Source of the DNA: Zavarzinia marina
GTDB taxonomy: Bacteria > Pseudomonadota > Alphaproteobacteria > Zavarziniales > Zavarziniaceae
Direction of reading: 5' to 3'
Assembly: GCF_021568905.1 (NCBI RefSeq)
Contig: NZ_JAKGSB010000005.1
Span: forward strand, 124,001-188,000
Length of the DNA: 64,000 bases
In this document: positions 1 to 64,000 of the stretch, one piece after another
Numbering within the stretch: the first letter of the stretch is position 1
Layout of the letters: each line of letters begins with the position of its first letter
Program-made: the position numbers and the translations under genes
Notes under the pieces: generated by a model
What the model saw: the letters and a program-made list of their open reading frames with translations, nothing else
What the model was told of the DNA's origin: nothing
Database searches by the model: none

Positions 1-172
1 CGGCGTCGAGGCTGGTATCGCCATGGGTTGGGAACCGATCCTGGGGGTGCCGACTTACTTCGTCGGCATGGACGGTTTCGGGGCGTCCGCGCCGGCGAAG
101 GATCTCTTCAAGCATTTCGGCATCACCGCCGAGGCGGTGACCGAGGCGGCGAAAGCCGCCATCGGCAAATGA
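1..172 (+). CDS. tkt: Transketolase, C-terminal end (partial)
   Basis: Only the last 56 residues are in the window, read from base 2 to the TGA at 170-172. They match the transketolase C-terminal domain: a segment like [20 protein letters not shown] is the usual closing motif of the family. Transketolase moves two-carbon units between sugar phosphates in the pentose phosphate or Calvin pathway. It lies 19 bases upstream of gap and in the same direction, so tkt-gap-pgk-fba-thiE probably form one central-carbon gene cluster, as in other alphaproteobacteria. Confidence 0.88.
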
Positions 173-191
173 TTTCTGACAGGAGGATTGA

Positions 192-1199
192 ATGGCTGTT
201 CGGGTAGCGATCAACGGTTTCGGGCGCATCGGCCGCAACGTGCTGCGCGCCATCGCCGAGTCCGGTCGCACGGATGTCGAGGTCGTCGCCGTCAACGACC
301 TCGGCCCGGTCGAGACCAACGCGCATCTGCTGCGCTTCGACTCGGTCCATGGCCGCTTCCCGGGCGAAGTCGCGGTCGACGGTGACGCGATCGTCGTCAA
401 CGGCAAGAGGATCGCGGTCACCGCGATCCGCAACCCCGCCGAACTGCCCCACAAGGATCTCGGCGTCGACATCGCCATGGAATGCACGGGCATCTTCGCC
501 TCGAAGGACAAGGCCTCCGCCCATCTGACCGCCGGCGCCAAGCGCGTCCTGGTCTCGGCCCCGGCCGACGGCGCCGACCTGACGGTCGTCTACGGCGTGA
601 ACCACAAGGCCCTGACCGCCGATCACCTGGTGGTCTCCAACGCCTCCTGCACCACCAACTGCCTCGCCCCCGTGGCCAAGGTCCTGAACGATGCCATCGG
701 CATCGACAAGGGCTTCATGACCACGATCCACAGCTACACCAACGACCAGCCGTCGCTCGATCAGATGCACAAGGATCTGTATCGCGCCCGCGCCGCCGCG
801 CTCTCCATGATCCCGACCTCGACCGGCGCCGCCAAGGCCGTCGGCCTGGTGCTGCCGGAGCTGAAGGGCAAGCTGGACGGCGTCTCGGTCCGCGTGCCGA
901 CCCCGAACGTCTCGGTCGTCGACCTGAAGTTCGTCGCCAAGCGCGAGACCACGGTCGAGGAAGTGAACGCCGCCATCAAGGCCGCCGCCGACGGCGAACT
1001 GAAGGGCGTTCTCGCCTATACCGCCGCGCCGAACGTCTCGATCGACTTCAACCACGATCCGGCTTCGTCCACCTTCGCCCTCGACCAGACCAAGGTCATG
1101 GAAGGCACCCTGGTTCGTATCCTCACCTGGTACGACAACGAATGGGGCTTCTCCAACCGCATGAGCGACACCGCCGTCGCCATGGCCGCCCTGATCTGA
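192..1199 (+). CDS. gap: Glyceraldehyde-3-phosphate dehydrogenase, type I
   Basis: The 335-residue product has the normal length for the tetrameric cytosolic enzyme that oxidises glyceraldehyde 3-phosphate to 1,3-bisphosphoglycerate. The N-terminal Rossmann motif NGFGRIGR is at residues 8-15. The catalytic motif [12 protein letters not shown] places the nucleophile at Cys153, and the C-terminal [11 protein letters not shown] motif is present. An Asp in the early VNDLG segment (about residue 36) fits preference for NAD, though NADP use cannot be excluded. A strong AGGAGG ribosome binding site ends about 5 bases before the ATG. It sits between tkt and pgk. Confidence 0.97.
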
Positions 1200-1210
1200 G
1201 GAGAGGCTGG

Positions 1211-2452
1211 ATGAGCGTGCAACCCGCCAAACGTGACGAGAACCCCGCCACGGCGGGGCGCCGCTTCGCCGGCATCGACGACCTCGGCGACCTTCACGGC
1301 CGCCGGGTCCTGCTGCGGGTCGATCTGAACGCCCCGATGCAGGACGGCGTCGTCACCGACCTGACCCGCCTGCAGGCCAATGCGGTCACCATCAAGGCGC
1401 TGGCCGCCAAGGGCGCCCGCGTCATCGTGCTGTCGCACTTCGGCCGGCCCAAGGGCAAATGGGACGCCAGCCAGAGTCTCCGTCCGGTGGCCGAGGCCCT
1501 GCCCGTGATCATCGGCCTGCCGGTCGCCTTCGCCGCCGACTGCGTCGGCCCCGTGGCCAAGGCCGCGGTGAACGGCATGGCGCCGGGTTCCGTCCTCGTC
1601 CTGCAGAACACCCGCTTCTATCCGGGCGAGGAAGCGAACGATCCCGAGTTCACCGCCCAACTCGCCGAACTGGGCGACGTCTATGTGAACGACGCCTTCT
1701 CCTGCGCCCATCGCGCCCATGCCTCGACCGCCGGTCTCGCGGGGCTGCTGCCCCACGCCGCCGGCATCTGGATGAAGAAGGAACTGGACGCCCTGGAAGC
1801 GGCCCTCGGCAGCCCCAAGCACCCGGTGGTCGCCGTGGTCGGCGGCGCCAAGGTCTCGTCCAAGCTGGACGTCATCGGCAATCTGGTCGGCAAGGTCGAT
1901 CACCTGGTGATCGGCGGCGGCATGGCCAACACCTTCCTCTTCGCCGAGGGCAAGGAGATCGGCAAGAGCCTGGCGGAACGCGAGATGGCCGACACCGCCC
2001 GCGCCATCGTCGAGAAGGCCAAGGCCGCCGGCACCGAAATCGTCCTGCCGGTCGACGGCGTGGTCGCCCGCGAATTCAAGGCCTATGCCGAGAACGAGGT
2101 GGTGTCGGTCGATGCCGTGCCCGAGGACGCCATGATCCTCGACATCGGCCCCGCCTCGATCGAGCGCGTGAAGGCCGTCCTGCGCCAGGCCAAGACCGTG
2201 GTCTGGAACGGGCCCTTCGGCGTCTTCGAGATGGAACCCTTCGATCTCGGCACCAATGCCTGCGCCCGCGAGGCGGCGAAACTGACCCGCGAGGGCAAGC
2301 TGCTGTCGGTCGCCGGTGGGGGCGATACCGTCGCGGCCCTGAACCACGCGGGCGAATGCGAAGCCTTCTCCTTCGTCTCGACCGCCGGCGGCGCCTTCCT
2401 CGAATGGCTCGAGGGTCGGGAACTGCCGGGCGTGAAGGCCCTGGCGAAATGA
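1211..2452 (+). CDS. pgk: Phosphoglycerate kinase
   Basis: The 413-residue protein transfers phosphate from 1,3-bisphosphoglycerate to ADP. It has the family signature RVDLNAP at about residues 36-42, the substrate motif LSHFGRPKG, and the C-terminal nucleotide-binding loop GGGDTVAAL. The start chosen is the ATG at 1211, 11 bases after the gap stop and preceded by GAGGAGAGG. This gives roughly 15 extra N-terminal residues compared with typical 395-400 residue enzymes. A strong intrinsic terminator follows the stop codon directly, so the tkt-gap-pgk transcript probably ends here. Confidence 0.96.
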
Positions 2453-2458
2453 GGACGG

Positions 2459-2490
2459 GCCGGCGGATCTCCCGTCCGCCGGCTTTTTTT
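2459..2490 (+). terminator. Intrinsic terminator after pgk
   Basis: A perfect 9-bp stem (GCCGGCGGA at 2459-2467 with TCCGCCGGC at 2475-2483) has a 7-base loop and is followed by seven T residues at 2484-2490. It begins 6 bases after the pgk stop. It is the clearest rho-independent terminator in the window. Confidence 0.93.
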
Positions 2491-2572
2491 GTGCAGTGCC
2501 GCATGGACGATGCCGCGCCGTCTTGCTAAAAGCGCGGCCATCATTTCAACCCAGTCATTTTCGGGGGACCCC

Positions 2573-3505
2573 ATGACCAAGATCACCAAGAAGGTGAAGG
2601 AAATCCTCTCGTGGTACGAGAGCGACAACCCGGGCACCAAGGCCAATCTTGCCCGCATCCTCGGCGCCGGCCGTCTCGGCGGCACCGGCAAGATGATCAT
2701 CCTTCCGGTCGACCAGGGGTTCGAGCACGGCCCGGCGCGCAGCTTCGCGCCCAACCCGGCCGCCTATGACCCGCATTACCACTTCCAGATGGCGGTCGAC
2801 GCCGGACTTTCGGCCTATGCCTCCGTGCTCGGCATGATCGAGGCGGGCGCCGACAGCTTCGCCGGCCAGATCCCGACCATCCTGAAGGTCAATTCCTCGA
2901 ACAGCCTGTCGCGCGCCAAGGAAGCGCCGGACCAGGCCGTGACCGGCACCGTGAAGGACGCCATCCGTCTCGGCTGCTCGGCCATCGGCTTCACCATGTA
3001 TCCGGGTTCGGACCAGATGTTCGACCAGATGGAAGAACTGCGCGAACTGACCGCCGAAGCCAAGGACGCCGGTCTCGCCGTCGTCGTCTGGTCCTATCCG
3101 CGCGGCGGCAACCTGACCAAGGACGGCGAGCTGGCGATCGACGTCGGCGCCTATGCCGCCCATATGGCCGCCCTGATGGGCGCCCATATCATCAAGGTGA
3201 AGCTGGCCACCGACCACATCGAACAGGGCGAGGCCAAGAAGGTCTACGACAAGCACCCCGTCGACCTCTCGACCCAGGCCGCGCGTGTCCGCCACGTCAC
3301 CCAGGCCTGCTTCAACGGCCGCCGTCTGGTGGTGTTCTCGGGCGGCGCCGCGAAGTCCGAGGATTCGGTCTATGACGACGCCCGCGCCATCCGCGACGGC
3401 GGCGGCAACGGCTCGATCATCGGCCGCAACACCTTCCAGCGCTCGCGCGAGGATGCGCTGGCCATGCTCGACAAGCTGGTCCGCATCTACAAGGGCCAGG
3501 AATAA
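2573..3505 (+). CDS. Class I fructose-bisphosphate aldolase (DhnA/archaeal-type)
   Basis: The 310-residue protein belongs to the class I aldolases of the DeoC/FbaB fold rather than the zinc-dependent class II type. Motifs include [12 protein letters not shown] (about residues 43-54) and [11 protein letters not shown] (about 203-213), where Lys208 or Lys210 should form the Schiff base. The C-terminal GGAAKS and [11 protein letters not shown] segments resemble the family's phosphate-binding loops. The ATG at 2573 is preferred over upstream in-frame starts because the conserved sequence begins there; a GGGGGA stretch lies just ahead. It follows the pgk terminator, so it likely has its own promoter, and it is one base from thiE. 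Confidence 0.93.
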
Positions 3506-3506
3506 C

Positions 3507-4169
3507 ATGGCCGGGGCAGGGGATCGTTCGCGGGACGACGCGCGCCTGCCCTGCCGGCTCTATCTGGTCACGCCGCCCGCCTTCGAGACGAAGGCCTTCG
3601 CCGAAACGCTGAAGGCCGCCCTCGGGGCGGGCGACGTCGCCTGCGTCCAGTTGCGTCTCAAGGACGTGACGGACGACCATATCCTGCGCACCGCCGACGT
3701 CTTGTTGCCGATCGTGCAGGACGCGGGCGCCGCCTTCATCCTGAACGACCGCCCGGATCTCGCCGCCGTGCTCGGCGCCGACGGCGTCCATGTCGGCCAG
3801 GACGACGCGCCCTATGCCGAGGCGCGGCGCCTGGTCGGGCCCGACGCCATCGTCGGCGTCACCTGCCACGACAGCCGTCACCTCGCCATGGAAGCGGGGG
3901 AGGCCGGGGCCGACTACGTCGCCTTCGGCGCCTTCTTCCCGACCGCCACCAAGGATCCCAAGGCCCGCGCGCCCTTCGAGCTGGTGCGCTGGTGGTCCGA
4001 GATGATGACCGTGCCCCAGGTCGCGATCGGCGGCATCACGGTCGAAAACTGCCGCCCCCTGATCGAGGCCGGCGCCGATTTCCTGGCGGTTTCCGCAGGC
4101 ATCTGGCAGCACGCGGACGGCCCCGCCGCGGCGGTCGCCGCCTTCAACGCGATTTTCGCCAGCCCCTGA
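3507..4169 (+). CDS. thiE: Thiamine-phosphate synthase
   Basis: The 220-residue TIM-barrel enzyme couples the thiazole and pyrimidine moieties to make thiamine phosphate. It shows the N-terminal LYLVTPP strand, the pyrophosphate motif [24 protein letters not shown], and the C-terminal AIGGIT loop. The start ATG at 3507 lies one base after the aldolase stop, so the two genes are probably co-transcribed and translationally coupled. A second, more divergent ThiE-like gene is encoded at about 11.1-11.7 kb, so this copy is the likelier true thiE. Confidence 0.93.
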
Positions 4170-4177
4170 GCCGTCAG

Positions 4178-4226
4178 CCCCTCACCCCACCCCTCGCCCC
4201 TTTGGGGAGAGGGCGGGGATGAGGGG
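4178..4226. repeat. Intergenic palindrome, family B (short copy)
   Basis: This C-rich then G-rich imperfect inverted repeat (CCCCTCACCCC on the left, GGGGATGAGGGG on the right) fills the gap between the convergent genes thiE and the PPOX flavoprotein. A longer relative lies at 57669-57768 after dnaJ. Position suggests a bidirectional hairpin acting as terminator or mRNA 3' stabiliser. Confidence 0.7.
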
Positions 4227-4248
4227 TGAAACACCGGCGCGTTCCAGC

Positions 4249-4866
4249 TCAATACAGATTGTCCCGCGCGTCCGCCTCCAGCATCTGATCGATCGCCTCG
4301 GCCGGGACGGGGGCGTTGAGCTGGTCCTTCAGCATCTGGCCGAAACTCGGCATCGCGTCGCGGGCGACGTGCCGCGCGGGATCCCACAGGGCCGAGCGCT
4401 TCAATGCCTTGGTGCAATGGAGGAAGGCTTCCTCGACCGTGATCAGGAGGACGCTGCGGGGCGGCTTGCCGTCCACCAGGAAGCGTTCCATCAGATCCGG
4501 CGTCGTCACCGTGACACCCCTGCCGTTGACCCGCAGCATCTCGTCGAAGCCGGGCACGAAGAACAGCAGGCCGACCGCCGGATGGGCGGTCAGGTTGCCG
4601 AGGGAATCGAGGCGGTTGTTGCCCGGCCAGTCGGGCATGGCGAGACGGTTGGCGTCGAGGACGTGGACGAAGCCCGGCGCGCCGCCCCGGGGCGAAACGT
4701 CGGCGCCGCCGTCCGGCCGGCTGGTGCCGATGCAGACGAAGGGCGAGAGTTCGATGAAGCGGCTGCAATGGACGTCCAGAAACGAGAGCTGCTTCATCGT
4801 CGCGCCGTCGGACGGCATGGGATAGACGGTGCGCAGGCCGGCTTCGTCGAGGATGTTGTCGGTCAT
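4249..4866 (-). CDS. Pyridoxamine 5'-phosphate oxidase-fold (PPOX) flavoprotein
   Basis: The 205-residue product has the split beta-barrel FMN-binding pattern: FVCIGTSRPDGGADVSPRGG at about residues 43-62, then GNNRLDSLGNL and VGLLFFVPG, and a late HCTKALKRS segment. These features fit the PPOX-type flavoproteins annotated as MSMEG_1061-like. Its substrate is unknown. It is not likely to be PdxH, which has a different C-terminal signature. The ATG at 4866 has a GGGGGATCC stretch upstream. It is divergent from the inositol-phosphatase-like gene, with about 150 bases between them, and convergent with thiE. Confidence 0.82.
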   Translation of the reverse strand: MTDNILDEAGLRTVYPMPSDGATMKQLSFLDVHCSRFIELSPFVCIGTSRPDGGADVSPRGGAPGFVHVLDANRLAMPDWPGNNRLDSLGNLTAHPAVGLLFFVPGFDEMLRVNGRGVTVTTPDLMERFLVDGKPPRSVLLITVEEAFLHCTKALKRSALWDPARHVARDAMPSFGQMLKDQLNAPVPAEAIDQMLEADARDNLY

Positions 4867-5019
4867 GGTCGGATCCCCCTTTCGGCCATGGTCGCCGCCG
4901 GGCGCATGACACGCAAGCGGCGCGGGCGTTTGACCCCGATCGCCCCTGCTGATAGTTTCCGGCCCCGTCGCGCCGGTCTTGCCCCGCGCCTGCTCCTTCC
5001 CTTCGTCCGAGGTTCTTCC

Positions 5020-5880
5020 ATGGCGTTCCGTTCGCCGCTCATCAATGTCATGGCGTCCGCCGCCACCAAGGCCGCCCGCGGCCTGAAGCGCGATTTCGGC
5101 GAGGTCGAGAACCTCCAGGTCTCGAAGAAGGGCCCGTCCGACTTCGTCTCCGTCGCCGACCAGAAGGCCGAGGAAGTGCTGCACGCCGAACTGTCGCGCG
5201 TGCGCCCCGACTTCGGCTTCCTGATGGAGGAGGGCGGCGAGATCGAGGGCAAGGACAAGTCGCACCGCTGGATCATCGATCCCCTGGACGGCACCACCAA
5301 TTTCCTGCACGGCCTGCCGCAATTCGCCATTTCGATCGGTGTCGAGCGCGATGGCGAAATCATCGCCGGCGTCGTCTACAACCCGATCGCCGACGAGATG
5401 TATTGGGCCGAGAAGGGCGCCGGCGCCTATTGCAACGACCGCCGTCTGCGGGTCGCCGCCCGCAAGGACCTGAAGGAATGCGTGATCGCCACCGGCATTC
5501 CCTTCCACGGCAAGGGTGATCACCTGCGTTTCCTGAAGGAATTGGGCCTGATCATGCGCGAGACCGCGGGCATCCGCCGGTTCGGCGCCGCCTCGCTCGA
5601 TCTCGCCTTCGTCGCCGCCGGCCGCTTCGACGGCTTCTGGGAGACCGGGCTGCAGCCCTGGGACGTCGCCGCCGGGATTATCCTGGTGCGCGAGGCGGGC
5701 GGTTTCGTCAGCGACCAGCGGGGCTCGAAGAAGGTGCTGGAGGCACCGGAGATCGTCGCCGGCAACGAAATCGTGCACGAGAAGTTGCGGCGCCTCGTCG
5801 AACGGGCCGGCCTGCCGCCCAAAAAGCCGCGGCCAAAGGCCCAAACAGCGGTTGCGGAGCGGCCCGAGCCCGAGAAATGA
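5020..5880 (+). CDS. Inositol monophosphatase family protein
   Basis: The 286-residue protein carries both metal-binding signatures of the Mg-dependent, Li-sensitive phosphatases: WIIDPLDGTTNF at about residues 85-96 and the late WETGLQPWDVAAG motif. FMEEGGE supplies a further metal ligand. Family members hydrolyse inositol phosphates, and bacterial ones (SuhB, CysQ or histidinol-phosphatase relatives) vary in substrate. The start at ATG 5020 gives the usual N-terminus (SPLINVMASAATKAAR) and follows a CGAGG sequence. The lysine- and proline-rich C-terminal tail of about 25 residues is an extension. Confidence 0.88.
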   Translation: MAFRSPLINVMASAATKAARGLKRDFGEVENLQVSKKGPSDFVSVADQKAEEVLHAELSRVRPDFGFLMEEGGEIEGKDKSHRWIIDPLDGTTNFLHGLPQFAISIGVERDGEIIAGVVYNPIADEMYWAEKGAGAYCNDRRLRVAARKDLKECVIATGIPFHGKGDHLRFLKELGLIMRETAGIRRFGAASLDLAFVAAGRFDGFWETGLQPWDVAAGIILVREAGGFVSDQRGSKKVLEAPEIVAGNEIVHEKLRRLVERAGLPPKKPRPKAQTAVAERPEPEK

Positions 5881-5982
5881 TAGGCCCGGGGCGTTCGGTT
5901 ACGTCGCGTCGCAATATTTCGCCGGTTTCGCGACTCGACGGATCCTGTTAAGAGTGCGAAGGAACAGGGGAGTGCAAGGGGT

Positions 5983-7263
5983 ATGAGGGCAGCCACCAGT
6001 GCTCGCGCATTTCACTGCGCCGCCAGAACTGGTGCCTTCTCCGCCAGCGTTTCACCCCGTGGGGTCTCCCTCAAGGCGATCGCCGTCGCCGTCGGCCTGA
6101 TGGGCCTCGGTATCGCGCCGGCCCATGCCGGCGGCAACGAGGAAGACCAGTCCACCCACATCACGGTTCCCGCCCGACCGCATGCCGGCGGCGCCGGCAC
6201 GGGCGGACGGCCGGCCCCGGCGCGCCGCTACGATCCCGCCATCGATTTTCAGACCATCGTGATCGGCGGCGGTTCCGCGCCCGGCGTGATCGTCGACATG
6301 TCGGTGCTGGACGACCTGATGGCACCGCCCCCGCCGCCGCGCCCCCGCGCCGTCGCCCGCCCGGCACCGCGACTGACGCCGCCGCCCGCCCCTGCCGCCG
6401 CCGCTCCGCCTGCTCCCGTCGAACCCGAAATCGCACTGGTCGAGCCTGAGGCGCCGGCGGAAACCGCCGATACCGTGCGGCCGGTGGAAAAGCCCGATCC
6501 TTCGGCGCCCGCCGTCGCGCTGCCGGAACCGGTCGAGCCGGAATCGGTCGCGCCTGAACCGAGCGTCGCCGAGCCTGTCGCGCCCGAGCCCGAACCGGCG
6601 CCGCCGCCCGTCACGATCGACGTCGATACGCCGCGCACCCTGGCGATGATCGAGCTCGGCTCGCGCCTCGGCGAACCGGCCATGGCCGAACCGCCGCCGC
6701 CACCCGCGCCGGAACCAGCACCGCCACCGCCGCCACCGCCCGCCCCGGCGAGTAGCGGACCCACCGACCTGACCGCCGGCCTCCCGGAGCCCGAACCCGA
6801 ACCCGCCCCGCCCGAACCCTTGCCCGAGCCGGAACCCGTGCCCGAGCCGGCGCCGGCAGCGGCACCCGCAACTTCGCCCGCCCCAGCCCCGACCACGGCG
6901 GCCGCCGCCGTTCCGGCCCCGGCCGTCGCCGGGCGCGGCGGCCTGCCGTCGGTCGCCAAACAGGTGACCCAGGTGGCGTTCGCCACTTCCGGCGATGCGC
7001 TGGACGACGACGGGCGGGCCGCGCTCGATGCCGTCGTCGAACAGTTGAAGGAGCCCGGCGGGCGCATCCTGGTGCGCGGTTTCGCCAGCGGCACCAATGA
7101 CACCGCGACCGGGGCGCGGCGCCTGTCGCGCCAGCGCGTGCTGGCGGTCCGCACCTATCTGATCGAGAAGGGCGTGCCCGCGACGCTGATCGACCTGCGC
7201 GCCGTCGGCATGGCGCCGGACGCGCCGGTCGCCGACGGTGTCGACATCGCCATCATGCCCTGA
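5983..7263 (+). CDS. Proline-rich OmpA-like periplasmic protein
   Basis: The 426-residue protein has a long N-terminal export signal ending in AHA at about residue 49. A Pro/Glu/Ala-rich, low-complexity region of roughly 230 residues follows (about 90-320). A C-terminal OmpA-like module spans about 325-426, with ILVRGFASGTND and RRLSRQRVLAVRTYLIEKGV. The module lacks the strict NxxLSxxRA peptidoglycan signature, so wall binding is inferred. A spanning Pro/Glu linker is typical of proteins that cross the periplasm. It is followed by a MotA/ExbB-like and a MotB-like gene in the same direction. The start has AAGGGG just upstream. Confidence 0.75.
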   Translation: MRAATSARAFHCAARTGAFSASVSPRGVSLKAIAVAVGLMGLGIAPAHAGGNEEDQSTHITVPARPHAGGAGTGGRPAPARRYDPAIDFQTIVIGGGSAPGVIVDMSVLDDLMAPPPPPRPRAVARPAPRLTPPPAPAAAAPPAPVEPEIALVEPEAPAETADTVRPVEKPDPSAPAVALPEPVEPESVAPEPSVAEPVAPEPEPAPPPVTIDVDTPRTLAMIELGSRLGEPAMAEPPPPPAPEPAPPPPPPPAPASSGPTDLTAGLPEPEPEPAPPEPLPEPEPVPEPAPAAAPATSPAPAPTTAAAAVPAPAVAGRGGLPSVAKQVTQVAFATSGDALDDDGRAALDAVVEQLKEPGGRILVRGFASGTNDTATGARRLSRQRVLAVRTYLIEKGVPATLIDLRAVGMAPDAPVADGVDIAIMP

Positions 7264-7356
7264 TCGCCGGTCTTCCCCGCCGTGATGGCCCGGCCCTGAC
7301 GGTCCGGCCGGGTGACGGGGCCGCCGAGGGGCCGAAACCCTGGGGAACGACCTGAG

Positions 7357-8484
7357 ATGAACGTCGATCGCTATCTGCTCCGCATGACGCTCTTCCTGCT
7401 GGCGATCGCCGGTCTGGTGGTGTTCCTGCTGGCCCCGGCGAGCCGTTTCTTCGCCACCAACGTCGCGCTGAATTCGGTGATCATCGCCGTCGCCCTGCTG
7501 GGCGTCGTCTACATGCTGCGCCAGGTCCTGGAACTGCGGCCCGAGGTGCGCTGGTTCGAGCGCCTGACCGCCCAGGACGTCAATCTGGCCGAAGTGCCGG
7601 CGCCCGACCTGATGGGCCCGATCGCCGCCGCCATGACCGAGAAGCGCGGCGCCCGCTGGCAGCTCGGCCCGACCGCCACCCGTGCCCTGGTCGACGGTCT
7701 CGCCGCCCGCCTCGACGAGAAACGCGACATCGGCCGCTATCTGGTGCAGGTGCTGATCTTCCTCGGCCTGCTCGGCACCTTCTGGGGCCTGCTGTCCACC
7801 GTCTCCTCGATCGGGGAGGCGATCCGCAACCTCAATATCGCCGGCGGCGGCGACTTCACCGCCATGTTCGGCGAATTGAAGCGCGGGCTGGAGGCGCCGC
7901 TGTCGGGCATGGGCACGGCCTTCTCGTCCTCCCTGTTCGGCCTGTCGGGTTCCCTCATTCTCGGCTTTCTGGAACTTCAGGCGAGCCAGGCCCAGGGCCG
8001 TTTCCTGGGCGAGGTCGAGGATTATCTGACCGCCAATACGCGCCTCGGCGGCACGGCGGCGATGGAGGGCGAGACCGGCGCCGGCGTACCCGCCTATGTC
8101 TCGGCCCTCCTCGAATCGACGGCCGAAAGCCTCGATCGCCTGCAACGCACCATGGCCCATGCCGAAGAGAACCGGGTGACGGCCAACGACGCCCTGGTCA
8201 ATCTGACCGAGCGCCTGGCGACGCTCGCCGCCCAGATGCGGGCCGAACAGGAACTGATGGTGCGCATCGCCGAAGCCCAGATGGAATTGAAGCCGGCCCT
8301 GCAGCGGATCGCCCAGGCCCAGACCGCCCCGGCCCTGGACGAGGCGAGCAAGGCCCATCTGCGCAATCTCGACACCGGTATCGCCCGCCTGACCGAAGGC
8401 CAGCGCGCCGGCCTCGACGAAGTGGCGGCCCAGGTGAAGATCCTGACCCGCACCATCGCCGCCATGGCCGCCGAGGAGCGCTGA
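7357..8484 (+). CDS. MotA/TolQ/ExbB-like inner-membrane channel protein
   Basis: The 375-residue protein has four predicted membrane segments, at about residues 11-27, 36-54, 129-150 and 181-205. The last two carry the channel-family pattern: LGLLGTFWGLLSTVSS, then PLSGMGTAFSSSLFGLSGS. A long hydrophilic helical tail (206-375) follows. The fold is that of the proton-channel subunits of flagellar stators and Ton/Tol systems. ATG 7357 is preferred to a GTG 45 bases upstream because the membrane sequence begins at once. No flagellar genes lie nearby; the partner is the MotB-like gene one base downstream. Confidence 0.82.
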   Translation: MNVDRYLLRMTLFLLAIAGLVVFLLAPASRFFATNVALNSVIIAVALLGVVYMLRQVLELRPEVRWFERLTAQDVNLAEVPAPDLMGPIAAAMTEKRGARWQLGPTATRALVDGLAARLDEKRDIGRYLVQVLIFLGLLGTFWGLLSTVSSIGEAIRNLNIAGGGDFTAMFGELKRGLEAPLSGMGTAFSSSLFGLSGSLILGFLELQASQAQGRFLGEVEDYLTANTRLGGTAAMEGETGAGVPAYVSALLESTAESLDRLQRTMAHAEENRVTANDALVNLTERLATLAAQMRAEQELMVRIAEAQMELKPALQRIAQAQTAPALDEASKAHLRNLDTGIARLTEGQRAGLDEVAAQVKILTRTIAAMAAEER

Positions 8485-8485
8485 C

Positions 8486-9517
8486 ATGGCGGCGCGCAGC
8501 CGGCGCTTTCGCGACCGCGGCGGACCCGACATCTGGCCCGGCTTCGTCGATGCCCTGGCGACCCTGCTGCTGGCCATCACCTTCCTGCTGTCGGTCTTCA
8601 TGCTGGCCCAGTTCTTCCTGGGTCAGGCCCTGTCCGGACGGGACGAGGCCCTGGCCCGCCTGAACCGCCAGATCGCCGACCTGACCGATCTGCTGGCCCT
8701 CGAACGTCAGGCCAACGCGGAATTGCGGCTTTCGGTCTCCAGCCTTTCGAGCGGCATCGAAAGCGCCAACGCCGAGCGCGATACCCTGCGCGACCGGTTG
8801 CGGGACCAGGAGTCCGACGCCGCCGGCCTCGAAGGACGGGTCGAGAGCCTGACCGCCGAACTGGACCGGGAGAAGGCCCTGACCGCCGATGCCCAGGCCC
8901 AGGTCGATCTCCTGAACCGGCAGTTGGCCGAGCTGCGCATCCAGCTGCAGGAAATCGCCGCCATGCTCGATCAGGCCGAGGCGGCGGACCGCGAGAGCCA
9001 GGCCGTGATCGCCGACCTCGGCCGAAGGCTCAATCTGGCGCTCGCCTCCAAGGTCGAGGAACTGGCGCGCTATCGCTCGGAATTCTTCGGGCGCCTGCGC
9101 GAGGTGCTGGGCGAGCGCAAGGATGTGCGCATCGTCGGCGACCGCTTCGTCTTCCAGTCAGAGGTGCTCTTCGCCTCGGGCTCGGCCGAAATCGGGGAGG
9201 GCGGACAGCAGACCCTGGCGCGCTTCGCCGCGACCCTGAAGGAGATCGCCGCCGAAATCCCGGACGACCTGCCGTGGATCCTGCGGGTCGACGGCCATAC
9301 GGACGTCACGCCGATCAATTCCGCGCTCTATCCCTCGAACTGGGAATTGTCGACCGCGCGCGCGGTCGCCGTCGCCAAATTCCTGATCGCGGAAGGCCTG
9401 CCCCCCAACCGCCTGGCCGCAACCGGCTTCGGCGAGTTCCAGCCCCTCGATCCCGAGAACACGCCGGAGGCGCTGGCCCGCAACCGGCGCATCGAGCTGA
9501 AGCTGACGGAACGGTGA
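8486..9517 (+). CDS. MotB-like stator protein with OmpA/peptidoglycan-binding domain
   Basis: The 343-residue protein has a short basic N-terminus and one membrane segment at about residues 23-47. A coiled coil follows (about 48-190), then an OmpA/MotB C-terminal domain (about 215-343) with VDGHTDVTPI, NWELSTARAVAVAKFL and RNRRIELKL. The sequence WPGFVDALATLLL at residues 17-29 resembles the stator proton-carrier motif, making Asp22 the candidate protonatable residue. It begins one base after the upstream channel gene stop, so the two are co-translated. Together they look like a proton-driven stator unit of unknown role. Confidence 0.85.
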   Translation: MAARSRRFRDRGGPDIWPGFVDALATLLLAITFLLSVFMLAQFFLGQALSGRDEALARLNRQIADLTDLLALERQANAELRLSVSSLSSGIESANAERDTLRDRLRDQESDAAGLEGRVESLTAELDREKALTADAQAQVDLLNRQLAELRIQLQEIAAMLDQAEAADRESQAVIADLGRRLNLALASKVEELARYRSEFFGRLREVLGERKDVRIVGDRFVFQSEVLFASGSAEIGEGGQQTLARFAATLKEIAAEIPDDLPWILRVDGHTDVTPINSALYPSNWELSTARAVAVAKFLIAEGLPPNRLAATGFGEFQPLDPENTPEALARNRRIELKLTER

Positions 9518-9541
9518 AACAGGCGCGCCGTCCATAAAACG

Positions 9542-9595
9542 CGTCATCCCGGCGAAGGCCGGAACCTTTCGCAGGCAAGGATGTCGTCGCGTCGA
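9542..9595. repeat. Intergenic palindrome, family A (degenerate copy)
   Basis: The segment 9542-9566 closely resembles the left arm of the element at 51191-51271 (both start CGTCATCCCGGCG and form a CCGGC/GCCGG hairpin). The rest, up to 9595, is diverged and no right arm is clear. It lies between the convergent MotB-like and tetR genes. Confidence 0.6.
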
Positions 9596-9600
9596 AGGGA

Positions 9601-10218
9601 TCAGGCCGCGTCGGCCTTCACCAGGGCCTTGGGGCGCGTGCGCAATCCGTCGATCAGCAGGTCGATGACGCCTTCCGCTTCCCGCTCCAGCTTGTCGAGG
9701 GCGAGGCCGGTGAAGAGTTGGGGATAGCGGAACTTGAAGGTGGCCGACTGGATCATCTCCGCCGTGAAGTTCACATCCTCGATGTCGAATTCGCCGGTGG
9801 CATTGCCCATGGCCAGGATTTCCGCGATCAGGGAGCGCACCCGCGCCAGGCCTTCATTGGCGACATGGGGACGTTCGCGGGCCACGATCTCGGCCATTTC
9901 GATCCAGTGCTGGTCCCGCTCCAATTCCTGGAAGGTGATCTGCATCTGTTCGAGGAGGAAGCTGCGCAGACGCTCCACCGCGGGGATGTCGGGGCGGCGC
10001 ACCACTTCGCGCAGGCGTTCGGCGGTGCGCAGGAAGCTCTGCCGGGCGATCTCCTCGGCGATGTCGAGCTTGGACATGAAGTAGCGATAGAGGTTGCCGG
10101 CCGACATCTTGCAGTCGGAGGCCAGCTCCGCCATGGTCGTCTTGCCATAGCCGTAGCGCGACAGCCGGTCTTTCGCGGCTGTGATGATCGCTTGCTTTAT
10201 TTCCTCGTGACGCTTCAT
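9601..10218 (-). CDS. TetR/AcrR family transcriptional regulator
   Basis: The 205-residue protein has the TetR N-terminal helix-turn-helix: KTTMAELASDCKMSAGNLYRYF at about residues 26-47, with the usual YRYF end of the recognition helix. The C-terminal half (50-205) is helical ligand-binding and dimerisation sequence without a recognisable effector. It is divergent from the YciI gene. A 38-bp dyad (10238-10275) sits 20 bases upstream of its ATG, so autorepression is likely. Its targets may include the YciI/EVE genes or distant loci. Confidence 0.92.
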   Translation of the reverse strand: MKRHEEIKQAIITAAKDRLSRYGYGKTTMAELASDCKMSAGNLYRYFMSKLDIAEEIARQSFLRTAERLREVVRRPDIPAVERLRSFLLEQMQITFQELERDQHWIEMAEIVARERPHVANEGLARVRSLIAEILAMGNATGEFDIEDVNFTAEMIQSATFKFRYPQLFTGLALDKLEREAEGVIDLLIDGLRTRPKALVKADAA

Positions 10219-10237
10219 CCCGCTCTTTGTTTATCTG

Positions 10238-10275
10238 CTGAATCCTGAACGCTCAAGATAACGTTCACGCTTCAG
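10238..10275. promoter_or_regulatory. Candidate TetR operator (38-bp dyad)
   Basis: The dyad is perfectly symmetric about position 10256.5: CTGAA, 3 bases, TGAACG, 10 bases, CGTTCA, 3 bases, TTCAG. It lies in the gap between tetR and the YciI gene and close to the tetR start, as expected for the site of an autoregulated TetR repressor. Confidence 0.65.
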
Positions 10276-10281
10276 GGCCGA

Positions 10282-10297
10282 AATTTGCAAGCAAATT
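10282..10297. promoter_or_regulatory. 16-bp palindrome next to the TetR operator
   Basis: AATTTGC and GCAAATT flank a 2-base centre in an AT-rich part of the tetR-YciI gap. It could be a second regulator site or part of the divergent promoters. No family is assigned. Confidence 0.35.
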
Positions 10298-10407
10298 CCG
10301 TATTTTGCAGCGCAGCATGGGAAAATTCCATTGCTTGGTTCAAATATGGTCTCATCTTTGCCGCCCGCAATTCCGCAAACCACACCGAATCGTCTGGAAT
10401 GGCCGCC

Positions 10408-10701
10408 ATGCATTTTGCCGTGATCTGTACCGACAAGCCCGGCGGGATGGAGATCCGTCTCGCCAACCGCCCCGCCCACCTCGAATGGCTGAAGGCGCCG
10501 GGCAGCCGGATCCGGATCGCCGGCCCCTTCACCACCGACGACGGTGCCGCCATGACCGGCAGCATGCTGGTGATCGAGGCGGAGGATGCGGCAACGGCGG
10601 AGGCCTATTGCGCCGAGGACCCCTATGCCAGGGCCGGTCTCTTCGCCAAGGTCGAGATCAAGCCCTGGAAATGGGTGATCGGCCAGCCGGCGGAGGTGTG
10701 A
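10408..10701 (+). CDS. YciI family protein
   Basis: The 97-residue protein has the ferredoxin-like YciI pattern: MHFAVICTDKPG at the start, a conserved RPAHLEWL segment, an AGPF strand and a late DPYARAGLF motif ending in a WKWVIG strand. YciI proteins are small, often enzyme-like folds of uncertain reaction. ATG 10408 is chosen because the family sequence starts there; an ATG at 10399 would add MAA. No strong ribosome binding site is seen. It is one base from the EVE gene, so they are likely co-transcribed. Confidence 0.85.
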   Translation: MHFAVICTDKPGGMEIRLANRPAHLEWLKAPGSRIRIAGPFTTDDGAAMTGSMLVIEAEDAATAEAYCAEDPYARAGLFAKVEIKPWKWVIGQPAEV

Positions 10702-10702
10702 G

Positions 10703-11116
10703 ATGGCCCATTGGCTGGTGAAATCGGAACCCGGCGCCTGGTCCTGGGACGATCAGGTGCGCGACGGCACCACCTTCTGGTCGGGCGTGCGCAACTATCA
10801 GGCGTCCAACAACCTGAAGGCCATGAAGAAGGGCGACCGCTGCTTCTTCTACCATTCGGTCAACGAGAAGCGGATCGTCGGCGTCGTCGAAGTGGTGAAG
10901 GAATATTATCCCGACCACACGGACGAGAGCGGGCGCTTCGGCATGGTCGACGTCAAGGCGGTGAAACCCCTGAAGACCCCCGTCACCCTGGAGCAGGTGA
11001 AGGCCGATCCGCGCCTCAACCACCTCGCCCTGGTGAAGCAGTCCCGGCTCTCGGTGATGCCGGTCGACGACGAGGCCTGGACGGTGATCTGCGAGTTGGG
11101 CGGCATCAAGGCCTGA
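10703..11116 (+). CDS. EVE domain-containing protein
   Basis: The 137-residue protein is a stand-alone EVE domain (PUA-like fold). It has WLVKSEPGAWSWDDQ, FWSGVRNYQASNNLKAMKKGD and FFYHSVNEKRIVGVVEV. EVE domains bind modified bases in DNA or RNA; the target of this common bacterial type is not established. It starts one base after the YciI gene and its stop overlaps by 11 bases the stop of the convergent ThiE-like gene. Confidence 0.92.
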   Translation: MAHWLVKSEPGAWSWDDQVRDGTTFWSGVRNYQASNNLKAMKKGDRCFFYHSVNEKRIVGVVEVVKEYYPDHTDESGRFGMVDVKAVKPLKTPVTLEQVKADPRLNHLALVKQSRLSVMPVDDEAWTVICELGGIKA

Positions 11117-11714
11117 TGGCCTCGAGCCCGAGGGCACCGATCGCCGCCACGCCGACGATGCCGCTGCCGGCGAGGCGCGGCGCCGTCACCCCGTCGACGC
11201 CGCCGAGGGCATAGACGGGCATGCCCGCCCGCCGCGCCAGTCCCGCGAAGCGGACGGGCCCGAGAGATTCCGCCCCCGGATGGCTGGCGGTCGGGAACAC
11301 CGGCGACAGGAAGACGGCCGCGACACCGGCACGCCGCGCGCGCATAAGCGCCTTTTGGCTGTGGGCGGCGGCGGTGGCGAATCCCCGCACACACATCGGC
11401 AGGCGTTTTTCCGGCCAATGGACGCCCGCCGCGCCGATCCGCCGGGCTAGGCCGGCATCTCCCGACACCAGCAGGCGCAGACCCCGGGACCGGCACACCT
11501 CCGACAATGCCCGGCCGAGCACCAGCCGTGCCGCCGCCGGCAGATCGCCGTCGCGCAGCACCACCAGGCTGCCCCGGGGCAGGGCCGCCGCCGCCGCCAG
11601 GGGATCGGGCAGGCGCGCGCGATCCGTCAGCAGGACGAGGGGCGGCAGAACACCGCGCGCATGATGGCGGGCATTGAGGCGGCGGGCGGCGGTTGCTAGC
11701 TTCTGGTCCATCAT
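11106..11714 (-). CDS. ThiE/TenI-like thiamine-phosphate synthase paralogue
   Basis: The 202-residue protein has a TIM-barrel ThiE/TenI pattern but is divergent from the copy at 3.5 kb. It has PPLVLLTD, AAGVHWPEK in place of VHVGQDD, FLSPVFPTASHPG and a final VYALGGV loop. The pyrophosphate-binding residues are only partly kept, so it may be a TenI-like or specialised protein rather than the biosynthetic enzyme. The start is one of two tandem ATGs (11714 or 11711). Either start codon touches that of the divergent yggS gene, so no separate intergenic promoter space exists. Confidence 0.78.
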   Translation of the reverse strand: MMDQKLATAARRLNARHHARGVLPPLVLLTDRARLPDPLAAAAALPRGSLVVLRDGDLPAAARLVLGRALSEVCRSRGLRLLVSGDAGLARRIGAAGVHWPEKRLPMCVRGFATAAAHSQKALMRARRAGVAAVFLSPVFPTASHPGAESLGPVRFAGLARRAGMPVYALGGVDGVTAPRLAGSGIVGVAAIGALGLEAIRP

Positions 11715-12405
11715 GTCGTCCGAATCCGAACAGACCATCGCCGACCGTCTCGCCCATGTCGAGGCGCGGATCGCCAAGGCCTGCCGCGCCACCGGCCGCG
11801 ATCCGGCCGAGGTGCGCCTGATCGCCGTCTCCAAGACCCATGATGCCGACGCCGTGCGCGCCGCCCTGGCGGCCGGCCACCGCGTCTTCGGCGAGAACCG
11901 GGTGCAGGAGGCGGAAGGCAAATTCCCCGCCCTGAAGGCTGAATATCCCGATCTGGAACTCCATCTGATCGGGCCGCTGCAGACCAACAAGGCGAAGGAT
12001 GCGGTCGCCCTGTTCGACGTCATCGAGACCGTGGACCGGGAAAAGCTGGCGGCCGCCATCGCCGCCGCCTCGGAAAAGACGGGTCGGCGTCCGCGCTGCT
12101 TCGTCCAGGTCAACACGGGGGAGGAACCGCAGAAGGCCGGCTGCCTGCCGGCGGCGGCGGACGCCCTGATCGCCGCCTGCCGCATCACCCATGGCCTCGA
12201 CGTCGTCGGCCTGATGTGCATTCCACCGATCGACGACGAGCCGTCGCTGCATTTCGCCCTGCTGCGCAAGATCGCGGCGCGGAACGGGCTGCACCAGCTT
12301 TCCATGGGCATGTCCAGCGACTATGAGATCGCGGTCCGCCAGGGCGCCACCCAGGTCCGGGTGGGGACGGCCATCTTCGGCCAGCGCGACTATTCCGCCG
12401 GGTGA
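11713..12405 (+). CDS. YggS family pyridoxal phosphate-binding protein (PLPBP)
   Basis: The 230-residue protein is a fold-type III PLP-binding protein involved in vitamin B6 homeostasis. The cofactor lysine is in LIAVSKTHDADAV (about residue 40). Other motifs are FGENRVQEAEGK, HLIGPLQTNKAK, VNTGEEPQKAG and the phosphate-binding LSMGMSSDYEIAV near the end. ATG 11713 is the start because no other in-frame start precedes the conserved region. It overlaps the ATG of the divergent ThiE-like gene within the palindrome CATG. Its 3' end overlaps that of the convergent YkuD gene by 16 bases. Confidence 0.93.
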   Translation: MSSESEQTIADRLAHVEARIAKACRATGRDPAEVRLIAVSKTHDADAVRAALAAGHRVFGENRVQEAEGKFPALKAEYPDLELHLIGPLQTNKAKDAVALFDVIETVDREKLAAAIAAASEKTGRRPRCFVQVNTGEEPQKAGCLPAAADALIAACRITHGLDVVGLMCIPPIDDEPSLHFALLRKIAARNGLHQLSMGMSSDYEIAVRQGATQVRVGTAIFGQRDYSAG

Positions 12406-12893
12406 ACCACCAGCCGGCTGTCCGGCCCGACCGCCGCCAGCGCCGCCGTGAGATCGGCCAGCGCGAGTGCCACGCAGCCGGCGGTCGGCCCGCCGTCCTC
12501 GGGCCGCAGATGCATGAAGATGGCACTGCCCGCCCCCGGCACCGGCGGATCGTCGTTGTGCCCGACCACCACCACCAGGTCATAAAGGTGATCGTCGCGC
12601 CACATGACCTCGTGACCGGCCGGAAAGGGCAGTTTCACCGGCCGATTGTAGGACGCGTGATCCGGATCGTCGCACCAGCCGTCGTCCGCCGCGAGCGCCG
12701 AGACCGGCAGTTCAGTAATCGGTGGCGTTACGCGATCCGGGCGATACAGCACCCGGCGCAGGGGCCAGGCGCCGACGGGCGTCGCCCCGTCGCCCTCGCG
12801 CTTGTCCGCCCTCATGCCGCCCCGGCCGAGGCTGGCCGCATAACGCCTACCGGCGCATTCGACCGTCCCGTCCGGAAAGACGTGAATGTCCAT
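12390..12893 (-). CDS. L,D-transpeptidase catalytic-fold (YkuD) protein
   Basis: The 167-residue protein has a YkuD-type core: VVVVGHNDD at about residues 107-115 and, near the C-terminus, FMHLRPEDGGPTAGCVAL. The last contains a His, a Thr and the presumed catalytic Cys in the order expected for the family's HGC signature. No signal peptide is evident, unlike typical wall-crosslinking L,D-transpeptidases, so its location and substrate are uncertain. It is two bases from the quinone oxidoreductase gene downstream of it in sequence and shares its direction. Confidence 0.82.
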   Translation of the reverse strand: MDIHVFPDGTVECAGRRYAASLGRGGMRADKREGDGATPVGAWPLRRVLYRPDRVTPPITELPVSALAADDGWCDDPDHASYNRPVKLPFPAGHEVMWRDDHLYDLVVVVGHNDDPPVPGAGSAIFMHLRPEDGGPTAGCVALALADLTAALAAVGPDSRLVVHPAE

Positions 12894-12895
12894 CG

Positions 12896-13876
12896 TCAGG
12901 GCAGAAGCACGGTCGAGCCGACGGTCCTTCGCCCTTCCAGCGCCTCATGGGCCGCGACGACGTCCGTCAGGGCGAAACGCTGGCGGACATTGGTTCGGAT
13001 CACGCCCCGTGCCACCAGATCGAAGAGTTCGGCCGCCGCCGCATCGCGCTCCGCCTTGTCGCCGATATAGTGGAACAGGGTGGGGCGGGTGAGAAACAGC
13101 GAACCCTTGGCCGACAGCACACCCGGCGAAAAGGCCGGCACCGGCCCGCTGGCATTGCCGAAGGTGACCATCAGGCCCCGGACCGAAAGACTGTCGAGGG
13201 AGCCTTCCCACGTATCCTTGCCGACCGAGTCATAGACCACCGGCACGCCCTTTCCGCCGGTCAGCTCGCGCACGCGCCCGGCCACATCCTCCTCGCGGTA
13301 GAGGATGACCTCGGCCGCGCCATGGGCCTTGGCCAACTCGGCCTTTTCCGGGCTGCCGGCGGTGCCGATCAGACGCACGCCCAGATGTTTCGCCCATTGG
13401 CAGGCGATCAGGCCGACGCCGCCGGCGGCGGCATGGAACAGCACGGTCTCCCCCGCCTTGACCGGATAGGTCCGGCGCAGCAGATACCATGCGGTCAGAC
13501 CCTGGAGCATGAGGGAGGCGGCATCCTCGTCGCTCACCCCGTCCGGCAGTTTCATCAGGAGTTCGGCGGGGAAATTGCGGCGGTCGCCATAGGCGCCGAG
13601 GGGGCCGATGCAGTAACCGACCCGGTCACCCGGCGCCAGCCCCTCGACCCCCGGGCCGAGCGCCTCGATCACGCCCGCGGCCTCGAGACCGATGCCGGTC
13701 GGCAGCGGCATGGGATAGAGGCCGCTGCGGTGGTAGCAGTCGATGAAGTTCAGCCCCACCGCGGTATGGCGCAGGCGCACCTCGCCCGGGCCGGGATCGG
13801 GCAGATCCTCGGTTTCGAGGGCCATGACCTCGGGCCCGCCGAAGCCATGGACGCGGACGACCTGTGCCCTGGTCAT
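12896..13876 (-). CDS. Quinone oxidoreductase (zinc-independent MDR family)
   Basis: The 326-residue protein is a medium-chain dehydrogenase/reductase of the QOR type. It starts VRVHGFGGPEVM and has GLNFIDCYHRSGLYP, GLEAAGVIEALGPGVEG, and the NADPH-binding AAAGGVGLIACQWAKHLG at about residues 149-166. The structural-zinc cysteines of alcohol dehydrogenases are absent. It probably reduces quinones with NADPH. ATG 13876 gives the standard N-terminus. It follows the dienelactone hydrolase gene by 11 bases in transcription order. Confidence 0.92.
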   Translation of the reverse strand: MTRAQVVRVHGFGGPEVMALETEDLPDPGPGEVRLRHTAVGLNFIDCYHRSGLYPMPLPTGIGLEAAGVIEALGPGVEGLAPGDRVGYCIGPLGAYGDRRNFPAELLMKLPDGVSDEDAASLMLQGLTAWYLLRRTYPVKAGETVLFHAAAGGVGLIACQWAKHLGVRLIGTAGSPEKAELAKAHGAAEVILYREEDVAGRVRELTGGKGVPVVYDSVGKDTWEGSLDSLSVRGLMVTFGNASGPVPAFSPGVLSAKGSLFLTRPTLFHYIGDKAERDAAAAELFDLVARGVIRTNVRQRFALTDVVAAHEALEGRRTVGSTVLLP

Positions 13877-13887
13877 CGCCGCACCCC

Positions 13888-14592
13888 TCAGGCCAGATTG
13901 GTCTTGAAGAAGTCGATCGTGCGCTGGTTCGCAAGATCGGCCGAAGCCTTGTCGTAATGGGCGCCACCGATCCGGGCAAAGGCATGGTCCTGCCCGGCAT
14001 AGCTGTGCAGCGTGACCAGACCGTTGCCGCCGAGACCCGCCGCCACCTTGGCCTGGGCTTCCGGCGGCACGAATTGGTCCTTTTCCGCGATATGCAGCAT
14101 CAGGGGCTTCTTGATGCCGGCGGCGAGGTCCAGCACATCCTCGATGCCGACGCCGTAATAGCCGACGGTGGCGTCGACCGCCGTCAGGGCCGCCGTGCGA
14201 TAGGCCATGTGGCCGCCCAAGCAATAGCCGACCGCGCCCACCTTGCCCGTGGTGCCGGCCATGGTGGCGGCGACGGCACGGGTGGCGTCGATATCGTCGA
14301 TACCCTTCTCGCGATCGAAGGCGGAGAACAGGGAGAAGGCGCGATCCCATTCCGCCTTGGTCTGATCCGTGATGTCGATGCCCGGCTCGATCCGCCAGAA
14401 CAGATCCGGGCAGATGGCGACGAAACCTTCGCCCGCCAGCCAGTCGCAGACGCCGCGCATGACCGCGTTCACGCCGAAAATCTCCTGAATGACGACAATG
14501 GCGGGGGCAGGGCCGCCGCCGGCCGGCGTGGCGACATAGGCCGCGAAGGAACCGCCGTCCTTGGCCGCAATGGTGATCGTCGAAACCGTCAT
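13888..14592 (-). CDS. Dienelactone hydrolase family protein
   Basis: The 234-residue alpha/beta hydrolase has the Cys-type triad of this family: VGYCLGG gives Cys124, HIAEKDQFVPP gives Asp172 or so, and GQDHAFAR gives the His near 203. Glu37 in VIQEIFG is the conserved activator. Members hydrolyse dienelactone or related lactones and esters; no aromatic-degradation genes are nearby, so the substrate is unknown. It heads a leftward run with the quinone oxidoreductase and YkuD genes. Confidence 0.92.
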   Translation of the reverse strand: MTVSTITIAAKDGGSFAAYVATPAGGGPAPAIVVIQEIFGVNAVMRGVCDWLAGEGFVAICPDLFWRIEPGIDITDQTKAEWDRAFSLFSAFDREKGIDDIDATRAVAATMAGTTGKVGAVGYCLGGHMAYRTAALTAVDATVGYYGVGIEDVLDLAAGIKKPLMLHIAEKDQFVPPEAQAKVAAGLGGNGLVTLHSYAGQDHAFARIGGAHYDKASADLANQRTIDFFKTNLA

Positions 14593-14705
14593 CTGAAACC
14601 TCCCTCGGCGCGCCCCTGGAACCGGGTCGGCGCTCGAAGGGCGATGCTAATGAAGGAGCATGGCCTTGTCATGACTGTCTGGATCATGATTGTCGCCCGA
14701 ACGAA

Positions 14706-15167
14706 TCAGTCGGGAATGTCCGCCATGCCCTCATGGCTCAGCAGCCAGCGCTTCAGGCCGGTATCGCCGCCATAGCCGCCGAGGCGCGGCCCCGCCGCCA
14801 GCACCCGGTGGCAGGGCACCAGCAGGCCGACCGGGTTGCGCCCGCAGGCCTGGCCCACCGCCTGGGCCGCCACGCCGCCCAGTGCCCGGGCCAGGCTGCC
14901 GTAGGTCTCGAAACCGCCGAAGGGAATGGCGGCGATGCGGCGCCAGACCTTGCGCTGGAAAGGCGTGCCATGAGGGGCGATGGGCAGGTCGAAAGCCTGG
15001 CGGCGGCCGGCGAAATAATCCTCCACCTGACCGAGGGCGAGCGCCAGCAGCATGTCGTCGCCCGTCGCCGCGTCGCCCAATTCGCGCCAGCCGGCGGCGA
15101 CCACCGCATCGCCCCGCACCGAAACGTGAAACTGCCCGACCGGTGTTCGCACCACGCCTTCCGTCAT
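14706..15167 (-). CDS. ogt: Methylated-DNA-protein-cysteine methyltransferase
   Basis: The 153-residue suicide enzyme repairs O6-alkylguanine by moving the alkyl group to itself. The active site is VPCHRV with the acceptor Cys119. The DNA-binding helix includes TYGSLARALGG and the Asn hinge GRNPVGLL precedes it. There is no N-terminal Ada regulatory domain, so this is the Ogt-type. It lies alone on the minus strand between the dienelactone hydrolase gene and the divergent small gene at 15276. Confidence 0.94.
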   Translation of the reverse strand: MTEGVVRTPVGQFHVSVRGDAVVAAGWRELGDAATGDDMLLALALGQVEDYFAGRRQAFDLPIAPHGTPFQRKVWRRIAAIPFGGFETYGSLARALGGVAAQAVGQACGRNPVGLLVPCHRVLAAGPRLGGYGGDTGLKRWLLSHEGMADIPD

Positions 15168-15275
15168 TGATCCATCCCATTGCCCGCGGCCCCGAAAGCC
15201 CCATGTTCATGTTGCGTGCATTTCCACGCGAATTGAATTGATATAGGGGCAGGGTTCCTGCCGCGAGAGGACGCC

Positions 15276-15563
15276 ATGAAGATCAACGTCGAATTCGACA
15301 TCACGCCCGAAGAAGCCCGCCGCGTCCTCGGCCTGCCCGATCTCGAACCGATGCAGCAGCGCATCCTTTCGGAACTCGAGGGCAAGATGATGCAATATCT
15401 GAACGTCATCGACCCCGAAACCATCCTGAAGCAATGGCTGCCCATGGGCATCCAGGGCGGCATCCAGGGCTTCGAGAAACTGCAGGACATCTTCTGGTCC
15501 GCCGCCTCCACGGTGCGCGGTGGCGGCAAGCGCAAGACGGACGCCAAGGAAGACAGCAAGTGA
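15276..15563 (+). CDS. Small conserved alphaproteobacterial protein (DUF6489-like)
   Basis: The 95-residue acidic-then-basic protein starts MKINVEFDITPEEARRVLGL. A helical middle carries repeated MGIQGGIQGFEKL glycines, and the tail is Lys-rich. I recall this as a family of unknown function found in alphaproteobacteria (DUF6489), but cannot confirm it here. A GAGAGG stretch precedes the ATG. Its stop overlaps the GTG start of the ferredoxin-like gene (GTGA), so the two are translationally coupled and may work together. Confidence 0.7.
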   Translation: MKINVEFDITPEEARRVLGLPDLEPMQQRILSELEGKMMQYLNVIDPETILKQWLPMGIQGGIQGFEKLQDIFWSAASTVRGGGKRKTDAKEDSK

Positions 15564-15940
15564 ATGATCAGTCCATCGGCGCACGGGTGCTTTCCAACGA
15601 CCCCGCGCCCTATTTCGATGTCCATGTCTTCGCCTGCGTGAACGAGCGGGCGGAGGGACATCCCCGGGGATCCTGCAAAGCCAGGGGCGCGATTCCATTG
15701 CGTGCCTACATGAAGGCGAGGGCGGATGAACTGGGCATCACGGGCATCCGTGTCAATCAGTCCGGCTGCCTCGATCGCTGCGAATTGGGCCCCGTCCTGG
15801 TGATCTATCCCGAAGGCATCTGGTACGCCCCGCGCAGCCGCGACGACATCGACGAGATTCTGAACGTTCACGTGATGCAGGGCAGGCGGGTGACGCGGCT
15901 GATGCTTCAGCCCGACCAGAAGCTGCCCGCCGCCGAATAA
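15560..15940 (+). CDS. Thioredoxin-fold [2Fe-2S] ferredoxin
   Basis: The 126-residue protein has four cysteines in the pattern of the thioredoxin-like [2Fe-2S] ferredoxins: Cys26 in VFACVNER, Cys39 in RGSCKARG, and Cys70 and Cys74 in NQSGCLDRC. The segment ELGPVLVIYPEGIWY that follows is characteristic. It starts at a GTG that overlaps the preceding stop; the nearby ATG at 15564 is out of frame. mnmE starts one base after its stop. The electron partner is not known. Confidence 0.88.
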   Translation: MNDQSIGARVLSNDPAPYFDVHVFACVNERAEGHPRGSCKARGAIPLRAYMKARADELGITGIRVNQSGCLDRCELGPVLVIYPEGIWYAPRSRDDIDEILNVHVMQGRRVTRLMLQPDQKLPAAE

Positions 15941-15941
15941 C

Positions 15942-17237
15942 GTGTCCGACACGATCTTCGCGCTGGCCAGCGCCCGGGGGCGGGCCGGCGTCGCCGTGTT
16001 GCGCCTGTCGGGCCCATTGGCTGGGACCGCGCTGGAACGGCTGACCGGGGCGAAGGGCACGGCGCGCATGGCCCGGCTGGCGCTGCTGCGCGATCCCGAC
16101 GGCGGCGACGTGGTGGACCGGGCGCTGTGCCTCTGGTTTCCGGGGCCCGCCAGCTTCACCGGCGAGGATGTCGCCGAATTCCACCTCCACGGCGGGCGCG
16201 CCGTGATCAACCGGGTGAGCGACCTGCTGCTGGCCCAGGGCCTGCGCCCGGCCGGGCCCGGCGAATTCACCCGCCGCGCCTTCGAGGCCGGCAAGCTGGA
16301 CCTGTCCCAGGCCGAGGCCGTCGCCGATCTGGTCGACGCCGAGACCGAGGCCCAGCGCCGGCAGGCCCTGCGCCAGCTCGACGGTGCCATGGGCCGGCTC
16401 TACGAGGACTGGCGCGACCGTCTCAAGGTCCTGCTCGCCCGTCTCGAAGCCCTGATCGACTTCCCGGACGAAGGCCTGGACGACGCCATCGAGAACCGGG
16501 TCCTGCATGAGGTCGAGGTGCTCAGGGCCGAGATCGCCCGCCATCTGGCCGACGGCCGCCGGGGCGAGCGCCTGCGCGAAGGCTTCGAGATCGCCATCAC
16601 CGGCGCCCCCAATGTCGGCAAGTCCAGCCTGCTCAACCGCCTGTCGGCATCGGAGGCCGCCATCGTCTCCGAGATCCCCGGCACCACGCGGGACGTGATC
16701 GAAGTCGGTCTCGACCTCGGCGGCTATCGCGTGGTGCTGATCGACACCGCCGGTCTTCGCGAGACCGACGATCCGATCGAGCGGGAAGGGGTGCGCCGCG
16801 CCCGCGCCCGGGCCGAGGCGGCGGACCTTCGCCTGCATGTCGTCAATCCGGGCGACGGCCTTCCCAGGCTCGAAGGCGGCACGGCCACGCTCCTCGTTCT
16901 CAACAAATGCGACCTGGGGCCGGGACCGGCGGATGCGATCGCCGTCTCCGCCCGGACGGGACAGGGCATCGACACCCTGATGGACCGGATCGCCGCCCTG
17001 GTGGCGGCGCGGCTGGCGCCGGCGGAAATGCCCGCCATCACAAGGGCGCGCCACCGCCTGGCGGTGAAAGAGGCGGTCGGCGCTCTCGACCGGGCCCTGG
17101 ATTCCCTGCCCCTGCCGGCGGAGCTGCGGGCGGAGGATCTGCGCCTCGCCCTTCGCGCCCTTGGCCGGGTGGTGGGCGCGGTCGATGTCGAGGATCTGCT
17201 CGACGTCATCTTCTTCGAGTTCTGCATCGGCAAGTGA
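15942..17237 (+). CDS. mnmE: tRNA modification GTPase MnmE
   Basis: The 431-residue protein acts with MnmG to make the 5-carboxymethylaminomethyl group on wobble uridine of tRNAs. It has the N-terminal folate-binding region (SFTGEDVAEFHLHGG, about residues 71-85), a G domain with GAPNVGKSS at 221-229, the G2/G3 motifs IPGTTRDV and DTAGLRETDD, NKCD, and the essential C-terminal FCIGK. It starts at a GTG one base after the ferredoxin gene. A parS site begins at the next base after its stop. mnmG lies 0.6 kb downstream. Confidence 0.97.
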   Translation: MSDTIFALASARGRAGVAVLRLSGPLAGTALERLTGAKGTARMARLALLRDPDGGDVVDRALCLWFPGPASFTGEDVAEFHLHGGRAVINRVSDLLLAQGLRPAGPGEFTRRAFEAGKLDLSQAEAVADLVDAETEAQRRQALRQLDGAMGRLYEDWRDRLKVLLARLEALIDFPDEGLDDAIENRVLHEVEVLRAEIARHLADGRRGERLREGFEIAITGAPNVGKSSLLNRLSASEAAIVSEIPGTTRDVIEVGLDLGGYRVVLIDTAGLRETDDPIEREGVRRARARAEAADLRLHVVNPGDGLPRLEGGTATLLVLNKCDLGPGPADAIAVSARTGQGIDTLMDRIAALVAARLAPAEMPAITRARHRLAVKEAVGALDRALDSLPLPAELRAEDLRLALRALGRVVGAVDVEDLLDVIFFEFCIGK

Positions 17238-17253
17238 TGTTTCACGTGAAACA
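17238..17253. promoter_or_regulatory. parS centromere site 1
   Basis: TGTTTCACGTGAAACA is a perfect 16-bp palindrome and matches the ParB-binding consensus of chromosomal parABS systems. It starts immediately after the mnmE stop codon. Two identical copies occur within 2.6 kb, upstream of parA. Confidence 0.96.
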
Positions 17254-17271
17254 TCGAAGCGTGAGTCGCCC

Positions 17272-17778
17272 ATGTCCCAAGCCGTGACCCTTCGCCTGGA
17301 CGACACGATCACCGGCGCCATTCAGGACCTGATCAACGTTCTCCACGGCCCGCCGCCGACCTATCCGCCCCACATCACCCTGACCCTCGGCAGGAAGACC
17401 CCGGACATCGAGGACGCGCGGGCTCGCCTCGCCCGCGTCGCCGCGCATACCGATGCGCTGAGCCTGTCCGTCTCCGGTTTCGGCATATTCCCCGATGGCC
17501 ACGGCTGGCTCTGGCTGGCGCCCGTGACGACCCCATCCCTGCTGGCGCTACAGGCCGAGGTCGCCGAGATCATCGGCCTCGACAGCCTGGACCCCCATTA
17601 CCATCCCGGCGCCTGGCAACCCCACATCACCATCGAAAGGGGCGCAACACCGATTCCCGACGCCCTGTCGCCCCTGATGCACGCCTGGAAAGGCTCCCTG
17701 CATGGCTTTGCGGTCCGTCTGGAGATCGTGCGGTTTCCGCCCGTGACGGTCGTCGCCGGCCTGCCGCTCCGCCCCTGA
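17272..17778 (+). CDS. 2H phosphoesterase / 2'-5' RNA ligase-like protein
   Basis: The 168-residue protein has the two HxT motifs that define the 2H phosphoesterase superfamily: PHITLTL at about residues 31-37 and QPHITIE at about 117-123. Such proteins cleave or form 2',5' or cyclic phosphodiester bonds in RNA or nucleotides. The exact substrate is unknown. ATG 17272 is chosen as it begins the conserved strand. It lies between mnmE and mnmG, bracketed by two parS sites. Confidence 0.85.
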   Translation: MSQAVTLRLDDTITGAIQDLINVLHGPPPTYPPHITLTLGRKTPDIEDARARLARVAAHTDALSLSVSGFGIFPDGHGWLWLAPVTTPSLLALQAEVAEIIGLDSLDPHYHPGAWQPHITIERGATPIPDALSPLMHAWKGSLHGFAVRLEIVRFPPVTVVAGLPLRP

Positions 17779-17794
17779 GATCGAGGTTCCGGAC

Positions 17795-17810
17795 TGTTTC
17801 ACGTGAAACA
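17795..17810. promoter_or_regulatory. parS centromere site 2
   Basis: A second perfect TGTTTCACGTGAAACA lies between the 2H phosphoesterase gene and mnmG, 557 bp from site 1. Confidence 0.96.
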
Positions 17811-17868
17811 TGCGGGCTCCCACGACTCGTCATTTGACTGTCCCGGCGCCTTCCGTAAAGTGCCGGCC

Positions 17869-19719
17869 ATGAACACATTCGACGTGATCGTGATCGGTGG
17901 CGGCCATGCGGGCTGCGAAGCCGCGGCAGCCGCCGCGCGCTTCGGCGCGCGCACCCTTCTGCTGACCCACCGGGCCGACACGATCGGCGAAATGTCCTGC
18001 AATCCCGCCATCGGCGGCCTGGCCAAGGGCCATCTGGTGCGGGAGATCGATGCCCTGGACGGCATCATGGCCAGGGCCATCGACCGGGGCGGCATCCAGT
18101 TCCGCGTGCTGAACCAGTCGAAAGGTCCGGCCGTGCGCGGCCCCCGGGCCCAGGCCGATCGCAAGCTCTATCGCCGCGCGGTCCAGAACCTCCTGGCCGA
18201 GCAGGATAATCTCACCATCCTCGCTGCCGCCGCCGAGGATCTGATCCTCCGCGACGGCCGTGCCGCCGGCGTCGTGCTGGCCGACGGACGGGAGATCGCG
18301 GCCGGCGCCGTGGTGCTGACCACCGGCACCTTCCTGCGCGGCCTGATCCATATCGGCGAGGAGAAGATCCCGGCGGGCCGGGCGGGGGAGGCGCCGAGCC
18401 TCGGCCTGTCCGCGACCCTGTCCCGGATCGGCTTCGCCCTGGGCCGCCTGAAGACCGGCACGCCGCCGCGCCTCGACGGACGGACCATCGATTGGGCATC
18501 CCTGGAAAGTCAGGCGGGCGACGATCCGCCCCAGCCCTTCTCCTTCCTGACCAAGACGATCGACACGCCCCAGATCGCCTGCGGCATCACTTATACGAGC
18601 GAAGCCGGTCACGCCTTGATCCGCGACAACCTGCATCGCGCGCCCATGTATTCGGGCCAGATCGAGAGCACGGGCCCGCGCTATTGCCCCTCCATCGAGG
18701 ACAAGGTGGTGCGCTTCGCCGAGAAGGAGCGCCACCAGATCTTCCTCGAGCCGGAAGGCCTGGACGACGACACGGTCTATCCCAACGGCATTTCCACCTC
18801 TCTGCCGCGCGACGTGCAGGCGGATCTGCTGACGACCATTCCGGGGCTGGAGCGGGCCGTGATGCTGCGTCCCGGCTATGCCATCGAATACGACTATGTC
18901 GACCCGCGCGAGTTGACCCACACCCTCGAGACGCGGCGCTGCCCCGGCCTCTATTTCGCCGGCCAGATCAACGGCACCACGGGTTACGAGGAAGCGGCGG
19001 CCCAGGGCCTGATGGCCGGGCTGAACGCGGCGCGGGCCGCCGGCGGCGGGCAGGGCGTCATGCTGGACCGGGCCGATGCCTATATCGGCGTGCTGATCGA
19101 CGATCTGGTGACCAAGGGCACGCGGGAGCCCTATCGCATGTTCACCAGCCGGGCCGAATATCGCCTGGTGCTGCGCGCCGACAATGCCGACCGCCGCCTG
19201 ACCGAAAAGGGCATGGCCTTCGGCTGCGTCGGAAGCGAGCGGGCAGGGGCATTCGCCGAAAAGCGTGTCCTGGTCGATGCCGCCCTGACCCACGCCCGGG
19301 AGACCCGCATCACCCCGAACGAAGCCCAGGCCCTGGGCCTGCCGGTCAATCAGGATGGTCAGCGCCGCTCGCTCCTCGACCTCATGCGCCTGCCGGGCGT
19401 CACCCTGGATCGCGTCGCCGGCCACTGGCCCGGCCTCGCCGGCCTCCGCCCCGACGTCGCCGAACAGGTGGAGATCGAAGCGCTCTATGCCGGCTATCTC
19501 GACCGGGTGGAAGCCGACATCCGCGCCTTCCGCCGGGACGAGGGGCTGAGCCTGCCGGCCGACATCGATTATCGCGGTATCGGCGGACTTTCGGCCGAAG
19601 TCCGCCTGAAACTGGAAGCCACCCGCCCGCCGACCCTGGGGGCCGCCTCCCGCATTTCCGGCGTCACACCCGCCGCCCTCACCGCACTTCTCGCCCATGT
19701 GAAGAAGCGGGTGGCCTGA
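17869..19719 (+). CDS. mnmG: tRNA uridine-5-carboxymethylaminomethyl modification enzyme MnmG (GidA)
   Basis: The 616-residue FAD protein is MnmE's partner. It has the N-terminal dinucleotide fold [12 protein letters not shown] (residues 8-19), the GidA signatures [13 protein letters not shown] and SRAEYRL, and [11 protein letters not shown]. The helical C-terminal tail ends in [14 protein letters not shown] 17869 removes 22 residues that an upstream start would add and that fall partly in the parS palindrome. rsmG starts one base after its stop. Confidence 0.97.
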
Positions 19720-19720
19720 T

Positions 19721-20356
19721 ATGGCCGAGCCGCGCGTCATGAGCCGCGACGCCTTCGCGGCCGAGTCCGCTGTTTCACGTGAAACATTGGCCCGCCTCGC
19801 CGCCTATGCCGCCCTGCTGATCAAGTGGCAGCCCAAGATCAATCTGGTCGGCCCCGCCACCATGGCCGATCTCTGGCGCCGCCACATGCTGGATTCCACA
19901 CAGCTCCTGCCCCTCCTGCCGGAAGTGCCCCCGGGGCGTCCCCGCCGCATCGTCGATCTCGGCTCCGGCGCCGGCTTCCCGGGTCTCGTTCTTTCCATCA
20001 TGGGGGCGGGGGAGGTCCATCTGGTCGAAAGCGACCAGCGGAAATGCGCCTTCCTGCGCGAAGCGGCGCGAATCAGCGGCGCCGACGTCACCATCCATGC
20101 CTCGCGCATCGAAACCCTGCCGCCGCTCGATGCCGACGTGATTACCGCCCGTGCCCTCGCACCCCTGGAAAAATTGCTCGCCTGGGCCGCCCCGCACCAA
20201 TCTGCCCACACGATTCACATTTTCCCCAAGGGCAAGGAGGCCGAGGCCGAATTGACCAAGGCCGCCGCAGTCTCCAAACTGGAGGTCACGCGGCACCCCA
20301 GTCGCACCGACCCCGCCGCCACCATCTTCCGGATCAGAGTGACAGACCATGACTGA
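19721..20356 (+). CDS. rsmG: 16S rRNA (guanine-527 N7)-methyltransferase RsmG (GidB)
   Basis: The 211-residue SAM-dependent enzyme methylates G527 of 16S rRNA. It has WQPKINLVGP, the Rossmann motif DLGSGAGFPGL at about residues 80-90, VESDQRKCAFLRE, and TARALAPLEKLL. A perfect parS palindrome lies inside the gene at 19771-19786 and encodes VSRET. The 3' end overlaps the parA start by 8 bases, so rsmG, parA and parB are likely co-expressed. Confidence 0.95.
   Translation: MAEPRVMSRDAFAAESAVSRETLARLAAYAALLIKWQPKINLVGPATMADLWRRHMLDSTQLLPLLPEVPPGRPRRIVDLGSGAGFPGLVLSIMGAGEVHLVESDQRKCAFLREAARISGADVTIHASRIETLPPLDADVITARALAPLEKLLAWAAPHQSAHTIHIFPKGKEAEAELTKAAAVSKLEVTRHPSRTDPAATIFRIRVTDHD
19771..19786. 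promoter_or_regulatory. parS centromere site 3, inside rsmG
   Basis: A third perfect TGTTTCACGTGAAACA lies within the rsmG coding sequence, read as VSRET in the gene's frame. It is 578 bp upstream of parA. Confidence 0.95.
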
Positions 20357-21158
20357 TGCCAGGCACGCGGACGTGCGTATCATCGCCGTCGCCAATCAGA
20401 AGGGTGGCGTGGGCAAGACCACGACGGCGATCAACCTCGGCACCGCGCTCGCCGCCGTCGGCCGCAAGGTGCTGATCCTCGACCTCGATCCCCAGGGCAA
20501 TGCCTCCACCGGCGTCGGGATCGATCGGTCCGCGCGGGACGTCACCTCCTACGACGCCCTGATGGGGGAGGCCAGCCTGGCCGAAGCCCTGGTCGACACC
20601 GCCATTCCCAATCTGGCCCTGGTGCCCTCCACCATCGATCTTTCGGGCGCCGAACTGGAACTGGTGGATCAGGAGCGCCGCGCCTTCCGGCTCAAGGATG
20701 CGCTGGCGGCACCCTCCATCGCCGGGCGCTTCCACTATGTCCTGATCGATTGCCCGCCGTCCCTGAACCTTCTGACCCTGAATGCCATGGTCGCGGCGGA
20801 TTCGGTGCTCGTGCCCCTGCAATGCGAATTCTTCGCGCTGGAGGGGTTGAGCCTCCTGCTGCGCACCATCGATCAGGTGCGCGGCGGCCTCAACCCGGAT
20901 CTGGAGATCCAGGGCGTGGTGCTCACCATGTACGACAACCGCAACAACCTGTCGGACCAGGTGGCTGCCGACGTGCGCAACTTCCTGGGCAACAAGGTCT
21001 ACAACACCGTCATCCCCCGCAATGTACGGATTTCCGAGGCGCCCAGCCACGGCCAGCCGGCCCTGGTCTACGACCACCGTTGTGCCGGCAGCCAGGCCTA
21101 TATCCGCCTCGCCAGCGAAATGCTGCGCCGGGAAGAGCCGCACGCCGGCGCCGCCTGA
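20349..21158 (+). CDS. parA: Chromosome partitioning ATPase ParA
   Basis: The 269-residue deviant Walker-type ATPase segregates the origin region with ParB. The Walker A motif is QKGGVGKTT at residues 17-25, with DLDPQGNAS and DCPPSLNLLT as the A' and B motifs. There is no N-terminal DNA-binding extension, as in chromosomal type Ib ParA. The ATG at 20349 overlaps the rsmG end. parB follows after 27 bases. Confidence 0.97.
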   Translation: MTDARHADVRIIAVANQKGGVGKTTTAINLGTALAAVGRKVLILDLDPQGNASTGVGIDRSARDVTSYDALMGEASLAEALVDTAIPNLALVPSTIDLSGAELELVDQERRAFRLKDALAAPSIAGRFHYVLIDCPPSLNLLTLNAMVAADSVLVPLQCEFFALEGLSLLLRTIDQVRGGLNPDLEIQGVVLTMYDNRNNLSDQVAADVRNFLGNKVYNTVIPRNVRISEAPSHGQPALVYDHRCAGSQAYIRLASEMLRREEPHAGAA

Positions 21159-21185
21159 CCCATTCTCTGAAGGACCGAATATTCG

Positions 21186-22085
21186 ATGGCAGACGACAGC
21201 CGCAAGAAGGGCCTGGGACGCGGCCTTTCCGCCTTGATGGGTGAAGTGCGCGAGGCCGTGACCCCGCCGCCGGGTGCGGCACCCGGCGAAAAGCCCCGGG
21301 GCCTGCGCGAACTGCCGATCGAACAGCTCCAGGCCAATCCGAACCAGCCACGCAAGCGCTTCACGCCCGAGGCCCTGGAAGACCTCGTCGCCTCGATCAA
21401 GTCCCACGGCATCCTCCAGCCGATCCTGGTGCGCCGCCTGGGCCCCGAGCGCTACGAGATCATCGCCGGCGAGCGGCGCTGGCGCGCGGCCCAGAGTGCC
21501 CGGCTCCACCAGGTGCCGGTGGTGGTCAAGGACTTCACCGACGTCGAGGTGATGGAAGTCGCCCTGGTCGAGAACATCCAGCGCGCCGACCTGACCGCGA
21601 TCGAGGAAGCCTTGGGCTATCAGCGCCTGATCGAGGATTTCGGCCATACCCAGGACGCCATCGCCCAGATCGTCGGCAAGTCGCGCAGCCATATCGCCAA
21701 TATGCTCCGCCTGCTCTCCCTGCCGGCGGCGGTGAAGGATCTGGTCGACAGGGGCGATCTCTCGGCCGGTCACGCCCGCGCCCTGATCGGTCTGGCCGAT
21801 GCCCCGGCCCTGGCCCAGCGTGCCGTCGAACAGGGCCTGACCGTGCGCCAGATGGAAGACCTGGCCAAGAAGGCCAAGAATCCCAACGCGGCGCCATCGG
21901 GCGGGCAGGGTGGCGGCGCCAAGGATGCCGACACGATGGAACTGGAAGGCAATCTCTCCGCCGCCATCGGCCTGCCGGTCGCCATCGCCCACAAGGGCGA
22001 CGCCGGCGGCAGCATCACCATCCGCTACCACACCCTCGACGAGCTGGACCGCATCTGCGGCAAGCTCAGCCGGGTGGAGGATTGA
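21186..22085 (+). CDS. parB: Chromosome partitioning protein ParB (parS-binding CTPase)
   Basis: The 299-residue protein binds parS and spreads as a CTP-dependent clamp. It begins with the KKGLGRGLSALMG motif and has a linker. The CTP-binding region follows, with NPNQPRKRF (51-59) and GERRWRAAQ (95-103). The helix-turn-helix is around 155-180 (DAIAQIVGKSRSHIANMLRL), and a C-terminal dimerisation domain closes the protein. All three parS sites visible lie upstream in this window. The final gene of the operon, it is followed by a RelBE-type pair. Confidence 0.97.
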   Translation: MADDSRKKGLGRGLSALMGEVREAVTPPPGAAPGEKPRGLRELPIEQLQANPNQPRKRFTPEALEDLVASIKSHGILQPILVRRLGPERYEIIAGERRWRAAQSARLHQVPVVVKDFTDVEVMEVALVENIQRADLTAIEEALGYQRLIEDFGHTQDAIAQIVGKSRSHIANMLRLLSLPAAVKDLVDRGDLSAGHARALIGLADAPALAQRAVEQGLTVRQMEDLAKKAKNPNAAPSGGQGGGAKDADTMELEGNLSAAIGLPVAIAHKGDAGGSITIRYHTLDELDRICGKLSRVED

Positions 22086-22149
22086 TACGCCGGTTCTTGC
22101 GGCCTGACCTCACGCACCCCATACTCCTCTTGAAGGAGATGAAAGCTGC

Positions 22150-22335
22150 ATGGCTGGAAATTCCCCCCTGGTTTCGGAATTCGAAACCGACGAACAGGAA
22201 CGGGACTATGCGCTTTGGCTGTCGGCCAAGGTAGAGGCTGCGCTTGCCAATCCCCATCCACCGATCGCTCACGACGACGTGATGGCCGAAATGGATGCTG
22301 TGATCGCTGCCGCCGAAGCCAGCAAGAACTCGTGA
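22150..22335 (+). CDS. Antitoxin of a RelBE/ParDE-type pair
   Basis: The 61-residue acidic protein is directly followed by a RelE/ParE toxin gene with no gap, the usual antitoxin position. It resembles short RelB/stability-type antitoxins in length and charge (QERDYALWLSAKVEAAL, then a helical tail). DNA binding is presumed but no fold is certain. A CTCCT-CTTGA-AGGAG inverted repeat sits in its leader and includes the ribosome binding site. Confidence 0.72.
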   Translation: MAGNSPLVSEFETDEQERDYALWLSAKVEAALANPHPPIAHDDVMAEMDAVIAAAEASKNS

Positions 22336-22614
22336 ATGCTGCCCATCGTCTGGCTCAAAGACGCCCGGGACGACCTTCACCACATCATCACCTACATCGC
22401 TGCTGACAACCCGGCAGCCGCCCGACGGATGAAGGATCGGATCGAGTCCGTCGTGCTTCCACTGTCGGAACATCCTTATATGTACAGAAAAAGCGATCGA
22501 ATGGTTGGGCTTCGCGAGGCCATCGCTCATCCCAGCTATGCCGTACTTTATCGGGTAACGACCTCGCGCGTGGAAATCGTTGCAGTTACTCATACCAGCC
22601 GGCTGTTTCCGTAG
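22336..22614 (+). CDS. RelE/ParE family toxin
   Basis: The 92-residue basic protein has the RelE/ParE fold pattern: LPIVWLKDARDDLHHIITYI at the start, then NPAAARRMKDRIES, LSEHPYMYR, LREAIAHPSYAVLYRV and a final VEIVAVTHTSR strand. It begins on the base after the antitoxin stop. RelE-like members cut mRNA on the ribosome and ParE-like ones poison gyrase; this one is nearer ParE by sequence feel, but this is a guess. The pair is wedged between parB and rho, near the chromosome's origin. Confidence 0.88.
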   Translation: MLPIVWLKDARDDLHHIITYIAADNPAAARRMKDRIESVVLPLSEHPYMYRKSDRMVGLREAIAHPSYAVLYRVTTSRVEIVAVTHTSRLFP

Positions 22615-22635
22615 ACCCCTCAACATAACTCCGCG

Positions 22636-22712
22636 TCGCCCAGGCAGAAGGCCTGGACCCCGGATAAGCAGGGCGCCTTTCTCGACGAAAGATCCTGGCC
22701 GCCGTCATGGGT
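22636..22712. repeat. Intergenic palindrome, family A (variant)
   Basis: A CCAGGC/GCCTGG hairpin (22640-22656) is followed by CTTTC-TCGAC-GAAAG and by CCTGGCCGCCGTCATGG. The arrangement echoes the element at 51191-51271, where CCGGC arms flank a similar middle. It lies between the convergent RelE-type gene and rho. Confidence 0.6.
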
Positions 22713-22718
22713 GGAGAC

Positions 22719-22751
22719 GAAAAAGGCGGGCCCTTGCGGGACCCGCCTTTT
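22719..22751 (-). terminator. Intrinsic terminator for rho (bidirectional)
   Basis: A GGCGGG/CCCGCC stem with an inner CCC/GGG pairing is flanked by A5 on the left and T4 on the right. Read leftward it ends rho transcripts with a five-U tract, and read rightward it could stop transcripts from the RelE-type gene. Confidence 0.85.
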
Positions 22752-22772
22752 CTTCCGCCGTAACGGACAGCG

Positions 22773-24029
22773 TTACGAATTCATCGAGTCGAAGAATTCG
22801 CTGTTGGTCTTGGTGTGCTTCAGCTTGTCGAGCAGGAACTCGATGGCGTCGACCGGGCCCATGGGCATCAGGATGCGGCGCAGCACCCACATCTTTGACA
22901 GCGTGCCCTTGTCCACCAGCAGCTCTTCCTTGCGGGTGCCGGACTTGGTGATGTCGATCGCGGGGAAGGTGCGCTTGTCGGCGATCTTGCGGTCCAGGAT
23001 GATTTCCGAGTTACCGGTGCCCTTGAACTCTTCGAAGATCACCTCGTCCATGCGGCTGCCGGTGTCGATCAGGGCGGTCGCGATGATGGTCAGGGAGCCG
23101 CCTTCCTCGATGTTGCGGGCGGCACCGAAGAAGCGCTTCGGGCGCTGCAGGGCGTTGGCGTCGACACCACCGGTCAGCACCTTGCCGGACGAGGGCACCA
23201 CGGTGTTGTAGGCGCGCGCCAGGCGGGTGATCGAGTCGAGAAGGATGACGACGTCGCGCTTGTGCTCGACCAGGCGCTTCGCCTTCTCGATCACCATTTC
23301 CGCGACCTGGACGTGACGCACCGCCGGCTCGTCGAAGGTGGAGGAGATGACCTCGCCCTTCACCGAACGGCTCATGTCGGTCACTTCTTCCGGGCGTTCG
23401 TCGATCAGGAGGACGATCAGATAGACTTCCGGGTGATTGGCGGTGATGGCGTGGGCGACGTTCTGCAGCAGAACCGTCTTGCCGGTGCGCGGCGGCGCCA
23501 CGATCAGACCGCGCTGTCCCTTGCCGAGCGGTGAGATCAGATCGATTACACGGGCCGAACGGTCCTTCACGGTCGGATCGTTGCGCTCGAGGTTCAGGCG
23601 CTCGTTCGGATAGAGCGGCGTCAGATTGTCGAAATGGACCTTGTGGCGGATCGCCTCCGGGTCCTCGAAATTGATGGTGTTGACCTTGAGCAGGGCGAAG
23701 TAACGCTCCCCGTCCTTGGGCGCGCGGATCTGGCCGTCCACCGTGTCGCCGGTGCGCAGGCCGAAGCGGCGGATCTGGCTGGGGCTGACATAGATGTCGT
23801 CGGGGCCCGGCAGATAGTTCGCCTCGGGCGCGCGCAGGAAACCGAAGCCGTCCTGCAGGATCTCGAGCACGCCGCCGCCGGTGATCTCGACATCCTTTTC
23901 CGCGAGCTGCTTGAGGATTGCGAACATCATGTCCTGCTTGCGCAGTGTCGATGCGTTCTCGACTTCCAGTTCCTCGGCATAGGCGAGAAGCTCGGTCGGG
24001 GATTTTTCCTTGAGTTCCTGGAGATTCAT
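22773..24029 (-). CDS. rho: Transcription termination factor Rho
   Basis: The 418-residue hexameric RNA helicase ends transcription of untranslated RNA. It has the RNA-binding CSP region ([19 protein letters not shown], about residues 60-78) and the Walker A motif APPRTGKT (178-185). [11 protein letters not shown] and the Q/R loop lie further on, and the C-terminus is conserved. ATG 24029 begins the family motif [11 protein letters not shown]; an upstream in-frame start adds 16 unconserved residues. Nearly 300 untranslated bases lie upstream of the gene, as expected for an autoregulated rho. Confidence 0.97.
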
Positions 24030-24274
24030 TGTCGGAAACCGGTAGGCACGGAAAGAGACGGGAAACCGTTTCGTCACATCGACCGGGATAAACCCGATGT
24101 CGGGGCCCGATATGGGGTCAGAAGGGCCGCAGGCGTGACCGATACGGATAAAGGAAAGGTCCGAAGCATTCCCTGTCGCCGGTGAACGGTCGACCCGGGA
24201 TCATGGCGGCTCACGAAAATTGTGGAAGCTCTGAACACGCCAGGGTCAGGACCACGGCTGGCCCGGACCGCGGC

Positions 24275-24303
24275 ACCATGCGCCGATGACGCCCCCCTGT
24301 CAA
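24275..24303 (-). promoter_or_regulatory. Possible rho promoter, with long leader
   Basis: On the minus strand TTGACA (24303-24298) is spaced 17 bases from CATGGT (24280-24275). The -35 is perfect and the -10 is weak. It lies about 250 bases before the rho start and just after the hemJ end. The leader of about 245 bases (24030-24274) has no recognisable gene or riboswitch. Confidence 0.35.
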
Positions 24304-24322
24304 ACGGAAGTTTACCCGCCCC

Positions 24323-24766
24323 TCAGAACGGCTTCAGCACCACGAGCGGCACGATGACGATGAAGATCACCGTCGGCACTTCGTTCAGGATACGGTAGTA
24401 CCGGCCGGAATGCGGCCGCTCGTCCCGCCCGAAACGGCGCACCTGGCCGACCAGCATGCCGTGGACGGCGCTGAGCAGCACGACGAGCAGCAGCTTGGCA
24501 TGGAACCAGCCCCCGGCGTGAAGCGCATCGGTCGCCACCATCAGGCACAGCCCCATGATCCAGGTGACCACCATGGAGGGATTGATGATGGCCTTGAGAA
24601 GCCTGCGCTCCATGACCTTGAAGGTCTCGGACGCATCCGATCCCACCGGCTTGTCGGCGTGATAGACGAAGAGGCGCGGCAGGTAGAACATGCCCGCCAT
24701 CCAGGTCGTGAAGGCAATGATGTGCAGCGTCTTCAGGACGGCGTAATTATCGACCAGGAAGTCCAT
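24323..24766 (-). CDS. hemJ: Protoporphyrinogen IX oxidase HemJ
   Basis: The 147-residue membrane protein has about four helices. It begins NYAVLKTLHIIAFTTWMAGMF with the conserved His15 and later has VMERRLLKAIINPSM, HAKLLLVV and YYRILNEVPT. It oxidises protoporphyrinogen IX to protoporphyrin in bacteria without HemG or HemY. It is the homologue of Rickettsia RP883, part of the hemJ-hemH-hemE cluster left of the origin. In transcription order it follows hemH after a 50-base gap, with an ATG at 24766. Confidence 0.95.
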   Translation of the reverse strand: MDFLVDNYAVLKTLHIIAFTTWMAGMFYLPRLFVYHADKPVGSDASETFKVMERRLLKAIINPSMVVTWIMGLCLMVATDALHAGGWFHAKLLLVVLLSAVHGMLVGQVRRFGRDERPHSGRYYRILNEVPTVIFIVIVPLVVLKPF

Positions 24767-24816
24767 TCTATCCTCATCGCCCAGATATCGGCACGCGACG
24801 CGAAACGCGGACGACC

Positions 24817-25797
24817 CTAGCCCCGGCCGAGGGCCGAGGCAACAAGCCGGGCGAGGCCGGCGATGAAGGCCGGCGCCGTACCGACCGCCGGCACGCGGAC
24901 ATAGGCGGGCACGCCCGATTCGGCCGCCAACTCGCGATATTCGATGTCGAGCTCGACCAGGGTTTCGGAATGTTCCGAGACGAAGGCGACGGGCACCACC
25001 ACCAGGGCCTTGCCCTCGGTCCCGGCGCGGCGGATCTCCGCCTCGGTATAGGGCTTGATCCATTCGAGGGGGCCGACCCGGCTCTGATAGGAGACCAGCC
25101 AGTCCAGCCCCGGCCGGTTCAGGGCCGCGACCACCGCCGCCGCCGTCTCCTCGATCTGCTTCTGATAGGGATCGCCCGCATCGATCACTTTCTGCGGCAG
25201 GCCATGGGCCGAGAACAGCAGGCGCACCGGACCGTCGCCCGCCCGATCGAGAGCCTCCGCGATCAAGAGCGCCTGGGCCTGCACGAAGCCGGGTTCCGTC
25301 GGATAGCTCTCGATCGTCCCGGTCCGTGCCGTGATCCCGGCCTTGGCCGCCGCCTCGCCCCATTCCTTGAGGGAGGACGCCGTGGTGGTGGTCGAGAACT
25401 GGGGATAGAGCGGCAGCAGCACCACATGCGCCGGCGCGAAATCCGCCACCGCCCGCGCCGTATCCGCCGCGCGCGGATGCCAATAGCGCATGGCGATGAA
25501 GACCTTCACCTCGTAGCCGAGGTCCAGGCCCTCGAGGGCCGCGGTCAGGGCCGCCGCCTGTTCTTCCGTCTCCGGCACGATCGGCGAGCGCCCGCCCATG
25601 AGGGCATAGATCTCGCCCGCCGGCTTGGCCCGCCGGCCCGAAATCAGCTTCGCCACCAGATAGCGCAGCGGCTGGGGCAGGCGGATGATCGCCGGATCGG
25701 AGAACAGGTTGTACAGGAAGGGCTTCACCGCCGCCGGCGAATCCGGCCCGCCCAGATTGAACAGGACGACGGCGAGACGGCCGCTCACGGCCGCCAC
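24817..25797 (-). CDS. hemH: Ferrochelatase
   Basis: The 326-residue enzyme inserts iron into protoporphyrin IX. It has the LFNLGGPDSPAAVKPFLYNLF opening, PLYPQFSTTT, LLFSAHGLPQKVIDAGDPY with the active-site His, and VVPVAFVSEHSETLVELDIEY. Its start overlaps the end of hemE by 13 bases, so hemE, hemH and hemJ form one leftward haem operon. Confidence 0.96.
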   Translation of the reverse strand: MAAVSGRLAVVLFNLGGPDSPAAVKPFLYNLFSDPAIIRLPQPLRYLVAKLISGRRAKPAGEIYALMGGRSPIVPETEEQAAALTAALEGLDLGYEVKVFIAMRYWHPRAADTARAVADFAPAHVVLLPLYPQFSTTTTASSLKEWGEAAAKAGITARTGTIESYPTEPGFVQAQALLIAEALDRAGDGPVRLLFSAHGLPQKVIDAGDPYQKQIEETAAAVVAALNRPGLDWLVSYQSRVGPLEWIKPYTEAEIRRAGTEGKALVVVPVAFVSEHSETLVELDIEYRELAAESGVPAYVRVPAVGTAPAFIAGLARLVASALGRG

Positions 25798-26849
25798 TCC
25801 CGGATCTGTCTCGACAGCGCCGCCACATGTTCGGGCGGCGTTTCCGGCACCACGCCGTGGCCGAGGTTGAAGACGAAGCGATCGGGCCCCAGGGTCTTCA
25901 GGATCGTCTCCACGCGGTCGTGCATGGCCTTGCCGCCCGCGACCACCAGCAGGGGATCCAGATTGCCCTGAACGACGGCGCCGGGCTGCACTTCATCGCG
26001 GACGAAGGACAGCGGCACGGCACTGTCGATGCCCACCGCCTCCACCCCCGTCCGGGGCGCCAGCTGGGGCAGGGCGGGGCCGATCCCCTTCGCGAAGCCG
26101 ATCACCGGGACATGGGGGAAACGTGCCCTCAGCGCCGCCCGGATGCGGGCTATGGGCTCGAACACCCAGCGCGTCAATTCCGTCTCGGGCAGGGAACCTG
26201 CCCAGGTGTCGAAGATCTGCAGCGCCTCGGCACCGGCTTCGACCTGGGCGGCGAGATAGTCGATGGTCGCTTCCGTGATCAGGTCGATCAGGGCCTGGAA
26301 GCCATCGGGATCGCGATAGGCCCAGAGCCGGGCCGGCTTCTGCTCCGGCGTGCCCTGGCCCGCGACCATATAGGTGGCGACCGTCCAGGGCGCGCCGGCA
26401 AAGCCGATCAGGGCGACATCGCCGGGCAGGCGCTTCGAAAGCAGGCGGACCGTCTCATAGACCGCGCCGACCCGATCGTGAAACCCTTCCATGGAGAGGG
26501 CGGCAATGCCGGTCTCGGTCGTCACCGGATCGAGGCGCGGACCCTCGCCCTCGACGAAACGCACGCCCTGACCCAGGCCGTGGGGCACGATCAGGATATC
26601 GGAGAAGAGGATCGCCGCATCCATGCCGAAACGCTCGATCGGCTGCAGGGTGACGGCGCAGGCCTTCTCGCTGTCGAGGCAGAAGGAGACGAAATCCCGG
26701 GTCGTCGCCCGGACCGCGCGATATTCCGGCAGATAGCGCCCGGCCTGACGCATGATCCAGAACGGCGGCCTGTCGACGGGTGCGCCGGCTAGGGCCTTCA
26801 GGAAGCGCTTTTCACTTACCGACAGGGGCTCGGCCAATTTCATATCCAT
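25785..26849 (-). CDS. hemE: Uroporphyrinogen decarboxylase
   Basis: The 354-residue enzyme converts uroporphyrinogen III to coproporphyrinogen III. It has the signature PPFWIMRQAGRYLPEYR, AILFSDILIVPHGLG, GFAGAPWTVATYMV, FDTWAG and NLGHGVVPET. The start is either ATG 26849 or ATG 26843 two codons later; both lie in AT-rich DNA with no clear ribosome binding site. The gene opens the leftward haem operon and directly borders the origin region. Confidence 0.96.
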   Translation of the reverse strand: MDMKLAEPLSVSEKRFLKALAGAPVDRPPFWIMRQAGRYLPEYRAVRATTRDFVSFCLDSEKACAVTLQPIERFGMDAAILFSDILIVPHGLGQGVRFVEGEGPRLDPVTTETGIAALSMEGFHDRVGAVYETVRLLSKRLPGDVALIGFAGAPWTVATYMVAGQGTPEQKPARLWAYRDPDGFQALIDLITEATIDYLAAQVEAGAEALQIFDTWAGSLPETELTRWVFEPIARIRAALRARFPHVPVIGFAKGIGPALPQLAPRTGVEAVGIDSAVPLSFVRDEVQPGAVVQGNLDPLLVVAGGKAMHDRVETILKTLGPDRFVFNLGHGVVPETPPEHVAALSRQIREWRP

Positions 26850-27195
26850 ATATAAAAAGATAGTGGTTGATGGTTGATGCCTGTGGATGACGGGGGTTTC
26901 CGGTGGTGCACGGGTTTTTCCCCAGATCCAGGCCGAACCGGCGGTGTCGCTCCTTCACTAGTGGTTAAACGCCCCGAAGTCGAGTGTTGGACGGCGGCGC
27001 GGTTCCGGGGATTATGGGGATAACGGCGGGCGGGCGCGCCCACGTTATCGGATGCGGAACCCATGCCCACAGGCTGGCGACAAATCCTTCCTCAAGGGGG
27101 TTTTCAGTTGATCGAGAAGATCGTCGAAACCGTGAACGCGGCGGCGCTCGCCGAAGAGGGCGAGTCGCCCACCCAATCCCCGCTATCCACAGCGG
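26834..27195. other. Candidate chromosomal replication origin (oriC)
   Basis: The gap between hemE (leftward) and the dikinase regulator (rightward) is the oriC position known for Caulobacter and Rickettsia (RP001-hemE-hemH-RP883). It holds an AT-rich stretch at about 26834-26880 (melting region). Three 8-of-9 matches to the DnaA box TTATCCACA follow: 26882-26890 (minus), 27015-27023 (minus) and 27183-27191 (plus, in the regulator gene). Perfect boxes are absent and no clear CtrA pair (TTAA-N7-TTAA) is seen; one TTAA half-site lies at 26965. The parS sites are 7-9 kb away. Exact limits are inferred. Confidence 0.68.
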
Positions 27196-28016
27196 AGGGG
27201 GTGAAGCGCCTGCACCTCTATCTGATCTCGGACGCGACCGGCGAGACCCTGAGTTCCGTCGCCAAGGCGGCGATGTCGCAATTCCCCGATGTCGCGGCCA
27301 TGCTGCATGTCAGCTTCATGGTGCGCACCCGCAACCAGATCGAACGCGCCCTCGACATGGCGTCCTCGACCGGCGGCATCATCCTCTACACCCTGGTGAA
27401 CACGGACCTGCGCCTGGCGGTCGACGAGGGTGCCCTCGCCCGTCAGGTGCCGGTCATCAATGTTCTCGATCCCGTGATCCAGAGTCTCGCGACCTATCTC
27501 GGCACGCCCGCCAGTGCCCTGCCCGGGCGCCAGCATGCCCTCGATGCCGAATACTTCCGCCGGATCGAGGCGATGAACTACACGCTCGCCCATGATGACG
27601 GCCAGAACCCCCAGGGCCTCCACGAGGCCGATGTCATCCTCGTCGGCGTCTCCCGCACCTCGAAGACGCCGACGGCGGTCTATCTCGCCAATCGCGGCAT
27701 CAAGGCGGCGAATATCCCGGTGGTGCCGGGCGTGCCGCTGCCGCCCGAATTGTTCCAGGCGACGGAGCCGCTGGTGGTCGGCCTGACCACGGCGCCCGAT
27801 CGCCTGGTGCAGATCCGCCGCCACCGCATGATCCTGCTCGGCCAGAACAGCGACACGGATTATGTCGACATCGACGCGATCGGCCAGGAACTGACCGATG
27901 CCCGCCGTCTCTTCGTCAAGCATGGCTGGCCGGTGATCGACGTCTCGCGCCGCTCGATCGAGGAGACGTCGGCCGCGATCCTCAATCTCTACTACGACCG
28001 GCTGAATCTGATGTAG
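27108..28016 (+). CDS. Pyruvate phosphate dikinase / PEP synthase regulatory protein (kinase-phosphorylase)
   Basis: The roughly 302-residue bifunctional protein phosphorylates and dephosphorylates PPDK or PEP synthase. It has LYLISDATGETLSSV, VDEGALARQVPVINVLDP, a P-loop-like GVSRTSKTPTAVYLANRG (about residue 180) and NIPVVPGVPLPPELF. A TTG at 27108, 7 bases after AAGGGGG (27094-27100), is the best start. ATG 27063 lacks a site, and GTG 27201 has a purine run with no spacing. This is the RP001 homologue beside oriC. Which dikinase it regulates cannot be told. Confidence 0.9.
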   Translation: MIEKIVETVNAAALAEEGESPTQSPLSTAEGVKRLHLYLISDATGETLSSVAKAAMSQFPDVAAMLHVSFMVRTRNQIERALDMASSTGGIILYTLVNTDLRLAVDEGALARQVPVINVLDPVIQSLATYLGTPASALPGRQHALDAEYFRRIEAMNYTLAHDDGQNPQGLHEADVILVGVSRTSKTPTAVYLANRGIKAANIPVVPGVPLPPELFQATEPLVVGLTTAPDRLVQIRRHRMILLGQNSDTDYVDIDAIGQELTDARRLFVKHGWPVIDVSRRSIEETSAAILNLYYDRLNLM

Positions 28017-28035
28017 CGGATCCGACGCGGGGGCT

Positions 28036-29127
28036 TCAGGCCGCCGGCCGGGCCCAGGCGAAGGGCAGGAAACCGGGCAGGTCGGGCACCGGATCGGCTT
28101 CCATCGCCTCGACCTGGCCGGTGGCCGGGACCTTGACGATCCATTCGTCGACGATCTCCAGCCAGGGCTGGCGCAGCAGGCGGTCGCCGTCGCTGCGCCG
28201 CTTGCCGCGGGCCGGCGCCGACCGGGCGAAATCGACGCGATAGACCACGATCGGGGCGTTGTGCTCGTCCCGCACCAGCGTATAGGGCGCGGCATCGGCG
28301 GCGCCGAAGGCCCGCGCCGTGCGCAGCAGGCGGGCCGCTTCCTCGGGTTCCAGGCGGATCAGCATGTATTGGGTGACCATCGGCCCGTCGTCCAGCAGGG
28401 TGATGCGGCAATCGTCCTGATTGGCCAGCATCACGCAGAACCGCGTGCCCGCCTTCGCCAGCATCTGGGCCGCCATGGCGGCCGCCGACTTCCGGCCCGA
28501 GGCGTTGCTGGGAAAGCCGAAATACTCGTAGAACTTCTCTTCGAGCGAGTCGGCGTAATCCTCGCCGCGCTCGAACAGGCGGCGCTCGACATAGCCGAGG
28601 TCGAGACCCATCTCGCGGATCGCATTGTCCGTCAGGCGCTCGATCTTCACGTGGACGTGGGACAGGCGGGGCGCCGTGCCGGGGGCCAGCCGCTCCCCCA
28701 GGATCGCATAGTCGATCGGCAGGATGCGGCGCAGCAGGTCGTCGCTCTCCGGCGAGGAGAGGTCGAGCATCTGGGGCGTGATCGTGTCGATCTGCACGTC
28801 CGAACTCATCTTCGCCAGGTTCTGCGGCGTGATCCGGTTCGATTTGCGCAGGCGGAAATGCTTGATCAGCGTCTCCGGCATCGGCTCGTCCAGCAGGATG
28901 ATGAAGGCCGTGTTCTGGTGGCGCTGCTCGCTGCGCGGCACGGCGCTGCCCGGCACCACCGCCTCGCGCTTCATGAAGGGATAGGGACGGCGCGCCCGGA
29001 TGAAGGCGAAATAGCTTTCGATCAGCGAATAGCCGATCAGAAACTCGGTCAGCTTGTGGCGGGCCGTGCTAAACCGGTCGGCAATGGGCGCGGCGTCGGC
29101 GCGCCCGATTTCTGTCATGTCGCTCAT
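28036..29127 (-). CDS. Unknown protein next to the origin
   Basis: The 363-residue product has no motif I recognise. It lacks a signal peptide and obvious membrane segments. An N-terminal helical region (LTEFLIGYSLIESYFAFIRA) precedes a run of conserved-looking segments (TAFIILLDEPMPETLIKHF, PRLSHVHVKIERL, YEYFGFPSNASGRKSAAAM). A beta-rich C-terminal half closes with PIVVYRVDF and LEIVDEWIVKVP. Codon use is like its neighbours, so it is a real gene. ATG 29127 precedes a second start MTEIG. It is convergent with the dikinase regulator and divergent from maf by 60 bases. Confidence 0.75.
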   Translation of the reverse strand: MSDMTEIGRADAAPIADRFSTARHKLTEFLIGYSLIESYFAFIRARRPYPFMKREAVVPGSAVPRSEQRHQNTAFIILLDEPMPETLIKHFRLRKSNRITPQNLAKMSSDVQIDTITPQMLDLSSPESDDLLRRILPIDYAILGERLAPGTAPRLSHVHVKIERLTDNAIREMGLDLGYVERRLFERGEDYADSLEEKFYEYFGFPSNASGRKSAAAMAAQMLAKAGTRFCVMLANQDDCRITLLDDGPMVTQYMLIRLEPEEAARLLRTARAFGAADAAPYTLVRDEHNAPIVVYRVDFARSAPARGKRRSDGDRLLRQPWLEIVDEWIVKVPATGQVEAMEADPVPDLPGFLPFAWARPAA

Positions 29128-29187
29128 CGCCGTTTCGGCAGTGCTCGTCCCGTTGCAAGGTCCCGTGAAACACTCCATAGAAATACC

Positions 29188-29832
29188 ATGTCGAATCGAC
29201 CCGTCCACAGCTTCGAAACGCCGCTCCTGCCCGCGGGGCGCGCGGTGATCCTCGCCTCCGGCAGCGTGACGCGCCGGCGCATGTTCGAGGCGGCGGGCGT
29301 TCCCGTCGGCATCGACGCCGCCAATGTCGACGAGGCGGAACTGAAGGCGTCCATGCGGGCCGACGGTGTGCCGCCCCGCGAAATGGCCGACATGCTGGCC
29401 GAAATCAAGGCGACCAAGGTTTCGCACCGCCATCGCGGCGCCCTGGTGATCGGCGCCGACCAGGTCCTCGTCGTGAACGGCGTCACCTTCGACAAGCCGG
29501 CGGACATGGACCACGCGCGGGCCCACCTGCGGGCGCTGCGCGGCAGGCGCCACGAGTTGATCTCCGCCGTCGTCGTCTGCGAGAACGGGGCCCCGGTCTG
29601 GCGCCACATGGCCAGCGCCAGCCTCGAGATGCGTCCCTGTTCGGATGATTTCATCGATGTCTATCTGGCGGCGGCGGGCGAGGCGGTGCTGACCTCCGTC
29701 GGCGCCTATCAGGTCGAGGGGCCGGGCATCCAGCTCTTCAACCGGATCGAGGGCGATCACTTCACCATTCTCGGCCTGCCGCTGCTCGCGGTGCTCGACT
29801 ATCTGCGCATCAGGGGCGCGATCGGCACATGA
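29188..29832 (+). CDS. maf: Maf family nucleoside triphosphate pyrophosphatase
   Basis: The 214-residue protein has the Maf fold: VILASGSVTRRRMFEAAGV replaces the usual LASASPRR, and it has VIGADQVLVVNG, TFDKPADMDHARAHLRALRGR and GAYQVEGPGIQLF. Members hydrolyse non-canonical or pyrimidine nucleoside triphosphates and affect septum formation. It is the first gene of a tight rightward run, maf-aroE-coaE-dnaQ. Its stop overlaps the aroE start (ATGA). Confidence 0.93.
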   Translation: MSNRPVHSFETPLLPAGRAVILASGSVTRRRMFEAAGVPVGIDAANVDEAELKASMRADGVPPREMADMLAEIKATKVSHRHRGALVIGADQVLVVNGVTFDKPADMDHARAHLRALRGRRHELISAVVVCENGAPVWRHMASASLEMRPCSDDFIDVYLAAAGEAVLTSVGAYQVEGPGIQLFNRIEGDHFTILGLPLLAVLDYLRIRGAIGT

Positions 29833-30665
29833 CGATCAGCGGCAGGGCGAAACTGGCCGGCGTCATGGGCTGGCCCGTCGGCCATTCCCGCTCGCCGCGG
29901 CTGCACGGCTATTGGCTCGACCTTCACGGCATCGACGGCGCCTATGTGCCGCTCGCGGTCCGGCCCGGCGATCTCGGGCCGGCGCTGCGCGCCCTGCCCA
30001 AGCTCGGCTTTCGCGGCTGTAACCTGACGGTTCCCCACAAGGAAGACGCCTTGTCGATCGTCGACCGGGTGGACGACACGGCCCGCCGGATCGGCGCCGT
30101 CAACACGGTGGTGGTCGAAGCGGACGGCACGCTGACCGGCCACAATACGGATGCGCCGGGTTTCATCGCCAATCTGCGGCAGGGCGCGCCGGACCTCGCC
30201 CTCGACGGCGCGACGGCCATGGTGGTCGGCGCCGGCGGGGCCGCGCGCGGCGTCGTCGCCGGCCTGGTCGAGGCGGGCGTCGTCCAGATCCGTCTCGCCA
30301 ACCGCAGCCCGGACAAGGCCCATGCGCTGTGCCGGGCCTTCGATCCCTATGTCGTGGCCATGCCCTGGGACGAGCGCGGCGACCATCTCGACGACATCGA
30401 CCTGCTGGTCAATGCCACCAGTCTCGGCATGACCGGGCAGCCGGCGCTGGATCTCCCCCTCGACGGTCTGTCCCGCCGTGCCGTCGTGACCGATATCGTC
30501 TATGCCCCGCTCGAGACCGACCTGCTGGCCCGGGCAAGAGCGCGCGGCAATCCGGTGGTCGACGGTCTCGGCATGCTGCTGCATCAGGCCGTGCCGGGCT
30601 TCGAGGCTTGGTTCGGCCTCCGCCCCGAAGTGACGGAGGCATTGCGCCGCCATGTCCTCGCCTAA
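29829..30665 (+). CDS. aroE: Shikimate dehydrogenase
   Basis: The 278-residue enzyme reduces 3-dehydroshikimate with NADPH. It has MGWPVGHSRSPRLHG with the substrate serines, NLTVPHKEDAL with the catalytic lysine near residue 66, TDAPGF with the conserved Asp, a Rossmann VVGAGGAARGVV, and NATSLGM. It overlaps maf by 4 bases and coaE by 14 bases, so translation is coupled. Confidence 0.96.
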   Translation: MTISGRAKLAGVMGWPVGHSRSPRLHGYWLDLHGIDGAYVPLAVRPGDLGPALRALPKLGFRGCNLTVPHKEDALSIVDRVDDTARRIGAVNTVVVEADGTLTGHNTDAPGFIANLRQGAPDLALDGATAMVVGAGGAARGVVAGLVEAGVVQIRLANRSPDKAHALCRAFDPYVVAMPWDERGDHLDDIDLLVNATSLGMTGQPALDLPLDGLSRRAVVTDIVYAPLETDLLARARARGNPVVDGLGMLLHQAVPGFEAWFGLRPEVTEALRRHVLA

Positions 30666-31308
30666 AGGATCCCTGGCGGAAGGCCGTCCCATCATCCTCG
30701 CCCTGACCGGCTCGATCGGCATGGGCAAGAGCGAGACGGCGCGCATGTTCCGTGCCCTCGACATTCCGGTCTATGACGCCGATGCCTCGGTCCACGCCCT
30801 CTATGACGTCGGGGGCAAGGCGGTCGCCCCGATCGGCGAGGCCTTTCCGGGCACCGTGCGCGACGGCGCTGTCGACCGTGCCCTGCTGTCCCGGGAACTC
30901 GCCGGCGACACGACGGCCTGGAAGAGGCTCGAGGCGATCATCCACCCCCTGGTCGGCGAGGTGCAGCGCGACTTCCTGGTGGCGGAAATCGGGAAGGGCA
31001 CGCCCCTCGTCGTCATGGACGTGCCCCTGCTGTTCGAGACCAATGGTCATCATCGGGCGGACTACGTCGCCGTCGTCTCGGCGCCCGAACATGTTCAGCG
31101 CAAGCGCGTGCTCGAACGTCCCGGCATGACCGAGGAAAAGCTGGACGAGATCATGGCCCGCCAGCTCCACGACGATCACAAGCGCGCCAGGGCGGATTTC
31201 GTCATCCCGACCGACCGGGGTCTCGACGTCGCGCGCGAGCATGTGGCGGCGATCGTTCGTATACTGCTGACCGATCCCCCGGCCAAACAGGCGGAAAGGC
31301 TGCCCTGA
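30652..31308 (+). CDS. coaE: Dephospho-CoA kinase
   Basis: The 218-residue enzyme makes coenzyme A from dephospho-CoA and ATP. Its P-loop TGSIGMGKSE is at residues 19-28, followed by VYDADASVHALYD, IHPLVGEVQRDF and DVPLLFET. ATG 30652 adds a short tail of about 12 residues before the conserved strand. It overlaps aroE by 14 bases and ends where dnaQ starts (TGATG). Confidence 0.95.
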   Translation: MSSPKGSLAEGRPIILALTGSIGMGKSETARMFRALDIPVYDADASVHALYDVGGKAVAPIGEAFPGTVRDGAVDRALLSRELAGDTTAWKRLEAIIHPLVGEVQRDFLVAEIGKGTPLVVMDVPLLFETNGHHRADYVAVVSAPEHVQRKRVLERPGMTEEKLDEIMARQLHDDHKRARADFVIPTDRGLDVAREHVAAIVRILLTDPPAKQAERLP

Positions 31309-31976
31309 TGCGCGAGATCGTGCTCGATACCGAAACCACGGGCTTCGAATATGCCGGCGACGACCGTATCGTCGAAATCGGCTGCATCGAACTGGTGAAC
31401 CACGTCCCGACCGGCCGCTTCTTCCAGCGCTACGTCAATCCGCAGCGCGAAATGTCGGAAGGGGCGCGCAACGTCACCGGCATCACCGACGAATTCCTGG
31501 CGGACAAGCCGCTGTTCGCCGATGTCGCCGACGATTTTCTCGATTTCATCGGCGATGCGCCCTTCGTCATCCACAATGCCGCCTTCGACATCGGCTTTCT
31601 GAACGCGGAATTGGGGCGCCTGGGGCGCGAGGGCTTCCCGATGGAACGCGCCGTCGACACGGTGCTGATCGCGCGGCGGAAATTCCCGGGCGCGCCCGCC
31701 AGCCTGGACGCGCTGTGCAAGCGCTTCGACATCGACCTGTCGCGCCGCGACAAGCACGGCGCCGTCCTCGACTGCGAATTGCTGGCGGCGGTCTATCTGG
31801 AATTGCTGGGCGGGCGTCAGCAGGGCTTCGCCCTGGTGCGCGCCGGCTCGATCCGGGTCGAGGCGCGGGATAAACTCATCCGCCCGGCGCGGCCCCATGC
31901 CGCCAGCCCGGAAGAGCTGGAAGCCCATGCCGCCATGATCGCCGAGATCAAGGAAGCGATCTGGACGGCGGAATAG
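31308..31976 (+). CDS. dnaQ: DNA polymerase III epsilon subunit (proofreading exonuclease)
   Basis: The 222-residue 3'-5' exonuclease is of the DEDDh type. It has LDTETTGFEY (Asp7, Glu9), HNAAFDIGFLN with the third acidic residue, and DKHGAVLDCELLA with the histidine and last aspartate. The short C-terminal part after about residue 175 should bind the polymerase alpha subunit. It overlaps the coaE stop by one base and ends the maf-aroE-coaE-dnaQ run, converging on secB. Confidence 0.95.
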   Translation: MREIVLDTETTGFEYAGDDRIVEIGCIELVNHVPTGRFFQRYVNPQREMSEGARNVTGITDEFLADKPLFADVADDFLDFIGDAPFVIHNAAFDIGFLNAELGRLGREGFPMERAVDTVLIARRKFPGAPASLDALCKRFDIDLSRRDKHGAVLDCELLAAVYLELLGGRQQGFALVRAGSIRVEARDKLIRPARPHAASPEELEAHAAMIAEIKEAIWTAE

Positions 31977-32000
31977 GCCCCGCCGTCCCGTCGGGCGTGT

Positions 32001-32504
32001 TTACTGCTGTTCCTGCTGCTGCTGGGCCGCCTGCTGCTGGCGCGCCAGGTGCTGGCGGTAGAGGGCGACGAAATCGATCGGGTCGAGCAGCAGCGGCGGG
32101 AAGCCGCCGTCGCGGGTGACGTCGGCGATGATGCGGCGCGCGAAGGGGAACAGCACGCGCGGGCATTCGATCAGGCACAGCGGCTGCAGCGCGTCCGCCG
32201 GCACGTTCTTCACCAGGAAGATGCCGGAATAGACCAGCTCGACCACGAAGGCGGGCTTGCCTTCAGGATCGGCGGCATTGGCGCGGATACGCAGTTCGAC
32301 CTCGAAACGGTCTTCCGGCAGGCGGCGGGCCTGGACGTCGACACCGATGTCGATCTTGGGCTGCTGGCTGAGCGCCAGGCTGGCGGGCGCGCCCGGATTC
32401 TCGAACGAGAGATCGCGCACATATTGCGCGATCACCGAGAACTGCACGGGCTCGCCCTGGGCCTGCGCCTGATCCTGGCCGTTGGCGGTGGGTGTGTCGG
32501 TCAT
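32001..32504 (-). CDS. secB: Protein-export chaperone SecB
   Basis: The 167-residue cytosolic chaperone holds preproteins for SecA. It has FSVIAQYVRDLSFENPGAP, a long strand with KPAFVVELVYSGIF, CPRVLFPFARRIIADVTRDGGFPPLLLDPIDF, and a Gln-rich C-terminal tail. It is convergent with dnaQ and divergent from the Tim44-like gene. Confidence 0.96.
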   Translation of the reverse strand: MTDTPTANGQDQAQAQGEPVQFSVIAQYVRDLSFENPGAPASLALSQQPKIDIGVDVQARRLPEDRFEVELRIRANAADPEGKPAFVVELVYSGIFLVKNVPADALQPLCLIECPRVLFPFARRIIADVTRDGGFPPLLLDPIDFVALYRQHLARQQQAAQQQQEQQ

Positions 32505-32715
32505 GGCTCGATCCCTGAAAAAGCGGCCCCTCCGCTACCACAGGCACGCGAAGCGAACAAGCGCGCCCTGCCCGTGGGTCGGTGCCCGGCCTTGGAATCC
32601 GCCGCCCGCGCGCCTATTTCCAGGGAAGGAACCTCATTTCTGGATTCGGTCGGGGCCTGCGTCTATGCTGGCCTCGACCCCGAACACGGCGCCGGGCGCC
32701 GGGAAAAGCTGTCGA

Positions 32716-33405
32716 ATGGCCGGTTTCGAGTATCTGGATATTCTCTTTCTCGCGGTGGTGGCCGGTTTCATCGGCTTCCGCCTGTGGAGCGTGCTCGGCC
32801 AGCGCACGGGCGAGGAACAGCAGCGCGATCCCTTCACCCGCCCCCGGTCCGAGCCGCCGCGCTCCGGCCCCACGCCACCCGCGCCCGAGGACCGGGTGGT
32901 GCCCCTGCCGGGCCGCCAGCCCCAGACCGACGCGGAAATCGCCGCCCGCACGGGCCCGAACCTGACCGAGATCCGCATCGCCGACCGCAATTTCGAACCG
33001 GACTCCTTCCTGGCCGGCGCGCGCTATGCCTATGAGATGATCGTCGGCGCCTTCGCCCGGGGCGACGAGGAAACACTGGCGCCGCTGGTGGCGCCGGACG
33101 TCATGGCCGGGTTCTCCAAGGTCATCGCCGACCGCCGCGCCACCGGCAAGACCGCCGAGCATCAGCTCGCCGCCCTGAAGTCCGCCACCATCGAAAAGGC
33201 GGTGATGAAGGGCCGCATCGCCGAGATCACGGTGCGCTTCATGGCCGAGGGCACCTCGGTCGTGCGTGACGCGGAAGGTCGCGTGGTCGAAGGTCATCCG
33301 ACCGCCGTGCGCGACATGATCGACGTCTGGACCTTCGCCCGCGACACCCGCAGCCGCGATCCGAACTGGCAGTTGATCGCGACCGCGGCCGGCGCCGAAG
33401 CCTGA
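32716..33405 (+). CDS. Tim44/TimA-like membrane-associated protein
   Basis: The 229-residue protein has one N-terminal membrane segment (FLAVVAGFIGFRLWSVL), a Pro/Arg-rich linker and a C-terminal Tim44 domain. The domain includes FLAGARYAYEMIVGAFARGD, LAPLVAPDVMAGF, ITVRFMAEGTSVV and WTFARDTRSRDPNWQLIAT. Tim44-like proteins are found upstream of mltA in many alphaproteobacteria. The role is not fully established, though a function in the cell envelope is assumed. A GGGAAAAG stretch lies before the ATG at 32716. Confidence 0.92.
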   Translation: MAGFEYLDILFLAVVAGFIGFRLWSVLGQRTGEEQQRDPFTRPRSEPPRSGPTPPAPEDRVVPLPGRQPQTDAEIAARTGPNLTEIRIADRNFEPDSFLAGARYAYEMIVGAFARGDEETLAPLVAPDVMAGFSKVIADRRATGKTAEHQLAALKSATIEKAVMKGRIAEITVRFMAEGTSVVRDAEGRVVEGHPTAVRDMIDVWTFARDTRSRDPNWQLIATAAGAEA

Positions 33406-33424
33406 CCCGTCCGCCCGTCGCATC

Positions 33425-34648
33425 ATGGCCCGCCGTTCGCCGCTACCGGCCCTTGCCGCCGGCGCCGTCGCGGTGGCCGCCGCCCTTGCCGTCGCCCTCT
33501 GTCTCGCGCCCGAACACGCGGCGCCGCCCGCACCGCCGGATCGTCTGGTCCTGATACCGGCCGGTTTCGCCGATCTGCCGGGCTGGGACGAGGATCGCCT
33601 GGACGAAGCCTGGCCGGCGTTCCGCCTGTCCTGCGCGCGCCTCTTGCGGCGAAAGCCCGAAACCGGTCTCGGCATCGCCGGCACCGTCGCCGACTGGACC
33701 CCGGCCTGCACCGAGGCCCAGGCGATCGAGGCGCCGGATGCCGCCCTGGTGCGCCGTTTCCTCGAAGATCGCTTCCGCCCGGTCCAGGCCCTGAACGGCG
33801 ACGCCGCCGAAGGCCTGTTCACCGGCTATTACGAGCCGGAACTCCTCGGCGCGCGGAAAGCGGACGCGGTCAACCGGACCCCGCTCTACCGCCGGCCGGA
33901 CGATCTGGTGCAGGTCGACCTCGGCGCCTTCAGCCCGGATTTCAAGGGCCGGCGCGTCGCCGGGCGCGTGGTCGACGGCCATCTGAAACCCTATGAGGAC
34001 CGCGCCGCCATCACCGCCGGCGCGCTCGACGGCAAGGGGCTGGAATTGGCCTGGGTCGCCTCGCCGGTCGATGCCTTCTTTCTCGAGATCCAGGGTTCGG
34101 GCCGGGTGCGTTTCGCCGACGGCGGCATCATGCGTGTCGGCTATGCCGGGCAGAATGGCCACGCCTATGTGGCGCTCGGCAAGGTGATGATCGAGGACGG
34201 CATGCTGGAGCGCGGCAAGGTCACGCTGCAGTCGATCAAGGATTGGCTGAACGGCCATCCGGATCAGGCGGCGGCGCTGATGAACCGCAACCCGTCCTAT
34301 GTCTTCTTCCGTGATCTTGGTGACGGTGCCGGGCCGATCGGGGCGCAGGGCGTCGCGCTGACGCCGGGCCGCTCGCTCGCGGTCGATCGCAAGTTCTATC
34401 CCATGGGCGTGCCGGTCTGGCTCGACGCCACGCTGCCGCCGGCGGGCGACGAAGCGCCGGCGCCGTACCGCCGCCTGATGGTGGCGCAGGATACCGGCGG
34501 CGCCATTCGCGGGCCGGTGCGCGGCGACGTCTTCTTCGGCGCTGGCGCCGAGGCGGAACGCCTGGCGGGCGCCATGAAACAGCAGGGCCGCCTGTGGTTC
34601 CTGCTGCCGGCGCCGGTCGCGGCGGCATTGGCGGAACCCGCGTCGTGA
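33425..34648 (+). CDS. mltA: Murein transglycosylase A
   Basis: The 407-residue lytic transglycosylase cleaves peptidoglycan to anhydromuramyl products. It has an N-terminal membrane or signal segment (AAGAVAVAAALAVALCLA), FTGYYEPELLGA, the MltA core AWVASPVDAFFLEIQGSGRV, GYAGQNGHAYVALGK, and a 3D domain MVAQDTGGAIRGPVRGDVFFG with the catalytic aspartate. A Cys at about residue 26 in VALCLA is not a clear lipobox, so lipid anchoring is uncertain. It overlaps the Smr gene by 4 bases. Confidence 0.94.
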   Translation: MARRSPLPALAAGAVAVAAALAVALCLAPEHAAPPAPPDRLVLIPAGFADLPGWDEDRLDEAWPAFRLSCARLLRRKPETGLGIAGTVADWTPACTEAQAIEAPDAALVRRFLEDRFRPVQALNGDAAEGLFTGYYEPELLGARKADAVNRTPLYRRPDDLVQVDLGAFSPDFKGRRVAGRVVDGHLKPYEDRAAITAGALDGKGLELAWVASPVDAFFLEIQGSGRVRFADGGIMRVGYAGQNGHAYVALGKVMIEDGMLERGKVTLQSIKDWLNGHPDQAAALMNRNPSYVFFRDLGDGAGPIGAQGVALTPGRSLAVDRKFYPMGVPVWLDATLPPAGDEAPAPYRRLMVAQDTGGAIRGPVRGDVFFGAGAEAERLAGAMKQQGRLWFLLPAPVAAALAEPAS

Positions 34649-35217
34649 GCACGAGGAAGCCCCGGCCGATGAAGGGGCCGCGCGGCATGTTCCCCGGCCG
34701 CGCCCCGACGGAGGCGGAAAAAACCCTGTTCGAGACGGCGATGAAGGGTGTCGCGCCGATCGCCAGCGGCAAGGTCGCGCCGGCCCTGGCGCCCCTGCCC
34801 GGCGCCCGCCCGCGCCGGGTGGTCAGCCCGGAGGAGGTCCTGCCCACGGGCGAGGCCCCGGCGCCGGGCCTTCGCATCCACAATATGGATGGCGCCAAGC
34901 AGCGCCGGCTGGTGCGCGGCGAACTGCCGATCGAGGCCCGCCTCGATCTCCACGGCCTGACTCAGGAGATGGCCCACCGCGCCCTCGACCGCTTCATCGT
35001 GCAATGCCACGGCGCCGGCCTGCGCTCGGTCCTGGTCATCACCGGCCGTGGCCGCGGCCCGATCGAGGAGGCGCCGAACGGCGTCCTCTATCAGATGGTG
35101 CCGCGCTGGCTGAACGCGCCGGCCCATGGCCACCGCGTGCTCGGCTGGCATCCGGCCCAGCGCCAGCACGGCGGCGACGGCGCGCTCTATGTCGTGCTGC
35201 GCCGTCCCCGCGACTGA
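34645..35217 (+). CDS. Smr/MutS2-domain protein
   Basis: The 190-residue protein starts at a GTG overlapping the mltA stop (GTGA). After a basic, Pro-rich N-terminal region it has an Smr domain: ARLDLHGLTQEMAHRALDRF, SVLVITGRGRG and ALYVVLRRP. Smr domains nick branched or other DNA or RNA. The last residues PRD end the frame. It is probably translated together with mltA. Confidence 0.88.
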   Translation: MSTRKPRPMKGPRGMFPGRAPTEAEKTLFETAMKGVAPIASGKVAPALAPLPGARPRRVVSPEEVLPTGEAPAPGLRIHNMDGAKQRRLVRGELPIEARLDLHGLTQEMAHRALDRFIVQCHGAGLRSVLVITGRGRGPIEEAPNGVLYQMVPRWLNAPAHGHRVLGWHPAQRQHGGDGALYVVLRRPRD

Positions 35218-35219
35218 CT

Positions 35220-35693
35220 TCAGGGAAAGCGCACCACCGGGCCCTCGGGCGTCTCGCCGGGCGGCAGGGCTTCGGGCGCCGGTTCGCCCGCCGGGCCGAG
35301 GGCGGTGACATAGGCGTGGATGGCACGGAGGTCCGCCTCGCTCATGGCGCGGAGGTTGAACCAGGGCATGGGCGGGCGCGTGGTCAGGTGGCGGGCGTGG
35401 CCGACCCATTCGTCTTCCGTCATGGCGGCCAGCAGCAGGCGCAGGTTGGTGGCATAGGTGGTGCCCCAGGGCCCCGACAGACCGAGACGGTCGCCGGTCA
35501 GCCATAGGGATTCGTCGATGGCCCCTGCGGCGGGACCGAAGCCCGGCGTGTGGCAGTCGTTGCAGCCGGCGACACGGACCAGATAGCGGCCACGGGCGAC
35601 CGGATCGCTCGGATCCGTGGTCGGGGCGGCCAGGGTCGCGGCACCGGCCAGGGCGATCATCGCCGTGAGGCCGACAAGATGGGGGAAGCGCAT
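35220..35693 (-). CDS. Class I c-type cytochrome
   Basis: The 157-residue protein has an N-terminal signal peptide ending in LAAP, then the haem motif GCNDCHTP (CxxCH). The downstream MPWFNLRAMSEADLRAIHAYV should supply the methionine ligand. It is exported to the periplasm; the electron partner is unknown. The start ATG at 35693 is chosen as the beginning of the signal peptide. It is convergent with the Smr gene at a 2-base gap. Confidence 0.88.
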   Translation of the reverse strand: MRFPHLVGLTAMIALAGAATLAAPTTDPSDPVARGRYLVRVAGCNDCHTPGFGPAAGAIDESLWLTGDRLGLSGPWGTTYATNLRLLLAAMTEDEWVGHARHLTTRPPMPWFNLRAMSEADLRAIHAYVTALGPAGEPAPEALPPGETPEGPVVRFP

Positions 35694-35856
35694 TTTCTCT
35701 CGTTCCAGGTTGATATCGACGCCGGCAATCCGCCGGCGCCCGGGCCATCGGCGGCACCGAGGGAGCGAGATAAGGGGTCTGAGCCCGGCTTTCGGCAAGA
35801 GGATCCGGGGCCCGAGGGCCCGGATTCAAGCGGCCGGTTGACGGCCGTCACACCGC

Positions 35857-36324
35857 TTAGGATGCGCTTAGGAGATCCGTGATCGGCGGCGCCGTCGCTT
35901 CCGCCTCGCCATGGGCGGCGAGGCGGGCCAGGGTCGCGGCCAGGCCGACGGTGTCGGGACAGATGGTCAGGCAGACTGCCCGGCCCCAGCGCAGGTGCAT
36001 GACGTGGATGCCGCGGTTCGTGGTGCGCACGCCGTCCGTGCCGCTGTTGCTCTCCACCCAGTCGACACTGACCAGGGTGTTCCACGGGGCGCCGGCGACC
36101 GTGATGGTGCCGAGATCGAAATGAATGTCCGGCAGCAGGCGATAGAGCCGCTCGTACCAGAGCCGCGTCGTCGCCAGACTGGAGCGCGTGCCGCCCAGTG
36201 CCGTCTCTCCCAGGAATCGATGTTCGAAACGGCGGGCGAAGGTGTTCAGCACCGGGCCGGCGTCGCCCCGGTTCACCGCGCCGAACAATTGCCGAACCTT
36301 GGCCCTCACGATCGCGTGATACAT
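35857..36324 (-). CDS. NTF2-like/SnoaL-type protein
   Basis: The 155-residue protein has a cone-shaped NTF2-like pattern: VRAKVRQLFGAVNRGDAGPVL, FARRFEHRFLGET, YERLYRLLPDIHFDLGTITV and IHVMHLRWGRAVCL. No catalytic residues are certain; such proteins bind small ligands or act as isomerases. ATG 36324 is placed after a GGAGAG site and begins MYHAIV. It is divergent from an HxlR regulator and separated by a region with three GTTCAAT repeats. Confidence 0.72.
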   Translation of the reverse strand: MYHAIVRAKVRQLFGAVNRGDAGPVLNTFARRFEHRFLGETALGGTRSSLATTRLWYERLYRLLPDIHFDLGTITVAGAPWNTLVSVDWVESNSGTDGVRTTNRGIHVMHLRWGRAVCLTICPDTVGLAATLARLAAHGEAEATAPPITDLLSAS

Positions 36325-36357
36325 GGCGGCTCTCCGAAACGGGCGGAAATCAATCGG

Positions 36358-36487
36358 GTTCAATAAAGAAACCCATGCAGCGACGATAGAGTTCAATTTA
36401 GAGACTGACAAGGGCTCGAAACGCCATGTCGCCGTATCGGGCCAATTCATGTCGCTTGGCCCGTACACCGCCCGCGTTGAGTTCAAT
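36358..36487. promoter_or_regulatory. Three GTTCAAT repeats upstream of an HxlR regulator
   Basis: GTTCAAT occurs at 36358-36364, 36391-36397 and 36481-36487 on the plus strand; the last two extend to GAGTTCAAT. They fill the divergent gap between the NTF2-like and HxlR genes, and the last lies about 25 bases before the HxlR start. They are candidate binding sites for the HxlR regulator. Confidence 0.45.
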
Positions 36488-36511
36488 CCGGCAACCGACT
36501 AGGATCGCGTC

Positions 36512-37078
36512 ATGCAGAGAACCAGCTTCGCGCGGATGCAATGTTCCCTCGCCCGCGGGCTCGAGGTCATGGGCGACTGGTGGACGCCGCTGATCGTGCG
36601 CGACCTCTTCCTCGGCATCGAGAAATTCGACGAATTGGCCGAGGACCTGGGCATCTCGCGCAATCTGCTGACCCGGCGCCTGCGGACCCTGATCGACAAC
36701 GGCATCGTCGAAAAGCGGATCTATCACCGCCGTCCCGCCCGCTATGCCTATTTCCTGTCCGAGGCGGGGCGCGACCTCGTGCCGGCGATCCTGGCCCTGA
36801 CCGCCTGGGGCGAGCGCTGGGCCCGGCCGGCGGAAGGCAGCCCGCTGCGCTTTCGCCATGCCGTCTGCGGCCATGAGTTCGAGGCCGAGGTCTGCTGCTC
36901 CGAATGCCGGCAGACCATCACGGCCGATGATGTCGAGGCGCTGCCGGGCCCGGGCGGTGCCGCCAAGCCCGGCACCATGGTGATCGCCGTGCGTCTGCGC
37001 GAGCGCATGATCGCCGAGATGCTGGCCCGCACGAAGACGACCAAAGAAACGGAAAACAACGAAGGGGAGCCGACATGA
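36512..37078 (+). CDS. HxlR family transcriptional regulator
   Basis: The 188-residue winged-helix protein has the HxlR core: SLARGLEVMGDWWTPLIVRD, FDELAEDLGISRNLLTRRLRTL, YHRRPARYAYFLSEAGRDL. After the wing it has a C-terminal extension of about 85 residues with RHAVCGHEFEAEVCCSECRQTI, in which four Cys and a His could bind a metal. HxlR proteins often sense oxidants or small toxic compounds. It overlaps the downstream hydrolase gene (ATGA) and may control it, along with the divergent NTF2-like gene. Confidence 0.92.
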   Translation: MQRTSFARMQCSLARGLEVMGDWWTPLIVRDLFLGIEKFDELAEDLGISRNLLTRRLRTLIDNGIVEKRIYHRRPARYAYFLSEAGRDLVPAILALTAWGERWARPAEGSPLRFRHAVCGHEFEAEVCCSECRQTITADDVEALPGPGGAAKPGTMVIAVRLRERMIAEMLARTKTTKETENNEGEPT

Positions 37079-37950
37079 AGGGATGGGGGCCGACGTCGCA
37101 CCGCTATGTCAGTCAGGGTCTGCGGCTGCATTACGTCGACTGGGGCAACGACGGGGCGCCGCCCCTGCTGCTGGTCCATGGCGGCAACGACCATTGCCGA
37201 AGCTGGGATTGGGTCGCCCAGCGCCTGTGCGAGAGCTTCCACGTCATGGCGGTGGATCTTCGCGGCCATGGCGACAGCGACCATGCCCCCGGCAGCCATT
37301 ATCCGACCCATGGCTTCATCCTGGATCTCGCGCAATTGGTCGCCCAGCGCGGCCTGGCGCCGGTCGACATTCTGGCCCACAGTTGGGGCGGGGCGATCTC
37401 GCTGCTCTATGCCGGGCTCTATCCCGAAAGCGTGAGACGGCTGATGGTCATCGAGGGCTGGGGCCCCTCGCCCGAGGTCTTGAAGAAACATGGCGACATG
37501 CCGCTCCACGAACGGCTGCGCAATTGGGTCGAAGGCTGCCGCGCCGTCGCCCACAAGCGCCCGCCCCGCTACGCCACCCTCGACGACTGCGTCGCCCGCA
37601 TGAAGGCCGCCAATACGCGACTGACCGACGAACAGGCCCATCACCTCGCGCTTCACGCCGCCTGCCAGAACGAGGACGGCACCTGGTCGTGGAAATATGA
37701 TCCCTATGTCCGGGTGATCAGCCCGACCTGGGTCCCGCCCGAGGAATTGGGGGCGATCTGGTCGCGCATCACCTGCCCGGTGCAGCTGCTGCGCGGCACC
37801 GAAAGCTGGGCCGGCGATCCGGTCGCCGACGGCAAGATCGGTTTCTTCCAGGATGCCCGGGTGGAGGCCTTCGAGCAGGCGGGCCATTGGGTCCACCACG
37901 ACCGGCTGGACGATACGGTCGCCCTGGCGCGCGCCTTTTTTGCACAGTAG
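37075..37950 (+). CDS. Alpha/beta hydrolase
   Basis: The 291-residue alpha/beta hydrolase has HGGNDHCRSW for the oxyanion hole, and AHSWGGAISLL with Ser103 as nucleophile. DLRGHGDSDHAPGSHY is conserved, and a late QAGHWVHHD carries the catalytic histidine. The acid is probably in the LRGTESWAGDP loop. It could be an esterase, haloalkane dehalogenase-like or epoxide hydrolase; the sequence does not decide. It overlaps the HxlR gene by 4 bases and is probably its target. The cap region (130-230) is Cys- and His-rich, which is unusual. Confidence 0.88.
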   Translation: MKGWGPTSHRYVSQGLRLHYVDWGNDGAPPLLLVHGGNDHCRSWDWVAQRLCESFHVMAVDLRGHGDSDHAPGSHYPTHGFILDLAQLVAQRGLAPVDILAHSWGGAISLLYAGLYPESVRRLMVIEGWGPSPEVLKKHGDMPLHERLRNWVEGCRAVAHKRPPRYATLDDCVARMKAANTRLTDEQAHHLALHAACQNEDGTWSWKYDPYVRVISPTWVPPEELGAIWSRITCPVQLLRGTESWAGDPVADGKIGFFQDARVEAFEQAGHWVHHDRLDDTVALARAFFAQ

Positions 37951-37997
37951 AATTAAGTTATAAAAAAAATGCTATCGAGCCATGTTGTAGAATCAGA

Positions 37998-38025
37998 TTG
38001 ACCCCGCCCCGGCAATTGCTAGGGT
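37998..38025 (+). promoter_or_regulatory. Possible promoter for the small genes at 38.1-38.5 kb
   Basis: TTGACC (37998-38003), 16 bases, then TAGGGT (38020-38025). It precedes two short genes with strong ribosome binding sites. The AT-rich stretch just upstream (37952-37985) could act as an upstream element. The gap from 37951 to 38142 holds no other gene. Confidence 0.38.
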
Positions 38026-38102
38026 TTCCTGCGTCCGGCCCACGTCACGGGCTCGCGGAATTTGATGGTTTCAGCTTGCGCCGCGTCACCCCCGCTAAAG
38101 CG

Positions 38103-38119
38103 CCACGAGAAGCTCGTGG
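38103..38119 (+). other. Leader hairpin before a 32-residue mini-protein
   Basis: CCACGAG and CTCGTGG form a perfect 7-bp stem around AAG. It ends 10 bases before the AAGGAG site of the small gene at 38143, so it could influence its translation. No known riboswitch matches. Confidence 0.5.
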
Positions 38120-38142
38120 TTCCTCAGGAAAGGAGCGAACCG

Positions 38143-38241
38143 ATGAAGGCCTTCGAACGCCGATACAAATCCTGCCGTCCCCCGATGGCCGTCACCAAGT
38201 TGACCGCCGTCACGGATTTCTGTCCGGCCTGTGGTCGATAA
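38143..38241 (+). CDS. Candidate mini-protein with a CxxC end (32 aa)
   Basis: This 32-residue basic frame starts MKAFERRYKSCRPPMAV and ends DFCPACGR, so it has three cysteines with a terminal CPAC pair. A good AAGGAG site (38130-38135) lies 7 bases before the ATG. The CxxC could bind a metal or be redox active. It is too short to judge codon use, so expression is inferred from the ribosome binding site and the leader hairpin only. It lies 66 bases upstream of the next small gene. Confidence 0.45.
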   Translation: MKAFERRYKSCRPPMAVTKLTAVTDFCPACGR

Positions 38242-38307
38242 TTCGGGCGTCATTCCCGATAGTGTCACCAATTCGGGTTAGAAGAAGACGGGCGACAGGA
38301 GGAACTC

Positions 38308-38538
38308 ATGTCCTTTGCAATCGTCGGCGAACTCGCCGCCGCACCCGCGATTACCATTGAAATCGATGATCTGGCCGCCGGCATCGCGATCCGCGAGGAC
38401 GATGCCTATGTCTTCGTGGCGTCGGATGCCCGCTTCCACCTGCTCGACGGCAGCCGCTTTCGCCGTCTCCAGCAGATCGAAACCGCGGTCCGACGCATGG
38501 TCCGCGCCACCCGTCCCCGCCGCCACGCGGCGGAGTGA
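38308..38538 (+). CDS. Small unknown protein
   Basis: The 76-residue protein has an AGGAGG site (38297-38302) 5 bases before its ATG, so it is very likely expressed. It has a short beta-rich core (AITIEIDDLAAGIAIREDDAYVF) and a basic C-terminal helix with LQQIETAVRRMVRATRPRR. I do not recognise a family. A hairpin with a partial T tract follows, so it probably ends a transcript beginning near 38.0 kb. Confidence 0.65.
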   Translation: MSFAIVGELAAAPAITIEIDDLAAGIAIREDDAYVFVASDARFHLLDGSRFRRLQQIETAVRRMVRATRPRRHAAE

Positions 38539-38583
38539 CCTCCAGCCATCGGCCGCCGGACGTGTTCATCCCCCGTCCGGTGG

Positions 38584-38620
38584 CGCGGGCGGCGGCTTCG
38601 GTCGCCGCCCGAATTGTTTC
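38584..38620 (+). terminator. Probable intrinsic terminator after the small genes
   Basis: CGGGCGGCG (38586-38594) and CGCCGCCCG (38603-38611) form a perfect 9-bp stem with an 8-base loop, followed by AATTGTTT. A second stem at 38556-38580 lies just before it. It separates the small gene from the convergent lipoprotein gene. Confidence 0.55.
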
Positions 38621-38637
38621 GGGTACGGTCCGAACCT

Positions 38638-39645
38638 TCAGCGCGCGGCGCCGAAGGTGCCGCTGACCTCGTCCGTGGGGGTGACGACATACCAGCCACC
38701 CCCCACTTCATTCAGCGCACCCCCGTAGAAGATGCCGGCGAGATCGGCGAAGGCGCCGCCGGCCGGCGTCAGCGGTGCCCCGTCCATGGTCGCGTTGAAG
38801 GTGCCGTCGTCGGTGGTGCCCTGGAAGCCGGCCGCCGTCGGCGGGCCGAAGCTGACCAGCGAGGCATCCTCGAAATGGAACACGGGCCCCGGCCCGACGT
38901 CGGCCCCGCTCAGCGGGTCGGAGAGGCGCGTGCCCGTGATGTCCGCGTCCATGCGGCTGGCGGCGAAATCGGCCGTCAGGACGATGTCGGCGCTGAGCAC
39001 GCGGAAATTGCCGGCCGTCGCGACATCGACGATGCCGCCGACCGTCCGGCCCCGATAGGTCGCGGTGCCGAGGGCGGCACCGGGCGCCAGATCCGTCGCC
39101 GGCGTGCCGATGGCGCCGCCGGCGGCCGTGAGGATCGTGTCGCTTCCCGTGTCGACGATGGCCCAATAGCCGAAGCTCATGTGCTCCAGGACCGTCGATG
39201 GCGTTCCGTCGTAGAGCAACGCCCGGCCGGCGCCGAAGGGCGCCCCGCCGACGGTGACGTCGGCCGTGTCGAAGACCGAGATGTCGGCGAGATTGCCGCC
39301 GCCCGGCGCCGACGGGCCGAAGGTCGCGACGATCTCCGACGCGGCCGCCGCCGGCCGCCGGTTCAGGGTCAGCACCGTATCGGCGCCGGCGGCGGCCAGC
39401 CGCGCTTCGTGATAGGCGGCGTTCAGCGCCGTCGTGCGCGCCCCGCCCAGGCCCTCTTCCGCCCCCGGACCGGGATAGAGCCGGGCGCCGGGCTGGATGT
39501 CGCTGCCGTCCGCCGGCAGGAAACCGCGCAGACCAGGTAGGGCCGCGACGAACGGCGTGCTCGAATCATTATCGAAGAATTGGCAGCCGCCCATGGTGAC
39601 GGACAGCGTGACGAGGACGAGAATCCTCTTGGACATGCCGCTCAT
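38638..39645 (-). CDS. Transferrin-binding protein-like lipoprotein
   Basis: The 335-residue protein has a lipoprotein signal with TMGGC (Cys21). Its C-terminal half has the beta-barrel pattern of TbpB-like solute-binding proteins: VDVATAGNFRVLSADIVL, FHFEDASLVSFG, FADLAGIFYGGALNEVGGG, ending GTFGAAR. Such proteins bind metals, haem or other ligands at the surface, often exported by a Slam protein; no Slam gene is visible here. Start 39645 follows a G6 run; ATG 39636 is an alternative. Confidence 0.78.
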   Translation of the reverse strand: MSGMSKRILVLVTLSVTMGGCQFFDNDSSTPFVAALPGLRGFLPADGSDIQPGARLYPGPGAEEGLGGARTTALNAAYHEARLAAAGADTVLTLNRRPAAAASEIVATFGPSAPGGGNLADISVFDTADVTVGGAPFGAGRALLYDGTPSTVLEHMSFGYWAIVDTGSDTILTAAGGAIGTPATDLAPGAALGTATYRGRTVGGIVDVATAGNFRVLSADIVLTADFAASRMDADITGTRLSDPLSGADVGPGPVFHFEDASLVSFGPPTAAGFQGTTDDGTFNATMDGAPLTPAGGAFADLAGIFYGGALNEVGGGWYVVTPTDEVSGTFGAAR

Positions 39646-39777
39646 ATGCCGACCCCCCGTCGTCAATGAACAATCCCACGAGGGTGATCATAAGCGCCGA
39701 TCAGGGGGCCGGATACCGATGTTGCGCCGCGATTGGTGACATATTGCAGCGCGATGAAGACAATGCGGCCCTCGGGA

Positions 39778-39802
39778 GACCGGCGGCCCGGGGCCGCCGG
39801 TC
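39778..39802 (-). terminator. GC-rich hairpin after the PEGA-like lipoprotein gene
   Basis: GACCGGCGGC (39778-39787) and GCCGCCGGTC (39793-39802) form a perfect 10-bp stem with a 5-base loop. It lies just after the lipoprotein gene stop on the minus strand. It has no T tract, so a role in mRNA 3' end protection is as likely as termination. Confidence 0.4.
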
Positions 39803-39812
39803 GCGACGGGCC

Positions 39813-40604
39813 TCATTCGTGGGCCATCTTGTCCTTGTCTTTTTCTCCGCAGATCGGGGCCGCCATCAGCTTTTCGGCATCGCCGACGGCAAGATGGGTC
39901 GCGCGGAACTTCATCGTGTCCGGATTCGCCGTATCGTAGAATTCCGGCTGGATCGGCGAGCCGCTCACGTTCACGCAGCTGTCGAGGGTCTCCTTGCCGG
40001 CGCGGGAGCAGAGAGTGACCCCGTCCGCGTTCCACCGGCCTTCATCCACGCAATTTTCATGGCGGCGGCGCAGCGTGCCGTCGGCGGCGAAATAGGCGAC
40101 GGCGGTCGTGCCGTCCGCCATCTCGAAATAGCCGGTGCGATCGCCGATCATGGCGCCGGCGAAGGACCCGGGCTTGCTCGCCGGGTTCTCGGGCACCAGG
40201 CGGATGTCGACCACGCCGTCGTATTCATTGTCGGCGCCGTTGGCGGAATCGATGATCGAGGAGACGCCCAGCGTCAGCACGACATCCATCGCGACATTGG
40301 CGGCGATGGTGGACGAGACGCCCGAATGATTGTTGTAGGTCGCTTCCTGATAGCCGTCCTTCCTGCAGCGGATCAGGATGTCGTGCTTGCTCTTGCGGAC
40401 GGTCAGGGTGCCGGGCGTCGACGACAGGCTGCCGATCGGCTTGTCCTCGCGATAGAAGTCGCATTGCGCGCCCGGCGGGGTCGTGTTGACCGCGATATCC
40501 TGCGACGTGCCTTCCAGGATGCTGACGCAGCCGCCCACGGTGACGACACCCGCCAGGGCAAAGACCCGAAACGCCCCGCGGCGGGCGAGGTTGAAAATCT
40601 GCAT
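39813..40604 (-). CDS. PEGA-like lipoprotein
   Basis: The 263-residue protein has a lipobox VGGC at Cys26 and, after it, a small PEGA-like domain: VNTTPPGAQCDFYREDKPIG, TPGTLTVRKSKHDILIRCRKDGY. Then come a hydrophobic helical stretch (SSTIAANVAMDVVL) and a Cys-containing domain of unknown type (HENCVDEGRW, TLCSRAG, DSCVNVSG). It is probably anchored in the inner or outer membrane. ATG 40604 has GGGG upstream. It is followed in transcription by a stem hairpin and is unlinked to the TbpB-like gene. Confidence 0.7.
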   Translation of the reverse strand: MQIFNLARRGAFRVFALAGVVTVGGCVSILEGTSQDIAVNTTPPGAQCDFYREDKPIGSLSSTPGTLTVRKSKHDILIRCRKDGYQEATYNNHSGVSSTIAANVAMDVVLTLGVSSIIDSANGADNEYDGVVDIRLVPENPASKPGSFAGAMIGDRTGYFEMADGTTAVAYFAADGTLRRRHENCVDEGRWNADGVTLCSRAGKETLDSCVNVSGSPIQPEFYDTANPDTMKFRATHLAVGDAEKLMAAPICGEKDKDKMAHE

Positions 40605-40732
40605 TTGAATTGCCCCTGCCAACTCTTGCCAAGAATGAGCAAATAGCCCAGGGACATTCAGTACGGGAATGATGACGAGGGGGCAATGCGACAGTTGTGC
40701 GGATGAAGAGATTCGGCCGAAAACCCCTCTGA

Positions 40733-42040
40733 TCAGAGGATGAACTTCGAGAGATCGGCGTCGGCGGCGAGCGCGCCGACATTGGCGGCGACATAGGCGG
40801 CGTCCACCGTCACCGATTGGCCGGCGCGGTCGGAGGCGGTGAAGCTGATCTCGTCCAGCACCCGCTCCAGGATCGTGTGCAGGCGCCGCGCGCCGATGTT
40901 CTCCACCGTCGTGTTCACCTCGGCCGCCACCTTGGCGATCTCGGCGATGCCGTCGGCCGTGAAGTCCAGGGTCACCCCCTCGGTGCCCATCAGCGCCACA
41001 TATTGGCGGATCAGGCTGGTTTCCGGCTCGGTCAGGATGCGTTCGAAATCGTCCTGGGACAGCGCCTTCAGCTCGACCCGGATCGGCAGCCGGCCCTGAA
41101 GCTCGGGCAGCAGGTCGGCGGGCTTGGCGATATGGAAGGCGCCGGAAGCGATGAACAGCACATGGTCGGTCTTCACCGCGCCATGCTTGGTCGTGACCGT
41201 CGTTCCTTCGATCAGGGGCAGCAGGTCGCGCTGCACGCCTTCGCGCGAGACGTCGGCGCCCTGGCGTTCGGCCCTTGCGCAGATCTTGTCGATCTCGTCG
41301 ATGAAGACGATGCCGGCGTTCTCCGCCAGGGCGATCGCCTCCTGCACGATCGAATCCTGGTCCAGCAGCTTGTCCGATTCCTCGGCCAGCAGCAGGGCGT
41401 GGCTGTCGCGCACGGTCACGCGCTTCGGCTTGGTGCGCTGGCCGAAGGCCTTGCCCAGCATGTCGCCCAGATTCATCATGCCGACCGAGCCGCCGGGCAT
41501 GCCCGGGATCTCCATGGCGCCGAAGGGGCTGGCGTTGTCGGCGACGGAGACCTCGATCTCGCGCTCGTCCAATTCGCCGGCGCGCAGCCTGGCGCGGAAT
41601 TTCTCGCGCGTGTCCTTGCCCGCGCTCTCGCCCACCAGGGCGTCGAGCACGCGGTTCTCGGCGTTCAGTTCGGCGCGGGCCTGCACGTCGCGGCGGCGCT
41701 TCTCGCGGGTCTGGGCGATCGAAACCTCCACGAGGTCGCGCACGATCTGCTCGACGTCGCGCCCGACATAGCCGACCTCGGTGAATTTCGTCGCCTCGAC
41801 CTTCAGGAAGGGCGCATTGGCGAGCTTGGCCAGGCGGCGCGAAATCTCGGTCTTGCCGACACCGGTCGGCCCGATCATCAGGATGTTCTTGGGCAGGACC
41901 TCGTCGCGCAGATCCTCCGGCAGCTGCTGGCGGCGCCAGCGGTTGCGCAGCGCGATGGCGACGGCGCGCTTGGCGTCGCCCTGGCCGACGATGTGGCGGT
42001 CGAGTTCCGAGACGATCTCGCGCGGGGAAAATTCACTCAT
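40733..42040 (-). CDS. hslU: ATP-dependent protease ATPase subunit HslU
   Basis: The 435-residue AAA+ unfoldase feeds HslV. It has [20 protein letters not shown], Walker [18 protein letters not shown] (about residues 56-72), the I domain of about 120-240, Walker [10 protein letters not shown], sensor motifs and [15 protein letters not shown]. It overlaps hslV by 4 bases, so the two are translationally coupled. A 14-bp palindrome CCTCTGATCAGAGG covers its stop codon and is followed by T4 on the minus strand, a possible weak terminator. Confidence 0.97.
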
Positions 42041-42585
42041 GATTCAATGACTTCGACGGTGAGATTGTGGTTGGTGTAGACGCAGATGTCGGCGGCGATC
42101 GCCAGCGCCTTCCGCGCGATCACCTCGGCGTCCTCTTCATAGGGCATCATGGCGCGGGCGGCCGAGAGGGCGAAGTTCCCGCCCGAGCCGATGGCGGTGA
42201 CGCCGCCGTCGGGTTCCAGCACGTCGCCATTGCCGGTCAGCACCAGGGTGGTGTCCGCGTCGGCGACGATCAGCATGGCTTCGAGCTTCTGGAGATAGCG
42301 GTCTGTGCGCCAGTCCTTGGCCAGTTCGACGCAGGCCCTGGTGAGCTGGCCGGGAAAACGCTCCAGTTTCGCTTCTAGGCGCTCGAACAGGGTGAAGGCA
42401 TCGGCGGTCGCCCCGGCGAAGCCGGCCACGATGGCGCCGCCGCCGATGCGGCGGACCTTGCGCGCATTGCCCTTGATCACGGTCTGGCCCAGGCTGACCT
42501 GACCGTCGCCGGCCACCACGACCTTGTTGCCTTTGCGCACGCCCAGGATGGTGGTGCCGTGCCAGGAGGGGGTCTTTTCGCTCAA
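42037..42585 (-). CDS. hslV: ATP-dependent protease peptidase subunit HslV
   Basis: The 182-residue proteasome-related peptidase starts [10 protein letters not shown], and the mature N-terminal nucleophile is Thr11 in TTILGVRK. It has [37 protein letters not shown], and [14 protein letters not shown]. With HslU it forms the two-part heat-shock protease. It leads the hslVU operon on the minus strand. Confidence 0.97.
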
Positions 42586-42671
42586 GGGATCGGGTCCTCA
42601 GTCTTGTCCGGTCGCTCTTATGTAGCGATCGTGGCCCGCGCCACAAGACCGATGGACCCGATCGGGCGTTC

Positions 42672-43055
42672 TCAGGTGCTCGGCGTGAAGCGGAAGGGAT
42701 TCACACCCTCGCGCCGCAGCAGGCTCCAGGTCCAGACCGCGCCCAGGAAATCGGGCACCACGAACAGGATGTAGAGCGGGCGCATGTCGAACAGCAGGAT
42801 CAGCAGCGCGAACACGGGCACGATCGCGAGCCGCATCTGCACGCTCCAGCAGAAGAAGGCGACCACCCTGGTGCGCGACAGGTTGAAATAATAATAGCCG
42901 ACGATCAGCACCACGACGCCGAGGAAGCGGATCCAGTCGATCCCTTCCGGCGGCAGGCCGAGAACGTCGAGGATCAGCACCGGCGCCAGCACCATGGGCA
43001 GACCGGCGGCCAGGATATAGAGCGAGAACCACATCATGCTGCGGGCGGCGGTCAT
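42672..43055 (-). CDS. Small four-helix membrane protein
   Basis: The 127-residue protein has about four membrane helices: MMWFSLYILAAGLPMVLAPV, FLGVVVLIVGYYYFNL, MRLAIVPVFALLILLF and ILFVVPDFLGAVWTWSLL. The function is unknown. It starts 11 bases after the end of the steroid-reductase-like gene and shares its direction, so the pair is probably an operon. I assign no family. Confidence 0.7.
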   Translation of the reverse strand: MTAARSMMWFSLYILAAGLPMVLAPVLILDVLGLPPEGIDWIRFLGVVVLIVGYYYFNLSRTRVVAFFCWSVQMRLAIVPVFALLILLFDMRPLYILFVVPDFLGAVWTWSLLRREGVNPFRFTPST

Positions 43056-43066
43056 GGCGGCATTCC

Positions 43067-43831
43067 TCACAACAGGCCGGGGATCACGGCCCGGCGGGAT
43101 TTCGGATAGTCGGGAAAATGGTCGCGGTACCAGCGGTGATGGGCGACGGCGCGAGGCATCAGATTGGCCATGGTGAAGAGCAGAAACACCAGCCCGGCAA
43201 GCGTCCAGGACATCAGGGCGAAACCCGCCCACATCACGATCTCGCCGAAGTAATTGGCGGCCGAGACATAGCGGAAGGCCCCTCCGTGCGGAATGCGATA
43301 GCCGGAAAAACCATCGCCCCGCAGGTTGATCAGGATCGAATCCGCCTGGAAGTTCACCAGCCAGCCGAAGATCGCGAGGCACAGCCCGACGACGAAACGG
43401 GGATCGATCAGCCAGTCGGGGCCGGCCAGATGGGCGGCATGGCCGACCGCATAGGCATTGGCGAAACCGTTCAGCAGGTTGAACAGGAAGCCGAAGACGA
43501 CGGCGACCAGGGGAAAGCGCTTGTGCCGGTCGCGCATGCGCAGCGGATAGATCAGCCCGCGATAGACGTAATGCGCCTGCCACAGGCCGAAGATCAGCAG
43601 CATGACGCCCGACGGCCCGTCGACCGGCGGCGCCAGCCACCAGAAGGTGAGCGCGAAGGCGAACCATTGCGGGCTTTCGAACAGCAGCCAGGCGGGCAGG
43701 GCCGGCATGGTGCCGCCCTGGGCCGGCGTCATGTGCCGGCCATAGGGTCCGGCCGTGCGCAAGGTCGTCGCCAGCGTTCCGGCGCCCATGACGGCGATCG
43801 TCGCGAGCACTGCGAAGTAAGCCGTTTCCAC
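43067..43831 (-). CDS. Steroid 5-alpha-reductase-like membrane protein
   Basis: The 254-residue protein has about seven membrane helices and the steroid 5-alpha-reductase C-terminal pattern: LINLRGDGFSGYRIPHGGAF, YVSAANYFGEIVMWAGF and HHRWYRDHFPDYPKSRRAV. Such enzymes reduce double bonds with NADPH in steroids or polyprenols; bacterial substrates are seldom known. A GTG at 43831 after GAGGGGAAACC is the best start and gives a hydrophobic N-terminus; later ATGs lack a site. It is divergent from the dipeptidase gene and followed by a small membrane protein. Confidence 0.84.
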   Translation of the reverse strand: METAYFAVLATIAVMGAGTLATTLRTAGPYGRHMTPAQGGTMPALPAWLLFESPQWFAFALTFWWLAPPVDGPSGVMLLIFGLWQAHYVYRGLIYPLRMRDRHKRFPLVAVVFGFLFNLLNGFANAYAVGHAAHLAGPDWLIDPRFVVGLCLAIFGWLVNFQADSILINLRGDGFSGYRIPHGGAFRYVSAANYFGEIVMWAGFALMSWTLAGLVFLLFTMANLMPRAVAHHRWYRDHFPDYPKSRRAVIPGLL

Positions 43832-43989
43832 GGTTTCCCCTCCCCCATTTGGAGAAGAGCCTACAGCCCCGCGTTGCCCGCCGTCCAGCGGCCTTGCGGG
43901 GCCTTGCCGGTGCCGGCCCATGTGGCGATCATGGCGCCTTCCCAGGGCGGCCGGTCCGTTCGGCCGCCGCAGCTTGCGCAATCGGTATC

Positions 43990-44544
43990 ATGCTCATCGA
44001 GATCAAGCCGGGTCCCGCCGGCCCCTTCCAGCGCCTCGACTATGCGACGGCCAACAATATCACCGGGCGGCCAATCTATGGCCGCGCCGCCTGTTTCCTG
44101 CATCCGGATGCCGCCGCGGCCTTCGGGCGGGCGCGCGCCGCCGCCCTGACCCTCGGCCTCGACCTTCTGGTGTTCGACGGTTTCCGCCCGACCGAGGCGC
44201 AATGGGCGCTGTGGCACGCCCTGCCGGATCCGACCTTCATCGCCGACCCGCGCATCGGTTCCACCCATGGCCGGGGTGTCGCCGTCGATCTCACCCTGTG
44301 CACGCCGACGGGAGAGCCGCTCGACATGGGCACCGGCTTCGACGAGATGACGGAGCTTTCCTATCACGCGGCCCCGGTCCCGGCCGAAGCGCGGCGCAAC
44401 CGCCTGCTCTTGATCGGGGTCATGGTCGAAGCGGGCTTCGTCCACAATATTCACGAGTGGTGGCACTACAATCTGCCCGACCCGGACCGATATCCTCTGT
44501 TGTCGGACAGTGCCGCCGGCACGGGCTTGATGCCCCGCGCCTGA
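43990..44544 (+). CDS. D-alanyl-D-alanine dipeptidase (VanX/DdpX family)
   Basis: The 184-residue zinc peptidase has the VanX ligands: STHGRGVAVDLTL (His and Asp, about residues 96-108) and EWWHYNLPD (Glu and His, about 156-164), plus DGFRPTEAQ. It may recycle cell-wall dipeptides as in DdpX rather than confer vancomycin resistance, as no van genes are near. ATG 43990 is the start, without a strong ribosome binding site. Confidence 0.93.
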   Translation: MLIEIKPGPAGPFQRLDYATANNITGRPIYGRAACFLHPDAAAAFGRARAAALTLGLDLLVFDGFRPTEAQWALWHALPDPTFIADPRIGSTHGRGVAVDLTLCTPTGEPLDMGTGFDEMTELSYHAAPVPAEARRNRLLLIGVMVEAGFVHNIHEWWHYNLPDPDRYPLLSDSAAGTGLMPRA

Positions 44545-44609
44545 GTCCGCGAAAAATTCGAGAGACAAGGCCAAGAGAGGATGGCCGAGACAATAAAGGG
44601 GAGAGAGCA

Positions 44610-45056
44610 ATGAACCGATTTTCGAAGCTGACGGCGGCGGCCGTATTGGCGCTGGCGGCGGCCCCGGCCCTGATGCCGGGCGTGGGTCTGATTCCGGGCG
44701 TGGCCCTGGCGCAGGAAACCCGCCCGCGCGAAATCATCACGGGCGCCGATTTCCATGCCGTCTGCGGCGATGCCGGCAAGGCCCTGTCCAATCCCCCGGG
44801 CGAGGGCAGCCGTTCGGCGGCGCGGCGCTGCAAGGACTACATGAAGAATTTCTTTCAGCTCGAGAAGGTGCGCCCGCTGGTGCCGAACGACGAGGTCATG
44901 TGCATCAACGGCACCCTCACCTGGCAGGAAATCGCGGACGAGGTTCTGGGCTGGGGCGGCGGTCGCACGGAATACGACGATCAGCCGGCGGATGCCCTGA
45001 TGCGCGCGGCGCTTCGGGCCCGCCATCCCTGCCCCAATACCGATTACGAGAACTGA
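44610..45056 (+). CDS. Exported Rap1a/Tai-like protein
   Basis: The 148-residue protein has a signal peptide (AAAVLALAAAPALMPG) ending near VALAQ. A domain follows with the Cys and helix spacing of Rap1a/Tai proteins: FHAVCGDAG, RRCKDYMKNFFQ, VMCINGTL and a final ALRARHPCP. Rap1a/Tai proteins inhibit type VI secreted amidases, but relatives occur without such systems. None is seen here. A GGGGAGAGAG site precedes the ATG. Confidence 0.68.
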   Translation: MNRFSKLTAAAVLALAAAPALMPGVGLIPGVALAQETRPREIITGADFHAVCGDAGKALSNPPGEGSRSAARRCKDYMKNFFQLEKVRPLVPNDEVMCINGTLTWQEIADEVLGWGGGRTEYDDQPADALMRAALRARHPCPNTDYEN

Positions 45057-45064
45057 GCGCCGCC

Positions 45065-46051
45065 ATGACCGCCGTCCCCGCCCTGCCGGCCCTCGACCGG
45101 GCGGGGGCGTCGCGCATCGTCGACCGGGCGATCGCGAGCTACGCAGATGACTGCCGGCGGCGCGTGCCCGATTTCGTCGACCGGTATTTCAGCCTGCGCG
45201 GCAGTCTCGCGCTGCATCGCCGGGCGCTCGGCTGGGATCTGGCGCGGGCCCCCGCCAACCTCCTCCTCTCCGTGCCGCAACTCGGGGTGCGGGCCATGGC
45301 CGCCAGCCTGGGCGGCCTGGGCGCGCGCCGGGCGGGCGAGCGGCTGAAACGCCTCGACCTGCTGCAGAAGACGGCGGTCGCCAGGGCGCTCGGCGAAGCG
45401 ATCGAGCGCGACCTCCTCGACCTGCTGCCGCCGTCGGTCGAAGGCACCGACGGCATGGCCCGGGCGCTCGCGGCGGAACCCGAGGTCGCCGCGGTCATCG
45501 ACCTTCTGTCCGAGGCGCGGCGCCGCCGGCTGGACGATCCGGCGTTTCGCGCCGCCCTCGACGGGGCGCTGGCGCGCTATGCCGCGACAAGGGTGGCGGC
45601 GGCGGATATCGCCACCACCCTGACCAGCCTCGGGGTCGGGGCCGTCGCCTTCAAGCAGGTGACGCCCAGCCTGCTCTCCCTCGGGCCGGTGCTGGCCGGC
45701 GCCATCGCACAGGCCTCGGCCGTCTCCAGCTTTCCCCTGGGGGCGACCCTGGGCGGGGTCTGGCACGGCTGGTTCCCGGCCAGCGCCGGCACCGCCCTGA
45801 CCGCCGGGGTGACCGGCAGCCTGTTCATGGGCGCCGCCGTCCTCACCGCCTTCTCGGGCGTGCTGACCGATCCCGCGCAACGCGCCCTCGGCCTCCATCA
45901 GCGCCGCCTGCACCGCCTGATCGACGGCATGGAACAGGCGCTGGCCACCGGCGAAGGCCTGCCCTTCAACCCGCGCGACCATTACATCGCCCGCGTCGTC
46001 GACCTGATCGACATCGCCCGACTGGCGCGCCGGCTGATGGCGGGGGGTTGA
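45065..46051 (+). CDS. Unknown helical, partly membrane-associated protein (DUF6635-like)
   Basis: The 328-residue protein opens with RIVDRAIASYADDCRRRVPDF and RGSLALHRRALGWD, then long helices. Hydrophobic stretches (SLLSLGPVLAGAIAQA, TALTAGVTGSLFMGAAVLTA) fall in about residues 200-270, followed by GLHQRRLHRLIDGMEQAL. I recall it as a DUF6635-type protein of unknown function but cannot verify. ATG 45065 is 8 bases after the Rap1a-like gene; they may be co-transcribed. Confidence 0.7.
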   Translation: MTAVPALPALDRAGASRIVDRAIASYADDCRRRVPDFVDRYFSLRGSLALHRRALGWDLARAPANLLLSVPQLGVRAMAASLGGLGARRAGERLKRLDLLQKTAVARALGEAIERDLLDLLPPSVEGTDGMARALAAEPEVAAVIDLLSEARRRRLDDPAFRAALDGALARYAATRVAAADIATTLTSLGVGAVAFKQVTPSLLSLGPVLAGAIAQASAVSSFPLGATLGGVWHGWFPASAGTALTAGVTGSLFMGAAVLTAFSGVLTDPAQRALGLHQRRLHRLIDGMEQALATGEGLPFNPRDHYIARVVDLIDIARLARRLMAGG

Positions 46052-46138
46052 TGAGGGGCGACGGACGATCACAATGTCACGGAGACGCGGCCACTGGCGC
46101 ATTCCTTCCGCGCCGCCCCAGCGCCCGAGGAAACGCTC

Positions 46139-46759
46139 ATGATTACGGACATCGAGCTTTATTTCACGAAGGGATGTGGTCGATGCGATCGCTTCGACAC
46201 ACCGGATTGCGCCACCCGGCAATGGGGAGAAGGGCTGGAGGCGTTGCGTGGGATCTGTCTGGGCGCGGGGCTCGAGGAAGTGCTCAAATGGGGCCATCCC
46301 TGCTATCGCCATGCCGATCGGAACATTGCGATCGTCGGCGCCTTTCGCGGGGATTTCCGGCTCAGCTTCTTCGACGCCGGGCTGATGACGGATCCGGCGC
46401 GGCGCATGGAACGCCAGGGGCCGAATACAAAATATCCGAACATGATCCGCTTCACGTCGAACGGCCAGCCGGCGGCGGAGAGAGATCTGCTTGTCGCCTA
46501 TCTCGGCGAGGCGAAATATCTCGCGGCATCCGGTGCGAAGGTGCCGAAGGACGACAGCGAGCCCGACATGCCCGACGAATTGATCGAAGCCCTGGCGGCG
46601 GATCCGGAACTCGCGATGGCGTTTCAGGCCCTGACGCCCGGCCGCCGCAAGAGCTATGTGATCAACCTGAACGGTGCCAAGCAGCCGGCGACGCGCATGA
46701 GCCGTATCGCCAAGTTCCGCGACAGGATCATCGCGGGAAAAGGCGCCCTGGACCGTTGA
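46139..46759 (+). CDS. YdeI/OmpD-associated family protein (DUF1801-containing)
   Basis: The 206-residue protein has an N-terminal DUF1801-like fold (LEEVLKWGHPCYRH, IAIVGAFRGDFRLSFF). Its C-terminal YdeI helix-rich part is MPDELIEALAADPELAMAFQALTPGRRKSYVINLNGAKQPATRMSRI split over residues 145-195. Cysteines near the start (KGCGRCDRFD) suggest redox or metal sensitivity. Function is not known. GAGGAAACG precedes the ATG. Confidence 0.84.
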   Translation: MITDIELYFTKGCGRCDRFDTPDCATRQWGEGLEALRGICLGAGLEEVLKWGHPCYRHADRNIAIVGAFRGDFRLSFFDAGLMTDPARRMERQGPNTKYPNMIRFTSNGQPAAERDLLVAYLGEAKYLAASGAKVPKDDSEPDMPDELIEALAADPELAMAFQALTPGRRKSYVINLNGAKQPATRMSRIAKFRDRIIAGKGALDR

Positions 46760-46791
46760 CGGCGCCGAAGGGTGCCGTGAGGAACAGCTCT

Positions 46792-46818
46792 GTCGTCCAG
46801 GCACGAGGCCTGGACGAC
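46792..46818. repeat. Intergenic palindrome, family A (short hairpin)
   Basis: GTCGTCCAGGC and GCCTGGACGAC form an 11-bp stem around ACGAG, between the convergent YdeI-like and von Willebrand factor A genes. The CCAGGC/GCCTGG core is shared with the copy at 22640-22656. Confidence 0.65.
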
Positions 46819-46840
46819 GGGCCAGTGCGCGGGATCACGT

Positions 46841-48814
46841 CTAGTCGAACGACAGGCTCACCCTCGTCGGCTTGCCGGCGGTGACGGTCACTTCGCTTTC
46901 CACCGTCTTGTCGCCCGAGCGGACGGTGACGACATAGGTGCCGGCCGGGACGATCCAGGCCGGTTCCCCGCTGTAACTCGTCTCGATGCGTTTGCGCTCC
47001 TGTCCGGTCATGCTGTCGATGAGCTGATAGACGTTCCACGTCAGCTTCTCGGTCAGTTTGGCGCCGCCCGCGGTGGCGCCGCCCAGGATGGCGCCGGCTT
47101 CGAGGTTCAGCACGGGGCTGGCGACACCGCCCGCCGGCACTTCGACCTCCAAGCCGACCTGGGCACTGCCCGTCCGCACGACGACATAATATCGGCCGGA
47201 CGGCAGCATCAGGTTGGGCTTGGTGTCGTAGGAGGTGACGAGGGCCCGGCCGCGCTTGCCGCTGAGGTCGGTCGCGGCATCGAAGACCTGCCAGCGCAGA
47301 TCCTTGGTCGGCGGCGGCGCACCCTCGGCGAAGATCGCCGTCGGCTGGAGCACGCCGGCGCCGAGCACGAGGGAGAGCGTGGCGGTCTCGCCCGGCTTGA
47401 TCTCCACCGTGGCCTCGCCCGTGGTGTCGCCCTGACGCGCGGTCACCCGATAGGTGCCGGCCGACAGCATGACCTCGGGCGTGGGTTCGTAAATCGTCGC
47501 CACGGCCCGGTCGCTGCCCTCCGGATAGACCTTCCAGGTCACGTCCTTGGTGGCGGGCGGCTGGTCCTCGCTGGGGCGCATCTCGGCCTTCAGGATGCCG
47601 GCATCGAGGACGATGGTGACGTCCGGCCGGTCGCCCGCTTCGACCGAGAGTGCGGTCTCGCCCACGGCGAAGTCCTTGGTCGCGGTCAGGCGCCATTCGC
47701 CCGCGGGCACCACGAAGACCGCCTCGGTCCTGGTCAGGCTCTGGGCCTGCCGGCTGCCCGCGAACAGGCGCCAGACGACCTGGCCGGCCGGCGCCGATCC
47801 ACCCTCCATGTCGATCACATGGGCGGTGATCACGGCGGCCTTCAGGTCGATGACGATATCCTGCTTCTCGCCGGTCAGGGTGATGCGCTCCGTGATCTTG
47901 GCGCCGCCCAGTTCGGCCCGGACCAGATAGTCGCCGGGTTCGAGATCCTTGCCGGGCGTCCAGACGGCGCGATAGGCGCTGTCGATCGGGCGGCCGACGT
48001 CGGCGGTGGCGGGATCGGCGCCGGGCACGTCGGCATAGAGACGCCAGCTCAGGCTCTTCTCCTCGACCTTGTGGCCTTCGGCATAGACGGCGCTGAAGGT
48101 CGGTTTGCCGCTGGGTACCGGGGCCGGGGCGGGTTCCGGCGGCGGGGGTGGCGGTGGCGCGGGCGTCGCCGTGGCGGCGGCCACGGTGGTTAGTGCCTCG
48201 CCCAGGCTGGCGGCATCGTCGGCCTGGACGAAGGTGCCGCCCGTATTGTCGGCGATGCATTTGAGCTGGTCGACGGTCGCCTTGTCCCGGATGTCGAAGC
48301 CGATGACATGGGCGGTGAAATCGACGCCCAGGCGTTCCAATTCGCTGGCGATGGCGCAAGGGTCGAGGCCGCAGGTCTCGTTGCCGTCCGAAACCAGGAT
48401 CACGGTCGCCTGTTCCTCGGTGAACTTCAGCGCCTCGGCGGCGCGGCGCACGGCGGCGGTCATCGGCGTCTTGCCCTTGGGCGACAGCTTGTCGATCACC
48501 TGCTTGAAGTGCTGGGCATCGACCGGACCGACCGGGATCACATCCTCGATGTCGTCGCAGGCGCCCTTGGTGCGATGGCCATAGACCGTGAGCCCGAGGG
48601 CGATGTCCTTGTTCCAGCCGTTCACCAGATCGGCGACCGCTTCCTCGGCGATCTCCCATTTCGACTTGCCGTCGATCTGGCCCCACATGCTGCCCGAGGC
48701 ATCGAGCACCAGAATGGCCTTGGCGCCGTCCTGTGCCCGCGCGGGCCCGAGACCGGCGACGGCCATGGCGAGACCGAGGACGATGGCCGACCAGAGCCTG
48801 CCCAATCCGTTCAT
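46841..48814 (-). CDS. Exported von Willebrand factor A domain protein
   Basis: The 657-residue protein has a signal peptide ending ARAQ (about residue 28) and a VWA domain at about 33-210. MIDAS residues are visible in VLDASGSMWG (Asp38, Ser40, Ser42), KTPMTAA and VSDGNETC. A proline-rich linker follows (about 222-240). The rest of the protein is repeated beta-sandwich units of roughly 90 residues, visible as repeated motifs of the type WxxYxxxxD..., RAELGGAKITERITL and GSARVGLEVEVPAGG. Each unit resembles an adhesion or tandem Ig-like module. It is divergent from the MFS transporter gene. Confidence 0.8.
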   Translation of the reverse strand: MNGLGRLWSAIVLGLAMAVAGLGPARAQDGAKAILVLDASGSMWGQIDGKSKWEIAEEAVADLVNGWNKDIALGLTVYGHRTKGACDDIEDVIPVGPVDAQHFKQVIDKLSPKGKTPMTAAVRRAAEALKFTEEQATVILVSDGNETCGLDPCAIASELERLGVDFTAHVIGFDIRDKATVDQLKCIADNTGGTFVQADDAASLGEALTTVAAATATPAPPPPPPPEPAPAPVPSGKPTFSAVYAEGHKVEEKSLSWRLYADVPGADPATADVGRPIDSAYRAVWTPGKDLEPGDYLVRAELGGAKITERITLTGEKQDIVIDLKAAVITAHVIDMEGGSAPAGQVVWRLFAGSRQAQSLTRTEAVFVVPAGEWRLTATKDFAVGETALSVEAGDRPDVTIVLDAGILKAEMRPSEDQPPATKDVTWKVYPEGSDRAVATIYEPTPEVMLSAGTYRVTARQGDTTGEATVEIKPGETATLSLVLGAGVLQPTAIFAEGAPPPTKDLRWQVFDAATDLSGKRGRALVTSYDTKPNLMLPSGRYYVVVRTGSAQVGLEVEVPAGGVASPVLNLEAGAILGGATAGGAKLTEKLTWNVYQLIDSMTGQERKRIETSYSGEPAWIVPAGTYVVTVRSGDKTVESEVTVTAGKPTRVSLSFD

Positions 48815-48961
48815 GTCTTTTCCTTCCGTCGGGTGCTTGCTGCCGCAACGTCAATTGCCGCGACAACAGGCCATGTCGCCGGGTAGGATATCAGGCCGCC
48901 GCGCGCAATGACGGTGGTCACATAAAGATAACGACGACGATAAGAATAAAGAGGAGGGAAC

Positions 48962-50368
48962 ATGTCGTTGCGTTCCGAGTCCGCCGCCGCGCGGACGGAA
49001 TCACCCCTGGCCGAAAACCCGGCCGCGACCGAACCGCCCTATCCCAATCCGCGCTATGCCTGGTATGTGGTCGGCGTCCTGATGCTGGCCTATACGATTT
49101 CCTTCATCGACCGCCAGATCCTCAATCTGTTGGTCGGGCCGATCAAACGCGACCTCGCCATCTCGGATACGGAGATGAGCCTGCTCGCCGGCCTCGCCTT
49201 CGCCCTCTTCTATACGTTCCTCGGCCTGCCCATCGGGCGCATGGTCGACAAGCGCAGCCGGCGCGGCATCATCGCCATCGGCATCGTGGTCTGGAGCGTG
49301 TTCACCGCCGCCTGCGGTCTGGCCACCAAATTCTGGCATCTGTTCCTGGCGCGTATCGGCGTCGGTGTCGGCGAGGCGGCCTTGTCGCCCGCGGCCTATT
49401 CCCTGGTGGCGGATTATTTCCCGCCCAATCGCATGGGTACGGCCATGGGTGTCTACAACATGGGCATCTTCGTCGGCTCGGGCCTTGCCTATATCTTCGG
49501 CGGGCTGGTGGTCGGCCTGGTTTCGGGGGCCGAGCACACGGTGCTGCCCATCGTCGGCGAAGTCTATGCCTGGCAGGTGGTGTTCTTCGTCGTCGGTCTG
49601 CCGGGCATCCTGATGGCGCTTCTGCTGTTCACCGTGCGCGAGCCGGTGCGCCGGGGCATCAAGGCGGTGCGTCAGGCCGACGGCAGCCTGAAGGCCGAGG
49701 ATGTGCCGGTGCGCGAGGTCGTCGCCTATATCAAGGGCAATGCGGGCGCCGTGCTGTGCCACAACGTCGGCTTCGCCCTGCTCGCCCTCGTCGGCTACGG
49801 CGTCGCGACCTGGATCCCGTCCTTCTTCATCCGCACACACGGCTGGACGCCGTCCGAGATCGGCCTCGCCTTTGGCGTCGTCCAGCTCACCGCCGGCGTC
49901 GTCGGCGTGATCGGCGGCGGCTGGCTGGGCGACGTGCTGAAGGCACGCGGCATGAGCGACGGCCGGCTTCGGGTCGGTATCCTGGCCGCCTTCTGCGGCA
50001 CGCCGTTCTCGATCGCGCTGCCCTTCATCGGCGACGGCAGTCTGGCGCTCGCCGTCTCCATCGGTTCGGTCTTCTTCTTCACGATGTGCTTCGGCGCGGC
50101 GCCCGCCGCCATCGCCGAGATCATGCCGAACCAGATGCGCGGCCAGGCTTCCGCCGTCTATCTGTTCATCGTCAATCTGATCGGTCTCGGTCTCGGGCCG
50201 ACGGCGGTGGCGCTCGCCACCGACTTCGTGTTCCGGGACGAGAACATGGTCGGCTATTCGCTGGCCCTGATCGGCGGCGTCGCGCTGCCGATGGCGGGCC
50301 TCGTGCTGCTGGCAGGCTGCCGGCCCTATCGTGCCAGTCTCGAGCGGGTGAAGGCCTATACGGCCTGA
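48962..50368 (+). CDS. MFS transporter (spinster-like)
   Basis: The 468-residue protein has about 12 membrane helices. It starts with a hydrophilic tail and then WYVVGVLMLAYTISFIDRQILNLLVGPIKRDLAIS, an LGLPIGRMVDKRSRRG loop, and ARIGVGVGEAALSPAAYSL. Such spinster-like members export lipids or sugars, or transport aromatic acids; the substrate is unknown. RBS GAGGAGGGA precedes the ATG. It lies between the VWA protein and a leftward manganese-riboswitch transporter gene. Confidence 0.88.
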   Translation: MSLRSESAAARTESPLAENPAATEPPYPNPRYAWYVVGVLMLAYTISFIDRQILNLLVGPIKRDLAISDTEMSLLAGLAFALFYTFLGLPIGRMVDKRSRRGIIAIGIVVWSVFTAACGLATKFWHLFLARIGVGVGEAALSPAAYSLVADYFPPNRMGTAMGVYNMGIFVGSGLAYIFGGLVVGLVSGAEHTVLPIVGEVYAWQVVFFVVGLPGILMALLLFTVREPVRRGIKAVRQADGSLKAEDVPVREVVAYIKGNAGAVLCHNVGFALLALVGYGVATWIPSFFIRTHGWTPSEIGLAFGVVQLTAGVVGVIGGGWLGDVLKARGMSDGRLRVGILAAFCGTPFSIALPFIGDGSLALAVSIGSVFFFTMCFGAAPAAIAEIMPNQMRGQASAVYLFIVNLIGLGLGPTAVALATDFVFRDENMVGYSLALIGGVALPMAGLVLLAGCRPYRASLERVKAYTA

Positions 50369-50934
50369 AGCCCGAAGATCAAGGTAAAGGCGCCGACCGC
50401 GATCAGGATCGCGGCGGCGGCCGCCCGCACATAGGCGAGCGGCACCACACGCGTCACCGCCTCGCCCAGGAAGACGGCGGGGACATTGGCCAGCATCATG
50501 CCGAAGGTGGTGCCCATGGTGACGGCGACCAGATCGCCGAAGCGCGCCGCCAGGGCAACGGTGGCGACCTGGGTCTTGTCGCCCATCTCGACCAGGAAGA
50601 AGGCCACCAGGGTCGCCATGAAGGCGCCCATGCGGCCGGCCCCGGCCCCGGGGCCGGCGTCGTCGTCCATCTTGTCGGGCACCAGCGCCCAGAGCCCCAT
50701 GGCGACGAAGCCCGCGCCCAGGATCCAGCGCAATCCCTCGCCGCCCAGAAAATCCGCGATCAGCGTGCCGACGCTCGCCGCCAGCAGGTGATTGGCGACG
50801 GTCGCGGCGAAGATGCCGGCGACGATGGGCCAGGGCTTGCGGAACCGGCTGGCCAGCAGGATGGCCAGCAATTGCGTCTTGTCGCCGATTTCGGCGATGG
50901 CGACGACACCGGTCGAGACGAGAAAGGCTTCCAT
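50356..50934 (-). CDS. TMEM165/GDT1 (UPF0016) family manganese exporter
   Basis: The 192-residue protein is a duplicated three-helix unit with the two family motifs EIGDKTQ (residues 15-21) and EMGDKTQ (116-122). Members export Mn or move Ca/Mn. The leader carries a yybP-ykoY riboswitch and a perfect inverted repeat, the arrangement expected for a Mn-induced exporter. ATG 50934 is the start. The end overlaps the convergent MFS gene by 13 bases. Confidence 0.93.
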   Translation of the reverse strand: MEAFLVSTGVVAIAEIGDKTQLLAILLASRFRKPWPIVAGIFAATVANHLLAASVGTLIADFLGGEGLRWILGAGFVAMGLWALVPDKMDDDAGPGAGAGRMGAFMATLVAFFLVEMGDKTQVATVALAARFGDLVAVTMGTTFGMMLANVPAVFLGEAVTRVVPLAYVRAAAAAILIAVGAFTLIFGLQAV

Positions 50935-50949
50935 GGTGACGGCACGGGC

Positions 50950-50997
50950 GCAGGGTCGGGCGAACAACCGATGGCAAGCCGCGTTGCCCGACCCTGC
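50950..50997 (-). promoter_or_regulatory. Expression platform of the manganese riboswitch
   Basis: GCAGGGTCGGGC (50950-50961) and GCCCGACCCTGC (50986-50997) form a perfect 12-bp stem around 24 bases. It lies 16 bases upstream of the transporter start. No T tract follows, so translation is the likely level of control. Confidence 0.8.
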
Positions 50998-51008
50998 AAG
51001 GACGGACG

Positions 51009-51138
51009 CGGACCTGCCAAAGGTCTCGCCAAGCTGTCGCCGGATACGCCATGAGCCTGTGAAGGGATTCAAAGGCTCAAGTCTGTTGACGCATCCCCCG
51101 CCGAGCACGCGGGCGGCTACTCCCCAATGACGTCCCAG
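51009..51138 (-). ncRNA. yybP-ykoY manganese riboswitch
   Basis: On the minus strand the leader has GGGGAGTAGCC at its 5' part, then a CCGCC/GGCGG stem and GTCAACAGACTTGAGCC. A GAGCC/GGCTC stem, CCGGCGACAGC and GGCGAGACC follow, near GACCTTTGGCAGGTC. These are the conserved blocks of the yybP-ykoY element, which senses Mn2+. It precedes a TMEM165/GDT1 gene, a known association. The exact 5' and 3' ends are approximate. Confidence 0.88.
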
Positions 51139-51190
51139 CAATAGCGGAGCGCGATCGCCCCGACAAGAAAAATGGATCGTCCATCCAGCC

Positions 51191-51271
51191 CGTCATCCCG
51201 GCGGAGGCCGGGATCTTTCTCAGGAAAGAGCGCCTTCTCGTCGAGAGATCCCGGCTTTCGCCGGGATGACG
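51191..51271. repeat. Intergenic palindrome, family A (full copy)
   Basis: 25-base arms (51191-51215 and 51247-51271) are inverted repeats with two mismatches. Each arm is itself a CCCGGC hairpin, and the middle holds CTTTC-TCAG-GAAAG and TCTCG-T-CGAGA. The whole can fold as a cruciform of nested hairpins. It lies between the riboswitch and adenosine kinase and is the longest copy of the family. Confidence 0.9.
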
Positions 51272-51285
51272 ATCTGTAAATCGGA

Positions 51286-52278
51286 TCAATACCGCCCGGC
51301 GACGAAGTCGGCGAGGGTCACCTGGGGGCGCGGGCCGTAATGGGCCAGCACTTCGGCAGCGCAGAGCGAGCCGAGGCGGGCGGCGCGGGCAAGCCCGAGA
51401 TCGCGGGTCAGGCCGAACAGGAAGCCGGCGGCGAAGAGATCGCCGGCGCCGGTCGAATCCACGATCTTCTCCGGCGTAACGGCATCGATCACATGAACCT
51501 CGTCCCCGGCGATGGCGACGGAACCCTTCTCGCTGCGGGTCAGGGCGGCGGTGATGCCCAGCGCCCTTGCGGCCTGGAGGGCGGTGTCGAAATCGCCGGT
51601 CTCGAACAGGGCGGCGATCTCGCTTTCGTTGGCGAAGAGAATGTCGACGGCGCCGTTGCTCAGGAGATCGAGGAATTCGCCGCGCCAGCGATGGACGCAG
51701 AAGGCGTCCGACAACGAGAGGGCGACGCGCCTTCCCGCCTCATGGGCGCAGGTGATCGCCTTCCTGAAGGCGGCCTTGCCGTTTTCGGGATCCCACAGGT
51801 AACCCTCGAGATAGGTGATTTCGGCGGCGGCGACCTTTTCGGGATCGACGTCGTCGGGGCCGAGGCCGACGCAGGCGCCGAGATAGGTCGCCATGGTGCG
51901 CTGGGCATCCGGCGTGACCATGACGAGGCAGCGGGCGGTGCCCGGGCCCTCGGTCGCGGCGGGCGTGTCGAAGGCGACGCCGACGGCCCGTATGTCATGG
52001 GCGAAGACCTTGCCGAGATCGTCGTCGCGCACGCGCCCGACGAAGGCCGCGCGCGCGCCGAGCGAGGCGAGGCCGGCCAGCGTGTTGGCGGCCGACCCGC
52101 CCGACGCCTCGACGCCCGCGGCCATCCGGCCATAGAGCGCGTCGGCGCGGTCGGCGTCGATCAGGGTCATGGAGCCCTTCACCAGATCCTCGCGGTCGAG
52201 GAAGGCATCGTCCGCCGGCGCCAGCACGTCCACGATGGCATTGCCGATCCCGAGGATATCGAAATCCGTCATCGTCAT
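51286..52278 (-). CDS. Adenosine kinase (PfkB family)
   Basis: The 330-residue ribokinase-fold enzyme has DILGIGNAIVDVL at its start, GGSAANTLAGLASLGARAAFVG, a substrate strand YLEGYLWDPENG, and the PfkB signature DSTGAGDLFAAGFL with the catalytic Asp. Alphaproteobacterial members are annotated as adenosine kinases; ribokinase or inosine-guanosine specificity is possible. The start is MTMTDFD at ATG 52278, or ATG 52272; a GGGA stretch lies upstream. It is divergent from the EI24 gene with about 110 bases between. Confidence 0.87.
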   Translation of the reverse strand: MTMTDFDILGIGNAIVDVLAPADDAFLDREDLVKGSMTLIDADRADALYGRMAAGVEASGGSAANTLAGLASLGARAAFVGRVRDDDLGKVFAHDIRAVGVAFDTPAATEGPGTARCLVMVTPDAQRTMATYLGACVGLGPDDVDPEKVAAAEITYLEGYLWDPENGKAAFRKAITCAHEAGRRVALSLSDAFCVHRWRGEFLDLLSNGAVDILFANESEIAALFETGDFDTALQAARALGITAALTRSEKGSVAIAGDEVHVIDAVTPEKIVDSTGAGDLFAAGFLFGLTRDLGLARAARLGSLCAAEVLAHYGPRPQVTLADFVAGRY

Positions 52279-52390
52279 CTTCGTTCCCACTTCGATCGGA
52301 CCCATATAAACCGGGCCCATGCAAATCGGGGCGCAGTATAAGGATGGCGCAACGGCCGTCCAGTTTCACCCGAGCGAGGAGGAAGCCCGC

Positions 52391-53086
52391 ATGTCGCTGA
52401 TCGCCGCCTTTCTGAAGGGGCTGGAGGACGCCTTGTCGCCGCCGCTGCGCGCCATCCTGTGGCGGGTCCTCGGCCTCGGGCTTCTGTTGACGGCGGTGCT
52501 GGTCTGGGCCGCCTATCAGGGGCTCGGCTTCGCGCCCTCGACCGGGTGGGAATGGCTGGACGAGACGATCCGCATCCTCGGTGGCGTGCTCACCGCGATC
52601 GGTCTCGCCTTCTTCTTTCCGGTGGTCATGACCACCCTGCAATCCCTCTTCCTCGACGAGGCGGCGGCCAGGGTGGCGGCGCGCGACTATCCCCGGGATC
52701 CGCCGGGGCGGGATGTCGGCTTCACCGAGGGGCTGGTCTCGGGGCTGCGCTTCCTCGTTATCGCGCTGGTGCTCAATATTCTGGCGCTGCCGCTGCAATT
52801 GGTCGGTTTGCTACTTCCGATCATCAATATCTTGGTGTTTCTGCTGCTCAACGGCTATCTTGTCGGCCGTGAGTATTTCGAGCAGGTCGCCATGCGGCAT
52901 GCCTCGGCCGCCGATGCGGCCCGTTTGCGCCGGGCCCATCGCGGACTCGCTTTCGGCGCCGGTCTGCTGGGGACCGGCCTGATGGTGGTGCCGATCGTCA
53001 GTCTGATCGCGCCGCTGGTTACGGTCGCGGCCATGCTGCATCTCGAACGCGGGGTGCGGCTCGGCCGGGCCCGGGGGATGAAATAG
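52391..53086 (+). CDS. EI24 domain membrane protein (CysZ-like)
   Basis: The 231-residue protein has about four membrane helices: VLGLGLLLTAVLVWAAY, RILGGVLTAIGLAFFFP, FLVIALVLNILALPLQLVGL with the adjacent LLPIINILVFLLLNGY, and AFGAGLLGTGLMVVPIVSL. It shows the EI24/CysZ motif NGYLVGREYFEQVAMR. CysZ imports sulfate, but many family members have other or unknown roles. A GAGGAGGAAG site precedes the ATG at 52391. Confidence 0.86.
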   Translation: MSLIAAFLKGLEDALSPPLRAILWRVLGLGLLLTAVLVWAAYQGLGFAPSTGWEWLDETIRILGGVLTAIGLAFFFPVVMTTLQSLFLDEAAARVAARDYPRDPPGRDVGFTEGLVSGLRFLVIALVLNILALPLQLVGLLLPIINILVFLLLNGYLVGREYFEQVAMRHASAADAARLRRAHRGLAFGAGLLGTGLMVVPIVSLIAPLVTVAAMLHLERGVRLGRARGMK

Positions 53087-53206
53087 AGACAGGGCGCCCG
53101 CCCACGAACCGAGGACCGCGCCGGTGGCCCCGCCGCCGGAAAACCAACAGACGAAGAACGACATTCGTTCGAAACGACGACCGAGTACGGATTCACGGAG
53201 ACAGAC

Positions 53207-53920
53207 ATGTTCGGAAAACGAAGCGGGACCCCGGATTCATCCCCGACCCCCCCTGCGCAACCCAGGCCGTCTTCCGCCTTCACCGCGCCGGCCGCTCGCC
53301 CGACTTCCTCAACCTCGTCCAACCCGCAGCAAGGCTCGCCCACCATGGCCGACAACGACTCGACCGGTTTCCGCCCCGAAATCGCCCGCCGCACCCCCGA
53401 CCTGCCGGGCATGTCCCGCCCGCTCGTGCAGGCGCCCTCGCCCGCCGCGCCGCCGACGTCCGACGACAAGAAGCTGATCGTCGGCCGCAACATCGTGCTG
53501 TCCGGCCAGATCACGGCCTGCGACAAGCTGGTGGTCGAAGGCCGGGTCGACGCCACCCTGACCGACAGCCGAGTGATCGAGATCACCTCGACCGGCGTCT
53601 TCAAGGGCGCGGCCGAGATCGACGAGGCGCTGATCGGCGGCACCTTCGAAGGTGACCTGCTGTGTCGCGGCCGCTTGCTCATCCGCGCCACGGGCCGGGT
53701 GAAGGGCAAGATCCGCTATGGCCAGCTCGAGATCGAATGCGGCGGCGAACTGGTCGGCGACATCAACACGGTCGAGGGCAAGGATGCCAAGCCGGCGGCC
53801 GAAGCGGCGCCCGAACTGGTGCCGGCGCCCGCGCCGGAGCCGGCCCAGGCCGCGCCGAAGCCCAGCATGCCGTCCCAGGTCACCTTTCCGGTGTCCCCGG
53901 CGGCGGACGGCTCCGCCTGA
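53207..53920 (+). CDS. Bactofilin (polymer-forming cytoskeletal protein)
   Basis: The 237-residue protein has a disordered Pro/Ser-rich N-terminal region of about 90 residues, then the bactofilin beta-helix: DKKLIVGRNIVLSGQITACDKLVVEGRVDATLTD and further strands to about residue 190, then a Pro/Ala-rich tail. Bactofilins polymerise and organise the cell wall, stalks or chromosome regions. The long tails are typical of alphaproteobacterial members. The ATG at 53207 has little ribosome binding site; a later ATG at 53345 is a possible shorter start. Confidence 0.88.
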   Translation: MFGKRSGTPDSSPTPPAQPRPSSAFTAPAARPTSSTSSNPQQGSPTMADNDSTGFRPEIARRTPDLPGMSRPLVQAPSPAAPPTSDDKKLIVGRNIVLSGQITACDKLVVEGRVDATLTDSRVIEITSTGVFKGAAEIDEALIGGTFEGDLLCRGRLLIRATGRVKGKIRYGQLEIECGGELVGDINTVEGKDAKPAAEAAPELVPAPAPEPAQAAPKPSMPSQVTFPVSPAADGSA

Positions 53921-53942
53921 CGCTGCCGCCTTTCCGGCTCCG

Positions 53943-54344
53943 ATGTCCGCATCGTCGAAGGCGCTCCTCATCGGGAGCGCCTTTCTTCTTCTCGCCGCCT
54001 GCGCGCGCCACGGCGCGCCCCGCCAGGACGGACCGCCGGCCCCGCCGCCGGGCGGCCTGATCAACATGGATGCGGACGCCCTGCCGACCTATCTCGGGGA
54101 ACCGTCGCTGCGCCGGCGCGAATCGGCCTGGGAAATCTGGCAATACGCGGCGCCGGAATGCCTGCTCTACGTCTTCCTCTTCGGGCCCGACGGCGGCCAG
54201 ACGGTGCGCCATGTCGATGCCCGCGACCGCCAGCGCGAACCCTATGACGTCGCCACCTGCGTCCGCCGCGTCGGTGTCGCCGCCTACAGCCGGCCCGAAG
54301 CGGTGAACATCATGCGCCAGTTCAGGCGATCGTTTTTTCCTTAG
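53943..54344 (+). CDS. Small lipoprotein
   Basis: The 133-residue protein has a lipobox LLAAC with Cys20, a Pro-rich spacer (GPPAPPPGG), and a domain with WEIWQYAAPECLLYVFLF and TCVRRVGVAAYS, whose two cysteines may pair. The family is not recognised. Its 3' end overlaps nth by 23 bases (convergent). It lies 22 bases after the bactofilin stop and might be co-transcribed. Confidence 0.72.
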   Translation: MSASSKALLIGSAFLLLAACARHGAPRQDGPPAPPPGGLINMDADALPTYLGEPSLRRRESAWEIWQYAAPECLLYVFLFGPDGGQTVRHVDARDRQREPYDVATCVRRVGVAAYSRPEAVNIMRQFRRSFFP

Positions 54345-54957
54345 AGGCGCAGAGATCGCTGACCACGCAGGCCGGGCAATCCGGCTTTCGCGCCTTGCAG
54401 ACATAGCGCCCGTGCAGGATCAGCCAATGATGGGCGTGCAGCATGAATTCGCGCGGGATCACCTTCTCCAGCCTGGCCTCGACCGCCTCGACCGTCTTGC
54501 CGGGGGCGAGCCCGGTCCGGTTCGAGACCCGGAAGACATGGGTATCGACGGCGATGGTGGCTTCGCCGAAGGCGATGTTCAGGACGACGTTGGCGGTCTT
54601 GCGCCCGACCCCGGGCAGGGCCTGCAGCGCCTCGCGGTCGCGCGGGACCTCGCCGCCGTGGCGCTCGATCAGCAGGCGCGACAGCTCGATCACGTTCTTC
54701 GCCTTGTTGCGATAGAGGCCGATGGTCTTGATCGCCTCGGTCACGCCGTCGAGGCCGAGGGCGAGCATCTGGGCCGGCGTCTCGACCCGCGCGAAGAGCG
54801 GCCGCGTCGCCTTGTTCACCCCGGCGTCGGTCGCCTGGGCCGAGAGCACGACGGCGACCAGAAGCTGATAGGGATTGCCCCATTCCAACTCGCCCTCCGG
54901 CTCGGGCCGCTGCGCGCGCAGGCGCTCGAAGAAGGTGACGACGTCGGCTTTACGCAT
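54322..54957 (-). CDS. nth: Endonuclease III
   Basis: The 211-residue DNA glycosylase/AP lyase has the same length as the E. coli enzyme when started at ATG 54957 (MRKADVV). The HhH motif LPGVGRKTANV gives Lys120, and VDTHVFR gives Asp138. The C-terminal iron-sulfur cluster is Cys187, Cys194, Cys197 and Cys203. An upstream ATG at 54987 would add 10 residues. It repairs oxidised pyrimidines. Confidence 0.96.
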   Translation of the reverse strand: MRKADVVTFFERLRAQRPEPEGELEWGNPYQLLVAVVLSAQATDAGVNKATRPLFARVETPAQMLALGLDGVTEAIKTIGLYRNKAKNVIELSRLLIERHGGEVPRDREALQALPGVGRKTANVVLNIAFGEATIAVDTHVFRVSNRTGLAPGKTVEAVEARLEKVIPREFMLHAHHWLILHGRYVCKARKPDCPACVVSDLCASKEKTIA

Positions 54958-54981
54958 GATCCGGGTCCAATTATCCTGAAT

Positions 54982-55001
54982 GATCATGACATACCATGAT
55001 C
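54982..55001. promoter_or_regulatory. Palindrome between nth and the phd-doc pair
   Basis: GATCATG and CATGATC flank ACATAC. It lies in the divergent gap between nth and the phd-like gene, 98 bases before the latter. A GGTATG at 55050-55055 mirrors the CATACC at 54990-54995. It may be an antitoxin operator or part of a promoter. Confidence 0.35.
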
Positions 55002-55098
55002 GGGCGCGACATCGACCGGCCAGGATGGAGATCGGCCAGGACGAAGATTGGTATGAGATGCGGATCGGTGTGAGCAGCGGGCCATTCGAAAGGCGGTC

Positions 55099-55326
55099 AT
55101 GAACACGCATCGTGTCGAATTTTCGACCCAGGTCGACGAAAGCCTTCTCGAAGAAGCGCGCGCCATCGCCGCGCGCGAAGGCCGTCCGCTCGACAATGTG
55201 GTCGAGGAGGCACTGCGGGATCTTCTCGAGAAGCGGCGCAACGCGGCGGCTCGCCCCCATGTCCTCGCCCATTATGAATCAAGTCTGGAGACCTTCGGCC
55301 CGCTCTACGAGCGCCTGGCCAAGTGA
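55099..55326 (+). CDS. Phd-type antitoxin
   Basis: The 75-residue protein is acidic and starts MNTHRVEFSTQVDESLLEEARAIA with a ribbon-helix-helix-like pattern, then a helical tail. It is followed by a Fic/Doc gene starting inside its stop (GTGA overlap), the standard phd-doc layout. AAGGCGG lies before the ATG. Its DNA-binding fold is inferred from length and position rather than a strict motif. Confidence 0.75.
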   Translation: MNTHRVEFSTQVDESLLEEARAIAAREGRPLDNVVEEALRDLLEKRRNAAARPHVLAHYESSLETFGPLYERLAK

Positions 55327-55693
55327 AGGAATACCTGACCCTGGCCGACGTGATGGCGATTCACGACGACCAGATCCGGCGCTATGGCGGCGCGCCGGGA
55401 CTGAGAGATGCCGGCGCGCTGGAATCGGCCCTGTTCCGGCCGCAGAGCGGTTACTATGAGGATCTTGTCGAGGAGGCGGCGGCGCTTTGGGAAAGCCTGT
55501 CCAGAACCACCCCTTCGTCGACGGCAACAAGCGTGTGGCTTTCGCCGCGACCTGTACGTTCCTGCGGCTGAATGGCCGCCAGCTCGTCGCGGATCCGATT
55601 GCAACCTACGACTTCATGCTGGACCTCTATCGACGGCATGATTTCACCTTCGCCCGATTGCTGCCCTGGTTGCGCGACCATCTGGACGAATGA
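55323..55693 (+). pseudogene. doc: Doc (Fic family) toxin with a frameshift
   Basis: Two frames together encode a complete Doc protein. The first (from GTG 55323) reads KEYLTLADVMAIHDDQIRRY, GLRDAGALESALF and EEAAALWESL. The second (in phase from about 55502 to 55693) reads QNHPFVDGNKRVAFAA, the Fic signature, and TCTFLRLNGRQL. They differ by one base near 55497-55503. A one-base loss, or an assembly error, would join them. In the sequence as given the toxin would stop early and lose its Fic motif. Confidence 0.85.
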
Positions 55694-55719
55694 CGGACAT
55701 CCGGAATGAAGGAGGAACG

Positions 55720-56217
55720 ATGACCATCAGCGACACCGACCGCCTCTGGTTCGATGCCGTGCTCAGTCCCCATCGTTCGCTGGGGCCGCGGGCCTTCGCG
55801 CTGCTGATGATCGCCGTCGCCGTGATCAGCTTCGTCTCGGGCATGCTGTTCCTGATGCTGGGGGCATGGCCGGTGATGGGCTTCTTCGGGCTCGATGCCC
55901 TGCTGATCTGGTTCGCCTTTCGCGCCAATTACCGGGCCGCCCGCGCCTTCGAGCGCGTCCGCCTGACCGATCGGGACTTCACCGTCGACCGGGTCGATGC
56001 CAAGGGCCGGCACCGCCACTACCGTTTCGAGCCGAGCTGGGCGCGCATCCAGGTCGATATCCGGGACGAGGACGACAATCAGATCTGCGTCACCAGCCAC
56101 GGTCGGCGCTTCGTCTTCGCCGAATGCCTGTCGGCGGCGGAACGGCTGGATCTCGCCGATGCCCTGCGCGTCGCCTTCACCGAACGCCGGGACAATATGG
56201 TAACGGCGGCGCCCTAG
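55720..56217 (+). CDS. DUF2244 family membrane protein
   Basis: The 165-residue protein has two adjacent membrane segments (FALLMIAVAVISFVSGMLFL and VMGFFGLDALLIWFAF, about residues 24-65) and a soluble DUF2244 C-terminal part with FTVDRVDAKGRHRHYRFEP, ARIQVDIRDEDDNQI and FVFAECLSAAERLDLADAL. The function is unknown. The start ATG 55720 follows AAGGAGGAACG; an ATG at 55690 overlaps the doc stop. Confidence 0.85.
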   Translation: MTISDTDRLWFDAVLSPHRSLGPRAFALLMIAVAVISFVSGMLFLMLGAWPVMGFFGLDALLIWFAFRANYRAARAFERVRLTDRDFTVDRVDAKGRHRHYRFEPSWARIQVDIRDEDDNQICVTSHGRRFVFAECLSAAERLDLADALRVAFTERRDNMVTAAP

Positions 56218-56264
56218 GGCGCCGCCGTCCATTCCGTCAGCCGGCCGTCAGCCGGTCGCCCGGA

Positions 56265-56723
56265 TTACTCGGCGGGCTTCGGCTCTTCGGCCGGGGTCTC
56301 GCCCTCGGCCGGGGCGGCGGTTTCGCCGCTGACCGCGTCTTCCATCGCCTTCATGGCGTCGGTGGCGGCGCCATCGACCGCCGTCGCGGCGTCGTCCATG
56401 GTCTCGCCGGCGGCCTTCATGGCGTCGTCAGCTGCCTTGCCGGCCGCATCCGCCGCATCGTCGACCGCTTCGGCGGCATCGTCGACGGCCTGGCCGGCGG
56501 CTTCCGCGGCATCGTCGATCGCCTTGCCGGCGGCCTGGCCCATCTCCTCGGCCGCGCCCTTCTCTTCCTCGGGAGCGGCGGGCGCCTCGGCGGCGGGCGC
56601 CGGCTCGGCGGGGGCTTCGGCAGCGGGGGCCGGGGTTTCGGTCGCGCTGGACTTCTCGCCATCGTCGCAGGCGGCAAGGCCGGCCGTGAGCGCGATGGCC
56701 AGAGCGATAGCCGTCTTCTTCAT
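56265..56723 (-). CDS. Alanine-rich lipoprotein with amphipathic repeats
   Basis: The 152-residue protein has a lipobox LAACD with Cys19 and a Pro/Ala/Glu-rich stretch. About 70 residues of repeating AAEAAGQAVDDAAEA-like helical units follow, then an acidic Pro-rich tail. The 11-mer-like pattern resembles late-embryogenesis-abundant or apolipoprotein-type helices and could stabilise membranes or proteins. GAGGAGCAAC precedes the ATG. It is convergent with the DUF2244 gene. Confidence 0.75.
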   Translation of the reverse strand: MKKTAIALAIALTAGLAACDDGEKSSATETPAPAAEAPAEPAPAAEAPAAPEEEKGAAEEMGQAAGKAIDDAAEAAGQAVDDAAEAVDDAADAAGKAADDAMKAAGETMDDAATAVDGAATDAMKAMEDAVSGETAAPAEGETPAEEPKPAE

Positions 56724-56828
56724 GTTGCTCCTCGTCTTTCGATTTCGGTGTTGGTGCCGACGAACAGATAAACGCGGCGGGGCGCGAAAGGATCCCAATA
56801 TTGCCCGATCACCTTCGCCCTGGGAGTG

Positions 56829-57632
56829 TTACCCGATATCGAGGACATCCGCCATGTCGTAAATCCCCGCCGGCTTGTCGGCCGCCCAAATCGCGGCGTG
56901 AACGGCGCCACGGGCGAAAATGCCCCGGTCCGTCGCCTTGTGGGTGAGTTCCAGGCGCTCGCCGTCGGCGGCGAAGATCACCGAATGCTCGCCGACGACA
57001 TCACCGCCGCGAAGCGTGGCGAAGCCGATGTTGCCGGCGGTGCGCGCGCCCGTATGGCCGTCGCGCACCCGGTCCGAGACCGCGTCGAGATCGACCCCGC
57101 GCCCCTCGGCGGCGGCCCGGCCGAGGGCCAGCGCGGTGCCGGACGGGGCATCGACCTTGTGGCGGTGATGCATTTCGACCACTTCGATGTCCCATTGTGC
57201 GGGTCCGAGCACGGCGGCGACCTTGCGCGTCAGCGCGGCCAGGAGATTGACGCCGAGGCTGAAATTGGCCGCCTGGACGATCGCCACATGGGCGGCGGCG
57301 GCGGCGATCGCCGCCTGCTGGTCGGCCGAGAGCCCGGTGGTGCCGATCACCAGCGCCTTGCCGGTCTTTCCGGCCATTGTGGCGTGGGACGGGGCCGCGA
57401 CCGGCGCGGTGAAATCGATCACCACATCGGCGGCGGCGAAGAGCGCGGGGGTATCGTCCGTGACGAAGACGCCGATCGGCTCGCGCCCGGCCAGCGTCCC
57501 GAGGTCGATGCCCTGGGCCGGCGCGCCGGGCCGTTCGGTGCCGCCGGCGATCGTGGCGCCGGCGTCGAGGCCGGCGGCGATCAGGCTGCGGCCCATGCGC
57601 CCCGCGCAGCCGAGAATGCCGATCGAGGTCAT
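56829..57632 (-). CDS. dapB: 4-hydroxy-tetrahydrodipicolinate reductase
   Basis: The 267-residue enzyme is in lysine and diaminopimelate synthesis. It has ILGCAGRMGRSLIAA (NAD(P)H loop), VIDFTAPVAA, IGTTGLSADQ, MHHRHKVDAPSGTA with the catalytic His/Lys, and RGGDVVGEHSVIF. It lies after dnaJ in transcription, separated by a family B palindrome, and may still be in the same transcript. Confidence 0.96.
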   Translation of the reverse strand: MTSIGILGCAGRMGRSLIAAGLDAGATIAGGTERPGAPAQGIDLGTLAGREPIGVFVTDDTPALFAAADVVIDFTAPVAAPSHATMAGKTGKALVIGTTGLSADQQAAIAAAAAHVAIVQAANFSLGVNLLAALTRKVAAVLGPAQWDIEVVEMHHRHKVDAPSGTALALGRAAAEGRGVDLDAVSDRVRDGHTGARTAGNIGFATLRGGDVVGEHSVIFAADGERLELTHKATDRGIFARGAVHAAIWAADKPAGIYDMADVLDIG

Positions 57633-57668
57633 GGGGTGCTCCTGTGTTCTGATTGAAACCGTGTTTCG

Positions 57669-57768
57669 CCCCTCACCCCATCCCTCTCCCCGGAGGGGCG
57701 AGGGGGCAGACCCCCGCGCGGCCCGGACTCCCTCGCCCCGCTTGCGGGGAGAGGGTGGGGGTGAGGGG
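57669..57768. repeat. Intergenic palindrome, family B (long copy)
   Basis: 23-base arms (57669-57691 and 57746-57768) are inverted with two mismatches, CCCCTCACCCC on the left and GGGGTGAGGGG on the right. A second inner pair (GGGGCGAGGG and CCCTCGCCCC) nests inside. It lies between dnaJ and dapB. The shorter copy is at 4178-4226. Confidence 0.8.
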
Positions 57769-57769
57769 C

Positions 57770-58912
57770 CTATTCCGTCAGATCGTTCCAGAGTTCCTTC
57801 ACCTTGGCGAAGAAACCCTCGGACTCGGGCGATGTGCCCTTGCCGCCGGCCTTCTCGAACTCCTTCAGGAGCTCCTTCTGCTTGGCGGTCAGGTTCATCG
57901 GCGTCTCGACGACGGCATTGATGTAGAGATCGCCCATGGCGCCGCCGCGCAGCGCCGGCATGCCCTTGCCCTTCAGGCGGAACTGGCGGCCGGTCTGGGT
58001 GCCGGCCGGGATCGCCACCCGCGCGCGGGAGCCGTCGATGGTCGGCACTTCGATATTGCCGCCCATGGCCGCCGTCACCATCGGAATGGGCACGCGGCAG
58101 AACAGATTGGCGCCGTCGCGCCGGAACAGGGCGTGGGGCGTCACGGTCAGGAAGATGTAGAGATCGCCCGGCGGCCCGCCGCGCAGGCCTGCCTCGCCCT
58201 CGCCCGCCAGTCGGATGCGGGTGCCGTCCTCCACCCCCTGCGGGATGTTGACCGACAGGGTCTTTTCCTTGGACACGCGGCCGTGGCCGCCGCAGACCTT
58301 ACAGGGTTCCTTGATGATGCGGCCGGCGCCCTGGCAGGTCGGACAGGTGCGTTCGACCGTGAAGAAGCCCTGGGCCGCGCGCACCTTGCCGGCGCCCTGG
58401 CAGGTCGGGCAGGTGGTCGGCTTCGAGCCCGGCGCCGCACCCGAACCGTCGCAGGCTTCGCAGGAAATGGTCGAGGGCACGCGGATCTGCGTCTTCTTGC
58501 CCTTGAACGCCTCCTCGAGGCTGATCTCCATGTTGAAGCGCAGGTCCGAGCCGCGCATGGCGCCGTTGCCGCCGCCGCGCTGGCCGCCCCGGCCCATGAA
58601 TTCGCCGAACAGATCGTCGAACACGTCGGCGAAGGACGAGCCGAAGTCGAAGCCGCGCGCGCCCGGCCCGCCCGGGCCGCCGCCGCCCTCGAAGGCGGCA
58701 TGGCCATAGCGGTCGTAGGCCGCGCGCTTGTCGTCGTCGGAGAGGACCGAATAGGCCTCGTTGATTTCCTTGAACTTCTTCTCGGCTTCCGCGTCGCCCG
58801 GGTTCTTGTCCGGGTGCCACTTCATGGCGAGCTTGCGGAATGCCTTCTTGATGTCATCGGCCGAGGCCCCGCGCGCGACGCCCAAAAGTTCGTAATAATC
58901 GGCCTTTGCCAT
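57770..58912 (-). CDS. dnaJ: Chaperone DnaJ (type I)
   Basis: The 380-residue co-chaperone stimulates DnaK. It has the J domain with HPD at residues 33-35, a Gly/Phe-rich stretch (about 75-110), four CxxCxGxG repeats ([32 protein letters not shown]), and the C-terminal beta domain. It follows dnaK after 78 bases that contain a perfect 11-bp stem. Confidence 0.98.
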
Positions 58913-58932
58913 GGCGGACTCCTGTCACCGGC

Positions 58933-58970
58933 CGTGCCGGCCGCCCCTTCTCGAGGCTGCGGCCGGCACG
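58933..58970 (-). other. dnaK-dnaJ intergenic hairpin
   Basis: CGTGCCGGCCG (58933-58943) and CGGCCGGCACG (58960-58970) form a perfect 11-bp stem around 16 bases. No T tract follows, so processing or mRNA stability is more likely than full termination. Confidence 0.7.
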
Positions 58971-58990
58971 CCACGTCATCGGACTTCAGA

Positions 58991-60928
<1,938 letters not shown>

Positions 60929-61039
60929 CATTCTCTCCTTCGCGGCAGGCGTCGGCGGCCCGAAAGGCACCGGCGACACCCCCTATGGGTCTGAACACTG
61001 CCGGGGGGAGCGAAGAATGCCCCCACCCGCGCTGTGGCT

Positions 61040-61068
61040 TATATAGGGCGGTGTTTTCGGCGTCGCAA
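61040..61068 (-). promoter_or_regulatory. dnaK promoter
   Basis: On the minus strand TTGCGA (61068-61063), then 17 bases, then TATATA (61045-61040) within CCCTATATAAG. It lies about 110 bases before the dnaK start and after the lipoprotein gene. The C-run in the -10 region fits sigma-32 as well as the main sigma factor. Confidence 0.6.
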
Positions 61069-61144
61069 CGGTGCTGACGGCGAGTCGGCGGGCGCCGGGA
61101 TAAAAATTGTCGTGTTCGGCCGGGCCGCTGTCGGCGACGTCCGG

Positions 61145-62350
61145 CTATTCCTGATTTCCGGTCTGCGGTTTGACCCCCAGGACGGTAAGGCCGCCGGTGG
61201 CGGCATTGGTCGCGGCGGCGGCGGCACCGGCGGCGCCGACCGCTTCCGCGCATTCCCTCGACGACGCGTTGGCGCCGGAACATTTCTCGCTGGCAAGGGC
61301 GATCAACTTGCTGTTGGCCTGGATCATCTGCGTGATCGCGTCCTGTCGCGCGACATAGGCGTTGGTGTAGGCGGCGAATACCTTGCTGCACTCCTCGAAT
61401 ATGGCCGGGCTTTCCTTGGCGTTGCCTTCGAAGAGATATTCGACGCAATTGTCGATCAGCACCCCTCGATTGAGCGCGGTATCGACCACCTGGACCACGG
61501 CGGCGGCCACATGCTGATTCACGCCGTTGCCGTTGCCGGTGTCGATGATCATGGTGCCGCCAACGGTGCCGGAGGCCGTCGCGGAAAGAACGTGCTCCGC
61601 CGCTTCGAGCACTTTCGTGGCGGTTTCGACGTCGCCTTCCGCCTTCTTCGTCGCGGCTTTTGCCGCGTCGTAGTCTTCCTTGGCGCCAGCGGGGGGCGGG
61701 TCCTTTTCGGCGGCCGCTTTCGCGTCCCTTTCCTTCGCCTGAAGGTCGGTCAACGTCGCGGTCGCGGCATCCAGCTTCTTCCGGGCCGCCTCGACCCCCT
61801 CGCCGAGATTGGCGGCGCTCGTGCCGCCGACCAGTGACGCGATGGGACCGCGATTGGGCGACGTCATCTGTTCGATGGCCAGGGCCGCCAGCAGGGTGTT
61901 CTGGAAGCGGCGGAGTTCCGCGCGCGCGGCCCGGTCCGACAGGCGACCGCCGGCGGCGAGCGCGCAGATATTATAGAGAAGATTGCTCTGCGCCTGCGTC
62001 AACTGGGTGCGGAAGGCCATGGAGCCGCCGGATTCGGCGAGGGCCGCGACGGCCTTTGCCACAGCTTCCTTGGTTTCGACAGACAGGCTGCCCGACGCCG
62101 AGAGGAAGGAGAAGACATCGGGGCTCTGCTCCACACAGACCTGATAGTCGGTGCGGGTGACGGCTTCGCCGTCCGCGTTTTCCGTGATGCGCTTCTCGCC
62201 CGGCACCGCCACGATCACGCGCTGCTTGGCGTCGATCGTGGCGACATAGGGTTCATTGGTCCAATTGTCGAACTTGTATTGGACGGTGCTCCATTCGGCG
62301 CAGGCCCCGAGACCGAGCGCCGCAGCGGCCAGAACGAGAAATTCGCGCAC
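61145..62350 (-). CDS. Unknown lipoprotein in the heat-shock cluster
   Basis: The 401-residue protein has a lipobox GLGAC with Cys17. An N-terminal third follows (VQYKFDNWTNEPYVATID, an ordered region), then a helical middle (SLSVETKEAVAKAVAALAES). A coiled coil with LDAATATLTDLQAKERDAKAAAE spans about residues 195-260. Cys-containing helices (DNCVEYLFEG, FEECSKVFA, SEKCSGA) and an Ala-rich end follow. GTG 62350 has GGGGGAGG upstream. No family is recognised. It lies between grpE and dnaK, same direction. Confidence 0.75.
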   Translation of the reverse strand: MREFLVLAAAALGLGACAEWSTVQYKFDNWTNEPYVATIDAKQRVIVAVPGEKRITENADGEAVTRTDYQVCVEQSPDVFSFLSASGSLSVETKEAVAKAVAALAESGGSMAFRTQLTQAQSNLLYNICALAAGGRLSDRAARAELRRFQNTLLAALAIEQMTSPNRGPIASLVGGTSAANLGEGVEAARKKLDAATATLTDLQAKERDAKAAAEKDPPPAGAKEDYDAAKAATKKAEGDVETATKVLEAAEHVLSATASGTVGGTMIIDTGNGNGVNQHVAAAVVQVVDTALNRGVLIDNCVEYLFEGNAKESPAIFEECSKVFAAYTNAYVARQDAITQMIQANSKLIALASEKCSGANASSRECAEAVGAAGAAAAATNAATGGLTVLGVKPQTGNQE

Positions 62351-62487
62351 GACGCCCTCCCCCAAGGGTTATCGGGGGAAGTGTACACAACTTCTTGTTT
62401 AATGATATTGAAATACACGCCGGCGCGCGGCGGTTGAACCGATGCGCGCCGGTGGCGGTCCGGGTCGGGATCTGGCGACCCGCAGGA

Positions 62488-63099
62488 TCAGGCGGTCTGG
62501 TCGACCTTGGGGGCGGCTTCCGCGTCGGCCTTGGCGACGCCGACCTTGGCGGCGCGCAGCAGGCGGCCGTGGATCTGATAGCCGGTCTGCACGACCTGGA
62601 TCACGGAACCGCCGGGCTGGCCGGTGCCCGGCACCTCGAACAGCACTTCGTGCTTGTTGGGGTCGGCCTTCTCGCCCAGCGCCGGGTCGATCTTGGTGAT
62701 GCCGGTCTTCTCGAAGGCGGAGAGAAGCTCGCGCTCCGTCATCTCGACGCCTTCGATCAGGGTGGCGACGGCGCTGCCCTCGGTGCGCTCCTCGGCCGGT
62801 ACGATGTCGATCGCGCGGCGCAGGTTGTCGGCGACACTGGTCAGGTCGCGGGCGAATTTGGTCACGGCGTATTTCGCCGTGTCCTCGCGCTCGCGCTCGA
62901 AGCGCCGGCGCAGGTTCTCGGTCTCGGCGACGGCGCGCAGCAGGCGGTCCTTCAGGTCCGCCACTTCGGCCTGGAGCGATTCGACGGTCGGGCCGGCAGG
63001 TGCCTTTTCGGCCTCCGCCGGGGCCTCGGCCGCGGTTTCGGGCGCGGGCTTGGCTTCCGCCTCGGTCGCTTCGGTGTTCTCGGTCTCGGTCGTCGTCAT
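62488..63099 (-). CDS. grpE: Nucleotide exchange factor GrpE
   Basis: The 203-residue dimer swaps nucleotides on DnaK. An acidic disordered N-terminus is followed by a long coiled coil (VADLKDRLLRAVAETENLRRRFERERED) and the beta domain: DPALGEKADPNKHEVLFEVP, GSVIQVVQTGYQIHGRLLRAAKV. ATG 63099 starts MTTTETEN. It lies 15 bases after the hrcA stop and is part of the leftward hrcA-grpE group. Confidence 0.96.
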   Translation of the reverse strand: MTTTETENTEATEAEAKPAPETAAEAPAEAEKAPAGPTVESLQAEVADLKDRLLRAVAETENLRRRFEREREDTAKYAVTKFARDLTSVADNLRRAIDIVPAEERTEGSAVATLIEGVEMTERELLSAFEKTGITKIDPALGEKADPNKHEVLFEVPGTGQPGGSVIQVVQTGYQIHGRLLRAAKVGVAKADAEAAPKVDQTA

Positions 63100-63114
63100 G
63101 TCTGGTCCCAACTC

Positions 63115-64000
63115 TCAACTCATCAGGCGGCCGATCACGCGGGCGGTATAATCCACCATCGGCACGACCCGCCCGTAATTCACCCTGGTCGGCGCGATCA
63201 CCCCGATCATCCCGACGATCTGCTCGTTCCGCCGCCGGAACGGCGCGACGATCAGGGACGAGCCGGACAGGCTGAACAGCTTGTTCTCGGAGCCGATGAA
63301 GATGCGCACCCCGTCGGCGTCCTGCGCCAGCTCCAACAATTGGAGGACGTCGCGCTTGGATTCAAGATCGTCGAACAATTGCCGTACCCGCTCGAGATCC
63401 GCAAGCGCCGTCAGGTCGTCCAGCAGCCGCGCCCGGCCGGAAACGATCAGCATGTTGCGCTCGCCCTCGTCCGACCAGGTGGCGAGGCCGGCCTCGACCA
63501 CCTTGGCGGCCAATTGGTCCAGTTCGGCGCGCTGATCCTCGATTTCCTGGCGGATGCGGTGATGGCCCTCGGCGAAGGTGCGCCCGCCGAGACGCGCCGA
63601 CATGTAGTTGGAGGCGACCTGAAGCGCGCTCGGGGTCAGGCCCGCCGGCACGTCGACGATGCGGTTCTCCACCGAACCGTCCTCGGAAACGATGACGGCG
63701 AGCGCCCGCCCGGGGCCCAGATTCACGAATTCGACGTGGGACAGGGGCTTGTCGGCCTTGGGCGCGATGACGAGCCCGGCGCATTGCGACAGGCCGGAAA
63801 GCTGTTTCGTCGCCTCGGTCAGCAGGTCCTCGACCGATTTGCCGGCGGCGGCGCCCTGAGCCTCGATGGAGCGGCGTTCGTCCTCGGTCAGGCTGCCGAG
63901 CTCGAGGAAACTGTCGACGAAGATGCGAAGCCCGGCCTGGGTCGGCAGGCGCCCGGCCGAGGCATGGGGCGAATAGAGCAGGCCGGCCTGTTCCAGATCC
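63115..64000 (-). CDS. hrcA: Heat-inducible transcriptional repressor HrcA (5' end off window)
   Basis: The window holds the last 295 or so codons and the stop at 63115. It has GLLYSPHASAGRLPTQAGLRIFVD (end of the winged-helix domain), SHVEFVNLGPGRALAVIV, NYMSARLGGRTFAEG, and the C-terminal IGVIAPTRVNYGRVVPMVDYTARVIGRLM. HrcA binds CIRCE elements and represses groES-groEL; the promoter and any CIRCE of hrcA itself are outside this window. No CIRCE inverted repeat was seen before grpE or dnaK. Confidence 0.95.
   Translation of the reverse strand, partial: DLEQAGLLYSPHASAGRLPTQAGLRIFVDSFLELGSLTEDERRSIEAQGAAAGKSVEDLLTEATKQLSGLSQCAGLVIAPKADKPLSHVEFVNLGPGRALAVIVSEDGSVENRIVDVPAGLTPSALQVASNYMSARLGGRTFAEGHHRIRQEIEDQRAELDQLAAKVVEAGLATWSDEGERNMLIVSGRARLLDDLTALADLERVRQLFDDLESKRDVLQLLELAQDADGVRIFIGSENKLFSLSGSSLIVAPFRRRNEQIVGMIGVIAPTRVNYGRVVPMVDYTARVIGRLMS

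Follow-up and report, generated by a model that had tools for sequence, protein, structure and literature searches.

One locus in a 64,000-nucleotide stretch of Zavarzinia marina DNA, the whole of which is referred to here as the window, raises the question of whether a MotA/ExbB-type channel, a MotB-type anchor and a proline-rich exported protein make up an ion-driven machine and, if so, which of the three belong to it and what it would serve. The original prediction placed three genes in one direction, two of them a single base apart, and an open reading frame check confirmed this: proOmpA, channel and anchor are all present on the + strand, with the anchor starting one base past the channel stop (8484 to 8486). 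We took the ATG at 7357 as the channel start, as judged from homologue N-termini; the mechanical reading frame opens at GTG 7312. A suhB gene lies upstream in about 66 of the 81 loci compared, and in S. meliloti the order is suhB-channel-anchor, where the channel is annotated as a 'MotA/TolQ/ExbB proton channel family protein' and the anchor as a 'peptidoglycan-binding protein'.

Table 1. Positions in the window of the three genes, their upstream neighbour and the features discussed in the text.
Feature	Position	Strand	Basis and remarks
suhB-like inositol monophosphatase	5020..5880	+	Pfam PF00459; conserved upstream neighbour, outside the putative motor
proOmpA	5983..7263	+	ATG 5983, TGA 7263, 426 aa; exported, proline-rich, degenerate OmpA-like domain
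Short conserved proOmpA segment behind signal peptide (TIVIGGGSAPGVIVDMSVLDDLM)	6253..6321	+	Pattern by eye
Degenerate OmpA-like domain of proOmpA	6979..7230	+	Conservation analysis
Channel (A subunit)	7357..8484	+	375 aa, four-TM MotA/TolQ/ExbB-superfamily protein, cytoplasmic helical tail; ORF and homologue-aligned start
TM3 of channel	7741..7797	+	Hydropathy; invariant Gly140-Thr141, Thr148 just past TM3
TM4 of channel	7915..7971	+	Ser192 within; Pro181 ahead of TM4
Cytoplasmic helical tail of channel, residues 246-374	8092..8478	+	Predicted model, periodicity, alignment
Anchor (B subunit)	8486..9517	+	ATG 8486, TGA 9517, 343 aa; NCBIfam NF006543 / PRK09039
Codon of Asp22, candidate ion-binding aspartate of anchor TM	8549..8551	+	Asp in 122/123 homologues
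Coiled-coil linker of anchor, residues 47-208	8624..9109	+	Predicted model; periodicity 3.5-3.55
OmpA-like domain of anchor	9167..9487	+	PF00691; GHTD, Asn285, Arg292, NRR intact

The four-helix, MotA/ExbB-type character expected of the channel, together with its long helical tail, was borne out by hydropathy, a predicted model and fold matches. Hydropathy peaks at residues 7-25, 36-58, 129-147 and 187-205, and the monomer model (pLDDT 80.8) consists of four long helices and a helical tail, which has a heptad-like periodicity of 3.5 and is shorter among Hyphomicrobiales homologues in the alignment. Compared with known structures, the model belongs to the MotA/TolQ/ExbB superfamily fold class: the top 23 rows of the fold search are all superfamily chains, ahead of any unrelated chain, with Z 12.3 for TolQ (rmsd 3.9, 192 aligned), 12.2 for ExbB, 11.3 for ZorA and 9.8 for MotA, and TM1 is covered in the MotA alignments only. 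Sequence profiles did not place the channel within TolQ, ExbB, MotA or ZorA, and its score against PF01618 (MotA/TolQ/ExbB) was 15.2 bits, under the Pfam gathering cut-off of 22.9. Four positions are nearly invariant among 120 homologues, namely Thr141 (120), Ser192 (119), Thr148 (118) and Pro181 (118).

The anchor is a full-length member of NCBIfam NF006543 (PRK09039), scoring 466.2 bits over residues 5-343 against a curated cut-off of 305. Hydropathy, the predicted model and Pfam agree with the single TM, Asp22, coiled coil and OmpA domain foreseen for it: the TM spans residues 23-41, the coiled-coil model has a confidence dip near residues 100-112, and the OmpA domain covers residues 228-334 (Pfam PF00691, E 3.4e-18). 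Asp22, which sits in WPGFVDALAT, had been singled out as the residue whose conservation mattered, and 122 of 123 homologues do have it; the one that does not is without a TM. All peptidoglycan contacts of the OmpA-like domain are likewise retained across these homologues (His271 in 123/123, Asp273 in 122/123, Arg292 in 123/123, and Asn333-Arg334-Arg335 in at least 121/123); the ZorB analogues of these contacts were tested in PMC11890865. By fold comparison the domain matches the MotS periplasmic domain with Z 20.3.

Channel or anchor was found in 185 of 289 alphaproteobacterial genomes (channel family HMM, 184; anchor, 180; both, 179). The two genes are adjacent at every one of the 81 loci compared initially, so their pairing is not chance, and again in 37 of 40 class regions. 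The pair is absent from roughly a third of alphaproteobacteria, Caulobacter among the controls included, and is thus not essential everywhere. The locus has a vertical, housekeeping context (gap-pgk-fba-thiE-suhB); a phage search returned no hits for the pair, and its plasmid hits fall only on records of 3.5-4.6 Mb. At the level of sequence, channel and anchor together stand apart as a family of their own. Under PRK09039 / NF006543-NF006546 we found only a name, with no function or system described, and the pair's genes were not found in the main texts of Tn-seq papers. The S. meliloti gene smc03995, whose essentiality was confirmed in PMC5929573, may possibly belong to this locus. In 8 of the 10 genomes that carry both on a single contig, no more than about 30 kb separates the tol operon from the pair, a closeness that may reflect nothing but old gene order.

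The closest experimental information comes from Komagataeibacter hansenii, whose motA/motB genes are very likely homologues of the pair, going by published identity values and not direct alignment. They are neighbouring genes for proteins of 348 and 321 aa, a four-TM A and an OmpA-type B, and the nearest matches of MotB are PRK09039-type proteins from Rhizobium and Rhodospirillum (46-48% identity over 95-99%; PMC6570709, PMC6315621). Although published as motility genes, they belong to a flagellum-less bacterium in which their overexpression leads to cell elongation and chaining, and GFP fusions of their products are polar (PMC6570709, PMC6315621). The earlier statement that the job of this system is unknown was therefore nearly right, save for these overexpression data. 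A role in the envelope or in division is probable on this basis, which is overexpression in one species and can mislead.

The original prediction also took proOmpA for a partner in the machine that may transmit its force, and asked whether the three genes stay together across alphaproteobacteria; here the data point elsewhere. The exported, proline-rich protein with an OmpA-like end is present (proline makes up 20% of it, and residues 333-416 match Pfam OmpA with E 2.5e-10), but that end is degenerate and the proline-rich stretch is highly variable between homologues. Across 36 homologues the domain does not keep the contacts of an OmpA-like peptidoglycan binder: His is replaced by Tyr/Phe in 35 and Thr by Ala in 33, Asp is kept in 4, and the Asn/Arg 333-334 equivalents are absent, with only the Arg292 equivalent kept in 36/36. 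A three-gene envelope machine, in which proOmpA, driven by the pair, passes force through the periplasm as TonB or TolA does and so reaches the outer membrane or the wall, would fit the position of proOmpA directly upstream of the pair in most non-Hyphomicrobiales loci, its presence in 122 of the 185 stator genomes (odds ratio 3.8, no phylogenetic correction), and its retention of a proline-rich spacer and of a post-signal segment whose pattern (V)IGG..V.VD..VLD.LG can be seen by eye near the N-terminus of most homologues. However, proOmpA is missing from the other 63 stator genomes and occurs in at most 35 scored stator-negative, an upper limit because the cut-offs were strict (G032 (L193) has a divergent pair). 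In most of the stator-negative genomes examined it stays behind suhB without the pair, and at the five loci examined outside Alphaproteobacteria the pair stands alone, with no adjoining proOmpA; a fixed three-gene cassette was rejected on these two grounds. Furthermore, proOmpA carries a cleavable-type signal peptide and not a TM anchor, so it is exported and not tethered to the inner membrane. We therefore regard the three-gene machine as unlikely; proOmpA is a separate, optional companion of the pair. A link between longer channel tails and proOmpA was also rejected, as some short-tailed channels accompany it too.

The pair itself was expected to be non-flagellar, outside TolQR/ExbBD and without a Zorya effector nearby, and each of these expectations held. 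With TolQ/TolR and ExbB/ExbD the channel shares the core motif GLLGTFWGL and the fold (Z 12), but those systems have three TMs where the channel has four, the anchor carries an OmpA and not a TolR/ExbD domain, and neither protein matched Pfam ExbD or curated TolQ/ExbB profiles. The Zavarzinia genome has separate TolQRA, ExbBD-TonB and MotAB loci elsewhere, and TolQ is present in 40 of the 41 genomes checked, on which ground the pair was rejected as a Tol replacement. An alternative flagellar stator or surface-motility motor would account for the four TMs in A, the TM Asp and OmpA domain of the MotB-like anchor, and the faster spreading on soft agar of K. hansenii overexpression strains (PMC6570709). 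We consider it quite unlikely, since the pair's presence is independent of flagellar MotA (MotA1 above cut-off in 14/24 cassette genomes vs 9/17 others), its host has its own MotAB, K. hansenii has no flagellum, and the pair falls under every curated MotA/MotB cut-off: the channel matched no curated MotA model, and the anchor's best MotB-type model gave 106.7 bits against a cut-off of 283. The anchor also has a long coiled coil where MotB has a plug and linker. The lack of co-occurrence with flagellar MotA led us to reject a flagellar stator. It is very improbable that the pair is a Zorya-type defence module in degenerate or ancestral form, a ZorA/ZorB-like sensor of wall damage, even though ZorA models are the channel's best sequence matches outside its own family (43.5 bits; hhalign 90% to a ZorA-like protein) and both systems join an A subunit with a cytoplasmic helical tail to a B subunit with a TM Asp and a peptidoglycan-binding OmpA domain. 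The ZorA match is limited to the TM core (channel 127-323 of 375, model 109-276 of 683), the channel tail is much shorter than that of ZorA, and the channel family scores 220-480 bits internally but at most 24 against ZorA-like proteins. A PADLOC scan of 10 neighbouring proteins gave no match to zorC/D/E or to any other defence gene, and the synteny is vertical and housekeeping, with no mobile elements found. The family gap, the context and the missing effectors led us to reject Zorya-type defence.

We therefore favour, as on balance probable, a peptidoglycan-held ion-driven motor made of channel and anchor, with a housekeeping role in the envelope or division and with proOmpA as an optional periplasmic modulator. 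The pair has the conserved B-helix Asp and A-subunit Thr/Ser ring expected of a 5:2 motor. Channel and anchor would form one inner-membrane MotA/ExbB-type unit, presumably of 5:2 assembly, in which ions may pass between Asp22 and the polar ring of Thr141, Thr148 and Ser192, and which the OmpA domain would tie to peptidoglycan. If it works as MotAB and ZorAB do, the anchor, bound to the wall, would stay still while the channel ring and its cytoplasmic tail move; with the anchor fixed, output would occur at or inside the inner membrane and not across the periplasm. Such a motor would be a core alphaproteobacterial housekeeping system, most likely for envelope growth or division at poles or septa, and proOmpA a separate modulator.

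More tentatively, and as rather less likely than not, we suggest a further class of peptidoglycan-anchored ion-driven motor beside MotAB, TolQR, ExbBD and ZorAB, core to most alphaproteobacteria, whose cytoplasmic channel tail would influence how the envelope grows at poles or septa and whose optional OmpA-like modulator would no longer bind peptidoglycan. If true, most alphaproteobacteria, including plant symbionts, have one more ion-driven envelope motor, which annotation has read as 'flagellar' or as a generic 'proton channel'. Such a motor would also correct the statement in PMC12505986 that non-flagellar B subunits are without OmpA homology, and it would offer a testable handle on the coupling between wall and inner membrane in pole-growing bacteria.

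Besides the channel-anchor pair, the Z. marina genome (3.95 Mb; the window lies on contig C13) carries TolQRA, ExbBD-TonB and MotAB, each at its own locus (L001, L002 and L003, respectively), and the pair therefore represents a fourth stator-like system. The nearest named relative is a Zavarzinia MAG with 86% anchor identity. One base separates the two genes, with the channel start set at ATG 7357 by homologue alignment (the mechanical ORF opens at GTG 7312). Two thiamine-phosphate synthase-like genes also lie in the window, one beside suhB (3498-4169) and one, TenI-like, on the minus strand (~11106-11700), adjoining a YggS-like gene (11674-12405).

Genes of the stator locus and the Tol operon of the host
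Feature	Position	Strand	Remark
suhB	5020-5880	+	
proOmpA	5983-7263	+	
channel	7357-8484	+	
anchor	8486-9517	+	
Tol operon (L001)	G000:C13:113503-114153		~18 kb upstream of channel

The anchor is a full-length member of NCBIfam family NF006543 (PRK09039, 'peptidoglycan-binding protein'; 466 bits vs a cut-off of 305). The channel fell under the Pfam MotA_ExbB cut-off (15.2 vs 22.9 bits), and its top matches beyond its own family were the PADLOC ZorA models (43.5 bits). A profile built from 31 channels (A1) scored members at 220-480 bits and all others at ≤24 bits (ZorA-like 24, ZorA and MotA 16, TolQ 12), upholding the original view of an orphan stator in that the channel lies outside TolQ, ExbB, MotA and ZorA. 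Profile-profile comparison, using small or single-sequence comparison profiles, matched the TM core only (ZorA-like protein 90%, TolQ 64%, ExbB 63%, ZorA 60%, MotA 22%). The channel model (pLDDT 80.8) has helices at 3-23, 36-71, 105-158 and 167-226 and a helical tail at 246-374. Its top 23 VIA-align rows all belonged to the MotA/TolQ/ExbB superfamily, with Z values (TolQ 12.3, ExbB 12.2, ZorA 11.3, MotA 9.8) of a size that helical bundles can reach through similar shape alone; we therefore place the fold by how consistent the rows are and by the sequence motif rather than by Z. Since alignment onto the channel begins at residue 1-7 for most MotA chains and at 22-30 for TolQ, ExbB and ZorA, the predicted topology, TM1 included, is MotA-like. 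The anchor was modelled as a single long helix with a break near residue 110, plus an OmpA domain resembling those of MotS (Z 20.3) and ZorB (Z 16.3).

Asp22, originally a candidate residue, proved to be present in 122/123 anchors, the sole exception being a TM-less protein. Anchor His271, Asp273, Asn285, Arg292 and Asn333-Arg334-Arg335 are each conserved in at least 121/123. Among channels, Thr141 is invariant (120/120), and Ser192 (119/120) and Thr148 (118/120) are nearly so. Zorya function requires the equivalent Asp and peptidoglycan contacts, and this Asp is packed against a Ser/Thr ring (PMC11890865).

Among 289 alphaproteobacterial genomes, 184 have the channel, 180 the anchor and 179 both, and the two genes adjoin in all 81 loci first compared. 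Across 398 genomes of the phylum, full-length anchors beyond the class turned up in six genomes, which belong to three families; in the five such loci fetched, channel and anchor are adjacent, with no conserved third gene beside them. Family counts made at strict cut-offs are too low, since locus L193 (genome G032; 1792-3540) has, after a proOmpA-like gene, a pair so divergent that its channel scores 59 bits and its anchor 89 bits. Enlarged anchors (450-1260 aa, through a longer coiled-coil region) or channel-less second anchor-like copies occur in family f23 (e.g. genomes G580 and G474) and at loci L185 and L188.

TolQ was found in 40/41 genomes, and flagellar MotA in 14/24 anchor-bearing vs 9/17 anchor-less genomes. 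Phage searches returned zero matches to the pair, PADLOC detected no defence genes in 10 neighbouring proteins, and plasmid matches were solely to chromosome-like records of 3.5-4.6 Mb. One of these (CP090106.1), from Sinorhizobium meliloti and 3.7 Mb long, is entered as plasmid pSymB; it has rpmE, purE and the pair's housekeeping locus and looks like a chromosome under the wrong label. Across the class, the recurrent order is gap-pgk-fba-thiE-(sel1)-(efp)-suhB-(proOmpA)-channel-anchor. TolQ lies within ~30 kb of the channel in 8/10 genomes with both on one contig, a closeness that may reflect ancestral gene order, not function. In S. meliloti, the essentiality of smc03995 was confirmed through targeted knock-out in a Tn-seq study (PMC5929573); going by gene numbering, it may lie in or near the pair's locus.

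The proline-rich protein had been proposed as the partner that passes force across the periplasm, yet its gene is not consistently kept with the other two. It occurs in 122/185 stator genomes and in 35 scored as stator-negative (including G032, with its divergent pair), and most regions fetched from those 35 (L191, L192, L194, L195, L197-L199, L202, L204, L206) have suhB-proOmpA with no pair after. It was absent from Hyphomicrobiales loci and from beside the non-alphaproteobacterial pairs examined. Thus, proOmpA is an optional companion, no less tied to suhB than to the motor. Common to its homologues are a signal peptide, the short segment (V)IGG..V.VD..VLD.LG, a proline-rich spacer that varies and, at the C-terminus, a domain carrying ARRLSLSRALAVRSYLIEKGVRSTRIDVRALG. 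Compared with the anchor OmpA domain, the His, Thr, Asp and Asn/Arg contacts are gone and Arg292 is retained, making canonical peptidoglycan binding unlikely as judged from sequence. In one proOmpA-like protein (L186, genome G008) a Lys/Glu-rich helical spacer replaces the proline-rich one; spacer type is therefore not conserved.

The pair combines a conserved cytoplasmic tail on A with an intact wall anchor on B. The known motors MotAB and ZorAB share this layout and give output on the cytoplasmic side, where, by analogy, the pair's output would also lie. Komagataeibacter hansenii, a species without flagella, has motA/motB encoding a four-TM A and an OmpA-type B, the latter with 46-48% identity over 95-99% to Rhizobium gallicum, Rhodospirillum centenum and Magnetospirillum proteins (PMC6570709, PMC6315621). 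As flagellar MotB matches our anchor only over residues 165-340 (30%), these published values point to K. hansenii MotB being a PRK09039 protein. Overexpression of its motA/motB gave elongated, chained cells with septa and threefold colony spreading, with GFP signals at one or both poles; no effect was seen in E. coli in the same work (PMC6570709, PMC6315621). Because of these overexpression data and the housekeeping context, a role in the envelope or division is our best bet, held with moderate confidence. A 2025 stator survey described non-flagellar B subunits as lacking OmpA homology (PMC12505986); the PRK09039-type anchor family is a counter-example to that statement.

Follow-up and report, generated by a model that had tools for sequence, protein, structure and literature searches.

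The short gap between the divergent genes hemE and ppsR raises the question of whether a Zavarzinia-like bacterium begins to replicate its chromosome there. We analyzed the window, the whole stretch of 64,000 bp formed by bases 124,001-188,000 of contig C13 (344,026 bp), from a genome of 3.95 Mb in 17 contigs; literature searches returned no paper that by its title concerns a Zavarzinia origin. From sequence comparison, we conclude with high confidence that the chromosomal oriC comprises the hemE-ppsR gap and the first ~85 bases of ppsR. The original prediction had also placed oriC within the window, and its placement in the gap is now supported by synteny, by the density of DnaA boxes against controls, by conservation of the box set, by the position of parS and by a skew break in one congener; the reading as a whole depends on the sum of synteny, box number, wide conservation, an AT-rich/triplet module and parS. 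The origin is very probably a well supported but ordinary one, sitting where Caulobacter and Rickettsia predict it.

The hemE-ppsR gap lies within an origin gene cluster

From left to right, the genes are mnmE, a LigT-like phosphoesterase gene, mnmG, rsmG, parA and parB, then rho, hemJ, hemH and hemE on the minus strand, and then the gap; to its right follow ppsR (RP001), maf, aroE, coaE, dnaQ, secB (minus strand), timA and mltA. This neighbourhood is the alphaproteobacterial origin gene cluster (par/gid/rho-hem plus maf-aroE-coaE-dnaQ), and inside it a gap separates a divergent pair of hemE and a COG1806/RP001 gene, the arrangement by which alphaproteobacterial hemE-RP001 origins are recognized. 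The main genes and sites are as follows.

17238-17253, no strand assigned: parS site, exact TGTTTCACGTGAAACA
17795-17810, no strand assigned: parS site, exact TGTTTCACGTGAAACA
19771-19786, no strand assigned: parS site, exact TGTTTCACGTGAAACA
20349-22085, plus strand: parA and parB (PF13614; PF02195/PF17762)
24817-25797, minus strand: hemH (PF00762)
25785-26849, minus strand: hemE, uroporphyrinogen decarboxylase, the left boundary gene (PF01208, E 3.9e-114; TIGR01464 above cut-off)
27108-28016, plus strand: ppsR, RP001-type pyruvate,phosphate dikinase regulator (kinase-PPPase), the right boundary gene, with a probable TTG start placed from frame and Shine-Dalgarno conservation (PF03618, E 3.7e-94; NF003742)

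The divergent hemE and RP001-type genes proposed earlier were borne out by TIGR01464 and PF03618/NF003742. The closest hemE genes among named relatives, at 82-86% identity, belong to Zavarzinia aquatilis and to Zavarzinia metagenome-assembled genomes, which puts the bacterium in or near this genus. The proposed order of RP001, hemE, hemH and RP883 held for hemH and for a UPF0093/HemJ gene beside it, which we take to be RP883.

Even with two mismatches allowed, the genome has no parS site besides the three exact ones, all of which lie 7-10 kb from the gap, in agreement with the claim that a parS cluster 7-9 kb away fits an oriC. Exact parS sites also occur 6-10 kb from hemE in the congeners G003 and G004, within the stretches fetched. 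In Caulobacter, parAB likewise lie near the origin, Cori.

The prediction had further held that this gene order surrounds the origins of Caulobacter and Rickettsia, and the excerpted text of PMC1914354 does place both in the hemE-COG1806 gap, giving Cori five DnaA boxes, a 40-bp AT-rich region and five CtrA sites. The boxes of Cori are named as two G-boxes and five W-boxes in an excerpt of PMC10797057. The Zavarzinia locus is like Caulobacter crescentus Cori (hemE-CC0001/COG1806) in its boundary genes, weak DnaA boxes, AT-rich stretch and nearby parAB, and like Rickettsia prowazekii oriC (hemE-RP001) in its boundary genes; the Rickettsia gap is 82% AT according to the same excerpt of PMC1914354, whereas the Zavarzinia gap, a short stretch excepted, is rich in GC.

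Extent of the gap and the probable start of ppsR

The right edge of the gap depends on where ppsR begins. An open reading frame finder starts the gene at 27063, with the Pfam match running from residue 52; the conserved frame points to a start at TTG 27108. All six genus genomes have a Shine-Dalgarno-like motif, AAGGG or in one case CAGGG, aligned ahead of this position; the aligned start codon is TTG (GTG in G004), and the 32 codons from 27108 stay open and ungapped up to the RLHLYL core. The downstream GTG 27201 aligns with a start codon in two of the six genomes and with other codons in the remaining four. Differences between genomes fall evenly on the codon positions of this extension (170/169/183), so its coding status is drawn from the kept frame, the Shine-Dalgarno/TTG pair and the lack of another start. 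With ppsR probably starting at TTG 27108, the gap proper would span ~26850-27107, or ~258 bp, and the rightmost of the DnaA boxes described below probably lies inside the ppsR coding sequence.

DnaA boxes in the gap

The interval 26834-27195 contains exactly three one-mismatch (8/9) matches to the consensus DnaA box TTATCCACA, and the motif scan thus reproduced the three matches first noticed in it. Comparison with relatives added two further positions.

26882-26890, minus strand: DnaA box I, TCATCCACA, 8/9 match (TGATCCACA in three congeners)
26916-26924, plus strand: box II, weak DnaA-box-like TTTTCCCCA, 7/9 match
27015-27023, minus strand: DnaA box III, TTATCCCCA, 8/9 match (GGGGATAA or GTGGATAA in all seven family genomes)
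27063-27071, plus strand: box IV, decayed here (ATGCCCACA, three mismatches; CTGTCCACA in five of the seven family genomes)
27183-27191, plus strand: DnaA box V, CTATCCACA, 8/9 match, probably in the 5' coding region of ppsR (codons Leu-Ser-Thr; present in all seven genomes with 0-2 mismatches)

The form of box I found in three congeners, TGATCCACA, is presumably the Cori G-box sequence. Contig C13 has only 16 matches to TTATCCACA at one mismatch or fewer over its 344,026 bp. Among 6,874 windows, each 362 bp long, a single one has three or more of them, the hemE-ppsR interval. When two mismatches were allowed, the fullest windows were again here, with seven boxes (starts C13:150681-150741). 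None of the three exact copies of TTATCCACA in the genome is within the interval. The consensus is rare in general, with these three copies in 3.95 Mb against 11 for a reversed control pattern.

One of the exact copies lies 1.4 kb upstream of dnaA, and origins linked to dnaA are common in other phyla, which together would point to an origin beside that gene. The dnaA region, on another contig, holds just two scattered boxes (one mismatch or fewer) in 4,494 bp, and we consider an origin there extremely improbable.

Conservation of the boxes in the genus and the class

We compared the gap in a family alignment of seven genomes, six of them from the genus. Among the six genus genomes, seven of nine columns are invariant in each of boxes I, II and III, six of nine in box V and 14/16 in a 16-mer described below, compared with 48/206 in the rest of the gap. 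Each box in the window is individually weak, as had been noted at the outset; the relatives carry closer or equally placed boxes, which answers this concern.

A wider class set comprised 71 loci with a hemE relative. A ppsR signature was found within 700 bp upstream of hemE in 49 of them, at 1.6-1.75 kb in five and at 3.4 kb in one; the DNA examined for the other 16 loci contained none, and seven of these belong by title to Verrucomicrobia, Opitutales or Bacteroidota, while one of the 16, L109, spans just 268 bp upstream. The 49 gaps contain 134 boxes (one mismatch or fewer) in 21,975 bp, compared to 149 in 812,105 bp of flank, a 33-fold difference (6.10 versus 0.18 per kb). At least three boxes occur in 24 of the 49 gaps and in one of 1,839 flank windows; seven gaps have no 8/9 box. 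Since Zavarzinia contributes three of the 49 loci, the class and family comparisons are not independent of each other. That the gap in general, and not only this copy, is a DnaA-binding region is supported most strongly by the class-wide enrichment. Comparison of the same gap in close relatives, one of the checks proposed for the locus, has thus revealed a box cluster above chance, with the set conserved and enriched over the flanks.

A box cluster need not mark an origin. Outside the window, at C13:54962-55004 (L008:14962-15004), a conserved DnaA-box pair, TTGTGGATAA and TGGGGATAA, precedes the gene of a class II ribonucleotide reductase and is kept in three congeners. Its sequence context suggests a link between DnaA and the control of dNTP supply, and for its position we read it as regulatory and rejected it as an origin candidate. 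This second cluster, at C13:54.96 kb, means that boxes by themselves prove no origin. The ribonucleotide reductase gene itself (L008:15100-18624; C13:55100-58624) has intein splicing and LAGLIDADG domain matches and appears to hold an intein.

With such a regulatory-type cluster seemingly present on the same contig, and with hemE and ppsR both starting from the gap, the gap might instead be a divergent promoter region in which DnaA acts as a transcription factor on the two genes, the origin being elsewhere. The ribonucleotide reductase cluster is, however, smaller (two boxes of 8/9 or better) and away from the par genes, while the gap boxes persist in relatives of many orders along with AT-rich DNA and triplet arrays, and in Caulobacter the homologous gap has been proven to be the origin, going by the excerpt of PMC1914354. 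We therefore hold the promoter reading to be highly improbable and retain the hemE-ppsR gap as the origin.

GC skew and KOPS-like polarity

The cumulative GC skew of C13 falls to ~150 kb and is then flat, and it is shallow overall; its lowest value in the first 300 kb is at 235 kb, 84 kb from the gap. Also on this contig, outside the window at C13:60000-80000, we observed a local skew rise, with a KOPS-like strand change near 60 kb. For the congener G003, a two-break model was fitted to 40 samples, each of 20 kb, taken across a 4.37-Mb scaffold. Its best solution has the maximum near 1.42 Mb and the minimum between the hemE sample (4,155,300-4,175,299; hemE at 4,173,245-4,174,285) and the one that follows, and none of 300 shuffles fitted as well. 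At fine scale, the local minimum of G003 is not sharp and falls at 4.094 Mb, 80 kb from hemE; the polarity of the KOPS-like GGGNAGGG has one switch at the same maximum and the other best placed ~110-200 kb from hemE. Samples of a 669-kb contig of G004 revealed no skew minimum at hemE. The skew thus supports the region in one genome, G003, without fixing the point. According to the excerpted PMC1914354, GC skew is insufficient for several alphaproteobacteria.

The skew and KOPS-like breaks being unsharp at the gap in all three genomes, one could suppose that the origin lies near the gap, closer to parS or tens of kb to the right, and that the gap is a relic. We think this very unlikely, since three 8/9 boxes within 362 bp occur nowhere else in C13 and the elements of the gap are under constraint, and we keep the origin inside the gap.

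An AT-rich stretch and a degenerate triplet array beside box I

Two further elements lie between the start of hemE and box I.

26838-26862, no strand assigned: AT-rich stretch that overlaps the start codon of hemE and is a candidate DNA unwinding element (15/25 columns invariant in the six genus genomes)
26863-26881, plus strand: T/G-rich triplet stretch, a putative degenerate DnaA-trio-like array (T(A/T)G arrays at the same place in relatives)

The AT-rich stretch noticed originally is real but short. Taken slightly past 26838-26862, its best 60 bp are 62% AT in a contig of ~67% GC, ranking 188 of 68,794 C13 windows, and the locus thereby has the AT-rich stretch expected for unwinding at an origin. 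The array in the window, GATAGTGGTTGATGGTTGATGCC, has at most three consecutive T(A/T/G)(G/A) triplets ahead of box I.

The pattern is clearer in the relatives. On the ppsR-sense strand, many of them have AT-rich DNA, GG, (TAG/TTG)n, a short spacer and TGTGGATAA in that order. Runs of at least three T(A/T)G triplets were found on the ppsR strand in 20 of the 49 gaps, on the other strand in two, and in 16 of 2,187 flank windows; for runs of at least four, the counts were 14, none and one, respectively. A box in the same orientation (two mismatches or fewer) follows within 25 nt in 16 of those 20 gaps, and the 25 nt ahead of the arrays are 64-92% AT. This strand-specific array at the AT-rich/box site matches, by its sequence, what would be expected of a DnaA-trio unwinding module. 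The order and strand of the arrays presumably agree with those of Bacillus and E. coli R1. The arrangement is like the basal unwinding system of Bacillus subtilis and others in having AT-rich DNA, triplets, a short spacer and a box in the same order, and differs from it in that the triplets of relatives mix TAG and TTG and that the window array is degenerate and fails the middle-A rule.

Excerpts of PMC8287927 and PMC10797057 describe DnaA-trios as 3'-GAT-5' repeats beside the box proximal to the unwinding element, and the published search, in the PMC8287927 excerpt, demands a middle A. We applied the strict rule, which asks for at least three NAN triplets no more than 16 nt away from a box (two mismatches or fewer); 16 of the 49 relatives' gaps conform, while the window array lacks (NAN)x3 with the middle A. 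The only paper that a literature search returned for both 'alphaproteobacteria' and 'DnaA-trio' is, by title, on Epsilonproteobacteria.

A genus-specific 16-mer and the search for CtrA and IHF sites

26954-26969, plus strand: conserved 16-mer TTCASTAGTGGYTAAA, which overlaps both a CtrA-like match (TTAA-N7-TTAA with one mismatch) and a 9-mer weakly resembling a DnaA box

The 16-mer has no other copy in the genome at up to two mismatches, and at up to three mismatches the wider gap set contains it in three Zavarzinia loci only. The overlapping CtrA-like match is the single one in the gap at one mismatch, with no exact match there, so that a Caulobacter-type array of CtrA sites is absent from it; the 344-kb contig has nine matches at one mismatch or fewer, and the genome encodes a CtrA orthologue (77% identity). 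We rejected Cori-like CtrA control of the gap on account of this single match and of the congener form, TTCA-N7-YTAA, which in four of six genomes departs more strongly from TTAA-N7-TTAA. Only two two-mismatch matches to an IHF site were found in the gap, and neither is a good site. The locus thus differs from Cori, with its five CtrA sites in the PMC1914354 excerpt.

Proposed working of the origin and its implications

Following general oriC biology, we propose that DnaA-ATP would occupy boxes I to V. On the plus strand, box I reads TGTGGATGA and the AT-rich stretch lies 5' of it; a DnaA filament would grow from box I onto the T/G-rich plus strand of 26863-26881 and melt the adjoining AT-rich stretch at 26838-26862. 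Initiation in the gap would continue with helicase loading and the departure of two forks, and ParB on the three parS sites 7-10 kb away would separate the new origins.

The analysis places an origin for a poorly studied genus and supplies targets at the level of single bases. The genus-specific 16-mer is a candidate site of lineage-specific initiation control. We consider it about evenly balanced whether two proposals hold jointly. The first is that a strand-specific T(A/T)G array, lying between the AT-rich stretch and the hemE-proximal box, is common to alphaproteobacterial hemE-ppsR origins and amounts to a DnaA-trio module that tolerates T in place of the middle A; the second is that, where Cori has its CtrA array, the Zavarzinia origin has a genome-unique 16-bp control element of its own. 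The excerpted part of PMC8287927 asks whether there are trios that deviate by lacking the middle adenine, a question on which the T(A/T)G arrays of relatives bear and which they make directly testable.
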